DNA from: Myxococcus hansupus
GTDB lineage: Bacteria > Myxococcota > Myxococcia > Myxococcales > Myxococcaceae
DNA: 64,000 nucleotides
Reading direction: 5' to 3'
Assembly: GCF_000280925.3 (NCBI RefSeq)
Contig: NZ_CP012109.1
Location: 4,360,501-4,424,500, forward strand
The notes under the pieces were generated by a model that searched no databases, had not been told where the DNA came from, and saw only the letters and a list, made by a program, of their open reading frames with translations. Below are positions 1-64,000 of the stretch, piece after piece (positions within the stretch are counted from its first letter, which is position 1; every line of letters begins with the position of its first letter). The position numbers were made by a program, and so were the translations under genes.

Positions 1-111
1 GATGGAGGGCTCCATGCGAGCCCAATCCCGCTCGCGGACCTCCGACAGCCTGGCGCCGGCATCCTCAAAAGCCACGCGGAGCCGCTGTGGGCCCGGGGCA
101 CAAGTCCACAT
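1..111 (-). CDS. Hypothetical protein, N-terminal fragment (runs off the left edge)
   Basis: A minus-strand frame opens with ATG at 111 and continues through position 1 without a stop. It encodes about 37 residues beginning MWTCAPGPQRLRVAFEDAG, rich in Arg, Glu and Ala. The third codon positions are strongly G/C, as in the real genes of this window, while the other frames are not. An in-frame stop lies shortly upstream, so the start must be at or just before 111 (a GTG two codons upstream is possible). No family is recognised and the function is unknown. It lies downstream of, and on the same strand as, the membrane-protein fragment at 220-555, so the two may once have been one transcription unit. 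Confidence 0.35.
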   Translation of the reverse strand, partial: MWTCAPGPQRLRVAFEDAGARLSEVRERDWARMEPSI

Positions 112-219
112 AAGCACGACACAACCAGCCCGGCGACGGGCGTTTGGGCTCGGCTAGACCGATTGCCCTCTCTCCGCCAAGAGCTCACGGCGCATCCCTC
201 TCCAAAGAAGAAGGAAGGG

Positions 220-555
220 TCATCGCACCGCCCCCAGGCCAAGCAGCACCTGTCGCCGCGATTCAGGCAAAGGGGGCGCGGTTGAGGACCCGGCAGCGGC
301 AGGCTCGGGAAAGTAGCCCGGAGCCTCTGCCCCTGCCCCGTCCAAGGGCGTCACGATCTCGGCGCGGTGCCACAGAGTGCGGAGCGCCTGACCCACGTCG
401 CCCCTGAGACCCTGCCCTTCCGATAGGGCCGCGCGCAACTCCGCGGCCCGCTCGCCGTGCCGGAGGTGCCAGCGAGCGCGCCAGTCTTCAACATCTTGGA
501 GCCGGAGGTAGACAGCGAGTAGTACCACCGCGAGGACGACAGCGACGACGCCGGA
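220..555 (-). pseudogene. Membrane-anchored hypothetical protein, 5' end lost at an IS remnant
   Basis: The minus-strand frame ending at 220 has clear coding bias. It reads a hydrophobic stretch (GVVAVVLAVVLLAVYL, about 552-505), then a charged helical region (QDVEDWRARWHLRHGERA) and a Pro/Ala-rich tail. The only usable start, GTG at 528, falls inside the hydrophobic segment, and an in-frame TGA at 589-591 closes the frame upstream. The natural N-terminus is therefore missing. The break coincides with the left end of the transposase remnant at about 560, which suggests the insertion truncated this gene. A short protein starting at 528 cannot be excluded. Function unknown. Confidence 0.35.
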
Positions 556-560
556 ATAGG

Positions 561-830
561 AGGCTGCACGGCAACAAGGACTACGCCTTCAGGAAGAACC
601 GGCGGGGGCTCCTCCTTCGCGGGATCGATCCTCGCATCGCGCGTCCGGGCATCGCATCCAAGGAACACCTGGGGCGTTATCGCGGGGTAGTGGCGCGCAC
701 GCAGGCTTGGAAGAATCAGCTTCGCAGACTTCGCATCCGCGACGACCGCACGGACAACGTCTACTTCGGCTGCATCGTCCTCGGATGCTGCCTCATGCTC
801 CTACCTTGCCTCTGTCCTGACATTCATTAA
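561..830 (+). mobile_element. IS5-family transposase remnant (C-terminal part, inactive)
   Basis: This plus-strand frame ends with TAA at 828-830 and has no start codon of its own. It reads like the last 90 residues of an IS5-family DDE transposase. Visible segments are GNKDYAFRKNRRGLLLRGID, PRIARPGI, then RYRGVVARTQAWKNQLRRLR and IRDDRTDN, ending in a Cys/Leu-rich helix. In active members the block reads approximately R-W-V-V-E-R-T-x-A-W and its Glu is the third catalytic acid. Here that Glu is Ala. The N-terminal two thirds, with the first two Asp residues, are absent. This is a decayed fossil, not a working element. Terminal inverted repeats were not identified. Confidence 0.6.
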
Positions 831-939
831 AAGTCATAAGCTATTGCCTCTGCACATAACAAGCACCTATCATTGCCGTGCACGCAAGCTGACCATCCAA
901 CCATTGACTTCGCAGCCACACCTAGAAAGCAGACTGTCC

Positions 940-1281
940 ATGCAATCGCTCAACAGAGCCTTCGTCTTCGTTGGTGCCGTGCTCCTTACCGCCTGTGGAT
1001 CAGGCCAGGACTCACCCATGGATGAAACCGGCCCAGAATCCTTTCCTGCTGTGGGGGAGGTTCAAGCGGCGTCTCATGTTTGTGATCCGGCGGTCATCGT
1101 CGGCAGCGTGGAGCCTGGAGCGGACTGCTTCCATGGCCCGACTGCCTTCGCAGAAGCCCGGTCCGCATGCACAGACGTCGGCATGACATTGACCTACTCC
1201 AGTTGGAGTATTAGCCCAGGGGTCACTTGCCCTTCCGAATACGTCACTTTGGCCCGCTACATCTGCTGCGTCCCGCATTAG
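940..1281 (+). CDS. Small secreted lipoprotein, unknown function
   Basis: A protein of 113 residues. The chosen ATG at 940 gives a textbook lipoprotein signal: MQSLNR, a hydrophobic core, then the lipobox L-T-A-C with the lipid-modified Cys near residue 19, followed by GSGQDS. The frame is open 32 codons further upstream, but that extension has no signal peptide and poor codon bias. The mature part has about five further Cys residues and ends in a YICCVPH tail, suggesting disulfide bonds outside the cytoplasm. No domain is recognised. Its lower G/C third positions set it apart from most genes here, consistent with its place in a decayed, possibly acquired edge. Confidence 0.6.
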   Translation: MQSLNRAFVFVGAVLLTACGSGQDSPMDETGPESFPAVGEVQAASHVCDPAVIVGSVEPGADCFHGPTAFAEARSACTDVGMTLTYSSWSISPGVTCPSEYVTLARYICCVPH

Positions 1282-1350
1282 CGCCCAATCAGGCGGAACA
1301 GCGGGATTAATCAGCAGGGCTGGAATCCAATGGAAAGACTCCAGAGAGAA

Positions 1351-1374
1351 GTTGCGGCGCAAAGTCGCCGCAAC
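1351..1374. terminator. Hairpin between convergent genes
   Basis: A perfect 9-bp stem (GTTGCGGCG / CGCCGCAAC) encloses the loop CAAAGT. It sits between the lipoprotein ending at 1281 and the convergent gene ending at 1467. There is no strong U-run; on the minus side the stem is followed by TTCTCTC. It is terminator-like by position and symmetry, but its activity is only inferred. Confidence 0.4.
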
Positions 1375-1466
1375 TCCTAACAGATCATGGAGGGCCGGAA
1401 CCGCCGGCTCCTCCACGCAACCAGCCCCAATCCTCGGGTGCGCCCTCCAACACGAGCACCAGCTCT

Positions 1467-1838
1467 CTAGGGCAACCGGGCGAGAGTTGCTTGCAGGGCG
1501 GCGATCTGGGTCGACACATCGTCCTTCACTGCCTCGTCACCTCCCCAGAGCTCCAGAAAGGTCCAATCGTCTGAGGGAGGGGCTATCATGTGGCCGAGCA
1601 CCTCAATCGATTTGCGCAGCAGCGCGGCGAGCTCGTCAACATATCGCGACGGAACCATGAAAGGGCTGCCGAAGCTCGCAAGGACATGGGCAGCGGCCCT
1701 GAACTGTTCATACCGTTCTTCGACAGGATCAAAACTTTTGATCTCCGCGATCAGGAGGGGCCAACCTTCGGCCCAGAACCGGCCGAACCAATCGGCGCCC
1801 TCGTCGGTTTCCCACGCATGGTTTCCCCAATCGCCCAA
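1467..1838 (-). CDS. DUF4259-like protein, TTG start
   Basis: A protein of 123 residues. The N-terminus MGDWGNHAWETDEGADWFGR matches the way DUF4259 proteins begin (Gly-x-Trp-Gly, then an acidic stretch and Asp-Trp). The rest is helical and acidic, with many Trp and Phe residues. The TTG at 1836-1838 is chosen because AAGAGGAA lies six bases upstream, a good ribosome binding site, and because the family motif starts exactly there. The frame is open to an ATG at 2201, but that extension has non-coding codon usage. DUF4259 has no established biochemical role, though its members are often found among defence, toxin-immunity or mobile-region genes. The identification is from sequence pattern only. 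Confidence 0.55.
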   Translation of the reverse strand: MGDWGNHAWETDEGADWFGRFWAEGWPLLIAEIKSFDPVEERYEQFRAAAHVLASFGSPFMVPSRYVDELAALLRKSIEVLGHMIAPPSDDWTFLELWGGDEAVKDDVSTQIAALQATLARLP

Positions 1839-2326
1839 TGGAGTTCCTCTTCCTTCCCAGCTAGATGTTATAGCCGCTTTGGGCGCGCAGTGACTGAGAA
1901 CTCTCGTTCTTGAGCCACTCGGGTTCTGTGACGTTCTCTCAAACTCTACATTCGAAGTACGGAACACACAGCCCGACACCGGGTTTACGGATACCCTCCA
2001 CCCCAAATCCACTGACGATACTGTGATCGGAGATGCGGGCGCATCGTGTGCGACGAACAGCGTGGACTTCTGAGACGCTGCGCTGCTCTTGGTACCAGGG
2101 TGGGATGCAAACAACATCAGCAGAGGAAGCGCCTCTGCCCACACATAAAATCCCAGACACCATTTATCACAGCGGCACGCCCCCTTTTGGTCAGCCAGCA
2201 CGATTCAAGGTTTGAAGCGAGAGTAATCAGTAGCGTCGATTCAACACGGTCCCGGTCGCGGACCACTTGAGGCGTACTCGCCCATCACCTCTTTCGAGGG
2301 TGTCCGCCAACCGAGACCACGGCGCA
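1839..2326. other. 488-bp region without a convincing gene
   Basis: The region lies upstream of the DUF4259-like gene and downstream of the cytochrome gene. Frames are open on both strands, but none has the third-position G/C bias of real genes here. A minus-strand stretch at about 2100-2190 encodes a hydrophobic segment in frame with the DUF4259-like gene, without a ribosome binding site. Composition is less GC-rich than the rest of the window. No repeat or RNA structure was recognised. Confidence 0.4.
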
Positions 2327-3784
2327 TCAGAGCCGACGCAGGAACGCGATCAGATCGCTCTTCTGGTCAGGAGTGAGGGCCTCCGGTGGGCCTTCATTCT
2401 CTGGCGGATGCATCGGCGGCAGGTTGAGACTGGGGAACCGTCCCAGGACGAACTGACTGTAGAAGTCCACCACCTTGTGGAGCTCCACGGCGCTGTTGTC
2501 GTGGAAGTACGGGGCCGTGCGACCAATCCCACGCAGCGTCGGCACGTCGAAGGCCTCGAAATCGCTGGGGTTGCCCGTGATGATGGCTCGGCCGGGATCG
2601 GAGGAGAAGAACTGCGGAATCCGATTGGGGCCCACGAGGGGGTTTCCATCGGCGTCGATCTCGGGCTCGAAGTCCGACAGGTCTCCCCCTGTGAAGGGCG
2701 GAGGCTTCGGCGGCAGATCGACGACTCGCTCCGTGCGCGTACCGTCCGTGTAGAAGCGGTAGCGGTAACGCGGGAAGTTCACCGACTTGGTGAAGATTTC
2801 GGACTCGGGGTCGACCTGTCCCAGATACGTGACGAACGCTGCCCCGATGTTCATGAACCCGTTGCCCGGCGTCGCCGCGAGCACCGCCGTCGGCGGGTCG
2901 GTGGCGGGCACCTCGTACACCACGGTTCCGTCAGGCCTGAGGGCCGGGAACAACGAATCGTGGACCTCTTGATTCGTGAGGGTCACCTTGCTGGCCCCTC
3001 CGTGGCACGCCGCGCACGCGGCCTCGTACACCTCTCGGCCACGCTGCTCCGATGACGAGAGGCTCAGCGAATCTTCCACATCGGGAAGGCTCGACCCATC
3101 GCCACCACTCGCCAGGTGTCCTGCCACGATGCGGGCCCGGTCCGAAGTAAAGACGTCGCGCTGGAATGCGGCGATGCGCGCGAGCTCACTCGCGGGCACC
3201 GTCCCCCCTTCGCTGTGCGAAATGACGGCGGACTGCGCCTGCTCCTCCAGCGTCGCCAACCGGCCGTCGATCTGAAACGGCGCGGTCATCGCCGTGTCGG
3301 CAATCGAAGGGACTGACCGCCACACGAACAGCCTGCGGTCAGGCGGCGTCGTGACGTTGCCCTCCCCGTCAATCAAGTCCATGTTGTCCGGCAACGGGAG
3401 CCACACTCGCACGAGGCCCTTCTTCAGGTGCTCGTATGTCAAGGTCTCCGCGTTGGGGTCATCGGCGTCGATCGCGTTGAACAGCGGGTCGTCCGGGTTC
3501 GTCTCCAGCAAACGAGCCACATGGGTGGGCGTCAGCGTGAAGTTGTCCTCGGGCACGTGACAGGTGGCGCAGGAGCGCTTGTTGGCGCCTGGGAAGGGCA
3601 GCTCGAACAGCTCCTTCCCTGTGAGCACACTGCGCCGCGGGTCCTCCTCTTTGTCTGTGCGACAAGCGCCTGTCGCGACCAGCGCGACGGCCCCCAGGGT
3701 CCAGCATGACAGGTGGCTGACGAGGTGCCGGCGACGCATGCCGGCAGGCATCTGGAAACGTCTGCGAAACGGATTGGCTTTCAT
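2327..3784 (-). CDS. Di-heme cytochrome c lipoprotein (cytochrome c peroxidase/MauG-like)
   Basis: A protein of 485 residues. It has an N-terminal basic region and hydrophobic core, then a lipobox ending A-T-G-A-C with the lipid Cys at residue 41, so it is probably an outer- or inner-membrane lipoprotein facing the periplasm. Two heme c motifs are visible: CATCH at residues 72-76 and CAACH in the middle. This fits the di-heme cytochrome c peroxidase / MauG superfamily. The C-terminus has the family-like block TLRGIGRTAPYFHDNSA followed by a helix ending IAFLRRL. The protein is longer than classical CcpA (about 340 residues) because of an insertion between the hemes. The start at 3784 is the ATG just before the signal region. 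Electron donor and substrate (peroxide or an organic oxidation) cannot be told. It is divergent from the kinase at 4142. Confidence 0.85.
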   Translation of the reverse strand: MKANPFRRRFQMPAGMRRRHLVSHLSCWTLGAVALVATGACRTDKEEDPRRSVLTGKELFELPFPGANKRSCATCHVPEDNFTLTPTHVARLLETNPDDPLFNAIDADDPNAETLTYEHLKKGLVRVWLPLPDNMDLIDGEGNVTTPPDRRLFVWRSVPSIADTAMTAPFQIDGRLATLEEQAQSAVISHSEGGTVPASELARIAAFQRDVFTSDRARIVAGHLASGGDGSSLPDVEDSLSLSSSEQRGREVYEAACAACHGGASKVTLTNQEVHDSLFPALRPDGTVVYEVPATDPPTAVLAATPGNGFMNIGAAFVTYLGQVDPESEIFTKSVNFPRYRYRFYTDGTRTERVVDLPPKPPPFTGGDLSDFEPEIDADGNPLVGPNRIPQFFSSDPGRAIITGNPSDFEAFDVPTLRGIGRTAPYFHDNSAVELHKVVDFYSQFVLGRFPSLNLPPMHPPENEGPPEALTPDQKSDLIAFLRRL

Positions 3785-4141
3785 GCGCGTCCACTTGAGT
3801 GAAGGAGGGGCGGATTGGCTTTCGCATCGCCCGCGCTGCCTTTCCATGCACTCCCGACGAACCGTCGCGCACCTGCGACGACCTGAATCGTCGGACGCAC
3901 GAACCGGAAATCCCCTGGTCGAAGCAGACACTCAGCACGACGAGCGCTGAGCGCCCTGCCCCACTCGCTCCAGACGAACGGTGCCGCTGTTGCGACGAGC
4001 CGTCGTACGGCGCGCACGAGCCGGAGATGCGGGCGCGCGACATTTTTCGAGGCGGCGTGGCGTCGGCAGGCAACCTTGCCAACCGCCAACGCGGACAGCT
4101 AGCTTGACCGCCTCTTGCAAAGCTCCGTTGCGCAGCATCCG
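3785..4141. repeat. Intergenic region with an imperfect 57-bp direct repeat
   Basis: This 357-bp divergent region between the cytochrome and kinase genes holds two similar segments of about 57 bp, near 3855-3912 and 3972-4029. Both begin GACGAAC(C/G)GT, share TGCGACGA in the middle and end GCACGA(A/G)CCGGA(A/G)AT. Identity is roughly three quarters by eye. Frames across the region are open on both strands but have no recognisable product. The copies could be regulator-binding sites shared by the divergent genes, or decayed repeat units. Promoters for both flanking genes must lie here, but none was clear. Confidence 0.4.
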
Positions 4142-5218
4142 ATGCTTTTCGCTCGGCGGCGTTGGCTCGTCGGCATGGCCTTGGCCGTTGGCGTCGGCCT
4201 GCTCCAGACCGCCCCCGAGTTCCTCGAAGAGGAGCACCTCGCGAGCATCTCACTTCGATTCTTGCTCTGGGTGGTCGAGGCTCCAGTTCAACTGCTCGCG
4301 CTGTCCGCCACCTTCAACCACGGCGTCAAGCGGCAGCGCAGTCCGACGCGGGTCTTGGTCACCAGCCTCCTCGTCGCCGCGGTCATCGGGGTGCTCTTCG
4401 CCCTCGCCTTCGTGTTCGTGGTGGAAGGTCTCCTGGGGCTCGAACTCGACGGAGAGGGCCCGCTGTCACTCCCGCTCGCAGCAGGCTTCGGCGCGATGAT
4501 GGGCATCTTCATCGCCGGTATCTGGGGGCTCGCCTTCGTGTCACCCCATGTGGCCGAGCAGACCCAACTCCGCGCGCTCGAGACGGAGCAACTGCGCTTC
4601 GAGGCCGAACAGCTCAGGGTTTCATCGGAGATGGCGCGGCTGCGCTCGCAACTCGAGCCCCATTTCCTCCTCAACACGCTCAACACCATCGCGGGGCTGG
4701 TGACGCAGAATCCGCGAGAGGCTCGGCGCCTGATTGGGTGTCTCGGGGACCTGTTGCGTGATGCGCTGCAGGGGCAAGAGGAGATGCAGACGCTCGACCA
4801 GGAAGTCACCTGGCTCCGGCGTTACGCGGAGATCCTCGAGTCGCGCCACGGGGATGCACTCCGCTTCGACTGGGACATTCCTCCTGACGTCGGCGGCGTG
4901 CTGCTGCCGAGACTGCTGCTGCAACCCCTGGTCGAGAACGCGGTCCAGCACGGCGCCCTGTGCCGAACCGGCGGCGGCCGGGTGGGCGTCCGCGCCTCGC
5001 TTCAGGAGACGGGCCCAGGGTTGCAGCTCGTGTGCACCGTGACGGACAACGGCCCCGGACTTCCGACGAGCGAGCCGCGCGCTGGAGCGCTCGGCCTCCA
5101 CACGGTGCGGCGGCGGCTGGAGCTCAGGTGTCCCGGGTCGGTCTTGCAACTGCGCTCTTCAAGTGAAGGGACCTCCGCGGTCATCGAGGTTCCCGTGCCC
5201 CCAGGAGGACCAACATGA
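4142..5218 (+). CDS. LytS/AlgZ-type sensor histidine kinase
   Basis: A protein of 358 residues. About four hydrophobic segments fill the first 160 residues, followed by a coiled-coil linker (LRALETEQLRFEAEQLR) and a His_kinase block with the phospho-acceptor in LEPHFLLNTLN. The HATPase domain shows LLLQPLVENAVQHG (N box), VTDNGPGLP (G1) and GLHTVRRRLELR. This is the LytS/YehU class, which pairs with LytTR regulators. Its partner starts four bases before its stop (ATGA overlap, preceded by AGGAGG), so the two are translationally coupled. The start is uncertain: ATG 4142 is used, and a TTG at 4115 would add nine residues. Neither has a strong ribosome binding site. The input signal is unknown. 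Confidence 0.9.
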   Translation: MLFARRRWLVGMALAVGVGLLQTAPEFLEEEHLASISLRFLLWVVEAPVQLLALSATFNHGVKRQRSPTRVLVTSLLVAAVIGVLFALAFVFVVEGLLGLELDGEGPLSLPLAAGFGAMMGIFIAGIWGLAFVSPHVAEQTQLRALETEQLRFEAEQLRVSSEMARLRSQLEPHFLLNTLNTIAGLVTQNPREARRLIGCLGDLLRDALQGQEEMQTLDQEVTWLRRYAEILESRHGDALRFDWDIPPDVGGVLLPRLLLQPLVENAVQHGALCRTGGGRVGVRASLQETGPGLQLVCTVTDNGPGLPTSEPRAGALGLHTVRRRLELRCPGSVLQLRSSSEGTSAVIEVPVPPGGPT

Positions 5219-5997
5219 GCACGGAGGGTGGAGACAAGCTGCGTTCCCTCGTCGTCGAGGACGAGTGGGCGGCACGGAACTACCTCGTCGAACTCTTGGA
5301 TGGCTCCAACCTCGCGCAAGTCACCGGCGCGGTCGCGTCCGCGGACGAAGCGAGGGAGCTCCTGCTCGGCGACGGACGTCACGCGTTCGATGTCGTGTTC
5401 CTCGACGTCCGTCTCTCCGGCGGCCGAAACGAGGGACTGGACATCGCGCGCGCTCTCTCAGCGCTGCCACAGACGCCCATGCTCGTGCTCGCGACCGCAT
5501 TCAATGCGCACGCGCTCGAAGCGTATGACCTGGGCGTCGCCGACTACCTGCTCAAACCCTTCACCGAGCAACGCGTCGAGCAGTGTCTCCACAGGCTCCG
5601 AGCGCGCCGGCCGAAGCTGGAGCCCTCCGGCCCCCTGCGCATCGCCGCGAGGCGGCAGAAGAGCCTCGTCTTCTTCGACCGCGACGAGGTGTGGGCATTC
5701 GAGGCGGCGGAGCGCTTGACGCGAGTCCACACCGCCCAGGGCGTCTTCGATGTCGACCTGTCCCTCTCCGCGATCGAGGCGTCGTTCGGCCGTGCGCTCG
5801 CGAGGGTGCACCGCAACTGGCTGGTCAACGTGGCGCACATCAAGGAGTTCGAGCGCGACAGCGAGACCCGGGTCTGGGTGGGCGAAGGGCTCATGGCGGA
5901 CGGTCGCGGCATCCATGTGCCGGTTGCCCGTGAGCGCGCGCAACAACTCCGCGACATGCTGCTCGCGAGCGCGGCGGGTGTGCGCCGGAGAACTTGA
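5215..5997 (+). CDS. LytTR-family response regulator
   Basis: A protein of 260 residues. The receiver domain (about residues 10-125) has the acidic pair in VVEDE, the phosphorylatable Asp64 in VVFLDVRLS and the conserved Lys in YLLKPF. The C-terminal half is a LytTR DNA-binding domain, with FGRALARVHRNWLVNVAHIK as the typical core. The ATG at 5215 overlaps the kinase stop and has AGGAGG eight bases upstream. Its targets are unknown. LytTR proteins usually bind direct repeats, so the imperfect repeat 5' of the operon is a candidate but unproven site. Confidence 0.92.
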   Translation: MSTEGGDKLRSLVVEDEWAARNYLVELLDGSNLAQVTGAVASADEARELLLGDGRHAFDVVFLDVRLSGGRNEGLDIARALSALPQTPMLVLATAFNAHALEAYDLGVADYLLKPFTEQRVEQCLHRLRARRPKLEPSGPLRIAARRQKSLVFFDRDEVWAFEAAERLTRVHTAQGVFDVDLSLSAIEASFGRALARVHRNWLVNVAHIKEFERDSETRVWVGEGLMADGRGIHVPVARERAQQLRDMLLASAAGVRRRT

Positions 5998-6068
5998 ATC
6001 CCTCGCTCACGCGGGCCCCCGGTGAATGGATTGTCTTTCGGTCTACGGCTGCCTCGCGATGTAGCCAC

Positions 6069-6129
6069 ACCGCCGCCTACGTGATGCGGCGGTACGGCGC
6101 GCGAGCGATGAGAACTCCATCGCTTGCGC
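6069..6129. terminator. Two adjacent hairpins between convergent genes
   Basis: Hairpin one (6069-6093) has a perfect 8-bp stem, ACCGCCGC / GCGGCGGT, around a nine-base loop. Hairpin two (6099-6129) has a 12-bp stem, GCGCGAGCGATG against CATCGCTTGCGC with one G-U pair, around AGAACTC. They lie between the convergent LytTR regulator and cysteine-rich lipoprotein genes. No U-tract follows either one. Position suggests bidirectional termination or mRNA 3'-end protection. Confidence 0.4.
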
Positions 6130-6143
6130 GTCCGCGGGCCTAC

Positions 6144-6437
6144 TCAGTGAGAGCGGTAGCAGAACTGCCCCGGGTCCCCCTGGGTGCAGTCCTGGGGACA
6201 CGAACGCGCTGTCTCTCCGGGGCAACACGCTCCGTTCCCGCAGAACTCACCCTGCGGACAGTCAGAGGGACACGTCCTCCGCTCGCCCAGCTCACAGATG
6301 CCGTCGCCACAGACGGCCAGGGCCGCTTCCGACGTGGTGAGTGACTCATCCGCGCCGTCGGACTCGACGACACCCGCTCCACAACCCACGGCGAGACCCA
6401 CGGCCAGGGCCAACACAGCACTCCAAGCTGCCTTCAT
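6144..6437 (-). CDS. Cysteine-rich lipoprotein with CGDGICE/CPSDC repeats
   Basis: A protein of 97 residues. The signal peptide MKAAWSAVLALAVGLAVGC gives a lipobox V-G-C with lipid Cys19. The mature part has two related cysteine modules, CGDGICELGER-x-CPSDC and FCGNGACCPGE-x-CPQDC, typical of small myxobacterial secreted proteins. Such modules are presumably held by disulfides at the cell surface. AAGGAG eight bases before the ATG supports the start. The function is unknown; similar modules occur as tails on larger secreted proteins, where they may mediate attachment or binding. Confidence 0.8.
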   Translation of the reverse strand: MKAAWSAVLALAVGLAVGCGAGVVESDGADESLTTSEAALAVCGDGICELGERRTCPSDCPQGEFCGNGACCPGETARSCPQDCTQGDPGQFCYRSH

Positions 6438-6618
6438 CGGGACGCTCCTTGCTCGAGTTGCTCGGTGAAAGGGTTGCGCCCGGATGCTCGCACGGCGGGC
6501 GTGGCGCAAAAGATGCGCTGCGTCCAAGCCGTGCATCGCCGCTCGAATCCGTGTATCTACGGGGCCCGACTTTGCCAACTTCCCGACGTTTCCCGGACCT
6601 CGCTCGGAGGAGACCGCC

Positions 6619-8208
6619 ATGCTGGACCGCCCGATGTACCTCAAGCCGAACGTCGCCATCGAGCCCCTGTACAACCAGTGGTACGCGTGGTGGTACCTGC
6701 TGTCCCCGGCGACGGCCCCCCTCTTCGTGACGAACCTGCACCAGAAGCTGATGCAGTCCTTCGTGGCGAACCCGGACGTGCACGTGGCGGCCCTCAAGAA
6801 CCCGATGCTGATGGGCGGCCCGTTCATCAACCATCCGGCGGCGAAGGCGCCTCGCGTGAAGGAGCTCCTGGAGCGGACGCAGAAGGAGCAGGCCAACATG
6901 CTCGCGTACACCAAGGCGGTGGCCGAGCTGGAACAGCTCATGGCCCCCAACAACGGCGGCTCCCTGGAGAGCCTCTACGCCAAGGTGCCGGACCTGCTCC
7001 GCGGCTACGTCGAGCTGACGTATGACTTGAGCAACCGCGCCAGCGCGCGCTTCATCGAGCCGCTCCTGTACCGCAGCCCCTTCAACAAGGAGTCGTCCCA
7101 GAGCGTGACGCTGATGCAGGTGGACGGCGACTGGCGCCCCTACATCTTCAGCACGCCCCGCCTGGAGGAGGACACGCCGCTGTGGCTCAAGGTCCCCTAC
7201 AAGCACGAAGGTCTGGACGCGCTCTTCCGCATGCGTCACACGCCCGGCTCGCCTGGGCAGGTCGCGGAGATGCTCGGCGTGCCCGCCTCCGCCGCCGAGG
7301 CCTTCGCCGCGCTGTTCACCGAAACGGAGCCCCGCCGCGCCGAGCGCTACACCGGTGAGGGCGTGCGCGTGCGCTACTTCGGCCACGCCTGCGTGCTGAT
7401 GGAGACGAAGGACGTCAGCATCCTGACCGACCCCGTCATCAGCTACGAGTTCCCCACCGACATCCCCCGCTACACGCACTCCGACCTGCCCGAGCGCATC
7501 GACTACGTGGTCATCACCCACGGCCACGCCGACCACCTGATGATGGAGACGCTCATCCAGCTCCGGCACCGGGTGGGCTGCATCATCGTCCCGCGCAACA
7601 ACGGCAACTCGCTGGCGGACCCGTCGCTGCGGCTGATGCTCCACCACAACGGCTTCAAGAACGTGGTGGAGATCGACGACCTCCAGGAGATTGAAGTCCC
7701 GGGCGGCTCCATCACCGGCCTGCCCTTCCTCGGTGAGCACAGCGACCTGGCCATCCAGGCGAAAACGGCGCACCTGGTGCGGCTGGGCGGCAAGTCCATC
7801 CTGATGGCGGCGGACTCGAACGCCATCGAGCCGCGCATGTATCAGCACCTGCGCGACATCATCGGCAGCATCGACGTGCTCTTCATCGGCATGGAGTGCG
7901 AGGGCGGCCCGATGAGCTGGATGTACGGCCCGCTGCTGTGCAATCCCCTGCCCCGGAAGATGGACCAGGCCCGCCGGCTCAACGGCTCGGACAGCGCCCG
8001 CGCCATTGAAATCACCAACTACCTGGCGCCCAAGGAAGTCTACGTCTACGCCATGGGCCAGGAGCCCTGGCTGCGCCACGTGATGGTCCTCGTCTATGAC
8101 GACAAGGCGCCGCAAATCGTCGAGTCGAACAAGTTCCTGGAGCACTGCCGCGCCCAGGGCATCCAGGCCGAGCGCCCCTACGTGAAGATGGAGCGCATCT
8201 TCACCTAG
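6619..8208 (+). CDS. CmlA-like diiron beta-hydroxylase candidate (metallo-beta-lactamase fold)
   Basis: A protein of 529 residues. Residues 1-245 form a helical N-terminal domain (Trp/Tyr-rich start QWYAWWYLLSP). Residues 248-490 are a metallo-beta-lactamase fold with THGHADH (His301, His303, Asp305, His306). The position usually held by a metal His is Glu373, in FLGEHSDL, and Asp399 lies in MAADSN. The length and this Glu-for-His pattern match CmlA, the diiron oxygenase that beta-hydroxylates aminoacyl groups on NRPS carrier proteins. From memory, CmlA has 532 residues and ligands H305, H307, D309, H310, E377 and D403, a constant offset of four. GGAGGAG precedes the ATG. The neighbouring type II thioesterase and PPTase suit carrier-protein chemistry, but no NRPS is in the window. 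A plain hydrolase remains possible. Confidence 0.7.
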   Translation: MLDRPMYLKPNVAIEPLYNQWYAWWYLLSPATAPLFVTNLHQKLMQSFVANPDVHVAALKNPMLMGGPFINHPAAKAPRVKELLERTQKEQANMLAYTKAVAELEQLMAPNNGGSLESLYAKVPDLLRGYVELTYDLSNRASARFIEPLLYRSPFNKESSQSVTLMQVDGDWRPYIFSTPRLEEDTPLWLKVPYKHEGLDALFRMRHTPGSPGQVAEMLGVPASAAEAFAALFTETEPRRAERYTGEGVRVRYFGHACVLMETKDVSILTDPVISYEFPTDIPRYTHSDLPERIDYVVITHGHADHLMMETLIQLRHRVGCIIVPRNNGNSLADPSLRLMLHHNGFKNVVEIDDLQEIEVPGGSITGLPFLGEHSDLAIQAKTAHLVRLGGKSILMAADSNAIEPRMYQHLRDIIGSIDVLFIGMECEGGPMSWMYGPLLCNPLPRKMDQARRLNGSDSARAIEITNYLAPKEVYVYAMGQEPWLRHVMVLVYDDKAPQIVESNKFLEHCRAQGIQAERPYVKMERIFT

Positions 8209-8232
8209 CGCACCAGGGCGTCCGCGGTGGCC

Positions 8233-8790
8233 TCACGCCGCCGCGGACGGCCCCAGCAGGCCGCGCTGGCGCAGCGTCTCCAGCACCCGCCGCAGCCCGG
8301 CCTCCACGGAGTCCACGTCCGAGCGCACCGTGACGGCGGGTGTCTCGGGCGCCTCGTAGGGGTCCGACACCCCGGTGAAGTGCGTCAGTTCGCCCGCCAG
8401 GGCCTTCTTGTAGAGCCCCTTCACGTCCCGGGCGATGAGCACCTCCAGCGGCGCCTGGACGAAGACCTCCACGAAGGGGATCCCGGCCTCCGCCGCGAGC
8501 CTGCGGACCTCCTCGCGGGCGCTGGCATACGGCGAGATGGCCGCCGCGATGACGCCCACGCCGTGCTTCGCCAGCAGCCGGGCCACATGCCCGATGCGAC
8601 GCACGTTCTCCTCACGGTCCTCGCGCGAGAAGCCCAGGCCGCGCGACAGCCAGGTGCGGACCTCGTCGCCGTCCAGCACCTCCACGGGCCGCGAGGGCGC
8701 CAGGTGCTCCCGCAGGGCGCGTGACAGCGTGCTCTTGCCCGCGCCGGACAAGCCCGTCAGCCAGAGAATGAAGCCCACCGGGTGCGCCAT
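8233..8790 (-). CDS. cysC: Adenylylsulfate (APS) kinase
   Basis: A protein of 185 residues, the usual single-domain length. It phosphorylates APS with ATP to give PAPS, used for sulfate reduction or as sulfuryl donor. The Walker A motif is GLSGAGKST (residues 13-21). The family blocks [43 protein letters not shown] and the lid [12 protein letters not shown] are all present. The ATG at 8790 follows AAGGGAG. It is not beside cysD/cysN or a PAPS reductase, but sits next to thioesterase, PPTase and polysaccharide-export genes, which hints at PAPS for sulfation of a product. No sulfotransferase was seen in the window. It is divergent from the thioesterase at 8919. Confidence 0.93.
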
Positions 8791-8918
8791 CGAGACTCCC
8801 TTGGCACGGCATGGGAACCCCGTTGCCACGCGCGTCTGACACGCGGGGACGCTAACACGGCGTCTGGGCTCGGGGGCTTGACCCGTTTTCCATGCCCGTG
8901 CGACAGAGGTGTCTCGTC

Positions 8919-9704
8919 ATGCACAGCGCGTCCCACTCGAGCCCTCAAGCCCCCGACCGTTGGTTCCCCACCCGGAAGCCGCTGACGGACCCGCGCGTTC
9001 GGCTGTTCTGCTTCCCCTTCGCCGGCGGCAGCGTCGCCATCTACAACACCTGGGCCCAGGGCCTGCCCGCGGGCGTGGAGCTGTGCCCCGTGCAGCTCCC
9101 CGGCCGTGAGCGCCGGCTGTCCGAGAAGCCCATCGACAACCTGCCCGCCCTCCTGGACGCGCTGCTGCCCGCGCTGGCGCCGCTGCTGGACCGGCCCTTC
9201 GCCTTCTTCGGCTACAGCATGGGCGCGCGCATCTCGTTGGAGCTCGCGCGTCGTCTCCAGGCACGCAACGGCCCCCGTCCGCTGGGCCTGTTCCTGGGGG
9301 CAGCGGGACCGCCGGTCATCAACACCCGCGAGCCCATCCACCTGCTGCCCGAGCCCCAGTTCATCGAGGCCCTGCGCCGCTACGACGGGACGCCCGAGGA
9401 GATTTTCAAGCACCGCGAGCTGCTGGAGCTGGTGCTCCCCATGCTCCGCGCCGACTTCGCCATCGCCTTCACGGAGAACGGCGCGCAGCCGGCGAAGTTG
9501 TCGGTGCCCCTCTCCGTCATCGGCTCGCCCGAGGACAAACACGTCCCCACGGAGAACCTGGAGCGGTGGCGCGACGAGACGACGAGCGAGGACGTCCGCG
9601 TCCGGCTCTTCCCCGGCGGCCACTTCTTCATCAAGTCGCAGCGGGACGCCATCCTCGCGAACGTCCGCGAGGACCTGGCGCGGTGGACGGGCACCGCGGC
9701 CTGA
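8919..9704 (+). CDS. Type II thioesterase of NRPS/PKS systems (alpha/beta hydrolase)
   Basis: A protein of 261 residues. The typical N-terminal block LFCFPFAGGSVAIYNTWA is followed by VQLPGRERRL. The nucleophile elbow is GYSMG (Ser100), and the catalytic His is in PGGHFF near residue 235, with an Asp in GSPEDKHV between them. Such enzymes remove aberrant acyl groups from carrier proteins. The ATG at 8919 is preferred (AGAGGTG upstream); an in-frame ATG at 8892 would add nine residues. It is convergent with the PPTase and separated from it by nine bases. Its client synthase is not adjacent; the megasynthase at 36-44 kb or an NRPS outside the window could be served. Confidence 0.9.
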   Translation: MHSASHSSPQAPDRWFPTRKPLTDPRVRLFCFPFAGGSVAIYNTWAQGLPAGVELCPVQLPGRERRLSEKPIDNLPALLDALLPALAPLLDRPFAFFGYSMGARISLELARRLQARNGPRPLGLFLGAAGPPVINTREPIHLLPEPQFIEALRRYDGTPEEIFKHRELLELVLPMLRADFAIAFTENGAQPAKLSVPLSVIGSPEDKHVPTENLERWRDETTSEDVRVRLFPGGHFFIKSQRDAILANVREDLARWTGTAA

Positions 9705-9713
9705 GCCACCCCG

Positions 9714-10490
9714 CTACGCCGCCTGGAACCTGGGCGGCGTGTCTCCGGCCAGTGGCACGGTGAACTGCCAGCGCACGGTCAGCGGTGTGCCCCGGGGACG
9801 GTTCACCGCCACCGCCGCCTGGTGCCGCTCGGAGGGGCGCAACTGCACGAACTGCCAGGCCTCGGGGATGTCTCGCATGCGCGGATCGAACGAGATGCGC
9901 GGCGCCTGGTCCGGCTCCAGGTGGAAGGCGAACTGGTCCAGCGGCAGGGACAGTCCCGCGCCCCGCGCCTTGATGTAGGACTCCTTCAGGGTCCAGTACT
10001 CGAAGAACCGCTCGCGGTGCCGCTCCGGGGGCAGCGCCTTGAGCGCCGCCACTTCCGACGCGGCGAAGTAGTGGTCGGCGATCTCCACCGTCTCGCCGCT
10101 CCGCTGCGCGTCCTCCACATCCGCGCCCAGCTCCGAGTCCCAACCCACCGCCACCAGCGCCATCCCGTCCGTATGGGACAGGTTGAAGCGCAGCCGTGGC
10201 CCCCACTCCCCCCGCACCACGGGCCGCCCGTACTCGTTGGTGTCGAAGGCCCAGGCCTCCGGCGCCACCGGCGCGTAGCGTGACAGGGACAGCCGCACCA
10301 GCGCGTGGCTCACCAGGTACTGGCGTTGATGGCGCTCGAAACGGAAGCGCTGCTGCTTGTCACGCTCCTTCGCATCCAGCAGCGCCCAGTAGGCGTCCAG
10401 GAGCCGCCGGTCATTGATGCGCTCGGGTTCGACAATCCAGACATGGACCTCGTCCGGGCGCAGCGCCAGGGGCTCGAAGGCGGTGGACAT
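9714..10490 (-). CDS. Sfp-type 4'-phosphopantetheinyl transferase
   Basis: A protein of 258 residues. It transfers phosphopantetheine from CoA to a Ser on acyl or peptidyl carrier proteins. The three family motifs are visible: RFNLSHTDGMALVAV, LGADVEDAQR (metal-binding Asp/Glu) and FFEYWTLKESYIKARGAGL (catalytic Glu and Lys). The length and motif spacing fit the broad-range Sfp/EntD type rather than AcpS. The tandem ACPs of the protein at 42846-44378 are plausible substrates, as are carrier proteins elsewhere. The start codon at 10490 is the first in frame before the conserved region. Convergent with the thioesterase gene. Confidence 0.93.
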   Translation of the reverse strand: MSTAFEPLALRPDEVHVWIVEPERINDRRLLDAYWALLDAKERDKQQRFRFERHQRQYLVSHALVRLSLSRYAPVAPEAWAFDTNEYGRPVVRGEWGPRLRFNLSHTDGMALVAVGWDSELGADVEDAQRSGETVEIADHYFAASEVAALKALPPERHRERFFEYWTLKESYIKARGAGLSLPLDQFAFHLEPDQAPRISFDPRMRDIPEAWQFVQLRPSERHQAAVAVNRPRGTPLTVRWQFTVPLAGDTPPRFQAA

Positions 10491-10694
10491 GGCCGCTTTT
10501 TATCACCGCTGCCCGCCTGCCCTCGCGGGATTCGATGTCGGAGTCATGGCCACTGATGGCCAGTGAAGCTGACCCCCGAGGCAGTTGGCACACACCCTCG
10601 CCCCCTCCCACCTTCTCGTCGCTCAGGAGTGGGGCGCGGAGGCAGGGGGGGCCGCGAGAAGAGCCGCTGGTGGCGTGATGGGGGACAGGGACGG

Positions 10695-11948
10695 ATGGAG
10701 CTCTTTCCAATTCAGTTACTCTTCATGGTGGTTCTGATGAACCGCTATGTCCTCGGGCCGCTGCTACGGCGCCTGAAGGGGCGGCAATTCGACCGCGTGG
10801 ACGACACGTATCTGCCGCGTGTCGCCATCGTCATCCCGCTCTTCAACGAAGGCGAGGGCATCTACCACGGCGTGCGCAGCCTGCTGGAGCAGGACTACCC
10901 CAGCCATCTGTTGCAGATCGTCGTCGTGGATGACTGCTCGAAGGATGACAGCTACGCCTGGGCCCTGAAGGCGGCGGAGGGCAACCCCAACGTCATCGTC
11001 ATGCGCAACCCGGAAAACATGGGCAAGCGCAAGGGCATCAACCGCGCGGTGAAGGCCGCCACCGATGCGGAAATCATCGTCTCGGTGGACTCGGACGTCA
11101 TCGTGGACAAGGCCGCCGTGCGCCAGTTGGTGCGCCGCTTCGTCAGCCCCCGCATCGCCGCGGTGGGCGGGCGCACGTATGTGACGAACCGTCATCAGAA
11201 CTGGATGACGCGGATGATTGAAATCAAGTTCCACTTCGCCCAGGAGTGGCTCAAGGACCTGGAGCGCAGCTTCCGTCAGGTGATGTGCCTGTCCGGTTGC
11301 CTCACCGCGTACCGCCGCCACGTGCTGCTGGAGCTGGAGCCCATCCTCGAGGCGCGCGCCATCGCGGGCATTCCCATCAAATACGGTGAGGACCGGTTCC
11401 TCACGCGGCAGATCGTCAAGCACGACTACGAGACGGTCTACACGCTGGATGCCTACTGCTTCACCGCGGCGCCGTCGACGCTGGCCGGATACTTCTCCCA
11501 GCAGCTTCGCTGGCGCCGCTCCAACCTGGTGGACCTGCTCGGCGGACTGTCCCACGCGTGGCGGCTGCACCCGGTGGTGACGGTCCATTACGTGTCACAG
11601 CTCGCGCTGCTGCTCTCGTACCCGCTGGTCATCGTGCACAACGTCCTCACCGGAGAGTTCTGGGACATCCTCGCCTTCCACTTCCTCGTCATCGGATTGC
11701 TGGGCGTCATCTACCGAATCGAGACGCGGCACCTTCCGGTGGAGCGGCGCGTTCACGGCGCCAGCTTCCTGCCCATGGCCCTGCTGATGCCCGTGACGTA
11801 CGCGCTCTTCACACCGCTCGCACTGCTGACCCTGGACTCGGGGAGCTGGGAGACGCGAGGCAGCGCCAACGCCGCTCCCGCACCGTCCCCCGTGGACTCC
11901 GGGGGCCGCTTTCCTCCCACCCATGCTGGTGAGGGCTCTACGCCATGA
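10695..11948 (+). CDS. Processive family-2 glycosyltransferase (polysaccharide synthase)
   Basis: A protein of 417 residues. A short N-terminal membrane helix is followed by a GT-A domain with VAIVIPLFNEGEG, VVVDDCSKDD (Asp79/80), SVDSDV (Asp132, Asp134), the acceptor-site SGC at 200-202, GEDRFLTRQ (ED, catalytic base) and QQLRW (residues 269-273). The Q(Q/R)xRW motif marks processive synthases such as chitin, hyaluronan, cellulose and PNAG synthases. Several C-terminal membrane helices follow, as expected for coupled synthesis and translocation. The polymer cannot be named from sequence. It overlaps the adaptor gene by four bases (ATGA). ATG 10695 is used; the frame is open further upstream but without coding character. 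Confidence 0.88.
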   Translation: MELFPIQLLFMVVLMNRYVLGPLLRRLKGRQFDRVDDTYLPRVAIVIPLFNEGEGIYHGVRSLLEQDYPSHLLQIVVVDDCSKDDSYAWALKAAEGNPNVIVMRNPENMGKRKGINRAVKAATDAEIIVSVDSDVIVDKAAVRQLVRRFVSPRIAAVGGRTYVTNRHQNWMTRMIEIKFHFAQEWLKDLERSFRQVMCLSGCLTAYRRHVLLELEPILEARAIAGIPIKYGEDRFLTRQIVKHDYETVYTLDAYCFTAAPSTLAGYFSQQLRWRRSNLVDLLGGLSHAWRLHPVVTVHYVSQLALLLSYPLVIVHNVLTGEFWDILAFHFLVIGLLGVIYRIETRHLPVERRVHGASFLPMALLMPVTYALFTPLALLTLDSGSWETRGSANAAPAPSPVDSGGRFPPTHAGEGSTP

Positions 11949-13045
11949 ACCAACGCGTCGCCAATCGGGTCAACAGCATCGCTGTCTCGGCCTACAAGTT
12001 CGTCGGTTCGCTGCTGCTCACGCTCATCATGCTGGGCCTGGTGTCCTTCCTCTCCGTCCAGGGCTTCTTCCTGGTCAGCCGGGGCTGGGTGTCACCCACG
12101 GTCATCTCGCCCACGGATGAGCAGATCCTCACCCTCAACACCCAGGTCGCCGCGCAGACGTCCGCGAGGGACCACGTGCTGTCGGACCGGCGCTCGGTGG
12201 AGAACCGCATCTCCGACGCGGAGCGCACCATCTCCGCGGAGCGCGCCTTCCAGCAGCGCTTCCTGGTGGCCCTGCGCGGTGAACGCGACGCCCGCGACCG
12301 GGTGGCGCAGCGGCTGTCGCTCCTGCGCCGCGAGTACAGCAGCGCCCGCGCGGAAATCATGCAGTCGAACCGCGCTTACGCGGGCCTGGCCCGCACGCGG
12401 ACCGACGCCCTGTATGACGCCCGGCTGCTGGAGCAGGAGGAGAAGCTCACCATCAACCACCACCTGGCGCAGCTCGCACAGAGCAACCTGTCGCTGGCGC
12501 AGTCCTCGGTGGATCTGGAGACGCGGCTGGATTCGCTCCACCGGGAGATCGCCGGCCTCTCCGCGGTGCAGTCCGGCATGGGCAAGAGCGAGACGCCCCA
12601 GGGCATGACGTCCGACGTGCTGCTGCTGGAGCGCGAGTACACGCACTCCGTCCTGGAGCAGGCCCGCGCGGAGGCGACGCTCACCAGTCTCCAGACGGAC
12701 CTGGCCGCCCTGGATGAGGTTGCGCTGCGCTACGACACGTTGATTGCGTCCCTGCGGGCGTCGCCGTACCTCAAGGCCATCGAGAAGGACCTCACGGTCG
12801 CCTTCGTGCCCTACGAGAACATCCCGAACGCGGAGCAAGGCACGCCGCTGTACGCCTGCGCGGCCAAGGTCGTCTGGTGCCACGAGGTCGGCGTCATCGG
12901 GCGCATCCTCGAAGGCGAGGTGTCCATCAAACACCCCATCCGCCAATACATGCTTCGCGGCGTGATGGTGGAGATCCAACTCACGGATGGACCTTCCGCC
13001 CGGGAAGACCTGCTGCACCTGGGCCGCCCGCCGCTGCTGCTGTGA
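11945..13045 (+). CDS. Coiled-coil membrane-fusion (HlyD-like) adaptor
   Basis: A protein of 366 residues. One N-terminal membrane helix (LLLTLIMLGLVSFLSVQGFF, about residues 20-42) is followed by about 200 residues of strongly helical, heptad-like sequence predicted as a long coiled-coil hairpin. A C-terminal beta region follows (LTVAFVPYENIPNAEQGTPL, GEVSIKHPIRQYMLRG). This resembles periplasmic adaptors such as HlyD or Alg44, which connect an inner-membrane transporter or synthase with an outer-membrane channel. It lies between a processive GT2 and a TolC-like protein in one operon, so a role in polymer export is inferred. Family membership is by architecture, not by a diagnostic motif. 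Confidence 0.7.
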   Translation: MNQRVANRVNSIAVSAYKFVGSLLLTLIMLGLVSFLSVQGFFLVSRGWVSPTVISPTDEQILTLNTQVAAQTSARDHVLSDRRSVENRISDAERTISAERAFQQRFLVALRGERDARDRVAQRLSLLRREYSSARAEIMQSNRAYAGLARTRTDALYDARLLEQEEKLTINHHLAQLAQSNLSLAQSSVDLETRLDSLHREIAGLSAVQSGMGKSETPQGMTSDVLLLEREYTHSVLEQARAEATLTSLQTDLAALDEVALRYDTLIASLRASPYLKAIEKDLTVAFVPYENIPNAEQGTPLYACAAKVVWCHEVGVIGRILEGEVSIKHPIRQYMLRGVMVEIQLTDGPSAREDLLHLGRPPLLL

Positions 13046-13095
13046 GCCGACCCACCCTTGACTGGAGACGGCCTTGGGGCCGGAGACACTCGACT

Positions 13096-14235
13096 ATGCG
13101 GAAGACCGTCACATGCGGCGCGCTCCTGTCGCTCGCCGCGCAGATTGCGCTGGCCCAGCCCGGCCCTTCTCCCGCGGGAGAAATCACGGCGTCCTCTGAA
13201 GAGGACCGGGCCGCCGGCTACTGCGACTTCGTGCGCGGCGTGGGCAGCGCGGAGGCCGCGCTCGAAGTGGCCCCCGAGCTGTTCGCCGCCTTCGGCGTGG
13301 TCAACGCCGGTGAGGCCACGGCGGGCGCCGGGACCACGCCGTTGGGGGAGCCGACGCCTCGGGTGACGGCGGGCGTCAACTACGACGTCGTGGGACTGTA
13401 TCGCGGCCGCGCCATCCGCCGGCGCGCGGAGGCCGACTGCCGCCGGCAACGCGCCCTCATCGTGCTGGAGTCCGCCATCCGGCAGGGCAACGGCCTGGGC
13501 GAGGAGACCGCGTTGGAGGCCCGCGCGCGGGTGCTCGACGACGCCCTGCCCCACGCCGAGGCGATGCTCAAGGCCCTGCGCGATGACCTGAAGCTGGGCC
13601 AGGTGACGCTGGAGGAGATGAACGCGGTGCAGGTGCGGCTGGATGGGCTGCGGCAGCTCGCCACGACGACGCAGGTCGCTCGCGAGCGCCTGGCGGCGCG
13701 GCCCCGGTTCAAGGCCGGCGAGCGGCTGGAAGGCGTGCTGAACGAGCTGCGCGCCGCGGATGACCAGTTCGAGGAGTACAACGGTTCGCTGCGCCGCTCC
13801 CGCGCGTGGCGGCTGAGCCTGCGCGGCGGTTACGACCGGCTCATCGATGTCGACCAGGATGTGCCGCTCTTCGGGCAGCTCACGCTGAGCTACAACCTGG
13901 GCCACCTGTGGCAGGGCTCCGCGAATGCCCGGGCGCGGGAGGGGCGGCGCAAGGCGACCATCGACGACGTGTCGGGGGTGCCCCAGCGCGTCAACGAGCT
14001 GATCGCGGAACTGCGCGTCGTGCAGCGCACCGAGGAGGGACGGCTGCGCGAGGTGAGCACCCTGGTGTCGGACCTGGAGGCGCAGCTCCAATCGATGGAG
14101 GCGCTCCAGACGCGGGAGATTCGCCGCTTCCGGGGGTACGTCATGCTCGAGCTGACGCGGCTGCGGGCGGAGCAGGCCTATCTGCGCGCGCATGTGGAGT
14201 CGCTGCAGACGTTCCTGGGCGCGCGGGCACAGTGA
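13096..14235 (+). CDS. TolC-like outer-membrane/periplasmic channel candidate
   Basis: A protein of 379 residues. The cleavable signal peptide MRKTVTCGALLSLAAQIALAQ is followed by long amphipathic helices with two internally similar halves, each rich in Arg/Glu/Leu/Ala, as in outer-membrane efflux proteins. A segment near residues 235-280 (LRGGYDRLID, VPLFGQLTLSYNLGHLW) looks like a beta strand pair. It starts 50 bases after the adaptor and is followed by the repeat protein. TolC family members are usually 420-480 residues, so this is short, and the assignment rests on signal peptide, helical pattern and operon position. A plain periplasmic coiled-coil protein is the main alternative. Confidence 0.6.
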   Translation: MRKTVTCGALLSLAAQIALAQPGPSPAGEITASSEEDRAAGYCDFVRGVGSAEAALEVAPELFAAFGVVNAGEATAGAGTTPLGEPTPRVTAGVNYDVVGLYRGRAIRRRAEADCRRQRALIVLESAIRQGNGLGEETALEARARVLDDALPHAEAMLKALRDDLKLGQVTLEEMNAVQVRLDGLRQLATTTQVARERLAARPRFKAGERLEGVLNELRAADDQFEEYNGSLRRSRAWRLSLRGGYDRLIDVDQDVPLFGQLTLSYNLGHLWQGSANARAREGRRKATIDDVSGVPQRVNELIAELRVVQRTEEGRLREVSTLVSDLEAQLQSMEALQTREIRRFRGYVMLELTRLRAEQAYLRAHVESLQTFLGARAQ

Positions 14236-14327
14236 GGCCGTTTGACGCCGGTGCGCACGCGGGGGCGGCGGGCCGACCCGCCACCACGGGTGGCCTCGCC
14301 ACGGACCTTCCGGGGCGAGCGCGCGCG

Positions 14328-15446
14328 GTGAAGTGCATGGGCGACTCGCGGCGCGCGCGCATCGTGTGCGCGGTCCTGGCCGCGCTGAGCACGCAGAGCG
14401 CTGATGCTGAGGACTCGCGCGCCGGTCGTGTGCCCTCGCTTCCGATGACAACTCCTGCCCAGGCAGCCCCGCTGACGGCAGCCCCCTCGCGAACAGATGA
14501 ACCGGAGCGGCCCCCTGCCCAGACAGCCCCGCTGGCGGCAGCCCCCTCGCGAATAGATGAACCGGGGCGGCCTCCTGCCCAGACAGCCCCGCTGGCGGCA
14601 GCACCCGCGCGAGCAGATGAACCGGGGCGGCCTCCTGCCCAGGCAGCTCCGCTGACGGCAGCCCCCGCGCGAACAGATGAACCGGGGCGGCCTCCTGCCC
14701 AGGCAGCTCCGCTGGCGGCAGCCCCCGCGCGAGCAGATGAACCGGGGCAGCCCCCTGCCCAGGCAGATCCGCTGGCGGCAGCCCCCGCGCGAACGGATGA
14801 ACCGCAGCGCCCCCCTGCCCCAAGCACGCCCGGTCTGCCGGCGCGACAGCAGCAGGCGAAGAAGAAAGGCAAGGCCACGATGATTCCCATTCCGATCTCC
14901 CGCCTGAAGGTCACCGAGGGCAGCCTGGAGCCAGGCCCTGGCGAGCAGTTCCTCGTCGATGGCCCTCGGATGCGCGCGGTCGTCCAAGGCAGCTCGACGA
15001 GCACCGTGGAGCTGCGCTTCACCCTGCTGGGCCCCACGACGAACCAGGTGGCCCTGGCTTCGGGGGAACAGCGACAACAGGTGGGCCTCAAGCTGTTCGC
15101 CGTGGATGCGTGCAACGTGCTGTACGCGATGTGGCGACTGGCGCCGAAGCCGGGGCTCGTCGTGAACTTCAAGCGCAACCCGGGACAGCACAGCAGCCGC
15201 GAATGTGGCAACCGTGGGTACACCATCGTGCGGCCCGCTCAGCACGCGCTGCCGGGGCCACTCGAGCTCGGTGTGCCGCACACCCTGCGCGTCAGATTCG
15301 ACGGACCGACGCTGCGCGTCTGGGTGAACGACACGCTCGCCTGGAGCGGCACGGTGCCCGAAGAGGCGCTCGTTCCGGGCGCTCCGGTGGGGATTCGCTC
15401 GGACAACGTCCGCCTGGCGCTCCAGCTCGCCGCGCCGCTTCGCTGA
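14328..15446 (+). CDS. Secreted protein with six 20-residue Pro/Ala repeats and a lectin-like domain
   Basis: A protein of about 372 residues. After a signal-like start (GDSRRARIVCAVLAALSTQSADA) come six tandem 20-residue units of the form AQ(A/T)APL(A/T)AAPxR(T/A/I)DEPxRPP, then a basic linker. A C-terminal beta-rich domain of about 185 residues follows, whose layout (VELRFTLLGPTT, TLRVRFDGPTLRVWVND) resembles LamG/concanavalin-type carbohydrate-binding folds. The start is uncertain: GTG 14328, ATG 14337, or a GTG at 14232 that overlaps the previous stop but puts the hydrophobic segment internally. As last gene of the polysaccharide operon it may bind or anchor the exported polymer. This is inference; no catalytic motif was seen. 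Confidence 0.6.
   Translation: MKCMGDSRRARIVCAVLAALSTQSADAEDSRAGRVPSLPMTTPAQAAPLTAAPSRTDEPERPPAQTAPLAAAPSRIDEPGRPPAQTAPLAAAPARADEPGRPPAQAAPLTAAPARTDEPGRPPAQAAPLAAAPARADEPGQPPAQADPLAAAPARTDEPQRPPAPSTPGLPARQQQAKKKGKATMIPIPISRLKVTEGSLEPGPGEQFLVDGPRMRAVVQGSSTSTVELRFTLLGPTTNQVALASGEQRQQVGLKLFAVDACNVLYAMWRLAPKPGLVVNFKRNPGQHSSRECGNRGYTIVRPAQHALPGPLELGVPHTLRVRFDGPTLRVWVNDTLAWSGTVPEEALVPGAPVGIRSDNVRLALQLAAPLR
14455..14817 (+). repeat. Six tandem 60-bp repeats within the coding sequence
   Basis: Six consecutive 60-bp units, each close to CCCAGGCAGCTCCGCTGGCG plus a Pro/Arg/Asp/Glu-coding half, encode the 20-residue repeats of the secreted protein. Units differ by a few mostly substitution changes and keep frame exactly. 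Unit length is a multiple of three, so copy-number change by slippage or recombination would lengthen or shorten the stalk without a frameshift. Coding, not CRISPR. Confidence 0.9.
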
Positions 15447-15474
15447 AGCAGCGCGGGTAGCAACGTCACGGAGC

Positions 15475-15663
15475 TCAGCTCGCGCAGGCAGCCAATCGCC
15501 GCCGGGCCCGCCACGTCACCGCGCGCTGGAGCGCGACGTCAGCCTCTGGCGCCAGCAGACACGCCAGGGCGGCTGAGGCGTGCGCCACGCTCGCGCCAGC
15601 CACGACGCCACTGCACCCACGAAGCCGCGGCACCTCCGCGACTTCGTGGGCGAACGCCCTCAC
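15475..15663 (-). CDS. Possible 62-residue hypothetical protein
   Basis: A GTG at 15661-15663 begins a frame one base after the stop of the metallo-beta-lactamase/Rieske gene. It encodes 62 residues starting MRAFAHEVAEVPRLRGCSG, with G/C-rich third codon positions and a helical Ala-rich body ending RRRLAACAS. Close spacing would allow translational coupling. No family is recognised, and the open frame also extends into the preceding gene in another reading, so it may be chance. Reported because coding bias is present. Confidence 0.3.
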   Translation of the reverse strand: MRAFAHEVAEVPRLRGCSGVVAGASVAHASAALACLLAPEADVALQRAVTWRARRRLAACAS

Positions 15664-15664
15664 C

Positions 15665-17269
15665 TCACACCTGCGGCTGAGGATCCACCGCGGGCGCCTG
15701 GGGCTTCTCCTCGCGCTCGGGGAGCACCTCCGCGCACAGCGAGGACCCGTTCTGCGCGCAGACGCCGCCCGCCTCCAGGTCGAACTGCCAACGGTGGCGC
15801 GGGCACACCAGGAAGCGGCCCTCCTCCACCCACCCTTCGGACAGGTCGGCGCCCTGGTGCGGGCAGAAGCGCTGGATGGAGTACCGCTTGCCGCCCGCCT
15901 CCACCACCGTGCGCTCGCGCTGGGACTCCGTGGAGCGGATGCCCTCGCAGAACTCGCGCATGTCCTCGATCTCCACACCCAGGAAGCCGTGCAGCACCGG
16001 CTCATACACGTCCGGGTTGCGGCTCAGCCTCAGGCGGAAGGACAGCAGGAAGTCCTCCCACGTGAGCTTCCGGTCCAACACGCGGCCCACGTCGGCGGCG
16101 CTCGTCTTCAACGTGTAGCGGACCTCTTCCTGAATCTCCGCCACCACGTGCACACGCCGCGCCTTGAAGTCCACGCGCAGCAACTGTCCCGGCGCCTCGG
16201 TCAGCTCGACGTACAGCGGCATCCCCACACGCTCGTGCAGGTCCAACAGGTCCAGCTTGCGCTGAAGCTCCGTGCGCAGCCGGTCGTGAATCTCCGCCAC
16301 CTCCGCGACGAGCAGGTTGCGGCGCCGCTCGCGGAACACCGACTCCTGCCGCTTCGCGTAGTCCTGCAGGTACGCCTTGAAGTTCTCCGGCGTCACCCGC
16401 TCGGGCGACGTGGACGTGAACTCCAGCGACTTCGCGTCCAGCACGTCTCCCGGCATGGGCTCCAGGTAACGCGTGGTCCCCAACGGCAACCGCTGCTGGA
16501 GGAACGCGAAGAGCTGCGTCGCGTTCGGGAAGATGTTCACCTTCTCGAAGTTGAGGTGGAACTGCGCCGGGTCCAGGAACGCCGCCGGGCCGGCCGCGGC
16601 GATGTAGGCCCGGGGCTGGATGACCTCGAGCGTGCGCGCCACCGCCTCGAACTTGCTCTCCCGCTTCTTCAGCGAGATGGAGGCATACGTGTCCGGCGCG
16701 TACTCGTAGCAGGTGGGGTGCCAGATGGCCCCGGAGAACTGCGCCGAGAACACGTCGATGGGCCCCTCCTCCGCGACGATGCGCGCCATCCGGTCGTGCA
16801 GCTTGCAGTCGTTGATGTTGAGGAAGCACTGGCCATCCCCGCGCACCATCACCGCCGAGTCGCGGTTGGTCCCCTGCTCGGACACGAACAGCTTGATGTA
16901 GCCGTCCTTGATGGGCACCTCGTGGCCATCCTCGCAAGCGATGACCCGCTTGCAGCCATACCTGGCGAACACGTCCTGCAGCTCGGAGCGGTGGAAGCGA
17001 GGCACCAGCACCGTGAAGTCGCGCTGCCGCACCGTGGCCAGGAACTCCGGGTCGAAGTGGTCCTTGTGCTCGTGGCTGACGTAGAGGAAGCGCTCCTTGC
17101 CCGGCGTCTCCAGCTTCTCCCGGACGAGCGGTGCCAGGTGGTGGTTGCACGGCAACTGCATCCAGGCCGAGTCGAAGGCCCCTCGGGACGACAGCCATGG
17201 GTCCATGACGACGAGCGCCCCCGCCGTTTCGACGATGAACCCGGCGTGGCCCAGAAACGTAATCAGCAT
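15665..17269 (-). CDS. Metallo-beta-lactamase / Rieske [2Fe-2S] fusion protein
   Basis: A protein of 534 residues. The N-terminal UlaG/CMAH-type metallo-beta-lactamase domain starts at once with MLITFLGHAGFIVET. It has Asp23 in VMDPWL and HEHKDH (His66, His68, Asp70, His71), plus GAIWHPTCYEY further on. After a middle helical region, a C-terminal Rieske domain has CPHQGAD (Cys469, His471) and CPRHRWQF (Cys489, His492). The same two domains in the opposite order make CMP-N-acetylneuraminate hydroxylase, so an iron-dependent hydroxylase fed by its own [2Fe-2S] cluster is the natural hypothesis. The substrate is unknown. GAGAGGAAG upstream supports the ATG at 17269; the longer open frame upstream lacks signal or domain. 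It is convergent with the polysaccharide operon. Confidence 0.85.
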   Translation of the reverse strand: MLITFLGHAGFIVETAGALVVMDPWLSSRGAFDSAWMQLPCNHHLAPLVREKLETPGKERFLYVSHEHKDHFDPEFLATVRQRDFTVLVPRFHRSELQDVFARYGCKRVIACEDGHEVPIKDGYIKLFVSEQGTNRDSAVMVRGDGQCFLNINDCKLHDRMARIVAEEGPIDVFSAQFSGAIWHPTCYEYAPDTYASISLKKRESKFEAVARTLEVIQPRAYIAAAGPAAFLDPAQFHLNFEKVNIFPNATQLFAFLQQRLPLGTTRYLEPMPGDVLDAKSLEFTSTSPERVTPENFKAYLQDYAKRQESVFRERRRNLLVAEVAEIHDRLRTELQRKLDLLDLHERVGMPLYVELTEAPGQLLRVDFKARRVHVVAEIQEEVRYTLKTSAADVGRVLDRKLTWEDFLLSFRLRLSRNPDVYEPVLHGFLGVEIEDMREFCEGIRSTESQRERTVVEAGGKRYSIQRFCPHQGADLSEGWVEEGRFLVCPRHRWQFDLEAGGVCAQNGSSLCAEVLPEREEKPQAPAVDPQPQV

Positions 17270-17499
17270 GGGACGTCTTCCTCTCTGACAGCCAGCGGGC
17301 CGGCCTGAGCGCCGAGCCCGGACACAGGGCCGCCGGCGGCTGGCTGGCGCGTCGGCGCCCGCAAGGTGGGGCGCCCGCAGTCCCACGGGCCACCCGCCCG
17401 GGAGATGGATGCCGCCGTCCATGGACGCACGAAGGGCGCGAAGGTCCCTTGCAGGTCCTCCGCGCCCTCGCGCCAACAGACAGGTGCTACGTCACCGGC

Positions 17500-18588
17500 T
17501 CACTCCGGCTGGATTTCACGAACGGACAGCCACTTGAAGTCCACGTCCTCGGTGCTGTCCCAGCGGAACGTGGCGATGGGACCGCCCCAGGTGATGGGCA
17601 TGGCGCCCACGGAGCCGCCGCAGTGCTCGGCGTCCCCGCCCCAGTCACCCGCGTCCACGAAGTCGTAGACCTTCTGCCAGGAGACCTTGTCCGCGTTGTC
17701 GTTGAGGTACAGCTCCAGGTGCACGGCTTCCTTGCCGTTGACCTGCGTGTTGCGCATCACGGCCTTGAAGCCCACCCACCGGCCCGTCAGCGGCGTGGTG
17801 GCCTCCTTGTACGGCGCCGCGTCGTAGGAGACGTGCCACGTCTCCTTCTGGTAGCGGACCCGGCCGTCGAAGTGCAGCGCGGCCTTGTAGCTGCTGCCCT
17901 CGCAGCCCTCGTACTTGTCGTTGTGCTTGCCGCCACGCGCGTACAGGTCGAAGTTGTCCGACATGTCGGACGCCGCGTTGAGCTTCACGAAGCCCGTCAT
18001 CTCGATGTTCTTCCAGTCGTTCGGCGACTGCATGTAGCCGCGGCTGGCGAGCACTTCACGGTCGTACGTGGCGATCTCGTTCGGCTTGTAGCCCGTGGAC
18101 GTGAAGACGGCCATGCGGACCTTGTTGCTCTTGAGGTTCCAGGAGCCGTCCGAGTTGCGGGTGATGTCGTTCTGGGGGTCGAACCGCTTGTCCGACGTCG
18201 CGTTCTCCGCGAGGAACCACTCCTCACCGCCCTGAAGGGTCGGGTGGAGCATCGTCACGCCGAACCGGTCCTCACCGGACTGGGAAGGCTCCTCGGACTC
18301 GTCGGTCGGCTGCTCCGGATTCGTCGAGGGCTCCTCCGGGGGCGTGGTGGCGACCGGCTCGTCCGGCGAGTCTTCATCAGAGGTCCCGGGCGCCGGCGTG
18401 CCAGGGGTCTGCCCTCCAGGCGTCTGCTCGGACGGAGAGGGAGCAGGCCGCTGAGGGGTCTGACCAGGGGGCTCGGTCCGCCCTGGCTCATTGGGGTCCT
18501 CGTTGCCAACGTTACTTCCGCAGCCAGTGATGGCAGCCAGAGCGAAGAGCGCGCCGCACGTCGAGGACAGAAAACGGTTCCGAGTCAA
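17500..18588 (-). CDS. Lipoprotein with Pro-rich linker and concanavalin-like domain, TTG start
   Basis: A protein of 362 residues. The TTG at 18588 is chosen because it gives a complete lipoprotein signal (MTRNRFLSS, hydrophobic core, A-I-T-G-C) and has AAGGA about nine bases upstream. After the lipid Cys comes a 90-residue linker of Pro, Thr, Glu and Gly, then a 240-residue domain with many aromatic residues and beta-strand pattern (NIEMTGFVKLNAASD, DNFDLYARGGKHNDKYEGCE, GRWVGFKAVMRN, VHLELYLND). This looks like a jelly-roll sugar-binding or polysaccharide-lyase-like sandwich. No catalytic residues can be assigned. The surface-exposed linker and sandwich suggest polysaccharide binding, which fits the nearby export operon. 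Confidence 0.75.
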   Translation of the reverse strand: MTRNRFLSSTCGALFALAAITGCGSNVGNEDPNEPGRTEPPGQTPQRPAPSPSEQTPGGQTPGTPAPGTSDEDSPDEPVATTPPEEPSTNPEQPTDESEEPSQSGEDRFGVTMLHPTLQGGEEWFLAENATSDKRFDPQNDITRNSDGSWNLKSNKVRMAVFTSTGYKPNEIATYDREVLASRGYMQSPNDWKNIEMTGFVKLNAASDMSDNFDLYARGGKHNDKYEGCEGSSYKAALHFDGRVRYQKETWHVSYDAAPYKEATTPLTGRWVGFKAVMRNTQVNGKEAVHLELYLNDNADKVSWQKVYDFVDAGDWGGDAEHCGGSVGAMPITWGGPIATFRWDSTEDVDFKWLSVREIQPE

Positions 18589-18940
18589 AATAGCGTCCTT
18601 ACTGCTTGAGGCATGAGCGTGACGAAGCCCCCGGCGCCCATCGCCGGGAGTGGGGTCGTCGCGTCGGGCCCGTCGGGAGGGGGGGGGACAATCCTCAGGG
18701 ACGGTGACGCCTGGCTGGTCTCATAGCCCCGTGTTTGATTTTTCCAACCGGGACGATTCCAAACCCATCGCCTTCCAGACCCCATCCCGAACCATCGGGA
18801 GGTTTTTGACTGTCCGTATGCCCTCCAGGCCTCGGGACGGGCGCGCCGCAATTTGCCAGGGTCCTTCGGTTTTCCCGATGGACTCCTCCTGGAATTCCTA
18901 TTTGTAGAAGCCTCGGGTGACTCCTATCTGACGCTCCTAT
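18589..18940. promoter_or_regulatory. 352-bp divergent intergenic region
   Basis: It separates the divergent lectin-like lipoprotein and terC genes, so it must carry both promoters. It contains a G-run near 18671-18686 and an AT-richer tract around 18730-18790. No yybP-ykoY-type manganese riboswitch, the element often found before terC/alx genes, was recognised. No gene-like frame was seen. Confidence 0.35.
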
Positions 18941-19894
18941 ATGGAAACCTTCCCAAGCGTCGGGAGCCCGGGCCTGTGGGCCGGCTTCGTCGCCTTCGTT
19001 GTCGCGATGCTGGCGCTCGACCTCGGCGTCTTTCACCGCAAGGCTCACGTGGTGAAGTTCAAGGAGGCGCTGGGCTGGAGCGCCATCTGGGTCAGCCTGG
19101 CGCTCGTCTTCGGCGTGGGTGTCTGGTGGAAGTTCGGGCCTGAGCCGGGCCTCCAGTTCATCACCGGCTACCTCATCGAGAAGTCGCTCTCCGTCGACAA
19201 CATCTTCGTCTTCGTCGTCATCTTCTCGGCGCTGCGAATCCCGTCGCTGTACCAGCACCGGGTGCTCTTCTGGGGCATCCTCAGCGCGCTGGTGCTGCGA
19301 GCCATCATGATCTTCGCGGGCGTGGCGATGCTGGCCCGCTTCCACTGGCTCATCTACGTCTTCGGCGGCTTCCTCATCCTCACGGGCGTGAAGCTGTTCC
19401 TCCAGCGCAACAAGGAGGACAACCCGGAGGACGGCGCGCTGATGCGGCTGGCCCGGAGGACCATCCCCTCCACGCCCAACTTCGACGGGCACCACTTCTT
19501 CACCGTGGAGAACGGCCGCAAGCTGGCCACGCCGCTGCTGATGGCGCTGCTGCTGGTGGAGGCGTCGGACATCCTCTTCGCGCTCGACTCCATCCCCGCC
19601 ATCTTCGCCGTGACGACGGACCCCTTCATCGTCTTCACGTCCAACATCTTCGCCATCCTCGGCCTGCGCTCCATGTTCTTCATGCTGGCCGGCGCGGTGG
19701 AGAAGTTCAGCTACCTGAAGGTCGGCCTCTCCGCGGTGCTCGTCTTCGTCGGCACCAAGATGGCGATCATCGACTTCGTGAAGGTGCCGCCCGCGGTGTC
19801 CCTGGGCGTCATCGCCGGCCTGCTGGGCGCGAGCATCGTCGCCTCGCTCATCAAGGCGCGGCAGACGCCCACCGTCGAAGTGCCCAAGGCCTGA
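18941..19894 (+). CDS. terC: TerC/Alx-family integral membrane protein
   Basis: A protein of 317 residues with about nine membrane helices. The N-terminal block VAMLALDLGVFHRKAH, the family signature YLIEKSLSVDNIFVFVVIF (acidic pair in the membrane), LLVEASDILFALDSIPAIFA and GLRSMFFMLAGAVEKFSYLK are all present. TerC proteins of this type (Alx) export Mn(II) and assist metalation of secreted proteins; others are linked to tellurite resistance. The start at 18941 fits the family N-terminus although no clear ribosome binding site precedes it. It is followed by an intrinsic terminator. No tellurite-resistance genes are near, so a manganese role is more likely. Confidence 0.93.
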   Translation: METFPSVGSPGLWAGFVAFVVAMLALDLGVFHRKAHVVKFKEALGWSAIWVSLALVFGVGVWWKFGPEPGLQFITGYLIEKSLSVDNIFVFVVIFSALRIPSLYQHRVLFWGILSALVLRAIMIFAGVAMLARFHWLIYVFGGFLILTGVKLFLQRNKEDNPEDGALMRLARRTIPSTPNFDGHHFFTVENGRKLATPLLMALLLVEASDILFALDSIPAIFAVTTDPFIVFTSNIFAILGLRSMFFMLAGAVEKFSYLKVGLSAVLVFVGTKMAIIDFVKVPPAVSLGVIAGLLGASIVASLIKARQTPTVEVPKA

Positions 19895-19906
19895 GGCCGC
19901 GTCCCG

Positions 19907-19947
19907 GCCCACTCCGTGACGTCCGCGGGGTGGGCTTCTTGCTTTCG
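19907..19947 (+). terminator. Intrinsic terminator of terC
   Basis: The stem GCCCACTCC / GGGGTGGGC is nine pairs including one G-U, with an 11-base loop. It is followed by TTCTTGCTTTC, a T-rich tail. It begins 13 bases after the terC stop codon. Confidence 0.7.
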
Positions 19948-19977
19948 CGTGGGTGCCGGAATCGTGGCCCGCAAAGC

Positions 19978-20018
19978 AGAAAGGCCGTGAGTCCTGATTC
20001 GGACTCACGGCCTTTCTT
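19978..20018 (-). terminator. Strong terminator downstream of tRNA-Val
   Basis: A perfect 17-bp stem (AGAAAGGCCGTGAGTCC / GGACTCACGGCCTTTCT) encloses TGATTC and begins four bases beyond the tRNA 3' end. On the minus strand it ends with a T-rich flank (TTTCTGCTTTG). By symmetry it can also stop read-through from terC. Confidence 0.85.
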
Positions 20019-20021
20019 GAG

Positions 20022-20093
20022 TGGGCGCAGCAGGGTTTGAACCTGCGACCCCTGCCGTGTGAAGGCAGTGCTCTACCGCTGAGCTATACGCCC
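20022..20093 (-). tRNA. tRNA-Val (anticodon CAC)
   Basis: The minus strand folds as a 72-nt cloverleaf. The acceptor GGGCGTA pairs with TGCGCCC (one G-U), discriminator A. The D arm has AGCGGT, the anticodon stem is CTGCC/GGCAG with loop TTCACAC, giving anticodon CAC, and the T arm contains GGTTCGAACC. The 3' CCA is not encoded. No integrase gene or attachment-site duplication was seen beside it. Confidence 0.95.
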
Positions 20094-20183
20094 TTCTGCT
20101 GTCTGCTGCCCGCCGCCGGTGTTGCCAGCGGCGAACGCGGGTGTAGATGCCATTCGCCCGCTCAGGTGTCAACGCATTTTCGA

Positions 20184-20453
20184 CTACAGCCTGCCGAGCT
20201 TCTCTTCGAGCTCACGCAGCCGGCGCTTCAGGCCGGAGAGCTGCTTGCCCACGGCCTTGAACTCGCTGCGGGGCGCGAAGTTCAGCGCCTTCAACAGCTC
20301 CTCCTGGCCGCGGTCGAGCGCCTGCTTGCCACGCTGGGCTTTGCCAATGGCGTTGGCGATGGCCATCGCGCGGCGGTCGTCGGCCATGAGCTTCTCCATG
20401 GCCTTGCCGGACACGTTGAGGGCCTGCTTCTTGAGGTCGTCCGCGATTCCCAT
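20184..20453 (-). CDS. Small helical (coiled-coil) hypothetical protein
   Basis: A protein of 89 residues with no signal peptide. Its sequence is almost entirely helical and ends in a leucine-heptad stretch (LSGLKRRLRELEEKLGRL), likely a coiled coil for oligomerisation. The first half (MGIADDLKKQALNVSGKAM) is amphipathic and phasin-like in feel, though no family is certain. It is the last gene of a tight three-gene unit, 12 bases after the SCP2-domain protein and two genes after an Hsp70-like protein, so a link to a chaperone or lipid-surface role is possible. Function unknown. Confidence 0.75.
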   Translation of the reverse strand: MGIADDLKKQALNVSGKAMEKLMADDRRAMAIANAIGKAQRGKQALDRGQEELLKALNFAPRSEFKAVGKQLSGLKRRLRELEEKLGRL

Positions 20454-20465
20454 GTGCTCCCCCGC

Positions 20466-20891
20466 TCAGGGCTCGTCGATGTACTGCGTCTGCAACTGCG
20501 CGAAGACGCGATCGGCGATGCCCTTGTATTTCATGCGCTCGATGAGCGGCTGCAGATCACCCTTCATGGAGATGCGGCGCTTGAGCACCGCCTCCACCGG
20601 ATCCAGCGTCCCCTTGAGGAGCTGCTTCCAGACGCTGTAGGGCGCCCGAGCCAGATACACCGGCTCGATTTCCTCCAGGTCGTCTGGATCCGCCAGCACG
20701 CGCGCCTTCTCGATGCGGCAGTCGCCGGGGACGACGTGGACGACGAAGGTCTTCGCCAGCTTGCCGGGCTCGGCCTCCACCACCGCCCCGAAGTCGCCGG
20801 TCCAGCCCTTGCCGGCCATGGCGCATTCGGGATCCTCATTGGTGAGGCGCACGGCCTCATCCAACCACTCCTTCGACGGGAACTTCGCCAT
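20466..20891 (-). CDS. SCP2 sterol/lipid-binding-domain protein
   Basis: A protein of 141 residues. The whole protein matches the layout of an SCP2-type lipid-binding fold: an N-terminal helix after MAKFPSKEWLDEAVRLTNED, beta strands with FGAVVEAEPGKLAKTFVVHV, then PVYLARAPYSVWKQLLKGTLD and a C-terminal helical region with GDLQPLIERMKYKGI. Such domains bind fatty acyl chains or sterol-like lipids in the cytosol. It lies eight bases after the Hsp70-like gene and 12 before the coiled-coil protein, so the three are probably co-expressed. The ligand is unknown. Confidence 0.8.
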   Translation of the reverse strand: MAKFPSKEWLDEAVRLTNEDPECAMAGKGWTGDFGAVVEAEPGKLAKTFVVHVVPGDCRIEKARVLADPDDLEEIEPVYLARAPYSVWKQLLKGTLDPVEAVLKRRISMKGDLQPLIERMKYKGIADRVFAQLQTQYIDEP

Positions 20892-20899
20892 CTGGACTC

Positions 20900-22522
20900 C
20901 TAGCCCCTCCGGAAGATGCTCTTGATGCTGGAGAAGAGCCCCCGGTCGTCGCTCCCGCTGCTGCTGGAGCTGGGCACCTGCTGTGTATTGCGCGACGCGA
21001 CTTCCTGGAGCGCCCGCTTGAGCTGCTCCGGCGTGTCGCGGGTGGCGAGGTCCACCTTGCGCATCCCGCTCGCTTCCTCCACCGTCACCTGGAGCAGACA
21101 CTCCTCGGTGAGGCGAAAGTCGATCTTCCGGCCCGCCGCGGCCGAGGGCACGCGCACGGTGCCCAGATACTCGTTGTCCACCAGCAGGTCGCTGTCCCCC
21201 TGGTAGATGTCCAGCTCGATGAAGGGCGAGCCCGGCTCCTTCGGAGGCGGCAGGCGGAAGCTCTTCACCATGGGGATCAGCGAGTTCTTCTCGATGATGC
21301 GCTTCACGCGGCCGTTGGGCATCGCGTAGCCAATGGGCATGGACAGCGCGTCCAGCAGCGTCACCGCGTCGATGCTGCCCAGCGAGTCGCCCAGCAGCGC
21401 CGCGCCCAGGGCCACGCACTCGTCCGGGTGGACGCCCTTGCGCGGCGCCTTGCCGAAGTGCGCCTGAATCTTCTGCTGCACCAGCGGCATGCGGCTCTGA
21501 CCGCCCACCAGGATGATTTCGTCGATCTCCGCGCGGGAGATGCCCTTCTCCTCGAGGACGCGGTCGCAGATCTCGAAGGTGCGGTCCACCAGGTCGCCGG
21601 TGAGGCTGTTGAGGAACTCGCGCGTCAGCGGGATGCGCAGATCCAACGGCTTGCCCTTGCGCTCGTCGATGAAGGGCAGGTCGATGACGACGTTGGGGAT
21701 CAGCGTGAGGTCGATCTTCGCCGCCTCGGCCGCGTTCTTGATGCGCTGGAGCGCGATGGGGTTCTCCGTGCCGAGGTCGACCTTGGTCTCCTCGCGGAAG
21801 CGCTCCAGCACGTACTCCATGATGCGGTTGTCGAAGTCCGCGCCGCCCAGGAAGGCGTCGCCGCCCGTGGCCAGGACCTCGAAGACGTTGCCGGCCAGGT
21901 GCAGCACGGACACGTCGAAGGTGCCGCCGCCCAGGTCGTAGACGAGGACCTTCTGATCCAGGCCCCGGTTGAAGCCGTAGGCCAGCGCGGCGGCGGTGGG
22001 CTCGTTGACGATGCGCTTCACGTCGAAGCCCGCCAGCCGGCCAGCCTCCTTCACCGCGTTGCGCTGATTGTCGTTGTAGTAGGCCGGGACGGAGATGACG
22101 GCCCCTTCGATGGGCCCTCCGAGGAACTGCTCCGCGATGGTCTTCACCTGGCCGAGCACGAAGCTGGAGACCTGGGGCAGCGAGTACAGCTTGCCGCCCA
22201 TCATCACCGCCGCGTCGCCGTTGGCGCCCTCGACGATGTCGTACGGGAAGTACCCCTTCAGGTCGTCCACCGACTTGGAGTTGTACTTCCGGCCGATGAG
22301 CCGCTTGGTCCCCCAGAGCGTGTTCTTGGGGTTGGTGACCATCTGATCCTTGGCCACCCCGCCCACCAGCAGATCACCACGCGACGACAGCGCGACGACG
22401 GAGGGCAACGTGAGGTTGCCGCGATCCGTGGGGACGATCTTCGGGATGCGGTTGCGGACGGACGCCACCAGCGTGTTGGTGGTGCCCAGGTCAATCCCGA
22501 TGATGCGAGGTCTGTCCGCCAT
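20900..22522 (-). CDS. Hsp70/DnaK-like chaperone, short form
   Basis: A protein of 540 residues. The ATPase domain is complete: GIDLGTTNTLVASV (phosphate 1), VISVPAYYNDNQRNAVKEAG, RIVNEPTAAALAYGF, VYDLGGGTFDVSVL (phosphate 2) and IILVGGQSRMPLVQ (adenosine). A substrate-binding beta domain follows, but the long helical lid is replaced by about 60 residues ending in a Ser-rich stretch and FSSIKSIFRRG. DnaK proper is about 610-640 residues, so this is a specialised paralogue. The ATG at 22522 begins the conserved start; an upstream in-frame extension is not conserved. No DnaJ or GrpE is adjacent. It is first in an operon with the SCP2-domain and coiled-coil proteins. Confidence 0.92.
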   Translation of the reverse strand: MADRPRIIGIDLGTTNTLVASVRNRIPKIVPTDRGNLTLPSVVALSSRGDLLVGGVAKDQMVTNPKNTLWGTKRLIGRKYNSKSVDDLKGYFPYDIVEGANGDAAVMMGGKLYSLPQVSSFVLGQVKTIAEQFLGGPIEGAVISVPAYYNDNQRNAVKEAGRLAGFDVKRIVNEPTAAALAYGFNRGLDQKVLVYDLGGGTFDVSVLHLAGNVFEVLATGGDAFLGGADFDNRIMEYVLERFREETKVDLGTENPIALQRIKNAAEAAKIDLTLIPNVVIDLPFIDERKGKPLDLRIPLTREFLNSLTGDLVDRTFEICDRVLEEKGISRAEIDEIILVGGQSRMPLVQQKIQAHFGKAPRKGVHPDECVALGAALLGDSLGSIDAVTLLDALSMPIGYAMPNGRVKRIIEKNSLIPMVKSFRLPPPKEPGSPFIELDIYQGDSDLLVDNEYLGTVRVPSAAAGRKIDFRLTEECLLQVTVEEASGMRKVDLATRDTPEQLKRALQEVASRNTQQVPSSSSSGSDDRGLFSSIKSIFRRG

Positions 22523-22612
22523 GAAGTGAGGGGGCGCGCGCCGGAAGACGCCGTCCCTGTTGCCACTGTCTATCACGTCGCGCTGGCGAGTGCGCGTTTC
22601 TGGGCGACGGTG

Positions 22613-24691
22613 TCAGTCCGCCGGGTCCGTTCCACCCGGAGGGGGCCCATCCCGCCCCATGACCACCCCGGCCTCCGCCTCCAGGGCGGACGGAGCGTGC
22701 CGGTCGAACGGAGCCTCCTCCCCGCCGGGCAGTTCCAGGAGGAACCGGGAGGGCCGCAGGAGGATCCGCTCCCCGTCCCGGGGCAACACGCTCAAGGGGT
22801 ACACCAGCGCCAACGCGTCGCGCGCTCGGGTGAGGGCCACGTAGAACAACCGGCGCTCCTCTTCCTCCTCCTCGGGCAGGCGTGTGGCCAGCGACAGGGG
22901 GAACCGCCCATCCGCCAGCCAGAGGACGAAGACGGCCCGCCACTCCAGCCCCTTGGCCTGGTGGACGGTGGAGAGCGTCAGGACGGCCCCCGACGCCTCC
23001 TCCCCCAGGGCCTCCCCCGCCGCGAACTCCGCCACCAGGGCGATCTCCGACAGGAACCGCGCCACGTCCTCGAAGCGGCGGGCGAACTCCGCCAACTGCC
23101 GGACGTCCTCCTCCCGGTGCTCCTCCTCGGAGAACTCCGCCTTCAGGAACTCGGCGTAGCCCCCCGCCAGCACGCCGTCGATCAGCCGCTCTGGCGCGTT
23201 GGACGCCCCGGGCCCCGTCAGCCGCCCCATCAGGTCGGCGAAGGCCTGGAACCCCTTCCGGGATTTGCGCGGCAGGTGCGCCTGGACGTCCGCATGGGCC
23301 AGCCCCTCCGCCAGTGGCGTGCCCTCGGGCAGCGCGCGCAGGGCCGTCCAGAGGTGCTCCGCCGTCGCCGGTCCCACGCCTGGGACGCGCCGGATGACGC
23401 GTTTGAAGGCCAGCTCGTCCCCGGGGTTGTTCACCACCCGCAGGTGGGCCAGCACGTCCTTGATGTGGGACTGTTCGAAGAAGCGCACCCCGGAGCGCAC
23501 CCGGAAGGGGATGCCGCGCCGGGTCAACTCGAGCTGGAGCTCCAGCGAGTGGCTGTGGGCGCGGTACAGCACGGCCATGGCCTCCAGGGACATGCCCTGC
23601 TCCCGCAGCGCCAGGACACGCTCGGCCACGAAGGTGGCCTGCCCCGCGGCGTCCAGCGTGGGCACCAGGAGGGGCTTCACCCCGGCGGGCCGCGCCGCCG
23701 TCAGCACCTTGGGGAACTGGTTCGTGTTGAGCGCGATGGAGGTGTTCGCCAGCCGCAGGATTTCCGGCGTGGAGCGGTAGTTGCGCGTCAGCGAGTGGAC
23801 CGAGCACCCCGGATAGCGCTGTGGGAAGCCGATGATGTTGGAGAAGTCCGCGCCCCGGAAGCTGTAGATGGATTGGCAGTCATCCCCCACCACCGTCAGG
23901 TCCTTGCGCTCCCCCGCGAGCAGGTCCACGAGGTCGCCCTGGAGCCGGTTGGTGTCCTGGTACTCGTCCACCAGGACGCACTGGAAGCGCTCGGTGATGG
24001 CCTGACGCACGTCCGGGTGGTGCGTCAGCAGCCGCTTGAGGTGCACCAACAGGTCGTCGAAGTCCATCAGGTGCATCTGCGCCTTGCGCTGCTGATAGCG
24101 CGCGGCGGCGGCGAGCACCTCGGGGGCCAGCGGGAGCAGTTGGGGCCGGCGGTCCATCAGCACATGGGACACGGGCTCCTGGAGGTTGGCCGCCAATGAC
24201 ACCAGGTCCAGCACCAGGTCCGGCCGGGGGAAGCGCTTGTCGCTCTTGAGCCGGCGCTCCGCGATGCACGTCACCATCAAATCCCGGGCGTCCTCGCGGT
24301 CCAGCACGGTGAAGTTCGTGGAGAAGCCGAGCACCGCCGCGTACTGGCGCAGCAGCACGTGCGCCGCGTGGTGGAAGGTGCCGCCGAGCATGCGCCGCAC
24401 GTCCACCGAGGCGCCGGCCAGCTCCTCCACCCGGCGCGTCATCTCCCGCGCGGCCTTGTTGGTGAACGTGAGGAGGAGGATGCCCTCGGGAGGAACGCCC
24501 CGCTCGAGCTGGCGCGCCACCCGGAAGGTCAACGTGCGCGTCTTCCCGGAGCCCGCGCCGGCGATGACCAGCACGGGGCCCTCACCGGCCTCCACCGCGC
24601 GGAGCTGCTCCTCGTTGAGCAGCGCGGCGTAGTCGATCCGCAGCGAGGGCCTCGCCGGATCCGCCCGGAGCGTGTCGGTGCGCGTGGCCAT
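22613..24691 (-). CDS. UvrD/Rep-family ATP-dependent DNA helicase (superfamily 1)
   Basis: A protein of 692 residues. Helicase motifs are clear: Q motif region LNEEQLRAVEAGEGP, motif I AGAGSGKTRTL, Ia LTFTNKAAREM, II VDEYQDTN, III GDDCQSIYSFRGAD, IV region LTRNYRSTPEILRLAN, V TLSTVHQAKGLEW and VI FYVALTRARDAL. The length and layout suit the Rep/PcrA/UvrD group, which unwind DNA 3'-5' during repair and replication restart. The protein is truncated at the C-terminus relative to UvrD, ending soon after motif VI. The ATG at 24691 is used; a codon at 24730 would add 13 residues. Orthology to a specific member cannot be settled. Confidence 0.92.
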   Translation of the reverse strand: MATRTDTLRADPARPSLRIDYAALLNEEQLRAVEAGEGPVLVIAGAGSGKTRTLTFRVARQLERGVPPEGILLLTFTNKAAREMTRRVEELAGASVDVRRMLGGTFHHAAHVLLRQYAAVLGFSTNFTVLDREDARDLMVTCIAERRLKSDKRFPRPDLVLDLVSLAANLQEPVSHVLMDRRPQLLPLAPEVLAAAARYQQRKAQMHLMDFDDLLVHLKRLLTHHPDVRQAITERFQCVLVDEYQDTNRLQGDLVDLLAGERKDLTVVGDDCQSIYSFRGADFSNIIGFPQRYPGCSVHSLTRNYRSTPEILRLANTSIALNTNQFPKVLTAARPAGVKPLLVPTLDAAGQATFVAERVLALREQGMSLEAMAVLYRAHSHSLELQLELTRRGIPFRVRSGVRFFEQSHIKDVLAHLRVVNNPGDELAFKRVIRRVPGVGPATAEHLWTALRALPEGTPLAEGLAHADVQAHLPRKSRKGFQAFADLMGRLTGPGASNAPERLIDGVLAGGYAEFLKAEFSEEEHREEDVRQLAEFARRFEDVARFLSEIALVAEFAAGEALGEEASGAVLTLSTVHQAKGLEWRAVFVLWLADGRFPLSLATRLPEEEEEERRLFYVALTRARDALALVYPLSVLPRDGERILLRPSRFLLELPGGEEAPFDRHAPSALEAEAGVVMGRDGPPPGGTDPAD

Positions 24692-24745
24692 GGGGGCGCC
24701 GACTCTAACCGCCCCGCCCGCTTCGGACATCCGGATCCGGACGGC

Positions 24746-26437
24746 TCAGGGCACGCCGTTGAGCGCGGTCAGCTTCGCGGAGGCGGCCGCGCGGACCTGG
24801 GGCGACGGATCCCGCTCCTTCGCCACCTCCAGCAAGAGCCGCCCCACCTGCGGCAGCTTCGTGGCCACCGCGTTCAGGGCGGCGGTGCGCTCCTTCTCGG
24901 CGCTCTCCAGGCGCTCGCGGACGCCGCGGTCCGCGCACGTCTTGGCGCCCGGCGCCTGCTCGCGCAGCACCAGCTCTGCGTCCGCCAGCCGGGCTTCCGC
25001 CAGCCGCTTGGCGTCCGCGGCCTTGCGCTCGAACTCCGCCAGGTCCTCGGGGAACTCGGTGCTCACGGCCCGGGCCCGGGCGATGGCGTCCGCGGCGAAG
25101 CGGGCGTTGACGGCCGCCGCGCAGAGCTGCCGCGCCGAGGCCAGCGGCACGCGGCCCTCCGGCGTCACCTGGGACTCCTGCGCCACCTCCAGAGACCACA
25201 GCGCGAGCTGCCGCGCGGCGACGCCCGAGGAGAAGTGCTGACGCCGCTCCTCGCGAATCTGCACCCAGCGCCGGAGGATGACCGGATCCGCCGCGCCCGA
25301 TTCGGCCGCCCGCTGGTACTCCGTGGACGCCTGGGCGAGCTGGCCGGACAGGTCCAGCAGCGCCGCCACCGTGAGGTACAGCTCGGCGCTCGTCGCGCGC
25401 GCTCGCAGGGCGTCCAGGCGGGACGTCACCTCGTACTCGGCCACCGGCTTCGGCAGCGCGGCCAGGACGCTGCGCAGGGAGTCGAAGGCGTGCTGACGGA
25501 TCAACGGATTGCGGGCCGCGCGCAGCGCCTCCAGCAGCGGATCCAACACCCGCACCGAGACGTGCTGCCCCAGCTCCTCCGCCGCCTGCCAGCGGTCCAA
25601 CGCGTCGGGCGCCACGAGCGCGCGCTTCAGGTCCTCGATGTCCCTCAGGTAGTGCCCCACGTGCGCCGCCTGGGCCAGGGGCTCTGAACGGGTCATCGCC
25701 GCGAACTCGGCGCGGGCGCGGGCCAGCCGCTCGGGGAACGCCGTCAGCTTGGGGCCCAGGGGATGGGCCTTCACCCGCGCCTCGGCCTCGTCCACCAGCC
25801 CCGACACGAGCAGCCCCTCCACCTCCAGGCCCAGCAGCAGGATGCGCGCCTCCTCGCGGTGCGCGCCGGCCGGGAAGTCCTTGAGGTACGCGAAGAGCTT
25901 CGCCGCGCCGGAGGCCTTCGCCTGGGCGAAGGCCTGCGCGTCCAGCCGGGACTCCACGTCCAGGCGGCGCGGATCATCCGGCGCCGCGCGCAGGTACTCG
26001 GCCAGCTTGCGGGGGTCCTCCGTGGTCGCCAGCTCGCGCGCCTCCACCGCCGTCAGCAGCCGCTTCGCCTCGTCGCGCTGGACCCCATCCGGGTGCTCCT
26101 GGAGGAACTGGCGCCACCCGGCGACGCTGTCCGCCTCCTGCGCCGCGTTGAAGCGGAGGCCTTCCAGCAGCGTCTTCACCGTGCGCGCATGGGCCCCGTC
26201 CGGGTGGGCCTCCAGGAAGCGCTTGTAGGCAATCACCGTGTGCAGCCGCTTCGCCTCCTCGAACTCCAACTCCTCCAGCCGGGCCTCGGCGGCGTCCACC
26301 TCGTCGTGCTGGGGGTATTCGCGCAGGAAGGCGCGGTAGCCATCGATGGTGTCCGACTTCGCCGCGCGCTCATACGGCGAAGGGACGCAGCCAGTGGCCA
26401 GCAACAGGACGGCGAGGGCTCGGCGAAAAGAGGCCAT
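24746..26437 (-). CDS. Large helical-repeat lipoprotein
   Basis: A protein of 563 residues. The lipoprotein signal MASFRRALAVLLLATGC has its lipid Cys at residue 17. The body is almost wholly helical. The first third has repeated units resembling YKRFLEAHPDGAHARTVKTL and WRQFLQEHPDGVQRDEAKRL, a TPR-like pattern with HPDG turns. Later stretches (LDPLLEALRAARNPLIRQHA, DPSPQVRAAASAKLTALNG) look like HEAT repeats. It is probably a periplasmic protein-interaction scaffold, perhaps at the outer membrane. The start 54 bases before the helicase start on the same strand allows co-transcription. The ATG at 26437 is fixed by the signal peptide. Partners unknown. Confidence 0.8.
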   Translation of the reverse strand: MASFRRALAVLLLATGCVPSPYERAAKSDTIDGYRAFLREYPQHDEVDAAEARLEELEFEEAKRLHTVIAYKRFLEAHPDGAHARTVKTLLEGLRFNAAQEADSVAGWRQFLQEHPDGVQRDEAKRLLTAVEARELATTEDPRKLAEYLRAAPDDPRRLDVESRLDAQAFAQAKASGAAKLFAYLKDFPAGAHREEARILLLGLEVEGLLVSGLVDEAEARVKAHPLGPKLTAFPERLARARAEFAAMTRSEPLAQAAHVGHYLRDIEDLKRALVAPDALDRWQAAEELGQHVSVRVLDPLLEALRAARNPLIRQHAFDSLRSVLAALPKPVAEYEVTSRLDALRARATSAELYLTVAALLDLSGQLAQASTEYQRAAESGAADPVILRRWVQIREERRQHFSSGVAARQLALWSLEVAQESQVTPEGRVPLASARQLCAAAVNARFAADAIARARAVSTEFPEDLAEFERKAADAKRLAEARLADAELVLREQAPGAKTCADRGVRERLESAEKERTAALNAVATKLPQVGRLLLEVAKERDPSPQVRAAASAKLTALNGVP

Positions 26438-26571
26438 GTCCCTGGAGCAATACCGCACCCGCGCCCACCCGGAAACCCGAGGCCTGACGGACGGTTGCCT
26501 GGGTAGGTTTTTTGACGACACAGCTTCTTGGACGGAGCATGTGCCCCAGGACGCTACAGGGAGGTCGCGCC

Positions 26572-27414
26572 ATGAGGACATTCACGCTGATGGGAGCCCT
26601 CGCCATGCTGGCGACGGGATGTGCCACCACGGGAGCGCCGCTCGAACCGTGGCTGGATTCGTATGCCCTGCGCTACCGGTCCGCGTCACCGCCCGCCTTC
26701 CCCCGCGAGCCGCTGTCCAAGCCGGTGGCCACCGCGAGCAACGATTCGCAGCAGGCTCAGGGGAGCACCCGCCCGGGCAAGAAGGTCGCGGGGGGAAAGG
26801 CGCGCGCGTCGGCCGCCCGCTCGAAGCCCGCCGCCGTGCCGGCCAACGCGCGCGAGAAGGTGGTGACCACCGCCCGCTCGCTCGTGGGCAAGACGCAGGT
26901 GCAGCTCCAGGGAAAGAAGTACCCCTCCGACTGCACGGGCCTCATCGAGGGCGTCTACGCCCAGGCTGGCGTCAAGTTCCGTGGCACCGTCCAGCCGGGC
27001 GACAACGGCGTCACCGCCATGTACCGCTTCACCCGCGCCCAGGGCCGCGTGTACTCGAATGGCCGGCCGACTCCGGGAGACCTCGTCTTCTTCAACGAGA
27101 CGTATGACCAGAACCGCGATGGCCGCCGCAACGACGGCCTCACGCACGTGGGCATCGTGGAGAGCGTGAGCAACTCCGGCACCGTCACCGTCATCCACCG
27201 CGTGCGCCGGGGCGTGGTGCGCTACCGCATGAACCTGGAGCGGCCCCACCTGCGGCGAGATCCGCAAACGGGCGAGGTCCTCAACGACATGCTCCGGCAC
27301 CCGGGCCCCAACCGGGATCCCGTCCTCACCGGTCAGCTCTTCGGTGGCTACGGCAGCGTGCTGCCCGCCAGCCCCAAGGCGACCAAGCCCGTCCCGGTGG
27401 CCTCACTGCGGTAA
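26572..27414 (+). CDS. NlpC/P60-family peptidase lipoprotein
   Basis: A protein of 280 residues. The signal MRTFTLMGALAMLATGC carries a lipobox, and AGGGAGG lies eight bases before the ATG. A Ser/Ala/Lys/Pro-rich linker of about 80 residues leads to an NlpC/P60 domain. The catalytic Cys is in YPSDCTGLIEGVYAQAG, the His in LTHVGIVES, and a third polar residue follows in VIHRV. Such enzymes cut peptidoglycan stem peptides, typically after D-Glu. A loop rich in Asn/Arg/Asp (DQNRDGRRNDG) precedes the catalytic His. It is probably tethered to the membrane facing the periplasm. Divergent from the helical-repeat lipoprotein, with a 134-bp shared upstream region. Confidence 0.88.
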   Translation: MRTFTLMGALAMLATGCATTGAPLEPWLDSYALRYRSASPPAFPREPLSKPVATASNDSQQAQGSTRPGKKVAGGKARASAARSKPAAVPANAREKVVTTARSLVGKTQVQLQGKKYPSDCTGLIEGVYAQAGVKFRGTVQPGDNGVTAMYRFTRAQGRVYSNGRPTPGDLVFFNETYDQNRDGRRNDGLTHVGIVESVSNSGTVTVIHRVRRGVVRYRMNLERPHLRRDPQTGEVLNDMLRHPGPNRDPVLTGQLFGGYGSVLPASPKATKPVPVASLR

Positions 27415-27504
27415 CGGGTCACAGCAGAACGCGAACCGGCCGGACACCCCTTCCCCTCTTCGAGGAAGCGGCCTCCGGCCGGGTCGACGACACCGTTCGT
27501 CAGG

Positions 27505-28686
27505 TCAGGCGCGGGCCGTGCGGTCCCACGCGGCGCGCTGCGAGTTGCGCAGGAAGCGCCAGAAGCCCACGACGATGGCCAAGTTCATGGTCACGAAGTA
27601 GTACGCGACCGACGCGGCCTTCTTCGCCGTCCCCCGCTTCAGCACGCCCGTCTTCCCCAGGTACGCCAGCGCGTAGAACAGCACCTGCATGAACAGGCTG
27701 AACTGGTAGAAGTGCCGGTCGAGCAGGAACAGGTTCGCCACCAGCGCCAGCCCCATCAGCGCGGGCGCGCACCAACGCAGCAGCTTGTGCGACCAGAAGG
27801 CGAACGCGGGGAAGCCCGCGGTCGGCAGCAACAGCCCCGGCACCATGCGCAGGCTCTGGAAGTTGCCCGCGGCGATGCGCGCCCGGCGGCCGAACTCCTT
27901 GCCGTAATCCTCCGTCGTCTCCTCGTGCGCGACCGCGTGCTCCTCGTAGACGACCTTGAAGCCGTTCTCCAGGATGCGCAGCGGAATCACGAAGTCGTCC
28001 ACGATGGTGGACGGCGGCAACTGCGTGAACAGCGAGCGCCGGATGGCATACAGCCCGCCGTTGGCCCCCACCACCGCGCCGCGACGGCCCTCGTACATCT
28101 TGATGAGGGACTCGTAGCTCCAGTACGCGCTCTCCTCGTAGTCCTGCTTCGTGGGGTTGTAGAGCCGCAGCTTCCCGCAGACGGCGCCCACCTCGGGGTC
28201 CTCGAAGTGGCGAACCAGCCGCTCGATGGCCTCCGGCTCGATCATCGTATTGGCATCGGAGAGGACGACGATGTCCCCTTGCGCCATGGGGATGCAGCGA
28301 TTCAGCACCGTCGTCTTGCCCGCGCGCGGCGCTGGCGACAGCCGGACACGCGCGTCCGTGCAGCCTCGCACGAGGTCATCCGTCCCATCCGACGAGCCAT
28401 CCGAGCCGATGAGCACCTCGAACTTCTCCGCCGGGTACGCCAACGCGAGGCTGTTCTCCAGCTTCTGCTGGATGCACGACGCCTCGTTGTAGGCGGCCAC
28501 GACCAGGCTCACCGAGGGCAACGGCCGCTGCCTGGCCACGCCCTGTTCATCCCCGCCCCCCTGCCGCACCTTGCGTGCGTTCTTGAGTACCTGCGCGGCC
28601 CCTTCGAGCAGAAAAAGACTCAAGGGGTATAGAAAGTACGTGTGCGCGAGCAGCAGCACCGCACACCAGAAGAAGACCTCCGCCAT
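27505..28686 (-). CDS. Membrane-bound family-2 glycosyltransferase
   Basis: A protein of 393 residues. An N-terminal membrane helix (FFWCAVLLLAHTYFLYPL) precedes a GT-A domain with VSLVVAAYNEASCI, LIGSDGSSDGT, LSDANTMIEPEA (DxN in place of DxD), GANGGLYAIRR and STIVDDFVIPLRIL, then RRARIAAGNFQSL and three or four C-terminal membrane helices. The last motif has RARIAAG where processive synthases have QxxRW, so this may transfer single sugars or act in a non-cellulose-type synthesis. GGGAGG precedes the ATG at 28686. It stands alone, convergent with the NlpC/P60 gene. Product unknown, likely a surface polysaccharide. Confidence 0.88.
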   Translation of the reverse strand: MAEVFFWCAVLLLAHTYFLYPLSLFLLEGAAQVLKNARKVRQGGGDEQGVARQRPLPSVSLVVAAYNEASCIQQKLENSLALAYPAEKFEVLIGSDGSSDGTDDLVRGCTDARVRLSPAPRAGKTTVLNRCIPMAQGDIVVLSDANTMIEPEAIERLVRHFEDPEVGAVCGKLRLYNPTKQDYEESAYWSYESLIKMYEGRRGAVVGANGGLYAIRRSLFTQLPPSTIVDDFVIPLRILENGFKVVYEEHAVAHEETTEDYGKEFGRRARIAAGNFQSLRMVPGLLLPTAGFPAFAFWSHKLLRWCAPALMGLALVANLFLLDRHFYQFSLFMQVLFYALAYLGKTGVLKRGTAKKAASVAYYFVTMNLAIVVGFWRFLRNSQRAAWDRTARA

Positions 28687-28854
28687 CAACCCTGCCTCCC
28701 AAGCACCCAGTCCTCGAACCTGCGCCGGGTTCAGCAAGAGGCATGCCTCGCCCACTTCCCGAGAATCACACGGGGAAAGGCCCTGGGGTCGCGGGGCTCG
28801 CGGTGCGGGACTGGACTTTCTCCAGCCCCCCAGGCGGAGAAGCCGGTCGTCGTT

Positions 28855-31809
28855 TCAGGGTGCCGAAGGAGCGTCCGCGTCGATCTGGGCGATCAGCCGG
28901 CTCGCCATCGTGTGTCCGGGGTTGAGCGCCAGCGCGTCGTCCAGCAGTGAACGTGCCGTGTCCGGGTCCTTCTGCCGCAGCGCCAGGCGGGCGCCCAGCA
29001 GGTACGGCCGGAGCAACGAGCTGTCGGCCTGGCGCAGCGTCTCCAGGTCCTTCGACACCGCCACGAGCGTGTCCGGGGGCGAGCCCGCGCTCAACGCATA
29101 TTCGGCCCGGGCCATCGTGCTCCAGACATGCGGCGCGCCTTCCGCGTTGCGCAGCCGCTCCGCCAGGGCCAGTGCGTCGGGCGCCGCCAGGACCGCGGCG
29201 TACAGGGCCTGTGCCCTCAGCCGCGCGGTCGCCGCGGACGCGGGTTCATCCTCGGGGGCCTTGCTCAGCAAGGTGCGCTGCGTGTCGAGCTCCTTGCGGA
29301 GGGTGTCGATGGAGGCGCGCACGCTCGCGGCGTCATTCGCGACAACGCCGGCCTCCTGCTGGAATGCCACGAGCCGGGCTTCCCGCTCGGGCTTGGCGAG
29401 CGAATTGAGCGCTTTCGTCTTCGCTCGGGCGAGGGCCTCGCCCTTGAGGCGAAGTCGCTCGCTGTCCGCCTGACGGTCAGACAGGTTGAGCGCCAGGACG
29501 ACCGCGAGTTCCGCCTGGGCCTCGACGTAGCGAGGTTGTTTCGCAACCACGGCCCGCACGTACTGGAGGGCCTGTTCGCGGGCGGTCGCATCATCGCGGC
29601 GGAGCAGCACCGCCGCGCGGTCCGTCTCCTCGACCACCGACGCGGGAATCTCCGCCTCTCGGCTCTTCAGGAAGCTGTAGGCCAGCGCGCCGATGAGCGC
29701 GAGCCCCGCCAGGATGGCGACCACGAGTTGGGGGCGCACACTCGACGAGGCGCCACTGGCGTATTCGATGGTGCTGTCTGTCGACATGCGGCCAGCGGAC
29801 AGCAGCTCCGGCGGGAGTTCGACGGGGGGACGGCGCGTCGTGGGCCCGCCCTGCGCCGCGGCCCCGGGGGCGGCCGGAATCTCCGTGGCTCCGAAGTCTC
29901 CGGACAGGCCACCGAGGGGGGCGAACGGCTCGTCGGGCTCCGGGGGGAGCTCGATGCGGGCCTCGGATTCGGGCAGCGCGGCCAGGCCGAAGGGCTGCGT
30001 TCCGCGGGCGCGAAGTGTGGGCTCTGATCGAGCGGCTTCGGATTCCGGACTCGCGGCACGGGGCTCGGGGAACTCCACGGGCGGTGAGACGGGCGGCACG
30101 GAGCCGAAGAGGCTCTTGGAGCCGACGGGGGCTTCCGCGACGGCGCTGTAGGTCTGACTGCGGCCCAGGGGCGCGCGGGCGTCGCTCGCTGGCTTGGTGC
30201 CGAATGCATGCTGAGGGGCTTCAGGGGCGGCGGCGCTCGGGCCCGCGGCCGAAAGCGGGCTGACCGGGGGCGGCGTCAGGACCTGGCCGTGCGCGGCCCC
30301 GAAGACCTGGGTGGTGTTGCCGGGCGCCGCGCCGCCTCTCGCGGGCTCCGCGGCCGGGCGCTGAGTGTCCGTGAAGGCGCCGAAGGTCTGAGTCGCGTTG
30401 CCGGGCGCCGGGCTTCCGGTTGCGGTCCCCTGCACGGCGGCGACACCAGGAGCCTGCGCGGGCGGCGCGCTCCGGGTCTGTCCCGAAGGCGGGCCAGAGA
30501 CCGCGCCGTACGACTGTGTCCGTACGACCGGGGCCACGGGCGGCACGGCCCCGAACGCCTGCGTGGCAGAACCCGGCGCAGCCGATGGGAGGGAGCCCGC
30601 TGGCGCCGCACCCTGCGGTGGAGCGGGTCTGAAGGACTGCGTTCCCACGGGAGGGACCGCGCCGAAGGCCTGCGTGCCGCTGTCGGGCCCCGTGCCTCGG
30701 GAAGCAGCGCCGAACGTCTGTGTCGTGGCGACCGGCGGCACGGCGCCAAAGGCCTGCGCGCCGTTGTCCGCGCTTCGTGGAGCAGCACCGAACGTCTGTG
30801 TCGTGGCGACCGGCGGCACGGCGCCAAAGGCCTGCGTGCCGTTGTCCGCGCTTCGTGGAGCAGCACCGAACGTCTGTGTCGCGGCGACCGGCGGCACCGC
30901 GCCGAAGGCTTGCGTGCCGTTGTCCGCGCTTCGTGGAGCAGCGCCGAACGTCTGCGTAGTCCCCACCGGCGCGACAGGTGGCACCGCCCCAAAGGCCTGC
31001 GTGCCGTTGTCCTCGCTTCGTGGAGCAGCACCGAACGTCTGTGTCGTGGCGACCGGAGGTACCGCGCCGAAGGCTTGCGTGCCGTTGTCCGCGCTTCGCG
31101 AAGCAGCGCCGAACGTCTGCGTCGTCCCCACCGGCGCGACCGGCGGCACCGCGCCGAACGCCTGCGTGCCGCTATCCGGCCCCGTGCCCCGGGCTGCAGC
31201 GCCGAACGTCTGCGTCGTTGCGACCGGCGGCACTGCACCAAAGGCCTGCGTGCCGTTGTCGGGCCCCGTGCCTCGGGAAGCAGCACCGAACGTCTGTGTC
31301 GTTGCGACCGGCGGCACCGCGCCGAAGGCCTGCGTGCCGTTATCCGGTCCCGTGCCCCGGGATGCAGCGCCGAACGTCTGCGTCGTTGCGACCGGCGGCA
31401 CTGCACCAAAAGCCTGCGTGCCGTTGTCGGGCCCCGTGCCTCGGGAAGCAGCACCGAACGTCTGTGTCGTAGCGACCGGAGGGACCGCGCCGAAGGCCTG
31501 CGTGCCGTTATCCGGTCCCGTGCCCCGAGAAGCGGCACCAGACGTCTGCGTCGTCCCCGCCGGCGCGACAGGCGGCACCGCGCCGCCTGACTGCGCCCCG
31601 CCAAACAACTGCGTGGACTTCATCGGCGAGCGCGCCTGCCCAGCGCCTCCGCCCACCGTCGGCGTCGACCGCGACGGCGTCGCCGTGCCATGCGGCGCCG
31701 CCATGAAAACGTGACCGCAACGCGTGCACTGGACGGAAGCGCCTCCCGGCGGAAGCAGGCGGGAGTCGAGGACGTACTGCATCGAGCACTGAGGGCACGC
31801 GATCTGCAC
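28855..31809 (-). CDS. Zinc-ribbon, tandem-repeat, single-TM, TPR protein
   Basis: A protein of 984 residues. (1) Residues 1-36 form an MJ0042-type zinc ribbon with Cys5, Cys8, Cys28 and Cys31. (2) Residues 66-510 are low-complexity tandem repeats built on TQAFGAVPPVA and TQTFGAA, with 12 copies of QAFGAVPPV. (3) A Pro/Glu-rich spacer follows. (4) One membrane helix lies near residue 703 (LVVAILAGLALIGALAYSFL). (5) A periplasmic tail of about 270 residues has TPR-like helices. The zinc ribbon plus TM plus TPR order recalls AgmX/GltJ-type motility or polarity proteins of myxobacteria, but no identity is claimed. It is the last gene of a unit with aspartokinase and a HhH protein; the gap upstream is nine bases. 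Confidence 0.85.
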   Translation of the reverse strand: MQIACPQCSMQYVLDSRLLPPGGASVQCTRCGHVFMAAPHGTATPSRSTPTVGGGAGQARSPMKSTQLFGGAQSGGAVPPVAPAGTTQTSGAASRGTGPDNGTQAFGAVPPVATTQTFGAASRGTGPDNGTQAFGAVPPVATTQTFGAASRGTGPDNGTQAFGAVPPVATTQTFGAASRGTGPDNGTQAFGAVPPVATTQTFGAAARGTGPDSGTQAFGAVPPVAPVGTTQTFGAASRSADNGTQAFGAVPPVATTQTFGAAPRSEDNGTQAFGAVPPVAPVGTTQTFGAAPRSADNGTQAFGAVPPVAATQTFGAAPRSADNGTQAFGAVPPVATTQTFGAAPRSADNGAQAFGAVPPVATTQTFGAASRGTGPDSGTQAFGAVPPVGTQSFRPAPPQGAAPAGSLPSAAPGSATQAFGAVPPVAPVVRTQSYGAVSGPPSGQTRSAPPAQAPGVAAVQGTATGSPAPGNATQTFGAFTDTQRPAAEPARGGAAPGNTTQVFGAAHGQVLTPPPVSPLSAAGPSAAAPEAPQHAFGTKPASDARAPLGRSQTYSAVAEAPVGSKSLFGSVPPVSPPVEFPEPRAASPESEAARSEPTLRARGTQPFGLAALPESEARIELPPEPDEPFAPLGGLSGDFGATEIPAAPGAAAQGGPTTRRPPVELPPELLSAGRMSTDSTIEYASGASSSVRPQLVVAILAGLALIGALAYSFLKSREAEIPASVVEETDRAAVLLRRDDATAREQALQYVRAVVAKQPRYVEAQAELAVVLALNLSDRQADSERLRLKGEALARAKTKALNSLAKPEREARLVAFQQEAGVVANDAASVRASIDTLRKELDTQRTLLSKAPEDEPASAATARLRAQALYAAVLAAPDALALAERLRNAEGAPHVWSTMARAEYALSAGSPPDTLVAVSKDLETLRQADSSLLRPYLLGARLALRQKDPDTARSLLDDALALNPGHTMASRLIAQIDADAPSAP
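30285..31614 (-). repeat. Tandem coding repeats, about 28-residue (84-bp) units
   Basis: Consecutive units read (GTGPDNG or S-A/E-DNG)TQAFGAVPPVATTQTFGAA(S/P)R on the minus strand. The first four are identical at protein level; the later ones are shorter by a few residues and more varied. The short motif T-Q-x-F-G-A recurs more than 20 times. Unit lengths are multiples of three, so the frame is kept. This is coding repeat expansion, not CRISPR. Confidence 0.9.
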
Positions 31810-31818
31810 GCGACGTGC

Positions 31819-32235
31819 TTACCACACGGGCCCGGCGTCCGGAGGACCTCCAAGTGCCGTGGCCGCCTGGAGGGTCTGCAACTTGGCAGCACCCACCCCG
31901 CGCACGGCGTCCACATCCTCCCAGCGCTTGAAGCCGCCCTGCGCCTCCCGAGCGTCAACGAGGCTCCGCGCCAGCGAGCGCCCCACCCCGGGAATCAGGG
32001 CAAGCTCCTCCTCCGTCGCGGAGTTCAAATCCAACCGGAGCCCCAGGGCCAGCGCCTGCGCTCCCGTGGGCACGGCGCCGTCCCCACAGGTGGCCACACC
32101 ATCCGGGCGAATCCGCACAGACTCCGGGGCACACTCCAGCGCGGGCGCGGCATCCGGCCAGCGCAGGCGTGCGACGACGCCCACGCCCAATACACCCAGC
32201 GCGACGGCGGCGAGCGCGGCGGTCCGGCTCGCCAT
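31819..32235 (-). CDS. ComEA-like helix-hairpin-helix protein
   Basis: A protein of 138 residues. An N-terminal membrane helix (LAAVALGVLGVGVVARL) anchors it. Residues 66-128 form a ComEA-type helix-hairpin-helix pair: LDLNSATEEELALIPGVGRS, then ARSLVDAREAQGGFKRWEDV and VRGVGAAKLQTLQ. Such domains bind double-stranded DNA in the periplasm during natural transformation. Two Cys in the linker (ECAPESV, TCGDG) may form a disulfide. It sits between aspartokinase (four bases upstream) and the zinc-ribbon repeat protein (nine bases downstream), an unrelated-looking neighbourhood. A role in DNA uptake is inferred from the family alone. Confidence 0.85.
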   Translation of the reverse strand: MASRTAALAAVALGVLGVGVVARLRWPDAAPALECAPESVRIRPDGVATCGDGAVPTGAQALALGLRLDLNSATEEELALIPGVGRSLARSLVDAREAQGGFKRWEDVDAVRGVGAAKLQTLQAATALGGPPDAGPVW

Positions 32236-32239
32236 CGCG

Positions 32240-33517
32240 TCAGGCCTTCTCGCCCTTCAGGGCCGCCGTCTCGGAGACCGCGCTGACGCCCTCGGGCGGC
32301 ATCGGCTGATCCAACCCGAAGGCGGAGTGCAGCGCGCGCACGGCCAGCTCGGTGTACTTGGCGTGGACCACGCACGACACCTTGATCTCCGACGTGGAGA
32401 TGATCTGGATGTTGATGCCCTCGGCCGACAGCGCCTGGAACATCCGCGCCGCCACGCCCGAGTGGTTGCGCATGCCCACGCCGACGATGGACACCTTCGC
32501 GATCTCCGCGTCCGTCTCGATGCCCGCGGCGCCAATCTCCTCCGCGACCTTCCTCACCACGTCCTGCGCGGTCTGGAAGTCCGTCTTGCCCACGGTGAAG
32601 GTGACGTCCGTCCGGCCATCCCGGGACGGGTTCTGCACGATGAGGTCCACCACGATGTGCTTCTCATCGAGCGGACCGAAGATCTTCGCCGCCGCGCCCG
32701 CGATATCCGGCACGCCGCACACCGTGATCTTCGTCTCGTTCCGGTCGTAGGCGACCCCGCGGACCAGCACATCCTCCATGGAACTGTCCTCCTCACACAC
32801 GAGGGTGCCGGGGTCATCCGTGAAGGACGACTTCACCCACAGCGGCACCTTGTACTTCATGGCGAATTCGACCGAGCGGATCTGCAACACCTTGGCGCCC
32901 ACGCTGGCCAGCTCCAGCATCTCCTCGTAGGTGATGCGGTCCAGCTTGCGCGCGGAGGGGACCATGTTCGGGTCGGTGGTGTAGACCCCGTCCACGTCCG
33001 TATAGATTTCACAGGCATCCGCGTTCAGCGCGGCGGCCACGGCCACGGCGGTGGTGTCGGAGCCGCCGCGGCCCAGCGTCGTCACGCTGCCGGACTCGTC
33101 CACGCCCTGGAATCCCGCCACCACGACGATGTGCCTGCGGGCCAGCGCGGCGCGGATGGGCTGCGCGTCGATGCTCTTGATGCGCGCCTTGGAGAAGGTG
33201 CTGTCGGTGACGATGCGCACCTGATGGCCGAGGAAGCTGGTCGCCCGCCCCTGCTGTGCCTGGATGGCCATGGCCAGCAGGCCGATGGTGACCTGCTCAC
33301 CGGTGGCGACGACCACGTCCTGCTCGCGCTCATCCGGGCGGTCGGTGATCTGCCCCACGAGTTTCAGCAGCCGGTTCGTCTCGCCCGACATGGCGGATAC
33401 GACGACCACCACATCGTGACCCGCCTCCTGGGCGGCCAGGCAGCGAAGGGCCACGTTCTTGATACGGGCCACGTCACCTACGGAGGTACCGCCATACTTC
33501 TGGACGATGAGTGCCAC
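32240..33517 (-). CDS. lysC: Aspartate kinase
   Basis: A protein of 425 residues. It phosphorylates aspartate, the first step to Lys, Met, Thr and diaminopimelate. The N-terminus [20 protein letters not shown] is the kinase signature. [21 protein letters not shown] (ATP/aspartate site) and [14 protein letters not shown] follow. Two ACT domains at the C-terminus ([30 protein letters not shown]) suggest feedback control by Lys and/or Thr. The GTG at 33517 is chosen: GGGAGG lies about 10 bases upstream and family members begin 'x-x-IVQKYGG'. An ATG further upstream at 33598 would add a non-conserved Arg-rich stretch. First of three tightly spaced genes. Confidence 0.95.
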
Positions 33518-33648
33518 GGCGCCTGCAACCTCCCTCTTCGAACAGCCGGAGCTATACGAGCCCGTCCGCCGGGTGTAAAGCGCCCGCAACCATCGCACCC
33601 GTTTACGTTAGGGTGCCTGCCCTTTCGCCACACCCCTTGGAGCTCCCA

Positions 33649-35175
33649 ATGTCGCGCCCCCGCATCCTCATCGACGGTGACACGCTGAAGCTGGAGGAGA
33701 TCCTCCAGGTGGCCCGCAACGAGGCCACCGTGGAGCTGTCTTCCGACGCCGCCACCCGCGTGCGTGCCTCGCGTGCGCTGGTGGACCGCGTCGCCGCCGG
33801 AGACACGCCCGCCTACGGCATCAACACGGGCTTTGGCACGCTGGCCGAGGTCCGCATCGACAAGAAGGACCTGCGAGACCTCCAGCGCAACCTCATCCTT
33901 TCGCACGCCTGTGGCGTCGGCACGCCCCTGCCCTTCACGGAGGCCCGGGCCCTGCTGCTGCTGCGCTGCAACGTCCTCGCGAAGGGTTACTCCGGCATCC
34001 GCATGGAGACCCTGGCGCTGGCGCTGGACATGCTGAACCGGAACGTGGTGCCCGTGGTCCCCGAGCGGGGCAGCGTGGGCGCCTCGGGCGACCTGGCCCC
34101 GCTGGCGCACCTGGCGCTGGTCTTCATCGGCGAGGGTGAGGCCTTCTACGAAGGGCAGCGGATGCCTGCGCGGCAGGCGCTGGACCGCGCCGGCTTGAAG
34201 CCCGTCATCCTGGAGGCCAAGGAGGGCCTCGCCCTGGTGAACGGCACCCAGGCCATGTGCGCCGTGGGCACCCTGCTCCAGCTCCGCGCCGAGTCCCTGG
34301 CGGACATCGCGGACGTCGCGGGCGCGATGACGCTGGAGGGCCTGCTCGGCAGCCACAAGCCCTTCATCCCGGAGATTCACGACGTGCGCGCGCACGCGGG
34401 ACAGAAGGACGTCGCCGCGCACCTGCGGCGCATCCTCGTGGGCAGCGAGCTGGTCGAGTCGCACATCAACTGCAGCAAGGTGCAGGACCCCTACTCCCTG
34501 CGCTGCATCCCGCAGGTTCACGGCGCGGCGCGCGAGGGCATCGCCTTCTCCCGGCGCATCCTCGAGGTCGAGGTGAACAGCGCCACCGACAACCCGCTGG
34601 TGTTCGCGGAGACGGAGCGCATCGTCTCGGGTGGCAACTTCCACGGCCAGCCCATCTCCCTGGCCATGGACGTGGTGGCCATGGCGCTGACGCAGCTCTC
34701 GTCCATCAGCGAGCGGCGTGTGGAGCAGTTGGTGAACCCGGCGCTGTCCAACCTGCCGGCGTTCCTGGCGAAGAACTCCGGGCTGAACTCCGGCTTCATG
34801 ATCGCGCAGGTGACGAGCGCGGCCCTGGTGGCCGAGTCCCGCGTCCTCAGCCATCCCGCGTCGGTGGATTCGATTCCGTCCTCGGCGGGCCGCGAGGATC
34901 ACGTGTCCATGGGCATGACGGCGGCGCTCAAGGGCCGTCAGGTCAGCGACTTCGCGCGCTCCTGCCTCGCGATTGAAATCCTGGTCGCGGCCCAGGCGCT
35001 GGACTTCCGCCTGCCCCTGAAGCCCGGCAAGGGCGCCCTCGCGGCGTACGAGCTGGTGCGCTCCAAGGTGCCGCACATGGAGAAGGACCGCGAGCTGCAC
35101 CGCGACATCGAGGCGGTGAGCCAGCTCGTCGACTCCGGCGAGCTGCTGGCCGCGGTGCGCTCCGCCACGGCCTGA
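33649..35175 (+). CDS. hutH: Histidine ammonia-lyase
   Basis: A protein of 508 residues, the usual length. It deaminates histidine to urocanate. The MIO cofactor tripeptide Ala145-Ser146-Gly147 is in [15 protein letters not shown], with YGINTGFG (Tyr57) at the active site and [11 protein letters not shown] and [12 protein letters not shown] later. The selectivity pair is Ser85-His86 in LSHACGVG, typical of histidine rather than phenylalanine or tyrosine lyases. TTGGAG precedes the ATG at 33649. No hutU, hutI or hutG is adjacent, so it is outside a classical hut operon. It is divergent from aspartate kinase with 131 bp between and is followed by a terminator. Confidence 0.94.
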
Positions 35176-35186
35176 TGGCCCATCAC

Positions 35187-35217
35187 GGGCGCCTGGCATT
35201 CCAATCACCAGGCGCCC
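35187..35217. terminator. Hairpin terminator between hutH and the desaturase gene
   Basis: A perfect 10-bp stem (GGGCGCCTGG / CCAGGCGCCC) encloses an 11-base loop, 11 bases after the hutH stop and 65 bases beyond the stop of the convergent desaturase gene. There is no long U-run. Position and symmetry support bidirectional use. Confidence 0.6.
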
Positions 35218-35281
35218 CAGCGGGTGGGGCAGCGGCATGCTACGCCCGCGTCGTGCCTTTCTTCGAACGCCCGGCCGCCAC

Positions 35282-36373
35282 TCAAGTCACAGCGGCCTCT
35301 GGCCTCGTGAGCTGGCGGCGCAGCTCCTCCGTGGCAATCACGGGCGTACCGTCCTTCCCCATCAGCGACTGCCCGTCCTCGGCGTAGAGCGCGGGGCGGC
35401 GGTACAGCATCCGCAACGCGTGCAGGTGCGGGTACACCTGGGAGGCCTCCGGGTTGAGTTCCCGCAGGTGCTTGCGCAGCAGCGGCGCGAACTTCGGACT
35501 CATCGCCGGGAAGATGTGGTGCTCCTGGTGATGACTGAAGTTGTAGTGCATCCAGTCCATCGCCGGGTGGGTCGCCACGCTGGCCGTGTTCACGAAGGGG
35601 TTGTCGGACTCCTCGTGCGCCGCCAGCAACCAGTGGTTCGTGGCGATGTAGATCATCAACGTGAAGTTGCCGATGAGCAGCGGCAGGATGAGCGCGTAGA
35701 GCGCCCCCAGTGGCCCCATCCACCACCCCACCGCGACCCACCCCAGCAGCACGAGCACCGTGAGGATGCGCTCGCGCGTCCGATGCATGTGGACGTGCTT
35801 GAACTGGGGCAACGCGCTGTGGCGCCACAAGAACGCCTGGCCCTGTGCCGTGAAGAAGAAGAAGAAACTCACGAAGCTCAGCAGTGAGCCCGAGCCCGGC
35901 GACATCGCGTGGAACACCTTGGCGAACCACTGGGTCCGCCACTCGCTCTGGCGCGGCAGGATGTCGGGGTCACGGACCAGGACGTTCGCCGCGCTGTGGT
36001 GCGCCTGGACGTGCCAAGCCCGCCAAGTCCCAGGGGTCACCAGGAACGGGCCGAAGCCCACCCAGCCCAGGAGGCTTTCGAGCGCCCTGCTGCGAAACAC
36101 CGCGTGGTGCAGCGCCTCGTGCGCGGCCAGCCCCACGGCGGTCGCCAGTTGTCCCAGGACGAACGAGCCGAGCAGACACGCCCACCACGGCAGCCGCCCG
36201 CTGGCCACGGCCCACATCAACACGCCCATCAACGGCACGAGCCCCAGCGCGACGACGCCACGCAGCGGCTGCGGTTGGAAGGACTCGGGAGGCATGACCC
36301 GCCGGAGCTCGGCTCGGAGCTTGCGCGGATCATCGGCGGGAATCGGTCCCGCCTGAGAAATGGAAGCACTCAT
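35282..36373 (-). CDS. Membrane fatty acid desaturase
   Basis: A protein of 363 residues with about four to six membrane helices. The three His boxes of membrane di-iron desaturases are present: HEALHH (85-90), HVQAHH (121-126) and HHQEHH near residue 278. These introduce a double bond in an acyl chain using O2 and an electron donor. It starts 24 bases after the stop of the megasynthase gene on the same strand, so it is probably the third gene of that operon and may desaturate or hydroxylate the synthase product. Membrane di-iron hydroxylases share the same motifs. Regiospecificity cannot be read from sequence. It is convergent with hutH. Confidence 0.88.
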   Translation of the reverse strand: MSASISQAGPIPADDPRKLRAELRRVMPPESFQPQPLRGVVALGLVPLMGVLMWAVASGRLPWWACLLGSFVLGQLATAVGLAAHEALHHAVFRSRALESLLGWVGFGPFLVTPGTWRAWHVQAHHSAANVLVRDPDILPRQSEWRTQWFAKVFHAMSPGSGSLLSFVSFFFFFTAQGQAFLWRHSALPQFKHVHMHRTRERILTVLVLLGWVAVGWWMGPLGALYALILPLLIGNFTLMIYIATNHWLLAAHEESDNPFVNTASVATHPAMDWMHYNFSHHQEHHIFPAMSPKFAPLLRKHLRELNPEASQVYPHLHALRMLYRRPALYAEDGQSLMGKDGTPVIATEELRRQLTRPEAAVT

Positions 36374-36397
36374 GCGTTCACCCGATCGTGGAAGGTT

Positions 36398-39300
36398 TCA
36401 AGCCATGGGCCGCGCGAGGCCGCCTTCGATCAGCATCCGCAGCCGCCCCGCTTCATCCAGCGCCGCGACGCTTCCGCACTCGAGCAGGTCTCCCTCCACT
36501 CGCGGAGGAAGCGCCTTCAACGAGAGCCGAAGCGGCGCGCGCCCCTCGCCCTCCACCAGGCCCCGGTCGAACGTGGCCCGCTGGACCTGGATGGGAGCGA
36601 ACACCGTGCTCGACTCCCCATCCACGTGCATCGCGCTCAGCCGCAGCGCCGCGTCCATCACGAGCGCGGGCACCGTGCTCCCCGCCTGCTCGGGCGCCGT
36701 TGGCAGCCCCAGCCGGGCGAAGCGCGCGGCGGGTTCGATTTGAATCTCCTCCAGGCAATCGAACATCTTCCGCAGCTCGATGGGGCCCCCCGTGGCGCAG
36801 TGCGGGTCATGGACACGCAAGGCCCGTCCCGTCGGCGTCGCGGCATCCAACGCGGGCGTCCCCCGAGGCGGCTCCGCCGTCAGCGTGAACCGCGCCTCCG
36901 CATAGACGAGGTCCCGCTCCAACACGACGCCAGACCCATGGACGATGTCCCCCATGAGCCGGACCTGCACGCGGTACCGGTTCGGGACGTCCTCGATTGG
37001 CGTGCATTCCGCGCGCAGATGCTGCTGCCCCCCCGGCTTCACCCGGATGAATCGTGAGAACCGAACGTCCTCGATGGTAACGGTCCGCAGCTCCGGCCGC
37101 CCGGTGCCCACCGCGGATTGCAGCATCAAGTCCAAGGCCCAGGCCCCCGGGAGCGTGGGCGTCCCCCGGACGAGGTGGTCCTCCAGGCAGGGCACACTCG
37201 CGGCATCGACGACCAGCGGGCGATGCACGGGCGCGGCGGAGGCGTCCGCGGACAGGACCTCCAGCCCGTAGAACCCACGCTCGCTGTCCGTGAGCTGGAC
37301 GTTGATGGCCTCGCGGGGCCGTCCGTCCACGAGCTGAAGGAAGAGCGCTTCACCCTCCTCCGCCCGGATGCCACGCAACTGCCGGCTGGCCCCCAGCACG
37401 CGGTACTCCGAGCCGCGCGTCATCCCGATGCCATCCCAGGCGAGCCAGCCCACGCTGCACCACCGCACCTCACTGCTGGCGTCGCTCACCCAGGCACAGA
37501 GCCGGTCCAGGGCCTCGTTCGCCGCGCCGTAGTCCGCCTGTCCGTCGTTCCCGATGTAGCTGAACGCCGAGGTGAGGACATGGAACGCCACGGGGCGGGC
37601 GAGCCGTGACACGCAAGCATCGTGCAGGTTCCGGAGACCGAGCAGCTTGGTCCCCAGGTTCGTCCGAAGCTCCCCGAGCTGCCGCCGGTTCAACTTCTTC
37701 GACGTCTGCGTCCCCGCCCCGTGGACCACCAGGTCGAGCCGCCCATACACATCCGCCACCTCTTGTACGACCCGGACGACGTCCTCGGCCCGCGTCACGT
37801 CCGCGGCGCGATAGCGCATCTCTCCCGGGAGCCGGGCGAGCCCCTCCAACGTGGACTTCAACTCGCGCGCGGCCAGGAACCGCTCGAAGCGCTTGCGCAA
37901 CTCCGGCATGCGCGTGCTCGGGTTGCGGGCCAGCTCGGCTGTGTAGAACTCGCGCTCCACCTGGGGCAAGTCCTCCGCGCGAGCATGGAGCACGTGCGGC
38001 GGCGCTTCGTCCGGATCACTCCGGCCCATGAGCACCACCTTGCAGCCGTACCGCTTGAGCAAGGCTCCCGCGAGGACCGCCGTCACGCCACGCCCTCCGC
38101 CCGTCAGCAACACCACCGAGTTTGAGTCGAGCGGCGCCGCCGGTTCCGTGGTGACGGCTGTCGCTCGCAACACGCGGACGCAACGCCGGGAGCCGTCGAA
38201 GCAGACCTCGATGGAGGGCGTTCCCTGTGGCTCGGCGCTCAGCTCCCCTTCAGCCAGGTCCAACGCGGCCTGAAGCGGCATGGCCGAGGTGGACATCGCA
38301 TGGACATGCCGTGCAGGCACCTCACGGCCAATGGACTTGAGGATTCCCGCGAACAACCCGGACATCGGATGCAGGCACCGGCGTGCTCCCACGGCGCCGA
38401 TGCACAGGCTCGCCAGCTCGACCCCACCGCGCGACAGCCGTTCGTAGACGCGGCGTGCGGCCAGGAAGAGCAACTCCAACGCGCCATGCTCCATCGCCGT
38501 GTCGGCCACCACTTCGGCCTGTCCCGCCCGCGTGTTCACGCGGCTGACCGCGAGGATGACCTCGGGCTCGAACGCCAGCGCGGACAAGCCTGCCTCCGCC
38601 GACGCTTCCGTCGTGAGGTCGATGCTCCGGATGCGCCCCTCGTCCCCGGAGTTCCCCGCACAAACAATGCGGTAGTCCGGCCCACACAGGGTGTCGACGT
38701 GTTCCGCCAGCTCACGTGCGAGCAGCACATCCTGCGCGATGAACACCACCCGGCGCCCTCGGAGATACCCCGGCCGGCGCGGCCCCGTCGGCCTCTCGAC
38801 AAGCACCGGCGCGTGGTAGCGGATGGTCCCCGCATGGTCGAACCCACTGGGTGCCTCGGACGCTGAAGCCACGGCAGCAGTCGGCACGGCTTCCGCGGGC
38901 CGCACAGCGACCTTCCGTGGTGCGTCGGAAGGTGGCACCAGCGTCACCTCGAACCGAATGCCGGTCGCGGCCTCCGGGTGGAACCTCAGCGTCGTGGGCT
39001 GGCCTTCAGCGGCGGCTTGCACTGCCCGGAAGAGCGCCAGGCTCTCGCCCGCGGAATGCGCGGGGAGCTCAACATGGGCCCCTGCCACGACACCCTGCCG
39101 GAGATGGCACAGGGGCTTCAAACCCAGGCTTCGGGCCTTCGCGACCGTCGTCACCGCGAACAGCGCCGCGCCTTCCTCGGGATGTAGCGCGCCCCGAGCC
39201 TCACCAGGCCGACTGATATGGGTGCTGCCCACGAAGACCAGGTCGAAGCCGCTCTCCAACACCCCACGGGCCGCCCTCAGCGCGGCGGACGAGGACGCAG

Positions 39301-42300
39301 CGCCAGCATCCACCACGAAGTTCGGGCCCTTGACGTCGAGCACCCCCGCGACACGGCCGGGCGTGACGTTCGGCATCATCCCCTGGAGCGTGTACGGCCC
39401 CGTGGGACGCAGCGTCTCCGTCACCGTCGAATGCAACCGGTCCGCGAGCGGAAGTACCGCGGCGGACGCGGGCTCGCGCGCGGCCTGCTCGTGCAAGCGC
39501 CTCCGAAGGGAGAACGCCAGGACACGCTGGACGGCCTCGACGCCTCGACGCGTCTTCCCTTCGAGCCCGAGCACGATGGCCGTCTTCGAGCGAAGCGCGT
39601 CGAACGCACCCAGCTTCCGTGCCAATGCGCTCGCTACCACGAGCCCCAGGCGCTGGGTCGCATCCATGTCCTCGGAGATGTCGGGCAACAAGCGGACCGA
39701 GGGAGGCAGACTCAACGCCGCGAGGTCGAAACGGGGGCCAACGTCGGTAGGAGCCCCCGCCACGGCAAGTCCTTCACGATCCGGGAACAGGCCCTCCGCG
39801 GCCACCACCACCAGCTCGGCATCCTCCGTGTTTCCAGCCACCCGCCGAGGCGAGGCCGTGGGCCCTCGGTACTCCTCCAACACCAGGTGTGCGTTGGTGC
39901 CACCAAAGCCAAAACCGTTGGTGGCGGCACGTCGCGGGAGGGCACCGTTCTCCGGCCAGGGTTGCTCGTGGGTGTTCACCTCGAAGCCGGGTCCCATGCC
40001 GCGGAGCGCGTCACCCGGCTGCGCGAAGTTCGCCTGCACCGGGAAGAGTCGGTGCTCCAGCGCCTTGCACAGCTTGATGACCGAGGCCGCGCCAGCCGCC
40101 CAGCCCACGTGGCCGATGAGCGCCTTCACGCTGGCCAACTGGAGGCCACTTCGCTTGCCGCCAAAGACGTGGGCAATCGACTTGAGCTCGGTGGCGTCCC
40201 CCGCGGGCGTGGCCGTGCCATGGGCCTCGATGTACTGGATGCTCGCGGGGCGAGCTCCGCGCCGGAGTAACACGCCTCCATCGCGGCCACCTGCCCCTCC
40301 ACCCGAGGCACGTTCGCCGAGCTGCTCCGGCCATCGCTGGACAGCCCCGCGCCGCGAATGACGGCATGCACCCGGTGCCCCGCCGCCACCGCATCCTTCA
40401 GTCGCATCAAGCCGACGATGCCCGCGCCCTCGCCAAAGATGACGCCATCCGCGCTGGCGTCGAAGGGCCTGCTCCCCGTGGCGGAGAGACCGTTGAACTG
40501 GGAGAAGAGACAACTGTTCCCAGGTCCCGGAGAGAAGACGCCCCCCGCCAACACGAGGTCCGCGTCGCCGCGTTCAAGCGCCTTCATGCCCAACGCCATC
40601 GCGTAGAGCGATGACGCACAGGCCGCGTCGAGCAGCGTCGTGGCGACACCCGCGCCCACCACGTCGGACACCACCGCCTGGAGCGTCGGATACGGTGCCA
40701 AATCGCTGGAGATGGCCTCCACCCCCAGCGCGGCACGTGCGGCCATCGAAAGCGCGGCCACGTCGTGGACCCGCTCGCCACTCGCGCACAGGAGCGCCTC
40801 GCCCGCCTCGACACTCAACGCCGCGTCGTACTCAGCCGAGCCCTCCGCCGTCGATCCAAGCAGGCACTGGATGCGCCCCGGCGAACGCGACGCCACGGCC
40901 TTCAAGCCCCGCATGGCCTGTTCGAGCGCGATGGCCAGCAACTTCTGCTCGCGGACATACTGCTGGAAGCGCGCCGGGTCGAATCCCGGAGGAGGCACCA
41001 GGTCCGCCTCCCGCACCTGCCCCGTGAGCAACGTATACGCACGGTCGGGCGTTCCCCGAGGCCCCATGAAGTCCGCCACCCACTCCGGACGCGCCACGCT
41101 CGGGTCGACGATGCCACTGACACCCTGGCGGATGTTCTGCCAGTACGCCTCTGGATCCTCCGCGCCCCCCGGCAGGATGCACCCCAACGACACCACCGCC
41201 ACCCCGTCATCCTCCATGGGCACGGGGAGGGCCTCGCGGGACGCGGGCGTCGAAACGGGCGCGGGCGGCCCCTCCGGAAGCATCTTGCTGATGACACGAA
41301 CCGCGTCGGATGCCACCGAGGGAAGGATCTTCTGGACGATGCGCGCCAGGACGCCGGTGGTTCCACAGTCCACGAAGCGCGTACATCCGGCCCGGGACAG
41401 GGTCTCCACCGTGCCCAGGAAGTCGAACGGACGCACCAGGTGCGAAGCCAGTGCCTCCGCCAGCTCGGGCTGCCCGCCTTGGTACTGGCGCTGCTCGATG
41501 GGTGAATAGACGCGGCCCTGGGGTGCCCGCATGGGCACCTGCGTCAGCAACGCACGGAAGTCCTGGGACGCCGTGGCCAGGCCCGGGTGGTGGAACGGGT
41601 ACCGGCTGGTCACGAAGGAGAAGCCCTGCCCTCGGGACTCCAGCAATGCACGGAGGCGCCCGAGTTCACCGCGAGCCCCCGCGACCACCGTCTGCCGGGC
41701 GTGGTTCCGCCCCGCGACGACCAGCCCCGAAGCGCCACATTCCGCGATGGCGCGGACAGCTTCCGACTCACCCAGTGCCAGCGCCGCCAGTGTTCCGAAA
41801 TCGTCCGGGACCTTCTGGAGCGCCCGGATGCGGTGACAGACCACCTGCGCCCCCGCCGCCAGGTCGAGCGCCCCGGCCGACGTCATCGCGGCAATCTCTC
41901 CGAAGCTGTGCCCCACGAACACGTCCGGGCGCAGCCCCTGATGCTGCAACCAGCGGGCGCCCCATACTCCCGACAGGTAGATGCCGAGCTGGTCGAGCTG
42001 CGGCACCGCCTCGAGCGCCTTCCGGACCTCCACCGCATCCCGGGCGAAGAGCAATGGCGCCGCGTCCACGCCCGCCACGAGGCAGGCGGTCGAGACACCG
42101 TCCAGCTCCGCCTCGAGGCCGGCATGCAGCGCCTTCAACCGGAGGAAGAGCTCCGGCTCGAACGAGCCCTGCCCCGCGAAGAGAAACGCGGTCGCCTCCG
42201 CTGGGAGCGTCAGCGACGCCGCGGACTCCAACGGACGAGGAGACTCGGATGGCGCCACCGACACCACCCGGGACGTCCCCAGCGACGCGGGGTCCGCGAG

Positions 42301-42822
42301 CAGCGACTTCGCCAGCGTCTGGAGCGACTCGGGGAACAGCTCCTTGATGGCGGCGCCGCCCTGATGTGCGCGCTCCCGGAAGCTCCGTGGCGCGGGCTGC
42401 TCCAAGATGTCCGACAGTGACTCGAAGCACCGTTGGAAGGACCGCGGCCAGGGACACAAGGTCCCCTGTGCCCGGTCCGCGCAGAGCACCGTCTGGTAGC
42501 CGCAGGCCACCGGCGTGCCGTCGCTCTTGAACGTCCGGAAGCAGAAGCGGAGGGAGACCTCTCCCCGCTCCTCCAACGACGTCAGCACCACGAGCCGGTC
42601 CCCCAGGGATGCGGGCGCCAGGTTGCGCGAATAGCCCTCGTAGGTGAGCAACAGCACCTGATCGAAGTCGCGGCGGAACTCCGGTACGTCGAAGACCGCT
42701 GGACTGAAGAGCAGGTGCTCCCGGCCCGCGCACTGGAACTTGAAGTTGGTGAGGAAGTGATGGCTCCCGTAGGCCATCGTGTCATCGAAATGAATGTCGT
42801 ACGGGACGGCGAAGAACCCCAT
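36398..42822 (-). CDS. PUFA-synthase-like megasynthase TE-AT-KS-CLF-KR-DH (one-base frameshift in this sequence)
   Basis: Read through one missing base this encodes about 2141 residues. Domains: hot-dog thioesterase (1-160, FDDTMAYGSHHF, like enediyne/PUFA thioesterases); acyltransferase (212-510, FAGQGS, GHSFGE with Ser306); ketosynthase (535-960, DAACASS with Cys735, IEAHGT, then a second His in KALIGH and GFGFGGTNAH); a KS-like chain-length-factor domain whose Cys is replaced (DAGAASSS, near 1170); ketoreductase (LLTGGGRG near 1575, SYIGNDGQADYGAANEA); and a double hot-dog dehydratase (HLVRGTPTLPGAW near 1885). No ACP is within the protein; two ACPs are on the upstream gene. The frame breaks at 40247-40250. 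GGAGG precedes the ATG at 42822. The order TE-AT-KS-CLF-KR-DH differs from Pfa systems I know; the product is probably a specialised acyl chain. Confidence 0.85.
40247..40250 (-). other. Frameshift site in the megasynthase gene (G/C homopolymer)
   Basis: Up to GAELAPR the upstream frame follows a normal ketosynthase. After the run CCCC (minus strand) it turns to non-homologous Ser/Arg/Pro sequence and stops at 40126. The adjacent frame resumes exactly at ASIQYIEAHGTATPAGD. Adding one C to the run would join them as APASIQYIEAHGT, the expected sequence. The span 36398-42822 is 6425 bases, one short of a multiple of three. Sequencing error, a true mutation or slippage are all possible. Confidence 0.8.
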
Positions 42823-42845
42823 GGTCGTTGCCTCCAGTGCGAAGT

Positions 42846-44378
42846 TCAGGAATCGAGCGCGAGCAGCGCCCGCACGTCATGGTCGGAAGAGTGGCTCCAC
42901 CGCGGCTCCGTGGGCCGTCGAGCCGGCACCTCGGAGGTTCCAGGCAGCAGCCCGTCCACCGTTCCAGAGAGGCCCCCATCCACCACCCAGATGGCGCCAT
43001 TCACCCGGCGCGTCTTGGGCCCCAGGAGGAGCTCGGTGACGTCGGCGACATCCTCCGCCGTGCAGATCTCCCCGCCCGGCGTGGCGGCCTCCCAACGCGC
43101 GACGCGCGCCGCCGCGTCCGGGAACATGCCGAGCAGCTCCCCATGCACCGGCCCCGCGGACACGCAGTTCGTGCGGATGCCCTCCGGCGCCAGCTCCGCG
43201 GCGAGATATCGCGTCAACGACTCCACGCCCGCCTTCACCACGCCCTGGCACCCCAGGTCGTGCATGTAGCGCTGGGACATGGACGTGGACATGGTCACGA
43301 TGCTGCCGCCGCCTCGCGCGGCCATCAGCGGCCTCGCACGCATCGCGCACTCGTAGGTCCCGGTGATGCAGGTGCGGAAGGCCTTGTCCCAATCACGCGG
43401 CGCGATGCGATCGAACGGGCCGATGAGGCCGTTGGAGGCATTGCACACCAGGAAGTCCAAGCCGCCACATTGCGCCACGATGGTGGCGAACATCCGGTCC
43501 AGGTGCTCCTCCTGCGCGACCGAGCCCCACACGTGGAGGGCCTTGCCTCCCGCGGCATTCAGCTCCGCCACCGTGCGCTCACCCTCATCGCGCGAGTGGA
43601 AGGAGTTCACCACCACTGTGGCGCCCGCACCCGCCAATCGCGCCGCGATGACCTTGCCAATCCCCTTCCCCGCCCCCGTGACGAACGCAACCTTGCCTTC
43701 GAATGGAAGCTCCACCGGAGGGGGTGAACGGCGTGGCGTCTGGACCCCACGCACGGGCTGCGCGGGCGTGGGTGGAGGTGCCAGACGTGAGCGCGCCATC
43801 TCACAGATGGCGGCGATGGTGCGCAGGCGCTGGGAAGGCGGTGGCGCGTCCGTCAGCCCCAACTCCCGCACGAGCACGGCCAGGATCTCCGCCTGCTTGA
43901 CGGAGTCGATGCCCAGCTCGTCCTCCAGGTCCGCGTCCGGCGTCAGCAGCGCTTCCGGATACCGCGTGACGCGCGCGAAGACGTCACGCACCCGAGCTTC
44001 CAGCTCGCCATTCACCGGCGCCGACGGCGCGCGCGGAGCCACGGGTGCTGGCGGTGCGGAAACCCCTGGCGCCGCGACGGGAGCTGGCGACGGCTGCGCC
44101 CGCGCGACCCACTGCCCCACGACCTCCGCGACGGCCCCCAACGTGCGCGCCTGTGCGCCGCGAGGCAGCCGGTCCGACGGAATGTCGAACTCGCGTCCCA
44201 CCACGGCGGCAATCTCGGCGAGCTTGACCGAGTCGATGCCCAGCTCATCCTCGAGCTGCGCATCCGCCGTCAGGATGTCGAAGGGATAACGCGTGACCTC
44301 GGCGGCACAGCGACGGATGCGCTCCAGGATGTCCGCGGCGGCCAGAGTGCTCTGATGTGATGCATGGTGTGTAGTCAT
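42846..44378 (-). CDS. ACP-ACP-enoyl reductase (FabL-like SDR) fusion protein
   Basis: A protein of 510 residues. Two acyl-carrier domains come first, each with the phosphopantetheine Ser in DELGIDSVK (about residues 41-49 and 148-156), joined by Pro/Ala linkers. Residues 235-480 form a short-chain dehydrogenase with VTGAGKGIGKVIAARLAGAG. Its closest look-alike is FabL-type enoyl-ACP reductase (MSQRYMHDLGCQGVVKAGVES, SLTRYLAAELAPEGIRTN). Where FabL has its catalytic Tyr six residues before the Lys, this protein has Leu; the second Tyr and the Lys are present. The megasynthase begins 23 bases downstream, so the ACPs act in trans on it. The ATG at 44378 follows GAGGG. Confidence 0.85.
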   Translation of the reverse strand: MTTHHASHQSTLAAADILERIRRCAAEVTRYPFDILTADAQLEDELGIDSVKLAEIAAVVGREFDIPSDRLPRGAQARTLGAVAEVVGQWVARAQPSPAPVAAPGVSAPPAPVAPRAPSAPVNGELEARVRDVFARVTRYPEALLTPDADLEDELGIDSVKQAEILAVLVRELGLTDAPPPSQRLRTIAAICEMARSRLAPPPTPAQPVRGVQTPRRSPPPVELPFEGKVAFVTGAGKGIGKVIAARLAGAGATVVVNSFHSRDEGERTVAELNAAGGKALHVWGSVAQEEHLDRMFATIVAQCGGLDFLVCNASNGLIGPFDRIAPRDWDKAFRTCITGTYECAMRARPLMAARGGGSIVTMSTSMSQRYMHDLGCQGVVKAGVESLTRYLAAELAPEGIRTNCVSAGPVHGELLGMFPDAAARVARWEAATPGGEICTAEDVADVTELLLGPKTRRVNGAIWVVDGGLSGTVDGLLPGTSEVPARRPTEPRWSHSSDHDVRALLALDS

Positions 44379-44635
44379 TGCCGACCCTCGTGCTCTGGTT
44401 CGCGGCAATGAATGCATCAGCGGTCTGACACGACTTGCGGAGGCGGGTGACGCGTCACACACCGTTCACAAAGCGGCACGCAAACCGCATGCGTGCGAAA
44501 TATTTCCTGGGCACTTTACATCAGCACAGCGTCGGTGCCGGCGCGTTCACGGGCGCCGGCGGCCTGCTCGCTGGGCGGACGGCGCTCGCGCCTCCAACCT
44601 GGCGCCGTGGCACGGATGCCACGGCCGAGCTTCAC
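44379..44635 (-). promoter_or_regulatory. Upstream region of the secondary-lipid operon, with a hairpin
   Basis: This 257-bp gap lies between the branching-enzyme-like gene and the ACP-ACP-ER gene on the same strand. An AT-richer tract (GGAAATATTTCGCACG on the minus strand, about 44494-44510) is the likeliest promoter area for the three-gene operon. A perfect 8-bp hairpin (GCCGGCGC / GCGCCGGC, 44537-44560) downstream of the upstream gene may terminate it, although no U-run follows. No regulator site was recognised. Confidence 0.35.
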
Positions 44636-46714
44636 TCACCTGTCCTTGGACAGAATGAGCACGCTGTAGGGACCCAGGTTGTTCAGCGTGCCGCTGGCGG
44701 GCATGCCGTCCTTGCCATTCCACCGGCCGCCCACGTCGAAGCTCTGGGCATTGCCGAAGTCGCCGGAGTAGCCCTGCCAGTCGCTGTTGAAGCGGACCTT
44801 CCACGTGCCGTCATCGGGCAGCCCCAGGTCGTAGTTGGACAGGTGCTTGCCGCCCATGTTCACCACGACGATGGTGTCATCGCCCGCGCCGCCCTTGTCC
44901 CAGCGGTGGAAGGCGACGACCTTGTCGTTGTTGTTCACGTGGTGGACGTTGACGTTCTCACCGCGCAGGCCGGCGGTGTTGTCGTTCCAGTTGCGGCGCA
45001 GCTTGATGAGGTCCGTGTACGCCTGGTTGATGCCGGCGAAGGTCTCCTTCTTCTTCCAGTCGAGCGGGTCCGCGTCCTGGAAGTGACCGTCCTCGAGGAA
45101 CTCCTGGCCCTGGAAGATCATCGGGATGCCGGGGCTCGTCATCGTGAGCGCGGCGCCAATGATGGAGCGCTTCTTGGCGTGGTAGCCGCCGGCGTCCCAG
45201 CCGCCCACCTCGCTGGGCAGACGCTGCTTGCCGTTGGCCACCTCGTCGTGGCTCTCCGTGTAGATGACGCGCTGGAGGGCGCTGCCGTTGTACTTGAAGC
45301 GGATGGCGTCAGCGACGGCGTTCATGTCCCGATCGCTGTCCGAGAACGCCGTCAACGCTTCACGCATCGGGTGGACGAAGTTGGAGTCCCACTGGCTGTC
45401 GAAGTTCGCGCCGTCCGGGTGCGTGAGGGCGCCGTCGCCGCCCAGGTCCTCGGCGATGATGATCTTCTGCGGGAACTCGCGGTTGACGGCATCGTTGATG
45501 TCGCGGAGCAACTGCCACCCTTCCGGGTTGTCCACGCCGCTCGCCATCCGGATTTCCTTGGTGGCGTCCACGCGCAGGCCATCCATGTGGTACTCGCGCA
45601 GCCACATCATCGCGTTGTCGCGCAGGTAGTCGCGGACCTCGTGGCGGCCGTAGTCGGGCCGGGTGTCGCCCCACGGCGTCTTGGCGCGCCAGTCCGTGTA
45701 GAAGTAGCTGCCGCCCTTGCCGTACGTCTCACCGTCGAAGTCCCAGTGCGGCAGGTCGGTGGGCCCCAGGTGGTTGTAGACGACGTCCATCACCACGCCG
45801 ATGCCGCGCTTGTGGGCCTCGTCGACGAAGCGCTTGAGGTCATCCGGCGTGCCGTACGCGCTCTCCGGCGCGTTGGGATAGGCCGGGTTGTAGCCCCAAC
45901 TGAAGTCCGCCGCGAACTCGGCCGACGGCATCATCTTGATGACGTTGATGCCCAGGTCCGTCAGGTGGTCCAGCTTGTCGATGGCACTCTGCCAGTTGCC
46001 CGGGCCCCAGCCGGGCTCGTCGTTGAAGGTGCCCACGTGCATCTCGTAGATGACCGCCTCGTTCCAGGGCGGCATCCGGAAGTCGTGGTCGTGCTTCCAC
46101 TGGTACGAGTTGTGGTCGACGACGATGGAGTTGCCCGTGGAGTTGGTGACGTCATAGGCGCGCGGGTCACCCTTCCACCGCCAGTCGCCGTACTTGCCCT
46201 GGATGACGTACTGGTACTGGTCACCCGCCTTCGCGCCCGGGACATCGAGCGAGAAGTTGCCGCTCGGCTCCCGCTGCAGCTCCACGGCTTGCCAGTTGCT
46301 GAAGTCACCCGCCACCTGCACGCGCTGCGCGTTGGGCGCCCACACGCGGAACATGGTGCCGCCGTCGTACGGCAGCGCGCCCATGCCGGGGCGGCTGGAC
46401 GGCTGGGTGGGCATCGCCGTCGCGCTCAAGCGCAGGGGCTCGGGCAGCAGGCTGCCGCTCTTGCGCGACAGCGTCTGCGGCGTGGGCGCACCGCCACGGC
46501 TCGCCTGGAACGTGTTGACCTGGCGCTGGGAGTCGGCGTTGCGCGTCTGCTTCGCGTCGTCGAAGAAGTCCTTCACGGACGCACGCGGAGTCGCGGGCTT
46601 CGCGGACGCCGCGTTCTCCTTCGCGCGGGGCTCGGCGGAATCCGAGGAACGCTGCGAAGCGGCGCTTTTGTTGGAGGAGGCGGGTCGGCTCGGTTGATGG
46701 ATCCGGGAGGTCAT
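44636..46714 (-). CDS. GH13 alpha-glucan enzyme, branching-enzyme-like, with CBM48
   Basis: A protein of 692 residues. The first 110 residues are Ser/Ala/Pro/Lys-rich and probably disordered. A CBM48 module follows (GTMFRVWAPNAQRVQVAGDF), then a GH13 catalytic barrel: MDVVYNHLG (region I), MDGLRVDATKEI (nucleophile Asp), IIAEDLGG (acid/base Glu) and YTESHDEVANG (region IV, transition-state Asp). The set most resembles GlgB-type 1,4-alpha-glucan branching enzymes or glycosyltrehalose trehalohydrolases; which one cannot be settled by eye. No glg or tre genes are adjacent. The disordered N-terminus is unusual for GlgB. The ATG at 46714 follows an open stretch that lacks coding bias. Confidence 0.88.
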   Translation of the reverse strand: MTSRIHQPSRPASSNKSAASQRSSDSAEPRAKENAASAKPATPRASVKDFFDDAKQTRNADSQRQVNTFQASRGGAPTPQTLSRKSGSLLPEPLRLSATAMPTQPSSRPGMGALPYDGGTMFRVWAPNAQRVQVAGDFSNWQAVELQREPSGNFSLDVPGAKAGDQYQYVIQGKYGDWRWKGDPRAYDVTNSTGNSIVVDHNSYQWKHDHDFRMPPWNEAVIYEMHVGTFNDEPGWGPGNWQSAIDKLDHLTDLGINVIKMMPSAEFAADFSWGYNPAYPNAPESAYGTPDDLKRFVDEAHKRGIGVVMDVVYNHLGPTDLPHWDFDGETYGKGGSYFYTDWRAKTPWGDTRPDYGRHEVRDYLRDNAMMWLREYHMDGLRVDATKEIRMASGVDNPEGWQLLRDINDAVNREFPQKIIIAEDLGGDGALTHPDGANFDSQWDSNFVHPMREALTAFSDSDRDMNAVADAIRFKYNGSALQRVIYTESHDEVANGKQRLPSEVGGWDAGGYHAKKRSIIGAALTMTSPGIPMIFQGQEFLEDGHFQDADPLDWKKKETFAGINQAYTDLIKLRRNWNDNTAGLRGENVNVHHVNNNDKVVAFHRWDKGGAGDDTIVVVNMGGKHLSNYDLGLPDDGTWKVRFNSDWQGYSGDFGNAQSFDVGGRWNGKDGMPASGTLNNLGPYSVLILSKDR

Positions 46715-46928
46715 GGCTCGGCCGCTGTTCGATCGAAGAAGTGGGGGGCTTCGTCCCAGTATCGGCGGCGTGGAGGGCGGGTTGCGTACGCCACGCGCAA
46801 TTTTCCGCTGATGTCCGACAACGGACCGGCCCTTTGCCGCGAATACCGTGATTGCTCGGTTCAGAGGCGCCCGGCGCCACCGGTCCACTCGGTTCAGAGG
46901 CCCATGGCGACTGCGCTAGAACCCCAGC

Positions 46929-47528
46929 ATGTCGGACTCAGACGACTTCCGCCTCAACGCGCTGTCCCGGTACCGAAAGACGTCCAACCACCTCGCGCTC
47001 GAGGTGCACAGCTCGTGTGAGGTGCCGGCGGGCTGCGGCGGCGTGGTGCTGCGCTGGCGGAAGCCCGGCGCGCCCATCGGTATCTCACTGAGGGTGTATG
47101 TCGCCGGTGGCGCGAAGGACCTGTGCCTCGACGGGAAGCCCCTGGTGGAGCAGCGGACAACGCTGACACCTGGCCCCCACGTCGTGTCCTTCCAGGCCGA
47201 CGCACCTGGCAGCGCGGGCTTCGTCTTGATGAAGGCCGAGCTCAACCCCGAAATCTCCACCGCCTCCAACCCGGTGGCCGCGTCGTCAGCGAATGGCCAG
47301 TGGAAGGCCTCCACGCGGCCGCCGCACGATGGATGGCGGCACCCAGGGTTCTTCGATTCGGACTTCGCGCCCATGGTGGCGCTCCCCGTTCCCAAACCGG
47401 CCCCGTCGTCGCAGGAATGGCTCTGGGAATGGCTGCGGAAGGACGTCACAGGACTGGGAGTGGAAACACCGGCGGCGATGGCCTGGGTCCGTTGGTCCTT
47501 CCACCTGGACGACAAGGGCTTCTCATGA
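46929..47528 (+). CDS. Hypothetical protein, first gene of a radical SAM/SUMF1 cassette
   Basis: A protein of 199 residues with no signal peptide or membrane helix. The first 105 residues look like a beta sandwich (NHLALEVHSSCEVPAGCGGV, GISLRVYVAGGAKDLCLDG, GPHVVSFQADAPGSAG). The rest has a Pro-rich linker and a Trp-rich end (EWLWEWLRKDV, AWVRWSFHLDDKGF). It is not glycine-rich and has no leader/core layout, so it does not look like a classical RiPP precursor. Its stop overlaps the radical SAM start by four bases (ATGA), which links it firmly to that enzyme. It may be a substrate protein, a partner or a scaffold. Function unknown. Confidence 0.75.
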   Translation: MSDSDDFRLNALSRYRKTSNHLALEVHSSCEVPAGCGGVVLRWRKPGAPIGISLRVYVAGGAKDLCLDGKPLVEQRTTLTPGPHVVSFQADAPGSAGFVLMKAELNPEISTASNPVAASSANGQWKASTRPPHDGWRHPGFFDSDFAPMVALPVPKPAPSSQEWLWEWLRKDVTGLGVETPAAMAWVRWSFHLDDKGFS

Positions 47529-48781
47529 GCCGCCCTTCCCTGGTGCTCATCCCGCAGCACTTCGGCGCCCTGCTCTTCGACCGGCGCTCGTCGCGGTACC
47601 TGCCGTTCGACGCGGACGCGGCCGACGTGCTCGGCCGACTGACGGAGCGCCCCGCCCATGACGTCATCGACGAAGCGTCCGAGGCATCACGCGACGCCGT
47701 CGAGGGACTCGTTCGGCACTTGAGCCAGAAGGGCTACTTGCGGATGGATGGCCGGCTCGCGGCGGCGCGCATCGACCGCGCTGCTCCCCCGGCGGACCAT
47801 CTCCTGGGCCCGCTCGCCGTCCACCTGGAGGTCATTGGTGCGTGCAACCTCACGTGCTCGCACTGCTTCGCGGGTGAGTTGCCACGCAATCAGTCCCCGC
47901 TGTCAGTGAAGGAGATGGACGGCCTCTTCGCGCAGCTCGCGGCGCTGGGGAGCTTCCGCCTGGGGCTCACGGGCGGAGAGCCGTTGATGCGCAAGGACCT
48001 GCTGGACATCCTCGACGCGGCCACCGGCCACGGCCTCCATCCGTGCATCACCACCAACGCGCTGCTCATCGATGAACGGTGGGCCCGCGAGCTGGGCCAG
48101 CGCGAACTCGTCTGGCTGAACGTCTCGCTGGAGGGCGGAAACGCGGTGACGAACGACGCGGTCCGCGGCGCTGGCGTCTTCGACCGGGTGGTCGAAAAGC
48201 TCGCCCTGCTCGGCCAACACGCGCGCTTCACGCTCGCCTTCACCCTCACGCGCAACAACGTGGCGGAGGTCGAGGCGTGCGTCGAGCTGGCCCGGAAGGT
48301 GGGCGCCCACACCGCCGTCTTCCGTCCCCTCTACCCCGTGGGCACGGCCGTGAAGCACCCGGAGCTGATGCCCACGTTCGAGGGCTACGTGGACGCACTC
48401 GAGCGGCTGGAGCACGTCGAGGCGGACTCCGACCTGTTCGCGATCGACCCCTTCAGCCCGTCGGCCCGAGAAGCGCTGCGCGGCGTGGTGACGCAGGGGC
48501 CGGGCTGCGGCGCGGCGAACACGGTGGCCTCCGTGTCCGTGCAGGGCAACGTGAACCCCTGCAGCTTCCTGGGCCGCGCGTTCGAAGCCGGCAACATCCG
48601 GGCACGGCCCTTCGAGGACATCTGGCGGGACGGACAGGCCTTCATGCGGCTGCGCGCGCAGCAGGCCGGAGACCGCTTCACGGGCGGGTGCCGCGCCCGC
48701 GCGCAGTTCTTCAACGGCTCCGCGTTCGCGGAAGACCCCTGGCAGGCACAGGCGCAGGCACAGCGGGGACCCCGCCGATGA
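47525..48781 (+). CDS. Radical SAM enzyme with PqqD-like N-terminus and short SPASM-like tail
   Basis: A protein of 418 residues. Residues 1-80 resemble a PqqD/RRE fold that in peptide-modifying enzymes binds the substrate leader (HFGALLFDRRSSRYLPFD). The radical SAM [4Fe-4S] motif is CNLTCSHC (Cys107, Cys111, Cys114), followed by LTGGEPLMRKDL and NVSLEGGNAVTNDAVRG. Near the C-terminus PGCGAANTVASVSVQGNV, NPCSFLG and GGCRARAQ give the Cys pattern of a reduced SPASM/twitch auxiliary-cluster region. Such enzymes modify peptides or proteins by radical chemistry. It overlaps both neighbours by four bases, so the three gene products are expected in fixed ratio. Confidence 0.9.
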   Translation: MSRPSLVLIPQHFGALLFDRRSSRYLPFDADAADVLGRLTERPAHDVIDEASEASRDAVEGLVRHLSQKGYLRMDGRLAAARIDRAAPPADHLLGPLAVHLEVIGACNLTCSHCFAGELPRNQSPLSVKEMDGLFAQLAALGSFRLGLTGGEPLMRKDLLDILDAATGHGLHPCITTNALLIDERWARELGQRELVWLNVSLEGGNAVTNDAVRGAGVFDRVVEKLALLGQHARFTLAFTLTRNNVAEVEACVELARKVGAHTAVFRPLYPVGTAVKHPELMPTFEGYVDALERLEHVEADSDLFAIDPFSPSAREALRGVVTQGPGCGAANTVASVSVQGNVNPCSFLGRAFEAGNIRARPFEDIWRDGQAFMRLRAQQAGDRFTGGCRARAQFFNGSAFAEDPWQAQAQAQRGPRR

Positions 48782-49824
48782 TCGCCGCCGCCCTGTCACG
48801 TGCCCGCCTGCAGCGCGCGAGTGGCGACCTCGAAGGCGCTGCCGCCACGCTGGACGCGGTCGCCTTTCAAGCACGAGTGGAAGTCGTGCCGCTGCTCCGA
48901 GACGTCCTGAATCAGCTTGCCGTGGTCGAACAGGGGCTCCGGTTCCGCTACATCCCCGCGGGCACCTTCATCATGGGCAGCCATGAGGGCGAACCCGACG
49001 AGCGGCCGGAACACGCGGTGGCGCTGCCCGGGTTCTGGATGAGCGAGGTGCCGCTGAGCTGGAGCGACTTCACGCGGCTGCTGGGGTGGCCCGACCCATC
49101 CGAGCTCCCCACGGCGGACCAAGTCGAGGGACTGGAGGCGCCCCTGAAGTACGCCTTCGACTCGCGAGTCCGCCTCCAGTACTGCGAGGACGCAACGGTC
49201 CAAGCCAGGCAGGATTGGCACGCCCATGATCCCAACGCCTGGCGGCCCCGCGACGGCCAGCGCAAGTCGTCCCAAGAGATGTTCGGGGCCCCCGAACGCA
49301 CGAGCGCGGGCCCGTACCGGTACAGCACGAAGCCCATGGTCGCGGTCGATCACGCGCTCGCGGAGGGGTTCGCCCGCCGCATCAGCACCCCATCCATCAC
49401 CTACCGGCTGCCCACCGAGGCGGAGTGGGAACGCGCGGCCCGAGGCTGCTTCCAGCGCGCGCGCTACCCATGGGGAGACGCGCCACCCGACAGCCGACAC
49501 GCGGACTTCGATCGCTTCGGAGACTTCTCGCTCCGGCCCTCGCGCGGGTTCCCGCCGAACGACTACGGCCTGTTCAGCATGGCCGGTGGCGTGAGCGAGT
49601 GGTGCCAGGACGCCTACGACGCGCAGGCCTATGCGACGCCGGGCCACGGCACCGGACCGGCCACCGTCTTGAGTCAAGCGCCAGAGCAGCTCGCGCACGT
49701 GCTGCGCGGAGGCGCCTGGGCGGACTGCGCGGAAGCACTGCGCGTCAGCTTCCGGTCCGCGAGTGACTCAGGCCAGTCCCCCACCATCGGCTTCCGGCTG
49801 GTCCGGATGCCCGCACGGCGGTGA
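48778..49824 (+). CDS. SUMF1/FGE-domain protein
   Basis: A protein of 348 residues. After a short helical N-terminus (residues 1-50) comes a formylglycine-generating-enzyme-like domain: IPAGTFIMGSHEGEPDERPE, YRLPTEAEWERAARG, RYPWGDAPPDS, NDYGLFSMAGGVSEWCQDAY and HVLRGGAWADCAEALRVSFR ending in IGFRLVR. In true FGE the last block carries two Cys that bind copper (RGGSYxCxxxYC). Here the first Cys is shifted by one position and the second is missing. A different role is therefore likely, as in EgtB- or PvdO-type relatives. The ATG overlaps the radical SAM stop (ATGA). It may act on the same substrate as the radical SAM enzyme. Confidence 0.88.
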   Translation: MIAAALSRARLQRASGDLEGAAATLDAVAFQARVEVVPLLRDVLNQLAVVEQGLRFRYIPAGTFIMGSHEGEPDERPEHAVALPGFWMSEVPLSWSDFTRLLGWPDPSELPTADQVEGLEAPLKYAFDSRVRLQYCEDATVQARQDWHAHDPNAWRPRDGQRKSSQEMFGAPERTSAGPYRYSTKPMVAVDHALAEGFARRISTPSITYRLPTEAEWERAARGCFQRARYPWGDAPPDSRHADFDRFGDFSLRPSRGFPPNDYGLFSMAGGVSEWCQDAYDAQAYATPGHGTGPATVLSQAPEQLAHVLRGGAWADCAEALRVSFRSASDSGQSPTIGFRLVRMPARR

Positions 49825-49861
49825 CGCGAGGCCCCGGCGACGGGGCCCGCCGCCCGCGAAA

Positions 49862-50725
49862 CTAGCCGACCGCGGCGACCGGTTCGGTCGCCGCCTCCGG
49901 GAGCGCATCGAAGCTCTCGAAGGGATTCTCCAGCATCTCCCGCAGCGTGTTGGCGAGCACGCCCGCATGGAAACCGTCGATGAAGCGGTGGTCGAAGGTG
50001 GCGTTGATGTTCATCACCTTGCCCGGCACCACCTTGCCGTCCTCCACCACGGGGACCTCCTTCACCGCGCCGGGCGCGACGAAGATGGGCACGCGGGTGT
50101 ACGGCGCCAGCGGCACGTAGGCCGTGTCCAGCCCCAGCGAGCCCACGTTGGTGATGATGGCGGACCCGAAGGCGTCCTTCGGCATGCCGAACCGGCTCAT
50201 GTCCAGGTTCAGCGTGTACATGAAGAAGGACAAGAGCCAGGTGAAGGTGTTGAGGAAGAGGTAGGGAATCTTCTGGATGGTCCCCTTGCCCTTCTCCAGC
50301 GCCACGTCGCGGCGCTCGCGGACGCGGCGGACCGCCTCCTCCAGATCGTTGGCGATCTCCTTCAGGTTCTTCTTGTCCGCGTCCTCGATGCGCGCCGACG
50401 TGAGGTCCACCTTGCCGCCGTCCGTCTGGACCACCAGCGTGGACAGCGTCACCCGCTGGCGCAGGTAGATGCGGTTGAAGCGGAGGATGGCGTTGGCGTC
50501 CGGGCAACGGCGCAGCGCCTCGCCCATGGCCTTGGCCACCAGGTGCGTCACTGTGAGACGGATGCCGGTCCGCTGACGGAAGGCCTCGATGTAGGCCATC
50601 GCCTTGTCCATGCGGACGGTCAGCGTTCCGTAGACGGTGGGATCATACGCCGTCTTCCAACTGCCAATCGCAAGCTTCCGAAAGCTCGACAGGTCCCGCT
50701 TGGGGATCAACTCCAGATGCGCCAT
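49862..50725 (-). CDS. 2-oxoacid dehydrogenase E2-type acyltransferase without lipoyl domain
   Basis: A protein of 287 residues that matches only the catalytic domain of E2 dihydrolipoamide acyltransferases. Seen are LTVTHLVAKAMGEALRRCPD, AIITNVGSLGLDTAYVPL, and the active-site block NATFDHRFIDGFHAG (His of DHRxxDG). There is no lipoyl-bearing domain or E1-binding domain, and a hydrophobic stretch (YLFLNTFTWLLSFFMYTL, about residues 151-168) is inserted. Stand-alone proteins of this type are known in bacteria but their substrates are unclear. No E1 or E3 gene is near. The ATG at 50725 is the first codon of the conserved region. Confidence 0.85.
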   Translation of the reverse strand: MAHLELIPKRDLSSFRKLAIGSWKTAYDPTVYGTLTVRMDKAMAYIEAFRQRTGIRLTVTHLVAKAMGEALRRCPDANAILRFNRIYLRQRVTLSTLVVQTDGGKVDLTSARIEDADKKNLKEIANDLEEAVRRVRERRDVALEKGKGTIQKIPYLFLNTFTWLLSFFMYTLNLDMSRFGMPKDAFGSAIITNVGSLGLDTAYVPLAPYTRVPIFVAPGAVKEVPVVEDGKVVPGKVMNINATFDHRFIDGFHAGVLANTLREMLENPFESFDALPEAATEPVAAVG

Positions 50726-51071
50726 GGCCCCAGTGTCGCCGCTCGCCCCACCTCAAGGGAAGGCCGGCAGGCGCCTTCGCTCCGCCTGCTCGCTCCCGAC
50801 TCAACATGACGCGCTGGGTCGCCGTTCAGACCCGATCGGAAACCCGCCCTCACAGGCCCGCGAAACGCGCCCCACCCACCACGACTTCCGGGGTTGGCCC
50901 TGGCGGGCGCTGGCGCGGGCCAGGAATTCGCCGGAAACGGAAAATTAAAGGCATTCACTGGCTCGCTCGTGCACTCGGGACGTCAATTCCAAGCAACGCC
51001 AGTTGTTTCTCGGGAGAGGTCGGGAAGACCCATTTACATCCGGGGTCCAGACGGAAGACCATACGCACTCC
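50726..51071. promoter_or_regulatory. 346-bp divergent region before the chemoreceptor gene
   Basis: It separates the E2-like gene and the divergent chemoreceptor gene. The only AT-richer tract is GGAAAATTAAAGGCATTC near 50938-50955, a plausible promoter element for the chemoreceptor. No gene-like frame, repeat or RNA structure was identified. Confidence 0.35.
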
Positions 51072-53210
51072 ATGGCTGGCTTCCGCTTCTGCTCCGTGCG
51101 TGCGTTCGTAGCGCCCACGCGTTTCCTGCTGGGCTCCGCGCTTCTGCTGATGTTCGCTCTGACCTCCACGGCCCAAGCGGCGGAGTCGGGGCCTTCTCCC
51201 GTCAACGTGCTCGACGGCTGGCGCTTCCGGTGGGGGGACTCCCCCGTGGCATCGGATGGCGCGTTCCTCTGGGCAAAGGAGGCGGGCGACACGAAGGACT
51301 GGCGCACGACGCCGGCCCTGGTGACGCCCGAAGGCCGGGGCGACAACACCTTCATGTGGCTCAGCATCCCGATTCCCGAGGGTGGCTGGACCGAGCCCGC
51401 GCTGTACCTGGGCGAGGTCACCCACGCGATGGAAGCGTACGTGGATGGCAAGCACATCTACACGAACGGCAAGCTGCGCACGAACACGCATGAGATCAGC
51501 GAGAACCTCTCCTGGCATCTCATCCCGCTGCCGCGCGAGGTCCAAGGCAAGCGCGTGCTGCTGCGCATCCAATCCAACAACCCCAACATCGGCGTGTTCC
51601 AGGCCGCGCAGGTGGGCGCGCGCTACGACCTGCTCGTGTTCGTCACGCGCCAGGGCGAGGCGGCCTTCGTCGTCGCCTGCCTCCTCTTCGCGGTGTCGCT
51701 GGGCGCGGGCGGCGCATTCGCCCTGCACTGGCGGCGGCGGATGCTGGCCGGCCTGGCCGTGTCGGCGGGCAGCGGCGGCGCCATCCTGCTGGGCCTGAGC
51801 GGCATGCCCATGGCGCTCTGGGGCACGTCGGGCCCCGCGACGCTGGGCACCACGGTAGGCATCTTCCTGCTCGTCGCCGGATTGATGGAGTTCGTGTCGG
51901 ACGCGCTGCTCGACAACCGGCGCGGCTGGTTCCAACGCGCGACGACGGTGTTCACCCCCGTGGCGGCGGTGTGCGCCCTGGCCTCGCTGATGGACCTGGG
52001 CATTGGCCAGCGCATCCTCGTGCCCTTCCTGCCCCTGGCCGTCCTCACCCTGGTCGTGGTGCTCGTGGTGGCGGTGGTGCAGGCGTGGATGGGCAACCCG
52101 GACGCGCGCCTGTTCGTGGGCGGCTTCGCGGGACTGGTGCTCTCCATCGTCATCACCATCCTCCCCGTCATCGGCCTGGTGAGCTGGAACATCGGCAACG
52201 TCACGCACTGGGGCTACGTCACGCTGGTCATGTCCCTGCTGGGCATCGTCACCCGCCGCTCCATCCAGGTGGTGCGCACGCTGGAAGCGCACACCCACCA
52301 GTTGGAGGCGCGCGCGCAGGAAGTCCGCAACCTGGCCGAGCGCATGGGCAACGGCGCCGGCGAGCTCGCCACCGTGGTGCAGCAGCTCCGCGCTTCCAGC
52401 GATGAGCAGACCGAGGGCGTGAGCCGTCAGGCCGTGGCGCTCCAGGAGGCGGAGCAGACGGTGAAGGAGATCCGCCGCAGCTCGCAGATGACGGCGGAGA
52501 AGGCCAGCGCGCTCGCGTCCTCGGCGGAGAGCGCCGAGCTGGTGGGCCGCGAAGGCACGGCGGCCCTGGAGCGCACCCTGTCGGACCTCGCGGCCATCCG
52601 CACCGAGGTGTCCGACATGGCCCGGCGCATCTTCGCGCTCGACGAGCGCACTCGCGAGGTCTCCGGCATCGTGGACTCCGTGAAGGACCTCGCGGACCAG
52701 TCCAACATGCTGGCCATCAACGCCGCCATCGAAGCGGCGCGCAGCGGCGAGAGCGGCCGGGGCTTCGGCGTCGTCGCCCGCGAGATGCGCGGCCTGGCCG
52801 ACCAGTCCATCCAGGCCACGCACCGCATCCGCGAGGTGCTCGACGGCGTCAGCAACAGCATGCGTGAGGCCGCGCGCTCCAGCGAGAAGGGCGACGAGCG
52901 CGTCAAGCAGAGCCTCGACGCCGTTCGTACCTCCAGCGCGCAGTTCCAGCAGTTGGCCGACATGATTGGCGACACCAGCTCCAGCGTGCGGCAGATCACC
53001 GCCGCCGTCAGCGCGCAGGACGCGGGCACGCACCAAATGGCGCAGGCCATCCAGGAGCTGTCCGGCCAGATGCAGCGCACGCTGAAGACGGTGCAGGAGA
53101 CGCAGGAGGCCACCCGCTCCGTGCAGACGCTCGCGGAGAGCATGTCCTCCATGGCCAGCCAGACGCTCAAGGCGGAAGGCCTGTCCGTCCCCGGCGCGCA
53201 GCCTCGCTAG
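51072..53210 (+). CDS. Methyl-accepting chemotaxis protein with 7TM (DISM-like) sensor
   Basis: A protein of 712 residues. A signal-like helix (LLGSALLLMFALTSTAQA) precedes a periplasmic beta domain with YLGEVTHAMEAYVDGKHIYT, like DISMED2 ligand domains. About seven membrane helices (residues 190-390) follow, then a coiled-coil methyl-accepting domain. The signalling tip is NMLAINAAIEAARSGESGRG, FGVVAREMRGLADQS. No HAMP domain is apparent. The 7TM-DISM sensor is common on kinases and cyclases but unusual on MCPs. No che genes are adjacent, so it must use a chemosensory system elsewhere. The ATG at 51072 gives the best signal sequence. The ligand is probably a carbohydrate-like compound, an inference from DISM domains. 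Confidence 0.88.
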   Translation: MAGFRFCSVRAFVAPTRFLLGSALLLMFALTSTAQAAESGPSPVNVLDGWRFRWGDSPVASDGAFLWAKEAGDTKDWRTTPALVTPEGRGDNTFMWLSIPIPEGGWTEPALYLGEVTHAMEAYVDGKHIYTNGKLRTNTHEISENLSWHLIPLPREVQGKRVLLRIQSNNPNIGVFQAAQVGARYDLLVFVTRQGEAAFVVACLLFAVSLGAGGAFALHWRRRMLAGLAVSAGSGGAILLGLSGMPMALWGTSGPATLGTTVGIFLLVAGLMEFVSDALLDNRRGWFQRATTVFTPVAAVCALASLMDLGIGQRILVPFLPLAVLTLVVVLVVAVVQAWMGNPDARLFVGGFAGLVLSIVITILPVIGLVSWNIGNVTHWGYVTLVMSLLGIVTRRSIQVVRTLEAHTHQLEARAQEVRNLAERMGNGAGELATVVQQLRASSDEQTEGVSRQAVALQEAEQTVKEIRRSSQMTAEKASALASSAESAELVGREGTAALERTLSDLAAIRTEVSDMARRIFALDERTREVSGIVDSVKDLADQSNMLAINAAIEAARSGESGRGFGVVAREMRGLADQSIQATHRIREVLDGVSNSMREAARSSEKGDERVKQSLDAVRTSSAQFQQLADMIGDTSSSVRQITAAVSAQDAGTHQMAQAIQELSGQMQRTLKTVQETQEATRSVQTLAESMSSMASQTLKAEGLSVPGAQPR

Positions 53211-53226
53211 AACGCAGTTCCGGTGC

Positions 53227-53266
53227 GCCTCCGGGCCTCGCGGCATCCTCGCCGCGGCTCGGAGGC
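53227..53266. terminator. Hairpin between the chemoreceptor and uvrA-like genes
   Basis: An outer stem GCCTCCG / CGGAGGC and an inner stem CGCGGC / GCCGCG form a two-part hairpin 17 bases after the chemoreceptor stop, just before the end of the convergent UvrA-like gene. No U-run follows. It is a likely shared terminator. Confidence 0.5.
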
Positions 53267-53283
53267 CACCTCCGTGGGCGCTG

Positions 53284-55836
53284 TCAGCGCAGCGCCTGCG
53301 CCAGGAAGGGCGCGGTCGCGCTGAAGGGCTGCTCCACCACCACCTCGGGGGGGCCGGCCACGACGACGCGCCCGCCCTTGCCCCCCGCGCCCGGTCCCAT
53401 GTCGATGACCCAGTCGCTGGCGGCCACCACGCGCATGTCGTGCTCCACCAGGATGACGGTGTTGCCCGCCGCCACCAGTCCCTCGAGCTGCGACATCAGC
53501 TTGTCCACGTCCGAGGGGTGCAACCCCGTGGTGGGTTCGTCCAGGACGTAGAGCGTGTTGCCCCGCTGAGGCCGCTGAAGCTCCGTCGCCAGCTTGATGC
53601 GCTGGGCCTCGCCACCGGACAGCTCCGTCGCGGGCTGCCCCAGGCGCAGGTAGCCCAGGCCCACCTCCCGCAGCACGGCGAGCGGACGCTGCACCAGGGG
53701 CTCCTCGCTGAAGAAGTCGTGGGCGGCGTCCACCGTCAGGCCCAGCACTTCCGCGATGTTCTTGCCCCGGTATTGAACCTCCAGCGTCTTCGCGTTGTAC
53801 CGGGCGCCCTGGCACGTGGGACACGGCGCGTAGACGCTGGGCAGGAAGAGCAGCTCCACGCTGACGAAGCCCTCGCCCTCGCACGTCTCGCAGCGGCCCT
53901 TGGCCACGTTGAAGGAGAAGCGGCCCACGTCGTAGCGACGAGCCCGGGCGGTGGGCGTCGCGGCGAAGAGCTTGCGGACGCTGTCGAACAGGCCCGTGTA
54001 CGTCGCCAGGTTGGAGCGCGGCGTGCGGCCAATGGGCTTCTGGTCCACGCGGACCAGCCGCTTGATGCCCTCCATGCCCGAGGCAATCCGGCCGCCGGTG
54101 GTCTTCACGACGGTGCGCTCCAGCTCCTCGCCCTCGTCGTCCTCCAGCGGCGCCTCATGGCCCAGGTGGCTGGCGACCAGCTCCACCAGGACCTGGCTCA
54201 CGAGGCTCGACTTGCCCGAGCCAGACACGCCCGACACCGTGGTGAGGACGCCCAGCGGGAACTCGACATCCAGCTCGCGCAGGTTGTTGCGGGACACGCC
54301 CTGGAGACAGAGCCACCCCTTGGGCGAGCGGCGCGTCCGGTGGGGCGCCTTGGCGTCGCCGAACAGGTAGCGCCGCGTGTGGGACGCCTTCACCGACGCC
54401 AGCCCGTCGAGCGGCCCGCTGTAGAGCACCCGTCCGCCCTGCTCGCCCGCCTCGGGGCCCACGTCGACAATCCAGTCCGCGTGGCGGATGACGTCCACCT
54501 CGTGCTCCACCACGAACAGCGAGTTGCCCGCGCCCTTGAGCTGGTCCAACGCGCGCAGCAGCGCCTCGGTGTCCGCGGGGTGAAGGCCGGCGGAGGGCTC
54601 GTCGAGCACGTACACCACGCCGAACAGGTTGGAGCGCACCTGCGTGGCGAGCCGCAGTCGCTGAAGCTCCCCCGGCGACAGCGTGGGCGTGCTGCGCTCC
54701 AGTGCCAGGTAGCCCAGCCCCAGCTCCGTCAACACGCTGACGCGCGCCAGGACGTCCCGCGCGATGCGCTGGGCGACCAGGACCTTCTCGGGGTGCGCCT
54801 TCGCGAGCGCCGCCACGTCCTGGGCCGTCCCTTCCGCCACCGGCGTCAGCAGGTCCGAAAGCTCGCTCAGCGGCAGCCGCGACAGCTCGCCGATGTCCAG
54901 CCCCGCGAACTTGACGGACAGGGCCTCGCGGCGCAGGCGCTTGCCGTGACACTGCGGGCAGTCACCGCTCACCAGGTACTGGGAGACGCGCCGCTTCATC
55001 ATCGCGCTCTGCGTGGTGGCGAACGTCTGGAGCACGTAACGGCGCGCGCCCGTGAAGGTGCCCATGTAGCTGGGAGCCGCCTTCCGCTTGAGGGCCCGCT
55101 GCGTCTCGGCGGGCGTGAAGCCCGCGTACACCGGGACGGTTGGCTGCTCGTCCGTGAAGAGAATCCAGTCGCGGTCCTTCTTGGGCAACTCGCGCCACGG
55201 GCGGTCCACGTCGTAACCGAGCGTCACCAGGATGTCGCGCAGGTTCTGACCGTGCCACGCGGGCGGCCAGGCGGCGATGGCGCGCTCCCGGAGGGTCAAC
55301 GTGTCGTCCGGCACCATCGACTTCTCGGTGGCTTCGTAGGTGCGGCCCAGGCCATGGCAGTGGGGGCAGGCGCCCGCGGGCGTGTTGGGCGAGAACGCGT
55401 CCGAATCCAGGTGCGGCTGGCCCTTCGGATAGGTCCCCGCGCGCGAGTAGAGGAGCCGCAGCGAGTTCGCCAACGTCGTCACGCTGCCCACGGACGAGCG
55501 GGTCGTCGGCGCGCCCCGGTGCTGCTGGAGCGCCACGGCGGGAGGCAAGCCGTCGATGGCGTCGACCTCCGGGATGCCGGCCTGGTCGATGAGGCGCCTC
55601 GCGTAGGGCGCCACGGATTCGAAGTAGCGCCGCTGGGCCTCGGCGTAGAGCGTCCCGAACGCCAACGACGACTTGCCTGAACCCGACACGCCCGTGAAGA
55701 CGACCAGCGCGTCGCGCGGCATCTCGACGTCGACGTTCTTCAGGTTGTGCTCGCGCGCGCCACGCACCTGAACGAAACCGGCGCTGGCCGGGGGAGACGA
55801 CTCGGAACCCTGCTTCGGACGACGCGCCCTGGCCAT
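53284..55836 (-). CDS. UvrA-like ABC ATPase (short UvrA2-type paralogue)
   Basis: A protein of 850 residues. Two ABC modules are visible: [20 protein letters not shown] and [15 protein letters not shown] (Walker A), [12 protein letters not shown] and [12 protein letters not shown] (signatures), and [10 protein letters not shown] and [10 protein letters not shown] (Walker B). Zinc modules are [16 protein letters not shown] and [16 protein letters not shown]. Classical UvrA is about 940 residues; the shortfall lies where the UvrB-binding domain would be, as in UvrA2/DrrC-type proteins, which act in DNA-damage or drug tolerance and do not need UvrB. The ATG at 55836 is used; a GTG at 55845 would add three residues. 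Confidence 0.9.
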
Positions 55837-55890
55837 GCCCACCACGCTCAGATGTCGGAGGAAAAACGCGGCGGCGTTCTACCCGATGCG

Positions 55891-57252
55891 TCAACGCATG
55901 GGCAGCGTCAACACCAGCCGGGCGCCGGGGCCCGTGCTCTCGGCGACATGGGCATCGCCCCCGTGTCCACGCGCCACCTCTCGCACGAGGCTCAGACCCA
56001 GCCCCACGCCCCCCGCGTCCCGCTCCAGGCGGTGGAACGGCGTGAAGACGTCCTCGCGGTGGATCTCCGGGATGCCCCGGCCCTCGTCCCGCACCGCGAC
56101 CTCCCATTGAGCGTCGCGACGTGCCAGCTCCAACCACACCGTGGACCCGCGTGGCGCGTAGCGGAGCGCGTTGGCGAGCAGATTGTCCACCGCCCGGCGA
56201 ACCGCCATGGCGTCCATCCGGCACGGCGCCTCCGTGGGGCCTTCGACCCGCAGCGCCACGCCGCGCCGGTCCGCCTCCGCCCGGGCCCCCGCCGCGGAAT
56301 CGTCGAGGAGCCCTCGCAAGTCACCGTCCTGCAAGTCGAGCGCGGCGCCCCCGGCGGCGGACAGCTCCAACAACGCATCCGCCACGGCGGCCAGCCGGTC
56401 CACCTCCCGGCGATTCTCCTCCAGCACGGTGCGCAGCTCCTCCGCCCCGCGCTCACGCCGCAGCGCCAGGTCCAGGCCGGTGCGCATCAACGCCAGGGGC
56501 GTGCGCAGCTCGTGCGCGGCGCGGGCAATGAGCCGCTCCTGGGCCTCGCGCGCGGCCCGGACTCGCAGCGACGCGTCGGCCAGGGCGAGGTGCACCTCCA
56601 TGATTTCGTCGCGAGGCTCACTGGCGGACGCGGGGGACACCACGCCGCCGTCCCTGGACCGGACCACCTGCTCCGCGATGCCGTGCAGCCGGCGCGCGAG
56701 CCCCTTCGCCTGCCACCCCTGGATGCCAATCAACACCCCGCCCAGGAGCAGCGCCAGCACCGTCGCGACGGAGGTGAAGGTGCCCACCGGCTGGTCCACC
56801 GTCGCCAGGGACGCCACCAACTGGAGGACGTGGGGCACGCCCTCGGGTGAACGCACCTGCACCGTCAGCACGCGAACCCGCTGGCCCGAGACGAGCGTCC
56901 GCGTCTCCAGCCGGGACGTGGGCCCCGGCTCCGGCACCACCCGGTCCGAGACGGTGGGCGATTCAGGAGGAAAGACGCCGAGCAAGGTCCCATCCGGCCC
57001 ATACAGCCGCGTGGCGGGCACGAAGGCGCGCACCTCGCCAGCCAGGGGAGAGGGCTCCACGTGCAGGTGCGGGCGGCCGTCCGGGGCATCGAAGAGGCTG
57101 ACACTCTCCGCGGCGGCCTGCGACAGGAGCGCCTCATCCAACGCGCGCTCGAGCACCACGCGGAACACCTGGACGGCGACGCCCAGCGCGGCGGCCACCG
57201 CCACCACCGGCACCACCGCGCCCCACAGCCACATCCGGCGGACCAGCTTCAC
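55891..57252 (-). CDS. Sensor histidine kinase of the metal-efflux operon
   Basis: A protein of 453 residues. Two membrane helices flank a periplasmic domain of about 130 residues (residues 30-165). A HAMP-like linker, a HisKA domain with ARAAHELRTPLALM and an HATPase domain with NLLANALRYAPRGS, VRDEGRGIP and GVGLGLSLVREVARGHGG follow. It resembles the CusS/CopS class that senses periplasmic metal. The GTG at 57252 overlaps the regulator stop (GTGA), so the pair is translationally coupled. It is the last gene of the five-gene operon. The metal cannot be identified from the sensor domain. Confidence 0.9.
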   Translation of the reverse strand: MKLVRRMWLWGAVVPVVAVAAALGVAVQVFRVVLERALDEALLSQAAAESVSLFDAPDGRPHLHVEPSPLAGEVRAFVPATRLYGPDGTLLGVFPPESPTVSDRVVPEPGPTSRLETRTLVSGQRVRVLTVQVRSPEGVPHVLQLVASLATVDQPVGTFTSVATVLALLLGGVLIGIQGWQAKGLARRLHGIAEQVVRSRDGGVVSPASASEPRDEIMEVHLALADASLRVRAAREAQERLIARAAHELRTPLALMRTGLDLALRRERGAEELRTVLEENRREVDRLAAVADALLELSAAGGAALDLQDGDLRGLLDDSAAGARAEADRRGVALRVEGPTEAPCRMDAMAVRRAVDNLLANALRYAPRGSTVWLELARRDAQWEVAVRDEGRGIPEIHREDVFTPFHRLERDAGGVGLGLSLVREVARGHGGDAHVAESTGPGARLVLTLPMR

Positions 57253-57962
57253 TTGTTGGAACCCTCGACGACCAGCCGGAAGCCCACCCCACGCACCGCC
57301 TGGATGGACACGCCGTCCGCCTTCACTTCCGCGAGCTTCGCGCGCACATACCCCACATAGACATCCACGATGTTGGGCGGACCATCGAAGCTGGGGCCCC
57401 ACACCTTCGCCAGCAGGCTGGAGCGCGTGTGGACCTCGCCCGCCCGCGAGGCGAACTCGCCCAGCAGCGCGAACTCCCGGCCGGTGAGCGCCACCTCCCG
57501 GTCCTCGCACGTCAACGTCCGCCGCCGGGCATCGATGTGGATGGGGCCCACCGCCCACGTCTGGGCCTGGCCCTCGGAGCGCCGGTGGAGCGCCTCCAGC
57601 CGGGCGAGCAGCTCCTCGAAGGCGAAGGGCTTCACGAGGTAGTCGTCCGCGCCCGCGCGCAGGCCCGTCACCCGCTCCCCCACCGTGCCCCGGGCGGTGA
57701 GCATCAGGACGGGCGTCGTCAGGCCCCGTTCGCGCCAACGCCGGAGCAGGGCCACGCCGTCCATTCCGGGCAGCGCCCAGTCGAGGATGATGGCGTCGTA
57801 GGCCACCTCCCCCGCCTGGTCGAGGGCGTCCTCCGCCGTGCGGCAGGTGTCCACGAGGTGGCCCTCCTCGCCGAGCCCTCGGCGCAGCAGGTTCGCCATC
57901 CGCTCCTCGTCCTCCACCAGCAACAGCCTCAAGGAACCGCCCTCCTTGGCGCCATCATGCAC
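57249..57962 (-). CDS. OmpR/PhoB-family response regulator
   Basis: A protein of 237 residues. The receiver has LLLVEDEE, Asp61 in AIILDWALPG, and the Lys in YLVKPFAFEEL. A winged-helix DNA-binding domain follows (VALTGREFALLGEFASRAGE, VWGPSFDGPPNIVDVYVGYV, GVGFRLV). It overlaps the RND pump gene by eight bases and the kinase by four. CusR/CzcR-type regulators usually activate their own efflux operon. The palindrome at 63410-63425 before the first gene is the natural candidate binding site, an inference. Confidence 0.93.
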   Translation of the reverse strand: MHDGAKEGGSLRLLLVEDEERMANLLRRGLGEEGHLVDTCRTAEDALDQAGEVAYDAIILDWALPGMDGVALLRRWRERGLTTPVLMLTARGTVGERVTGLRAGADDYLVKPFAFEELLARLEALHRRSEGQAQTWAVGPIHIDARRRTLTCEDREVALTGREFALLGEFASRAGEVHTRSSLLAKVWGPSFDGPPNIVDVYVGYVRAKLAEVKADGVSIQAVRGVGFRLVVEGSNK

Positions 57963-60900
57963 CGGCTCCGGCGCGGCGGCCTCCCGCGAACCACGGATAG
58001 AGCGTGGGCAGGATGACCAGCGTCAGCAACGTGGACGTCACGAGCCCGCCCACCACCACCGTGGCCAGGGGCCGCTGCACCTCCGCGCCCACGCCCTGGG
58101 CGAGCATCATCGGGATGAACCCCAGCGCCGCCACCAGCGCCGTCATGAGCACGGGCCGCGCCCGCTCACGCGCCGCCAGCACCACCGCCTCCGCGGGGGC
58201 GTGGCCCTCCTCCTCGAGCCGCTGCTCGCGGGACATCAGCACCACGCCATTGAGCACCGCGATGCCGGACAACGCGATGAAGCCCACCGCCGCGGAGATG
58301 GACACGGGCAAATCGCGCACGGCCAGCGCCATCATCCCGCCCACGCAGGCGAACGGGACGTTGGCGAAGATGGCCAGCGCGGGGCGCATCCGGCGGAAGG
58401 CGAACAGCAACACGGCGAAGATAAGGACCGCCACGGCGGGAAGCACCAGCGAAAGCCGCTGCCGGGCCTCCGTCAACGTCTCGTATTGGCCGCCCCAGGT
58501 CAGCCGGTAGCCATCAGGCGGAGCGAGCGACTGCTCCACCCGCGCGCGCGCCCGCGCCACCACCGTGCCCAGGTCCGCGCCGCGCACGTTGAAGCCCACC
58601 ACCAGGCGGCGCTGCCCCCCTTCCCGGCTGACCAACCCAGGCGAGGACGTCAGGCGCACGTCCGCCACGCGGGAGAGCGACACCAGGCCGCCACTGTCGG
58701 TGGGCACGGGCAAGCCGGCGAGCGAGAAAGCGTCCTGCGCCCCCGTCAACCGCAGGACGATGGGCACCCGCACCGCGCCGTCCCAGGTGGCGCCGACCTC
58801 CACGCCGCTGCGCACCGCGCGCACCACCTCCAGCACGTCCACCGCGCCCAGCCCCGCGCGCGCCGAGTCCAGCGGCCGGGGCGCCACCTCGAAGAGCGGC
58901 ACCTCGGGCGGCGCGAGGACACGCACGTCCACGGCGCCGGGCTCCTCGCTCAACATCGCCGCCGCCTTGCGCGCAAGTCGGCTCAGCTCGCCCAGGTCCT
59001 CGCCGTAGATGCTGAGCGCCACGTCCGTCACCGCGCCACCCAGCAGCTCGTTGAAGCGCATCTGGATGGGCTGGGTGAAGGAGGGCTCGCCGCCCGGGGC
59101 GCCCGCTTCGAGCACCTGCTCCATCTCCGCGATGAGGGACTCGCGCGTGAGCCCCGGACGCCACGCATCCCGCGGCGCCAGCGACACGAAGACGTCCGCC
59201 ATCTCCAGGCCCATGATGTCGGTGGCCACCGCCGGGCTGCCCACGCGCGAGACGACCTGCCGCACCTCCGGGATTCCCTCGAGCAGCGTGCGCTCCATCC
59301 GCCCGGCCTCGACGACAGCGGCCTCCAGGCTGATGTCCGGCGCGCGGGTGGTCTGGATGACCATGTCCCCTTCATCCAACTGGGGTGTGAACTCCGTGCC
59401 CGCGCGGGCGAACAGCCAGCCGCCCGTCCCGAGCAGGAAGAGCGCGACGGCCGCCACGGGGATGCGCGAGCGCACGCTGCGGCCGAGCACTGGCGCATAG
59501 AGCCGCTCGAACCAGCGCACCAGCAGCGGCTCGCGCGCGGGGACGTGTTCGGGCCGAATCAACCAGCTCGCGGCGGCGGGGATGAAGGTCAACGACAACA
59601 CGAGCGCGGTGGCGAGCGCGAAGACGACGGTCATCGCCATGGGCCGGAACATCTTCCCGTCCACGCCCCGCAGCGACAGGATGGGCAGGTACACCAACAG
59701 GATGATGAGCACGGAGAAGAAGACGGGCCGGGCCAATGACACGGCCGTCTCCTCGACGTGCTCCCGGGGCTCGCGTTTCTTCTCCTCGGGCGACAGGTGG
59801 GCCAGCCGGTGGAACAGGCCCTCCACCATCACCACCGCGCCGTCGACCAGCAGGCCGAAGTCGATGGCGCCCAGGCTCATCAGGTTGCCGGGGATGTCCA
59901 GCGCCACCATGGCGGCCGTGGCCCCCAGCATGGACAGCGGAATGGCGGACGCGACGAGCAGACCCGCGCGCACGCTCCCCAGCAGCAGGAAGAGCACGCC
60001 CACGACGAGCAAGCCGCCTTCCAGCAGGTTCTTCCCCACCGTGCGCACGGTGCCGCGCACCAGCGTGGCGCGGTCGTAGACGACGTCCAGGCGCACGTCC
60101 TCCGGCAGCAGGGCCCGCACCTCGGGAAGCGCGGCGGAGATGTCCCCCGTCACCGCGAGCGCGTTGGCGTCCCGCAGCATCTGAACCATGACGTACACCG
60201 TCTCGCCGCGCCCGTTGGAGGTGGCGCTGCCGATGCGTGGCAGCGCACCCTCCGTCACCTCGGCCACGTCGCCCAGCCGCACGGCCGGCGCGCCCACGCG
60301 GGGAATCAGCGCCTCCGCCAGGTCCGCGGGCACGCGAGGCCTCGCCACCGCGCGAATCAGGACATGGCGCTCGCCCACCGGGAGGCTCGCGCCCGGCGCG
60401 CTGCCCGTGGCGCGCTCCAGGGCGTCACGAAGCTGCGCCAACGTCACGCCGCGCTGAGCCAGCCGCACCGCGTCCGCGCGCACCTCCAACGTGCGCTGCT
60501 GCCCGCCCCAACTGTTGACCTCCACCACGCCGGGCACCGAGCGCAACCGGGGCCCCACCCGAAGCTGCGTCAGCTCGAGCAACTGCGCCCCGGTGCGCTC
60601 GGGCGAGGACAGCGTGAAGTGGAACACCTCACCCAGGCCGCCCGTGAGCGGGCCCAGCTCCGGCGGGTCGACGCCCGGCGGCAGCGACGCGCCGAGCACG
60701 TTGAGCCGCTCCTGCACCAACTGCCGGGCACGGTACGGGTCCACGGCGTCGGCGAAGACTGCGGTCACCGAGGAGAGGCCGTAGCGCGACAAGCTGCGCT
60801 GCGTCTCCAGTCCGGGCATGCCGCCCAGGGCCACCTCCACGGGCCGCGTCACCAGGCGCTCCACCTCCTCGGGCGTGAGGCCGGGCGCGCGCGTGAGGAC

Positions 60901-61044
60901 GAGCACCTGGTTGGTGGTGATGTCGGGCATCGCGTCCAGCTCCAACTGGAGCGACACCGCCACGCCCGCGAGCGCGAGCATCCCCGTCAAGGCGAGCACC
61001 CAGGCCCGGTGCCGCACCGACAGGCGGACGAGGGCTTCAATCAC
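57955..61044 (-). CDS. Heavy-metal-efflux RND pump (CzcA/CusA-like)
   Basis: A protein of 1029 residues with the RND layout: 12 membrane helices and two large periplasmic loops. The N-terminus has LDAMPDITTNQVLVLTRAPG and VERLVTRPVE, typical of HME-RND proteins. The TM4 proton-relay block DFGLLVDGAVVMVEG keeps both Asp and the Glu expected for CzcA/CusA. The central EKKREPREHVEETAVSLARP and the C-terminal VALLIFAVLL-type helix pattern also agree. It exports metal ions from the periplasm or cytoplasm using the proton gradient. Monovalent (Cu/Ag) versus divalent (Co/Zn/Cd/Ni) specificity cannot be read safely. It overlaps the adaptor gene by four bases. Confidence 0.93.
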   Translation of the reverse strand: MIEALVRLSVRHRAWVLALTGMLALAGVAVSLQLELDAMPDITTNQVLVLTRAPGLTPEEVERLVTRPVEVALGGMPGLETQRSLSRYGLSSVTAVFADAVDPYRARQLVQERLNVLGASLPPGVDPPELGPLTGGLGEVFHFTLSSPERTGAQLLELTQLRVGPRLRSVPGVVEVNSWGGQQRTLEVRADAVRLAQRGVTLAQLRDALERATGSAPGASLPVGERHVLIRAVARPRVPADLAEALIPRVGAPAVRLGDVAEVTEGALPRIGSATSNGRGETVYVMVQMLRDANALAVTGDISAALPEVRALLPEDVRLDVVYDRATLVRGTVRTVGKNLLEGGLLVVGVLFLLLGSVRAGLLVASAIPLSMLGATAAMVALDIPGNLMSLGAIDFGLLVDGAVVMVEGLFHRLAHLSPEEKKREPREHVEETAVSLARPVFFSVLIILLVYLPILSLRGVDGKMFRPMAMTVVFALATALVLSLTFIPAAASWLIRPEHVPAREPLLVRWFERLYAPVLGRSVRSRIPVAAVALFLLGTGGWLFARAGTEFTPQLDEGDMVIQTTRAPDISLEAAVVEAGRMERTLLEGIPEVRQVVSRVGSPAVATDIMGLEMADVFVSLAPRDAWRPGLTRESLIAEMEQVLEAGAPGGEPSFTQPIQMRFNELLGGAVTDVALSIYGEDLGELSRLARKAAAMLSEEPGAVDVRVLAPPEVPLFEVAPRPLDSARAGLGAVDVLEVVRAVRSGVEVGATWDGAVRVPIVLRLTGAQDAFSLAGLPVPTDSGGLVSLSRVADVRLTSSPGLVSREGGQRRLVVGFNVRGADLGTVVARARARVEQSLAPPDGYRLTWGGQYETLTEARQRLSLVLPAVAVLIFAVLLFAFRRMRPALAIFANVPFACVGGMMALAVRDLPVSISAAVGFIALSGIAVLNGVVLMSREQRLEEEGHAPAEAVVLAARERARPVLMTALVAALGFIPMMLAQGVGAEVQRPLATVVVGGLVTSTLLTLVILPTLYPWFAGGRRAGAGA

Positions 61045-62156
61045 GGCGCCACCTCATTCCCACCCGAGCCCTCCTGGCCTTGTGCGTCCAGGAGCAACAC
61101 CGCGCCATCCGCCGCGACGGAGTCCCCGGTGGACACCGTGCCTTTCACGAGCGCCTCGGCGCCCGACGTCGCGAGCACCGACACCTCCCGGCGCACGGCC
61201 TTTCCATCCCCCCCACGCACGAAGATGAGGGTCCGCTCCTTCTCGAAGGCCAGGGCCCGCGCGGGCACCAGCACCGTGTCCTCCTCCGCCGATGCGTGAA
61301 TGCGCAGGCGGCCTCCCAGGCCCGCGCGCAGGACGACGCCCTCCTCGGGCTCGAACCATGCGCGCCACGTGCCGTCAGCGGCGTCCACCTGGGGCGACTG
61401 GCCCACCAGCCGCACCGGCGTGGGCGCGCCCAGGGATGACACGAAGGCGAACGTCGCGCCTTCGGGAGGCCGGACGGACAACCGGGCCTCCAGGCGCGTC
61501 GGGCCATCCGACGCCACGCGCGCCAAGGCGCCACCGCCCTCTGGCTGCATCTCGCCCAGCACCGCGCGCACCTCGGTGACGACGCCGGCAATGGGGCTCT
61601 TGAGCCAGACGGTGCCCCGTTCGGCCACGCCGCGAGCTTCCCCCGGCGAAATGCCGGCCACGCGCAGGACGGCGTGCGCGGCGACCAGGGCGGCGCGCGC
61701 CTCCGCCTGCTGCGTCTGGGCGTCGGCCAGCTCGGGAAGCTTCGCCAGGCCCTGGGCGTGCAGCGCCTCCAGCCGCTCGACCTGACGCGAGTAGGCCTCG
61801 AGCCGAAGCGCGGCGGCGCTGGCCGCGCCCGCGGACTCCACGACCTCCGGCATCAACACCTCGATGAGCGGCGCCCCCTGCTCCACCTTCTGGCCAGGGC
61901 GCGCGCGGACCTGTTGGACCCGCGCGCGGAACGGCGCTGTCAGCGCCGCGGTGGTGTCCGGGCCGGAGAGCACCACGGCGGGTGCGTCCACCAGGGCGAC
62001 GCGTGAGGCCGCGCGCACGGGCACCCAGGCGGAGGGCGCGGAGGACCGCGGTGGCGGCTCGGAAGCGGGGGCTGGCGTGGTGGAGGGATTCGAAGTGCAG
62101 GCCGCGCCCAGGACGAGCAGCGGCACGGTGACGAGGCGTCGGACGAAGAGCGTCAT
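61041..62156 (-). CDS. Periplasmic adaptor (membrane fusion) lipoprotein of the metal pump
   Basis: A protein of 371 residues. The signal MTLFVRRLVTVPLLVLGAAC has a lipobox with the lipid Cys at residue 20, then a Thr/Pro/Ser linker. The HlyD-like core shows a barrel-sandwich (VQQVRARPGQKVEQGAPLIE), a helical hairpin (LEAYSRQVERLEALHAQGLA) and beta-barrel strands (VTEVRAVLGEMQPEGGGAL, RLEARLSV). This is the CzcB/CusB role, linking the RND pump with the outer-membrane factor. There is no Met-rich or His-rich metal-binding extension. ATGA overlaps join it to both neighbours. Confidence 0.92.
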   Translation of the reverse strand: MTLFVRRLVTVPLLVLGAACTSNPSTTPAPASEPPPRSSAPSAWVPVRAASRVALVDAPAVVLSGPDTTAALTAPFRARVQQVRARPGQKVEQGAPLIEVLMPEVVESAGAASAAALRLEAYSRQVERLEALHAQGLAKLPELADAQTQQAEARAALVAAHAVLRVAGISPGEARGVAERGTVWLKSPIAGVVTEVRAVLGEMQPEGGGALARVASDGPTRLEARLSVRPPEGATFAFVSSLGAPTPVRLVGQSPQVDAADGTWRAWFEPEEGVVLRAGLGGRLRIHASAEEDTVLVPARALAFEKERTLIFVRGGDGKAVRREVSVLATSGAEALVKGTVSTGDSVAADGAVLLLDAQGQEGSGGNEVAP

Positions 62157-63373
62157 GGCAGAGCGGAAAGCAAGAGGTGGAGCCGCGCGGCGGCGAGCGA
62201 GGCCTCGCTCCGGGCAAACGCGAGCCGCGCATGGGCGGCGGCACGGGCACGGCGGGCACGAAGAACATCGGGAAGCGTGCTCTGGCCCGCACGCAGCAGG
62301 ACATCGGCCAGCCGCGCGGCCTCCTCGGCCGTGGGCACCAGGGACTTCTCGACGAGGGACAGTTGCGCGTCGGCGTGCTCGCGCTCGTGGAAGGCCAGCG
62401 CCAGCTCGGCGGCGGCGCGCACCGCGGCCTCCTGCGCCTCGCCGTCCAGGCGCTCGGCCGCGGCCAGCAGGGCCCCGCGCTCGCGCTGCCCCGAATCGAA
62501 CACGGGCGGCGTCACGCCCACCATCAACAGGCCACTGACGCCGCCGTAGTACTCGCGCACGCCCTGCGCGCCGAGCGTCACCTGCCAGCCTCGCGCGGCG
62601 CGGACCTCCGCCGCCCGCGCCCGCTCCGCCGCGCCAAGCAGGCGCCGCGCCTCCGCCTCCGGCAACTCACCCGCGCGCGCCAGCCACCGTGCTTCCTCGG
62701 AGGCAGGCGGCAGCGCCACCACCGGCAGGGCGTCCGCGGCCACCAGCGCCGCGGCGGGAGGACGGCCCAACAACACGGCCAGCGAGAGGCGCGCATGAGT
62801 CACCTCGGCGTCCCGGGAGAGCCCGGCGAGCCGCGCCTCCGCCTCGAAGCCCTCCGCCTCCGCCAGCTCCAGCCGGGTGGCGCCGCCCAGGGCCAACGCC
62901 TCCGCCACGGACTTCCGGAGCGTGCCCGCCAGCTCCGCCTCCTGCGCGGCCGAGGCAGCGGCTTGCTGCGCGGCCCACAGCGTCAGCCACGCCCGAGCCA
63001 CCTCCAGGCGCCGATCCAACAGCGCGGCCACGGCCTCCTTCTCCAGGGCGCGCGTCTCCGCACGGGCCGCGTCGCGCTGGGCGCCCGCGAGGTTCGACAG
63101 GAAGAGCGGCTGCTCCACCCCCACCGTCATTTCGAAACCCGGACCGTCGGGCTGGGCTCGGCGCCCGGGAATCACACTGAGCGTTGGGTTGGCGGCGAGC
63201 GCCGGCAGCCGCGTGTCCCAGACCCGCCGCGTCTCCACGGCGCGCGCCAGGCTGGCGGGCAGCGCCGCCTTCGCGGCCTGGGCCTGGGCCTCCTCGAAGG
63301 AGAGCGGCTGGGAGTCGGACGCGGGAGCCGCGGCGAGAAGCGTGACGAGGAGCACCCACATGATGCGGCGCAC
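62153..63373 (-). CDS. TolC-family outer-membrane factor (CzcC/CusC-like)
   Basis: A protein of 406 residues. The signal peptide (IMWVLLVTLLAAAPAS) is followed by two repeats of long helices joined by beta strands. Landmarks are LSFEEAQAQAAKAALPAS, LPALAANPTLSVIPG, MTVGVEQPLFLSN and VGVTPPVFDSGQRERG, the last typical of the second half. It forms the outer-membrane channel of the efflux complex. The start is GTG 63373 or ATG 63361; the two differ by four residues. It is the first gene of the operon, 60 bases after the OpgC-like gene, with an inverted repeat in the gap. Confidence 0.9.
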   Translation of the reverse strand: MRRIMWVLLVTLLAAAPASDSQPLSFEEAQAQAAKAALPASLARAVETRRVWDTRLPALAANPTLSVIPGRRAQPDGPGFEMTVGVEQPLFLSNLAGAQRDAARAETRALEKEAVAALLDRRLEVARAWLTLWAAQQAAASAAQEAELAGTLRKSVAEALALGGATRLELAEAEGFEAEARLAGLSRDAEVTHARLSLAVLLGRPPAAALVAADALPVVALPPASEEARWLARAGELPEAEARRLLGAAERARAAEVRAARGWQVTLGAQGVREYYGGVSGLLMVGVTPPVFDSGQRERGALLAAAERLDGEAQEAAVRAAAELALAFHEREHADAQLSLVEKSLVPTAEEAARLADVLLRAGQSTLPDVLRARRARAAAHARLAFARSEASLAAARLHLLLSALP

Positions 63374-63409
63374 CCTAGAGAGGGCGCGCCCACGCCGCTT
63401 GAGGGCATC

Positions 63410-63425
63410 CTGAGAAGATTCTCAG
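63410..63425. promoter_or_regulatory. Perfect inverted repeat upstream of the metal-efflux operon
   Basis: CTGAGAA-GA-TTCTCAG is a perfect 7-bp inverted repeat with a two-base spacer. It is centred about 44 bases before the first gene of the operon and nine bases after the OpgC-like stop. The size suits a dimeric OmpR-type or TetR/MerR-type operator. It could instead be part of a terminator for the OpgC-like gene, but the spacer is too short for a good hairpin loop. Confidence 0.5.
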
Positions 63426-63433
63426 ACAGCCCC

Positions 63434-64000
63434 TCAGCGGGGGTTGCTGCCGCGCAACACCGCCGCCTGCCGGCACGCCACCAGCAGCATCACCGAGAAG
63501 GTCGCCACCAGCACGACCAGCTCCTCCCAGTCCGCCAGCGGGTCCTCGTTCTCATTGAGCAGCGCCAGGCTCAGCAGGCACAGCACCAGGTGCACGGAGA
63601 ACACGGGCAAGGAGGCGCGGCCCAGTGCCTCCAGCACACGCGGGCGCAGCCAGCGGAACACCTTGGGGCTGAACCAGCTCACTAGCAGCGCCAGGGCCAG
63701 GAAGTTCACCAGCCGCACCGGCGCCAGGGTCCACTTGTCGATGAGCGCCCCGTACACCCCGAAGTCGATGTTGAAGATGCCCACCTGGTAGCGCATCAGC
63801 AGCAACGCCACGCTCACCAGCAGGGCCCCCCCGAGGAGCGCGGGCGACACGTCGTCGCGCTTCTCCGGCGCCGACACGCGGCTCACGCCCAGCCACACCC
63901 CCAGCACCCAGAGGAACTGCCACGCGAAGAGGTCAAAGGACCCCGACAGCTCGATGCGCAGCGGCGGCCACGGCAGCACGGGGATGAACACCAGGAAGTC
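63434..64000 (-). CDS. OpgC-like integral membrane protein, C-terminal part (cut by the right edge)
   Basis: The frame runs without a start through position 64000, so only the last 189 residues are seen. They contain about five hydrophobic helices. The segment FDLFAWQFLWVLGVWLGV and the later RASLPVFSVHLVLCLLSLA match OpgC-type proteins of the acyltransferase-3 superfamily. OpgC succinylates osmoregulated periplasmic glucans; in other bacteria relatives modify surface sugars. No opgG/opgH is seen in the window, so the substrate is open. The small gap to the efflux operon leaves room for a separate promoter. Confidence 0.8.
   Translation of the reverse strand, partial: DFLVFIPVLPWPPLRIELSGSFDLFAWQFLWVLGVWLGVSRVSAPEKRDDVSPALLGGALLVSVALLLMRYQVGIFNIDFGVYGALIDKWTLAPVRLVNFLALALLVSWFSPKVFRWLRPRVLEALGRASLPVFSVHLVLCLLSLALLNENEDPLADWEELVVLVATFSVMLLVACRQAAVLRGSNPR

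Follow-up and report, generated by a model that had tools for sequence, protein, structure and literature searches.

The window analysed here, a stretch of 64,000 nucleotides from Myxococcus hansupus, carries a conserved and uncharacterised three-gene operon that probably encodes an iterative synthase and that is broken in the window's own sequence. Our main reading, to which we give a probability of roughly 0.6, is that the operon specifies an iterative type I fatty-acid/polyketide synthase of its own lineage, which builds an acyl chain, releases it and desaturates it. This reading is based on the domains that were found, their order, the conservation of their active residues and the conservation of the operon among relatives.

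The three genes are on the minus strand between 44378 and 35282 and are separated by gaps of 23 and 24 bases (Table 1), coordinates and gaps that reproduce those of the initial annotation of this DNA. That annotation had also placed two ACPs and an SDR reductase on a separate protein, and the 510-aa product of gene 1 does carry two PP-binding stretches and an adh_short_C2 match; ACPs were found on this protein alone, with none in the megasynthase encoded by gene 2. The two frames of gene 2 contain profile matches to PKS_DH_N, AT, KS and KR and a second KS-like domain that lacks the Cys, and the linker between CLF and KR in the second frame has no domain assignment. The order TE-AT-KS-CLF-KR-DH that had been proposed stands as far as the domains and their succession are concerned, with a weak match for the TE, but not as a single megasynthase frame, the KS being split near 40240. 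Gene 3 is the three-His-box desaturase that had been described, with both an FA_desaturase match and the three His boxes.

Table 1. Features of the operon and its upstream region, in positions of the window
Feature	Position	Strand	Evidence or remark
Promoter element TGTCAGACC-N6-GCA	44413..44430	-	TGTCAG.CC kept in 22/22 loci
Near-palindrome GGAAATATTTC	44497..44507	-	Window, L011, L012, L013 and L023 among 15 upstream regions aligned
Gene 1, ACP-ACP-SDR reductase, 510 aa	42846..44378	-	Pfam PP-binding (2 stretches) and adh_short_C2; FabL 3OIC best PDB match
Gene 1 sites: carrier Ser at residues 50 and 159; SDR ~226-472		-	S50 and S159 invariant, 15 rows
Gene 2 first frame: TE (~1-135), AT (~211-514), N-terminal part of KS with Cys (540 to ~860)	40126..42822	-	
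Gene 2 first frame, 3' end	ends 40126	-	Final ~38 codons out of frame
Gene 2 second frame: KS His motifs, CLF, linker, KR (800-1027), DH (~1085-1371)	36398..40513	-	
Gene 2 second frame, start of real part	~40252	-	
Frame junction of gene 2 (frameshift in assembly)	40225..40255	-	Relatives open across junction
Gene 3, membrane fatty-acid desaturase, 363 aa	35282..36373	-	Pfam FA_desaturase E 2.2e-27
Gene 3 His boxes: H85, H89, H121, H125, H126, H282, H285, H286		-	Invariant in 12 rows

Scanning genome contigs gave 22 loci; in 21 of them the match starts at query residue 1 and extends to residue 845 or beyond, and the other (L032) is a weak KS-only match. The 21 relatives are entered as Myxococcus, Corallococcus, Pyxidicoccus, Hyalangium, Citreicoccus and Myxococcaceae bins, with one as Comamonas. 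The AT motif GHSFGE, the KS motifs DAACAS and EAHGTAT and the KR motif QADYGAANEA are each conserved in all 21 of them, and in all 21 the CLF has no Cys at the position equivalent to that of the KS. The DH motif DHLVRGTPTLPG is present in 20 of the 21, the gap in the one other row presumably belonging to L031, a locus that is cut by its contig end, and an FHH motif, which is typical of malonyl-specific ATs, was found by pattern in the AT of 20 of the 21. Both carrier Ser residues of gene 1 are invariant across the 15 rows of an alignment made from 13 of the 21 relatives, the window and Azospirillum, and the eight His residues of the desaturase are likewise invariant across 12 rows (among them nine of the 21 relatives, the window and Azospirillum).

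In the mechanism that we propose, the AT, with its GHSFGE and FHH motifs, would load malonyl units onto the two ACPs of the separate protein, and the KS, paired in cis with the Cys-less CLF, would extend the chain. The KR and DH would process each unit, with a possible enoyl reduction by the ACP-borne SDR at some of the steps. Release of the acid would fall to the N-terminal hot-dog thioesterase, and the di-iron desaturase would add a double bond to the product or to the lipid that contains it. Within this scheme we infer malonyl specificity, iteration, chain release, the substrate of the desaturase and the lipid nature of the product.

The thioesterase step involves a domain with weak matches. 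In an alignment of 15 of the 21 relatives, the window and Azospirillum, the 4HBT_2 model was matched in 17/17 members with a best E of 1.5e-6, the window itself scoring 22.8 bits against a cut-off of 25.5. The profile built from this alignment has weak matches to the hot-dog thioesterases 5V10 (E 8e-4), 5VPJ (9e-4) and YbgC (0.008), and to the enediyne thioesterases CalE7 (E 0.0099), DynE7 (0.08) and SgcE10 (1), with ordinary hot-dog thioesterases scoring alike. Of the earlier description of an enediyne-type hot-dog thioesterase leading the megasynthase, the N-terminal position and a weak 4HBT_2 match are borne out, but the enediyne kinship is weak. Residues Q30, R34 and E35 have identical counterparts in 5VPJ, which we take to be an enediyne thioesterase, and where the operon family has Met, 5VPJ has Asn rather than Asp. 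Three observations count against our main reading here: Met16 aligns with an Asp of 5V10, at the place of the 4HBT-type Asp, the AlphaFold2 model of the domain has a pLDDT of 45.6 and is unusable for fold, and the profile matches ordinary acyl-CoA thioesterases (YbgC, E 0.008).

The SDR domain has FabL as its best PDB match (3OIC, E 2.4e-39), which agrees with the proposal of a 'FabL-like' enoyl reductase, but the active site departs from it. The stretch RYMHDLGCQGVVK of the window aligns with RYLENYTTVGVSK of FabL, whose second Tyr is presumably catalytic; at this position Leu is found in 22/22 Myxococcaceae rows, Phe in Azospirillum (L033) and Tyr in Paraburkholderia (L034). The FabL-type active-site pair of Tyr and Lys is thus incomplete in the 22 Myxococcaceae rows, all with Leu, and this counts against our main reading; the Lys and the glycine-rich nucleotide motif are kept. 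Full reduction of the chain is uncertain because the reductase is without the FabL Tyr, and this bears on a somewhat doubtful alternative in which the product is a polyene or a partly reduced polyketide instead of a desaturated fatty acid. Here the SDR would not be a working enoyl reductase, the double bonds made by the DH would stay in the chain, a course known from enediyne- and PUFA-type chemistry, and further modification would fall to the desaturase-family protein, possibly as a hydroxylase. The Leu or Phe beside a retained Lys, and the enediyne thioesterases among the weak matches of the TE profile, speak for such a product, but the nucleotide-binding glycine-rich motif and the Lys are conserved in the SDR, and SDR enoyl reductases can tolerate loss of the Tyr, as InhA variants do.

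The domain order that the initial annotation had singled out as unusual, and proposed to look for in other myxobacterial genomes, recurs in the 21 relatives. Gene 1 is upstream of the synthase in 21/21, and the desaturase is downstream in 19/21, the copy in L022 being cut by the end of the locus; L019 and L031 end before the desaturase position, and in all 18 relatives whose locus covers the full length of the desaturase it is beside the synthase. None of the flanking genes is common to more than nine of the 22 loci (compared for frames of 110 aa or more in the surrounding 8.5 kb, some loci being short), and the sharing of flanking genes among these loci largely tracks relatedness. Matches to the TE profile were found in 47 of 195 Myxococcota genomes, all within the window's family. 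Its own genus contributes 26 of 27 genomes, a second genus (g6) 16/16 of those seen, and three further genera (g5, g8 and g3) two, two and one. Presence in 26/27 and 16/16 genomes of two genera makes a basic need likelier than an occasional antibiotic.

In the window the megasynthase is spread over two frames that overlap, 42822-40126 and 40513-36398. Their junction, near 40240, falls within the KS, between the Cys motif and the His motifs. All 21 relatives (L011 to L031) have a megasynthase frame that is uninterrupted across this point; 20 of them are complete, running for 2114-2400 aa from the aligned start without a stop, and L031 is cut by its contig end. The TE-bearing frame has a length of 1,890 aa or more in 46 genomes against 916 aa in the window's genome, and since all other TE matches are in open frames the break is particular to this genome or to its assembly. 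The earlier view of the gene set as complete for making and releasing an acyl chain is not upheld for the window sequence, with its frameshifted megasynthase, and the strain may not make the product unless the frameshift is a sequencing error. The interrupted copy also weighs against our main reading.

Whether the operon has recently been lost in the window strain, the frameshift being real and no functional megasynthase being made, is a question to which we give only slightly less than even odds of a positive answer. The genome is a single contig in which other synthase frames are open for up to 10,993 aa; these intact frames argue against generally poor sequence, and the single frameshift beside them speaks for a real loss. 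Values of dN/dS against L011, however, are 0.15 for gene 1, 0.20 for the TE, 0.20 from AT to KS, 0.19 from KS to CLF, 0.21 for linker-KR-DH and 0.18 for the desaturase, similar throughout to that of a neighbouring gene (0.18); just one lesion was found, and the remaining TE matches, in 46 genomes, are all in open frames of at least 1,890 aa. These findings fit a sequencing error as well as a very recent loss.

To place the synthase among known systems, a KS tree of 56 rows was built, with nine of the 21 relatives. The window has no row in it, its KS being split, and rows of up to 380 residues were meant for exclusion. A PfaA profile search of Myxococcota supplied the 30 Pfa-like KSs, 18 of which exceed the PfaA cut-off. 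The nine family members group with Azospirillum (support 95/89), and a wider group (100/99) adds Paraburkholderia and a Streptomyces plasmid, long branches being flagged for the Azospirillum and Streptomyces rows; the 30 Pfa-like rows are on one side of a branch with support 90/89, and nine modular KSs form a group at 100/99. The tree separates these groups but does not resolve the deep branch order of the family, the Pfa-like and the modular KSs. An AU test of the family and the Pfa-like KSs as one clade gave p 3.9e-7, a value of little weight as it omits the relatives from Azospirillum, Paraburkholderia and Streptomyces. The comparison with Pfa that had been called for thus puts the family KS outside the 30 Pfa-like KSs. 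Together with the recurrent architecture in 21 relatives and an SDR in place of a PfaD-type reductase, it supports the suggestion of a secondary-lipid or iterative synthase distinct from Pfa.

The operon shares with Pfa and other secondary-lipid synthases an iterative-type set of KS, AT, CLF, KR, DH and more than one ACP. It differs from Pfa in having its ACPs on another protein, an N-terminal TE, a KS outside the Pfa-like rows and an SDR as reductase instead of a PfaD-type TIM-barrel ER; the second frame of gene 2 scores 218 bits in total against PfaA (TIGR02813), with the best stretch from KR to DH and a cut-off of 1010. In enediyne systems a hot-dog TE works with a KS-AT-KR-DH synthase, and this is the likeness of the operon to the enediyne PKSEs (CalE7, DynE7, SgcE10). 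The operon departs from them in the fusion of its TE and in having a CLF and an ACP-borne SDR, and its TE matches them only weakly (E 0.0099 to 1). Secondary-lipid synthases have been defined broadly by at least one KS, ACP and KR domain, all of which the operon has, and were sorted into types A to T by Shulse and Allen in 2011 (PMC3098273), a paper whose main text does not name Myxococcus ('myxococc' is absent). The operon is best read as a secondary-lipid synthase variant not described before, and is possibly stress-regulated.

A counterpart outside the family is an unfused cluster on plasmid p4 of Azospirillum argentinense (L033). It encodes a TE of 193 aa, an AT-KS-CLF protein of 1045 aa, a 269-aa protein without a Pfam match, a KR-DH protein of 577 aa, a protein of 597 aa with three ACPs and an SDR, and two desaturases. 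TE, AT-KS-CLF, linker, KR-DH, ACPs-SDR and desaturases are thus ordered as in the operon, and the KSs group (95/89), but the parts are separate genes and there are three ACPs and two desaturases. This colinearity shows how fusion or fission connects a megasynthase with a set of single genes. Genes for a PPTase, a DUF4345 protein and RND efflux are found nearby. Among 72,556 plasmid records searched with the Azospirillum TE, its own record was the sole match, and we know of no study of this cluster.

The pair of desaturases in Azospirillum also bears on what gene 3 acts upon. An alternative that we consider unlikely has the desaturase acting on bulk membrane lipids and merely being co-transcribed with the synthase, and the nearest NCBIfam model, the fatty-acid desaturase DesB (E 2.5e-49, below the model's cut-off), would be consistent with this. 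On the other hand, the gene begins 24 bases after the synthase, the two are adjacent in 18/18 full-length loci, and Azospirillum carries both of its desaturases next to the synthase.

Upstream of gene 1, the sequence TGTCAG.CC occurs some 50-100 bases ahead of the first aligned codon in all 22 loci, and 22 of the 31 copies in the 473,046 bp of these loci are the operon promoters. Upstream regions of 14 of the 21 relatives were aligned with that of the window; this DNA has diverged between genera, and TGTCAG.CC is nonetheless retained. The longer element TGTCAGACC-N6-GCA is found ahead of gene 1, at a distance of 1565-1719 bases from the TE, in 26/26 operon-bearing genomes of the genus. In the 22 loci the second half of the motif is mostly GCA and never GTA. 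Across 27 genomes of the genus, TGTCRGACC-N6-GTA has 361 sites against 20 for a reversed control and the GCA variant 146 against 102, the operon's own sites making up 26 of the 146; because of these latter counts we treat membership of the operon in this motif class as a hypothesis. The window's own genome contains 39 TGTCAGACC sites against 18 for the control, with GTA in 11 of the other 38, and three TGTCGGACC sites were also examined. Among the genes behind these sites are recX, a PriA-domain gene (GCA), a gene with a match below cut-off to the putative DNA-repair family TIGR03915, a pair of Uma2 genes, and two genes with TTA, one for an ACP and the other for a type I PKS. A further one encodes an XRE regulator, at a distance of one long frame from a ParA-like gene of 319 aa, and fits ddiA, which adjoins pomXYZ and whose induction by DNA damage is left unexplained in PMC12288472.

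These sites point tentatively to a reading in which the operon is part of a DNA-damage regulon independent of LexA, with a product that helps in stress survival or defence. In its favour are the presence of TGTCAG.CC before gene 1 in all 22 loci with few copies elsewhere (31 in 473,046 bp), the longer element in all 26 operon-bearing genomes, and the enrichment of the GTA form (361 against 20), which precedes recX, the ddiA-like XRE gene and the TIGR03915-family gene. M. xanthus carries pafBC, and its UV response, as reported in PMC9705874, raises 126 secondary-metabolite genes and lowers 91, with loss of LexA affecting 20 of these 217. The operon itself, however, has GCA where the motif has GTA, in a form with 146 sites against 102 of which 26 are its own; dnaE2 has no motif directly upstream and recN a degenerate form only; for many of the genes behind the motif no function is known; and pafBC homologues are themselves described as being under LexA in PMC12288472. 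A bolder combination, which we hold to be improbable as a whole, would make the operon an additional secondary-lipid synthase type, core to Myxococcus and probably Corallococcus, with a LexA-independent damage promoter and an as yet unseen unsaturated lipid for stress or spore survival. Within the 350 bases before gene 1 in the 22 loci no MrpC motif was found, and the six FruA motifs in 5/22 loci are at about the background of 0.27 per 350 bases; a link to the fmgE system was dropped on these grounds. The promoter offers a direct test of whether lipid or polyketide synthesis in myxobacteria is coupled to stress.

No product or mutant of the operon was found in the open-licence literature by searching for the M. 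xanthus locus tags MXAN_3459-3464, three MXAN_RS tags and related topics, a result that counts against our main reading. Homospermidine lipids were considered as a product and dropped, being tied to an hsl cluster in PMC9548883. One of the relatives (L013) is in M. xanthus, which makes the operon open to deletion. In strain DK1622 the orthologous megasynthase gene is probably MXAN_3462, judging by the order of its neighbours and the locus-tag numbering. This gene is known from one paper, which describes it as belonging to an unidentified cluster and rising under chloramphenicol (PMC6617876).

The near-palindrome GGAAATATTTC that precedes the operon is common, among 15 aligned upstream regions, only to the window and the related loci L011, L012, L013 and L023, and is a possible operator. 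One of these, L011 (BNCN01000016.1), carries the record title Comamonas sp. KCTC 72670 but appears from its sequence to be a Myxococcus, since its KS and that of the same-genus genome G125 (L054) share 100% identity across 148 residues and the hutH and branching-enzyme genes flanking its operon agree with those of the window. In M. xanthus AM003 (L013) a gene with a twin-arginine-like signal, possibly fmgE (MXAN_3464) judging by gene order and locus numbering, lies between desaturase and hutH; the window has no counterpart, hutH coming directly after the desaturase, and L012 and L023 have different frames at this place.

The bipartite motif TGTCRGACC-N6-GTA is over-represented in 27 genomes of the genus (361 sites versus 20 for the reversed control pattern). 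In the window's own genome it is found upstream of both a ddiA-like XRE gene and recX, and it may be relevant to how DNA damage induces genes independently of LexA in Myxococcus. Combined with a TTA second half, the TGTCAGACC half is also present ahead of two genes, one encoding an ACP and the other a type I PKS.

Upstream motifs and the desaturase-adjacent gene
Feature	Position	Setting
GGAAATATTTC near-palindrome	window 44497-44507	before operon
TGTCAGACC half with TTA	L100, G000:C1:589019	own genome
TGTCAGACC half with TTA	L114, G000:C1:3345686	own genome
TGTCRGACC-N6-GTA	L131, G000:C1:7870555	own genome
TGTCRGACC-N6-GTA	L138, G000:C1:203253	own genome
Gene with twin-arginine-like signal	L013 17599-18813	M. 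xanthus AM003

A related synthase (SDR-KS-CLF-KR) on a Paraburkholderia ginsengisoli plasmid (L034) is accompanied by AT, P450, PPTase, DUF4345 and lipoprotein-export-like genes, and shares with the Azospirillum cluster a DUF4345 gene near the PPTase.
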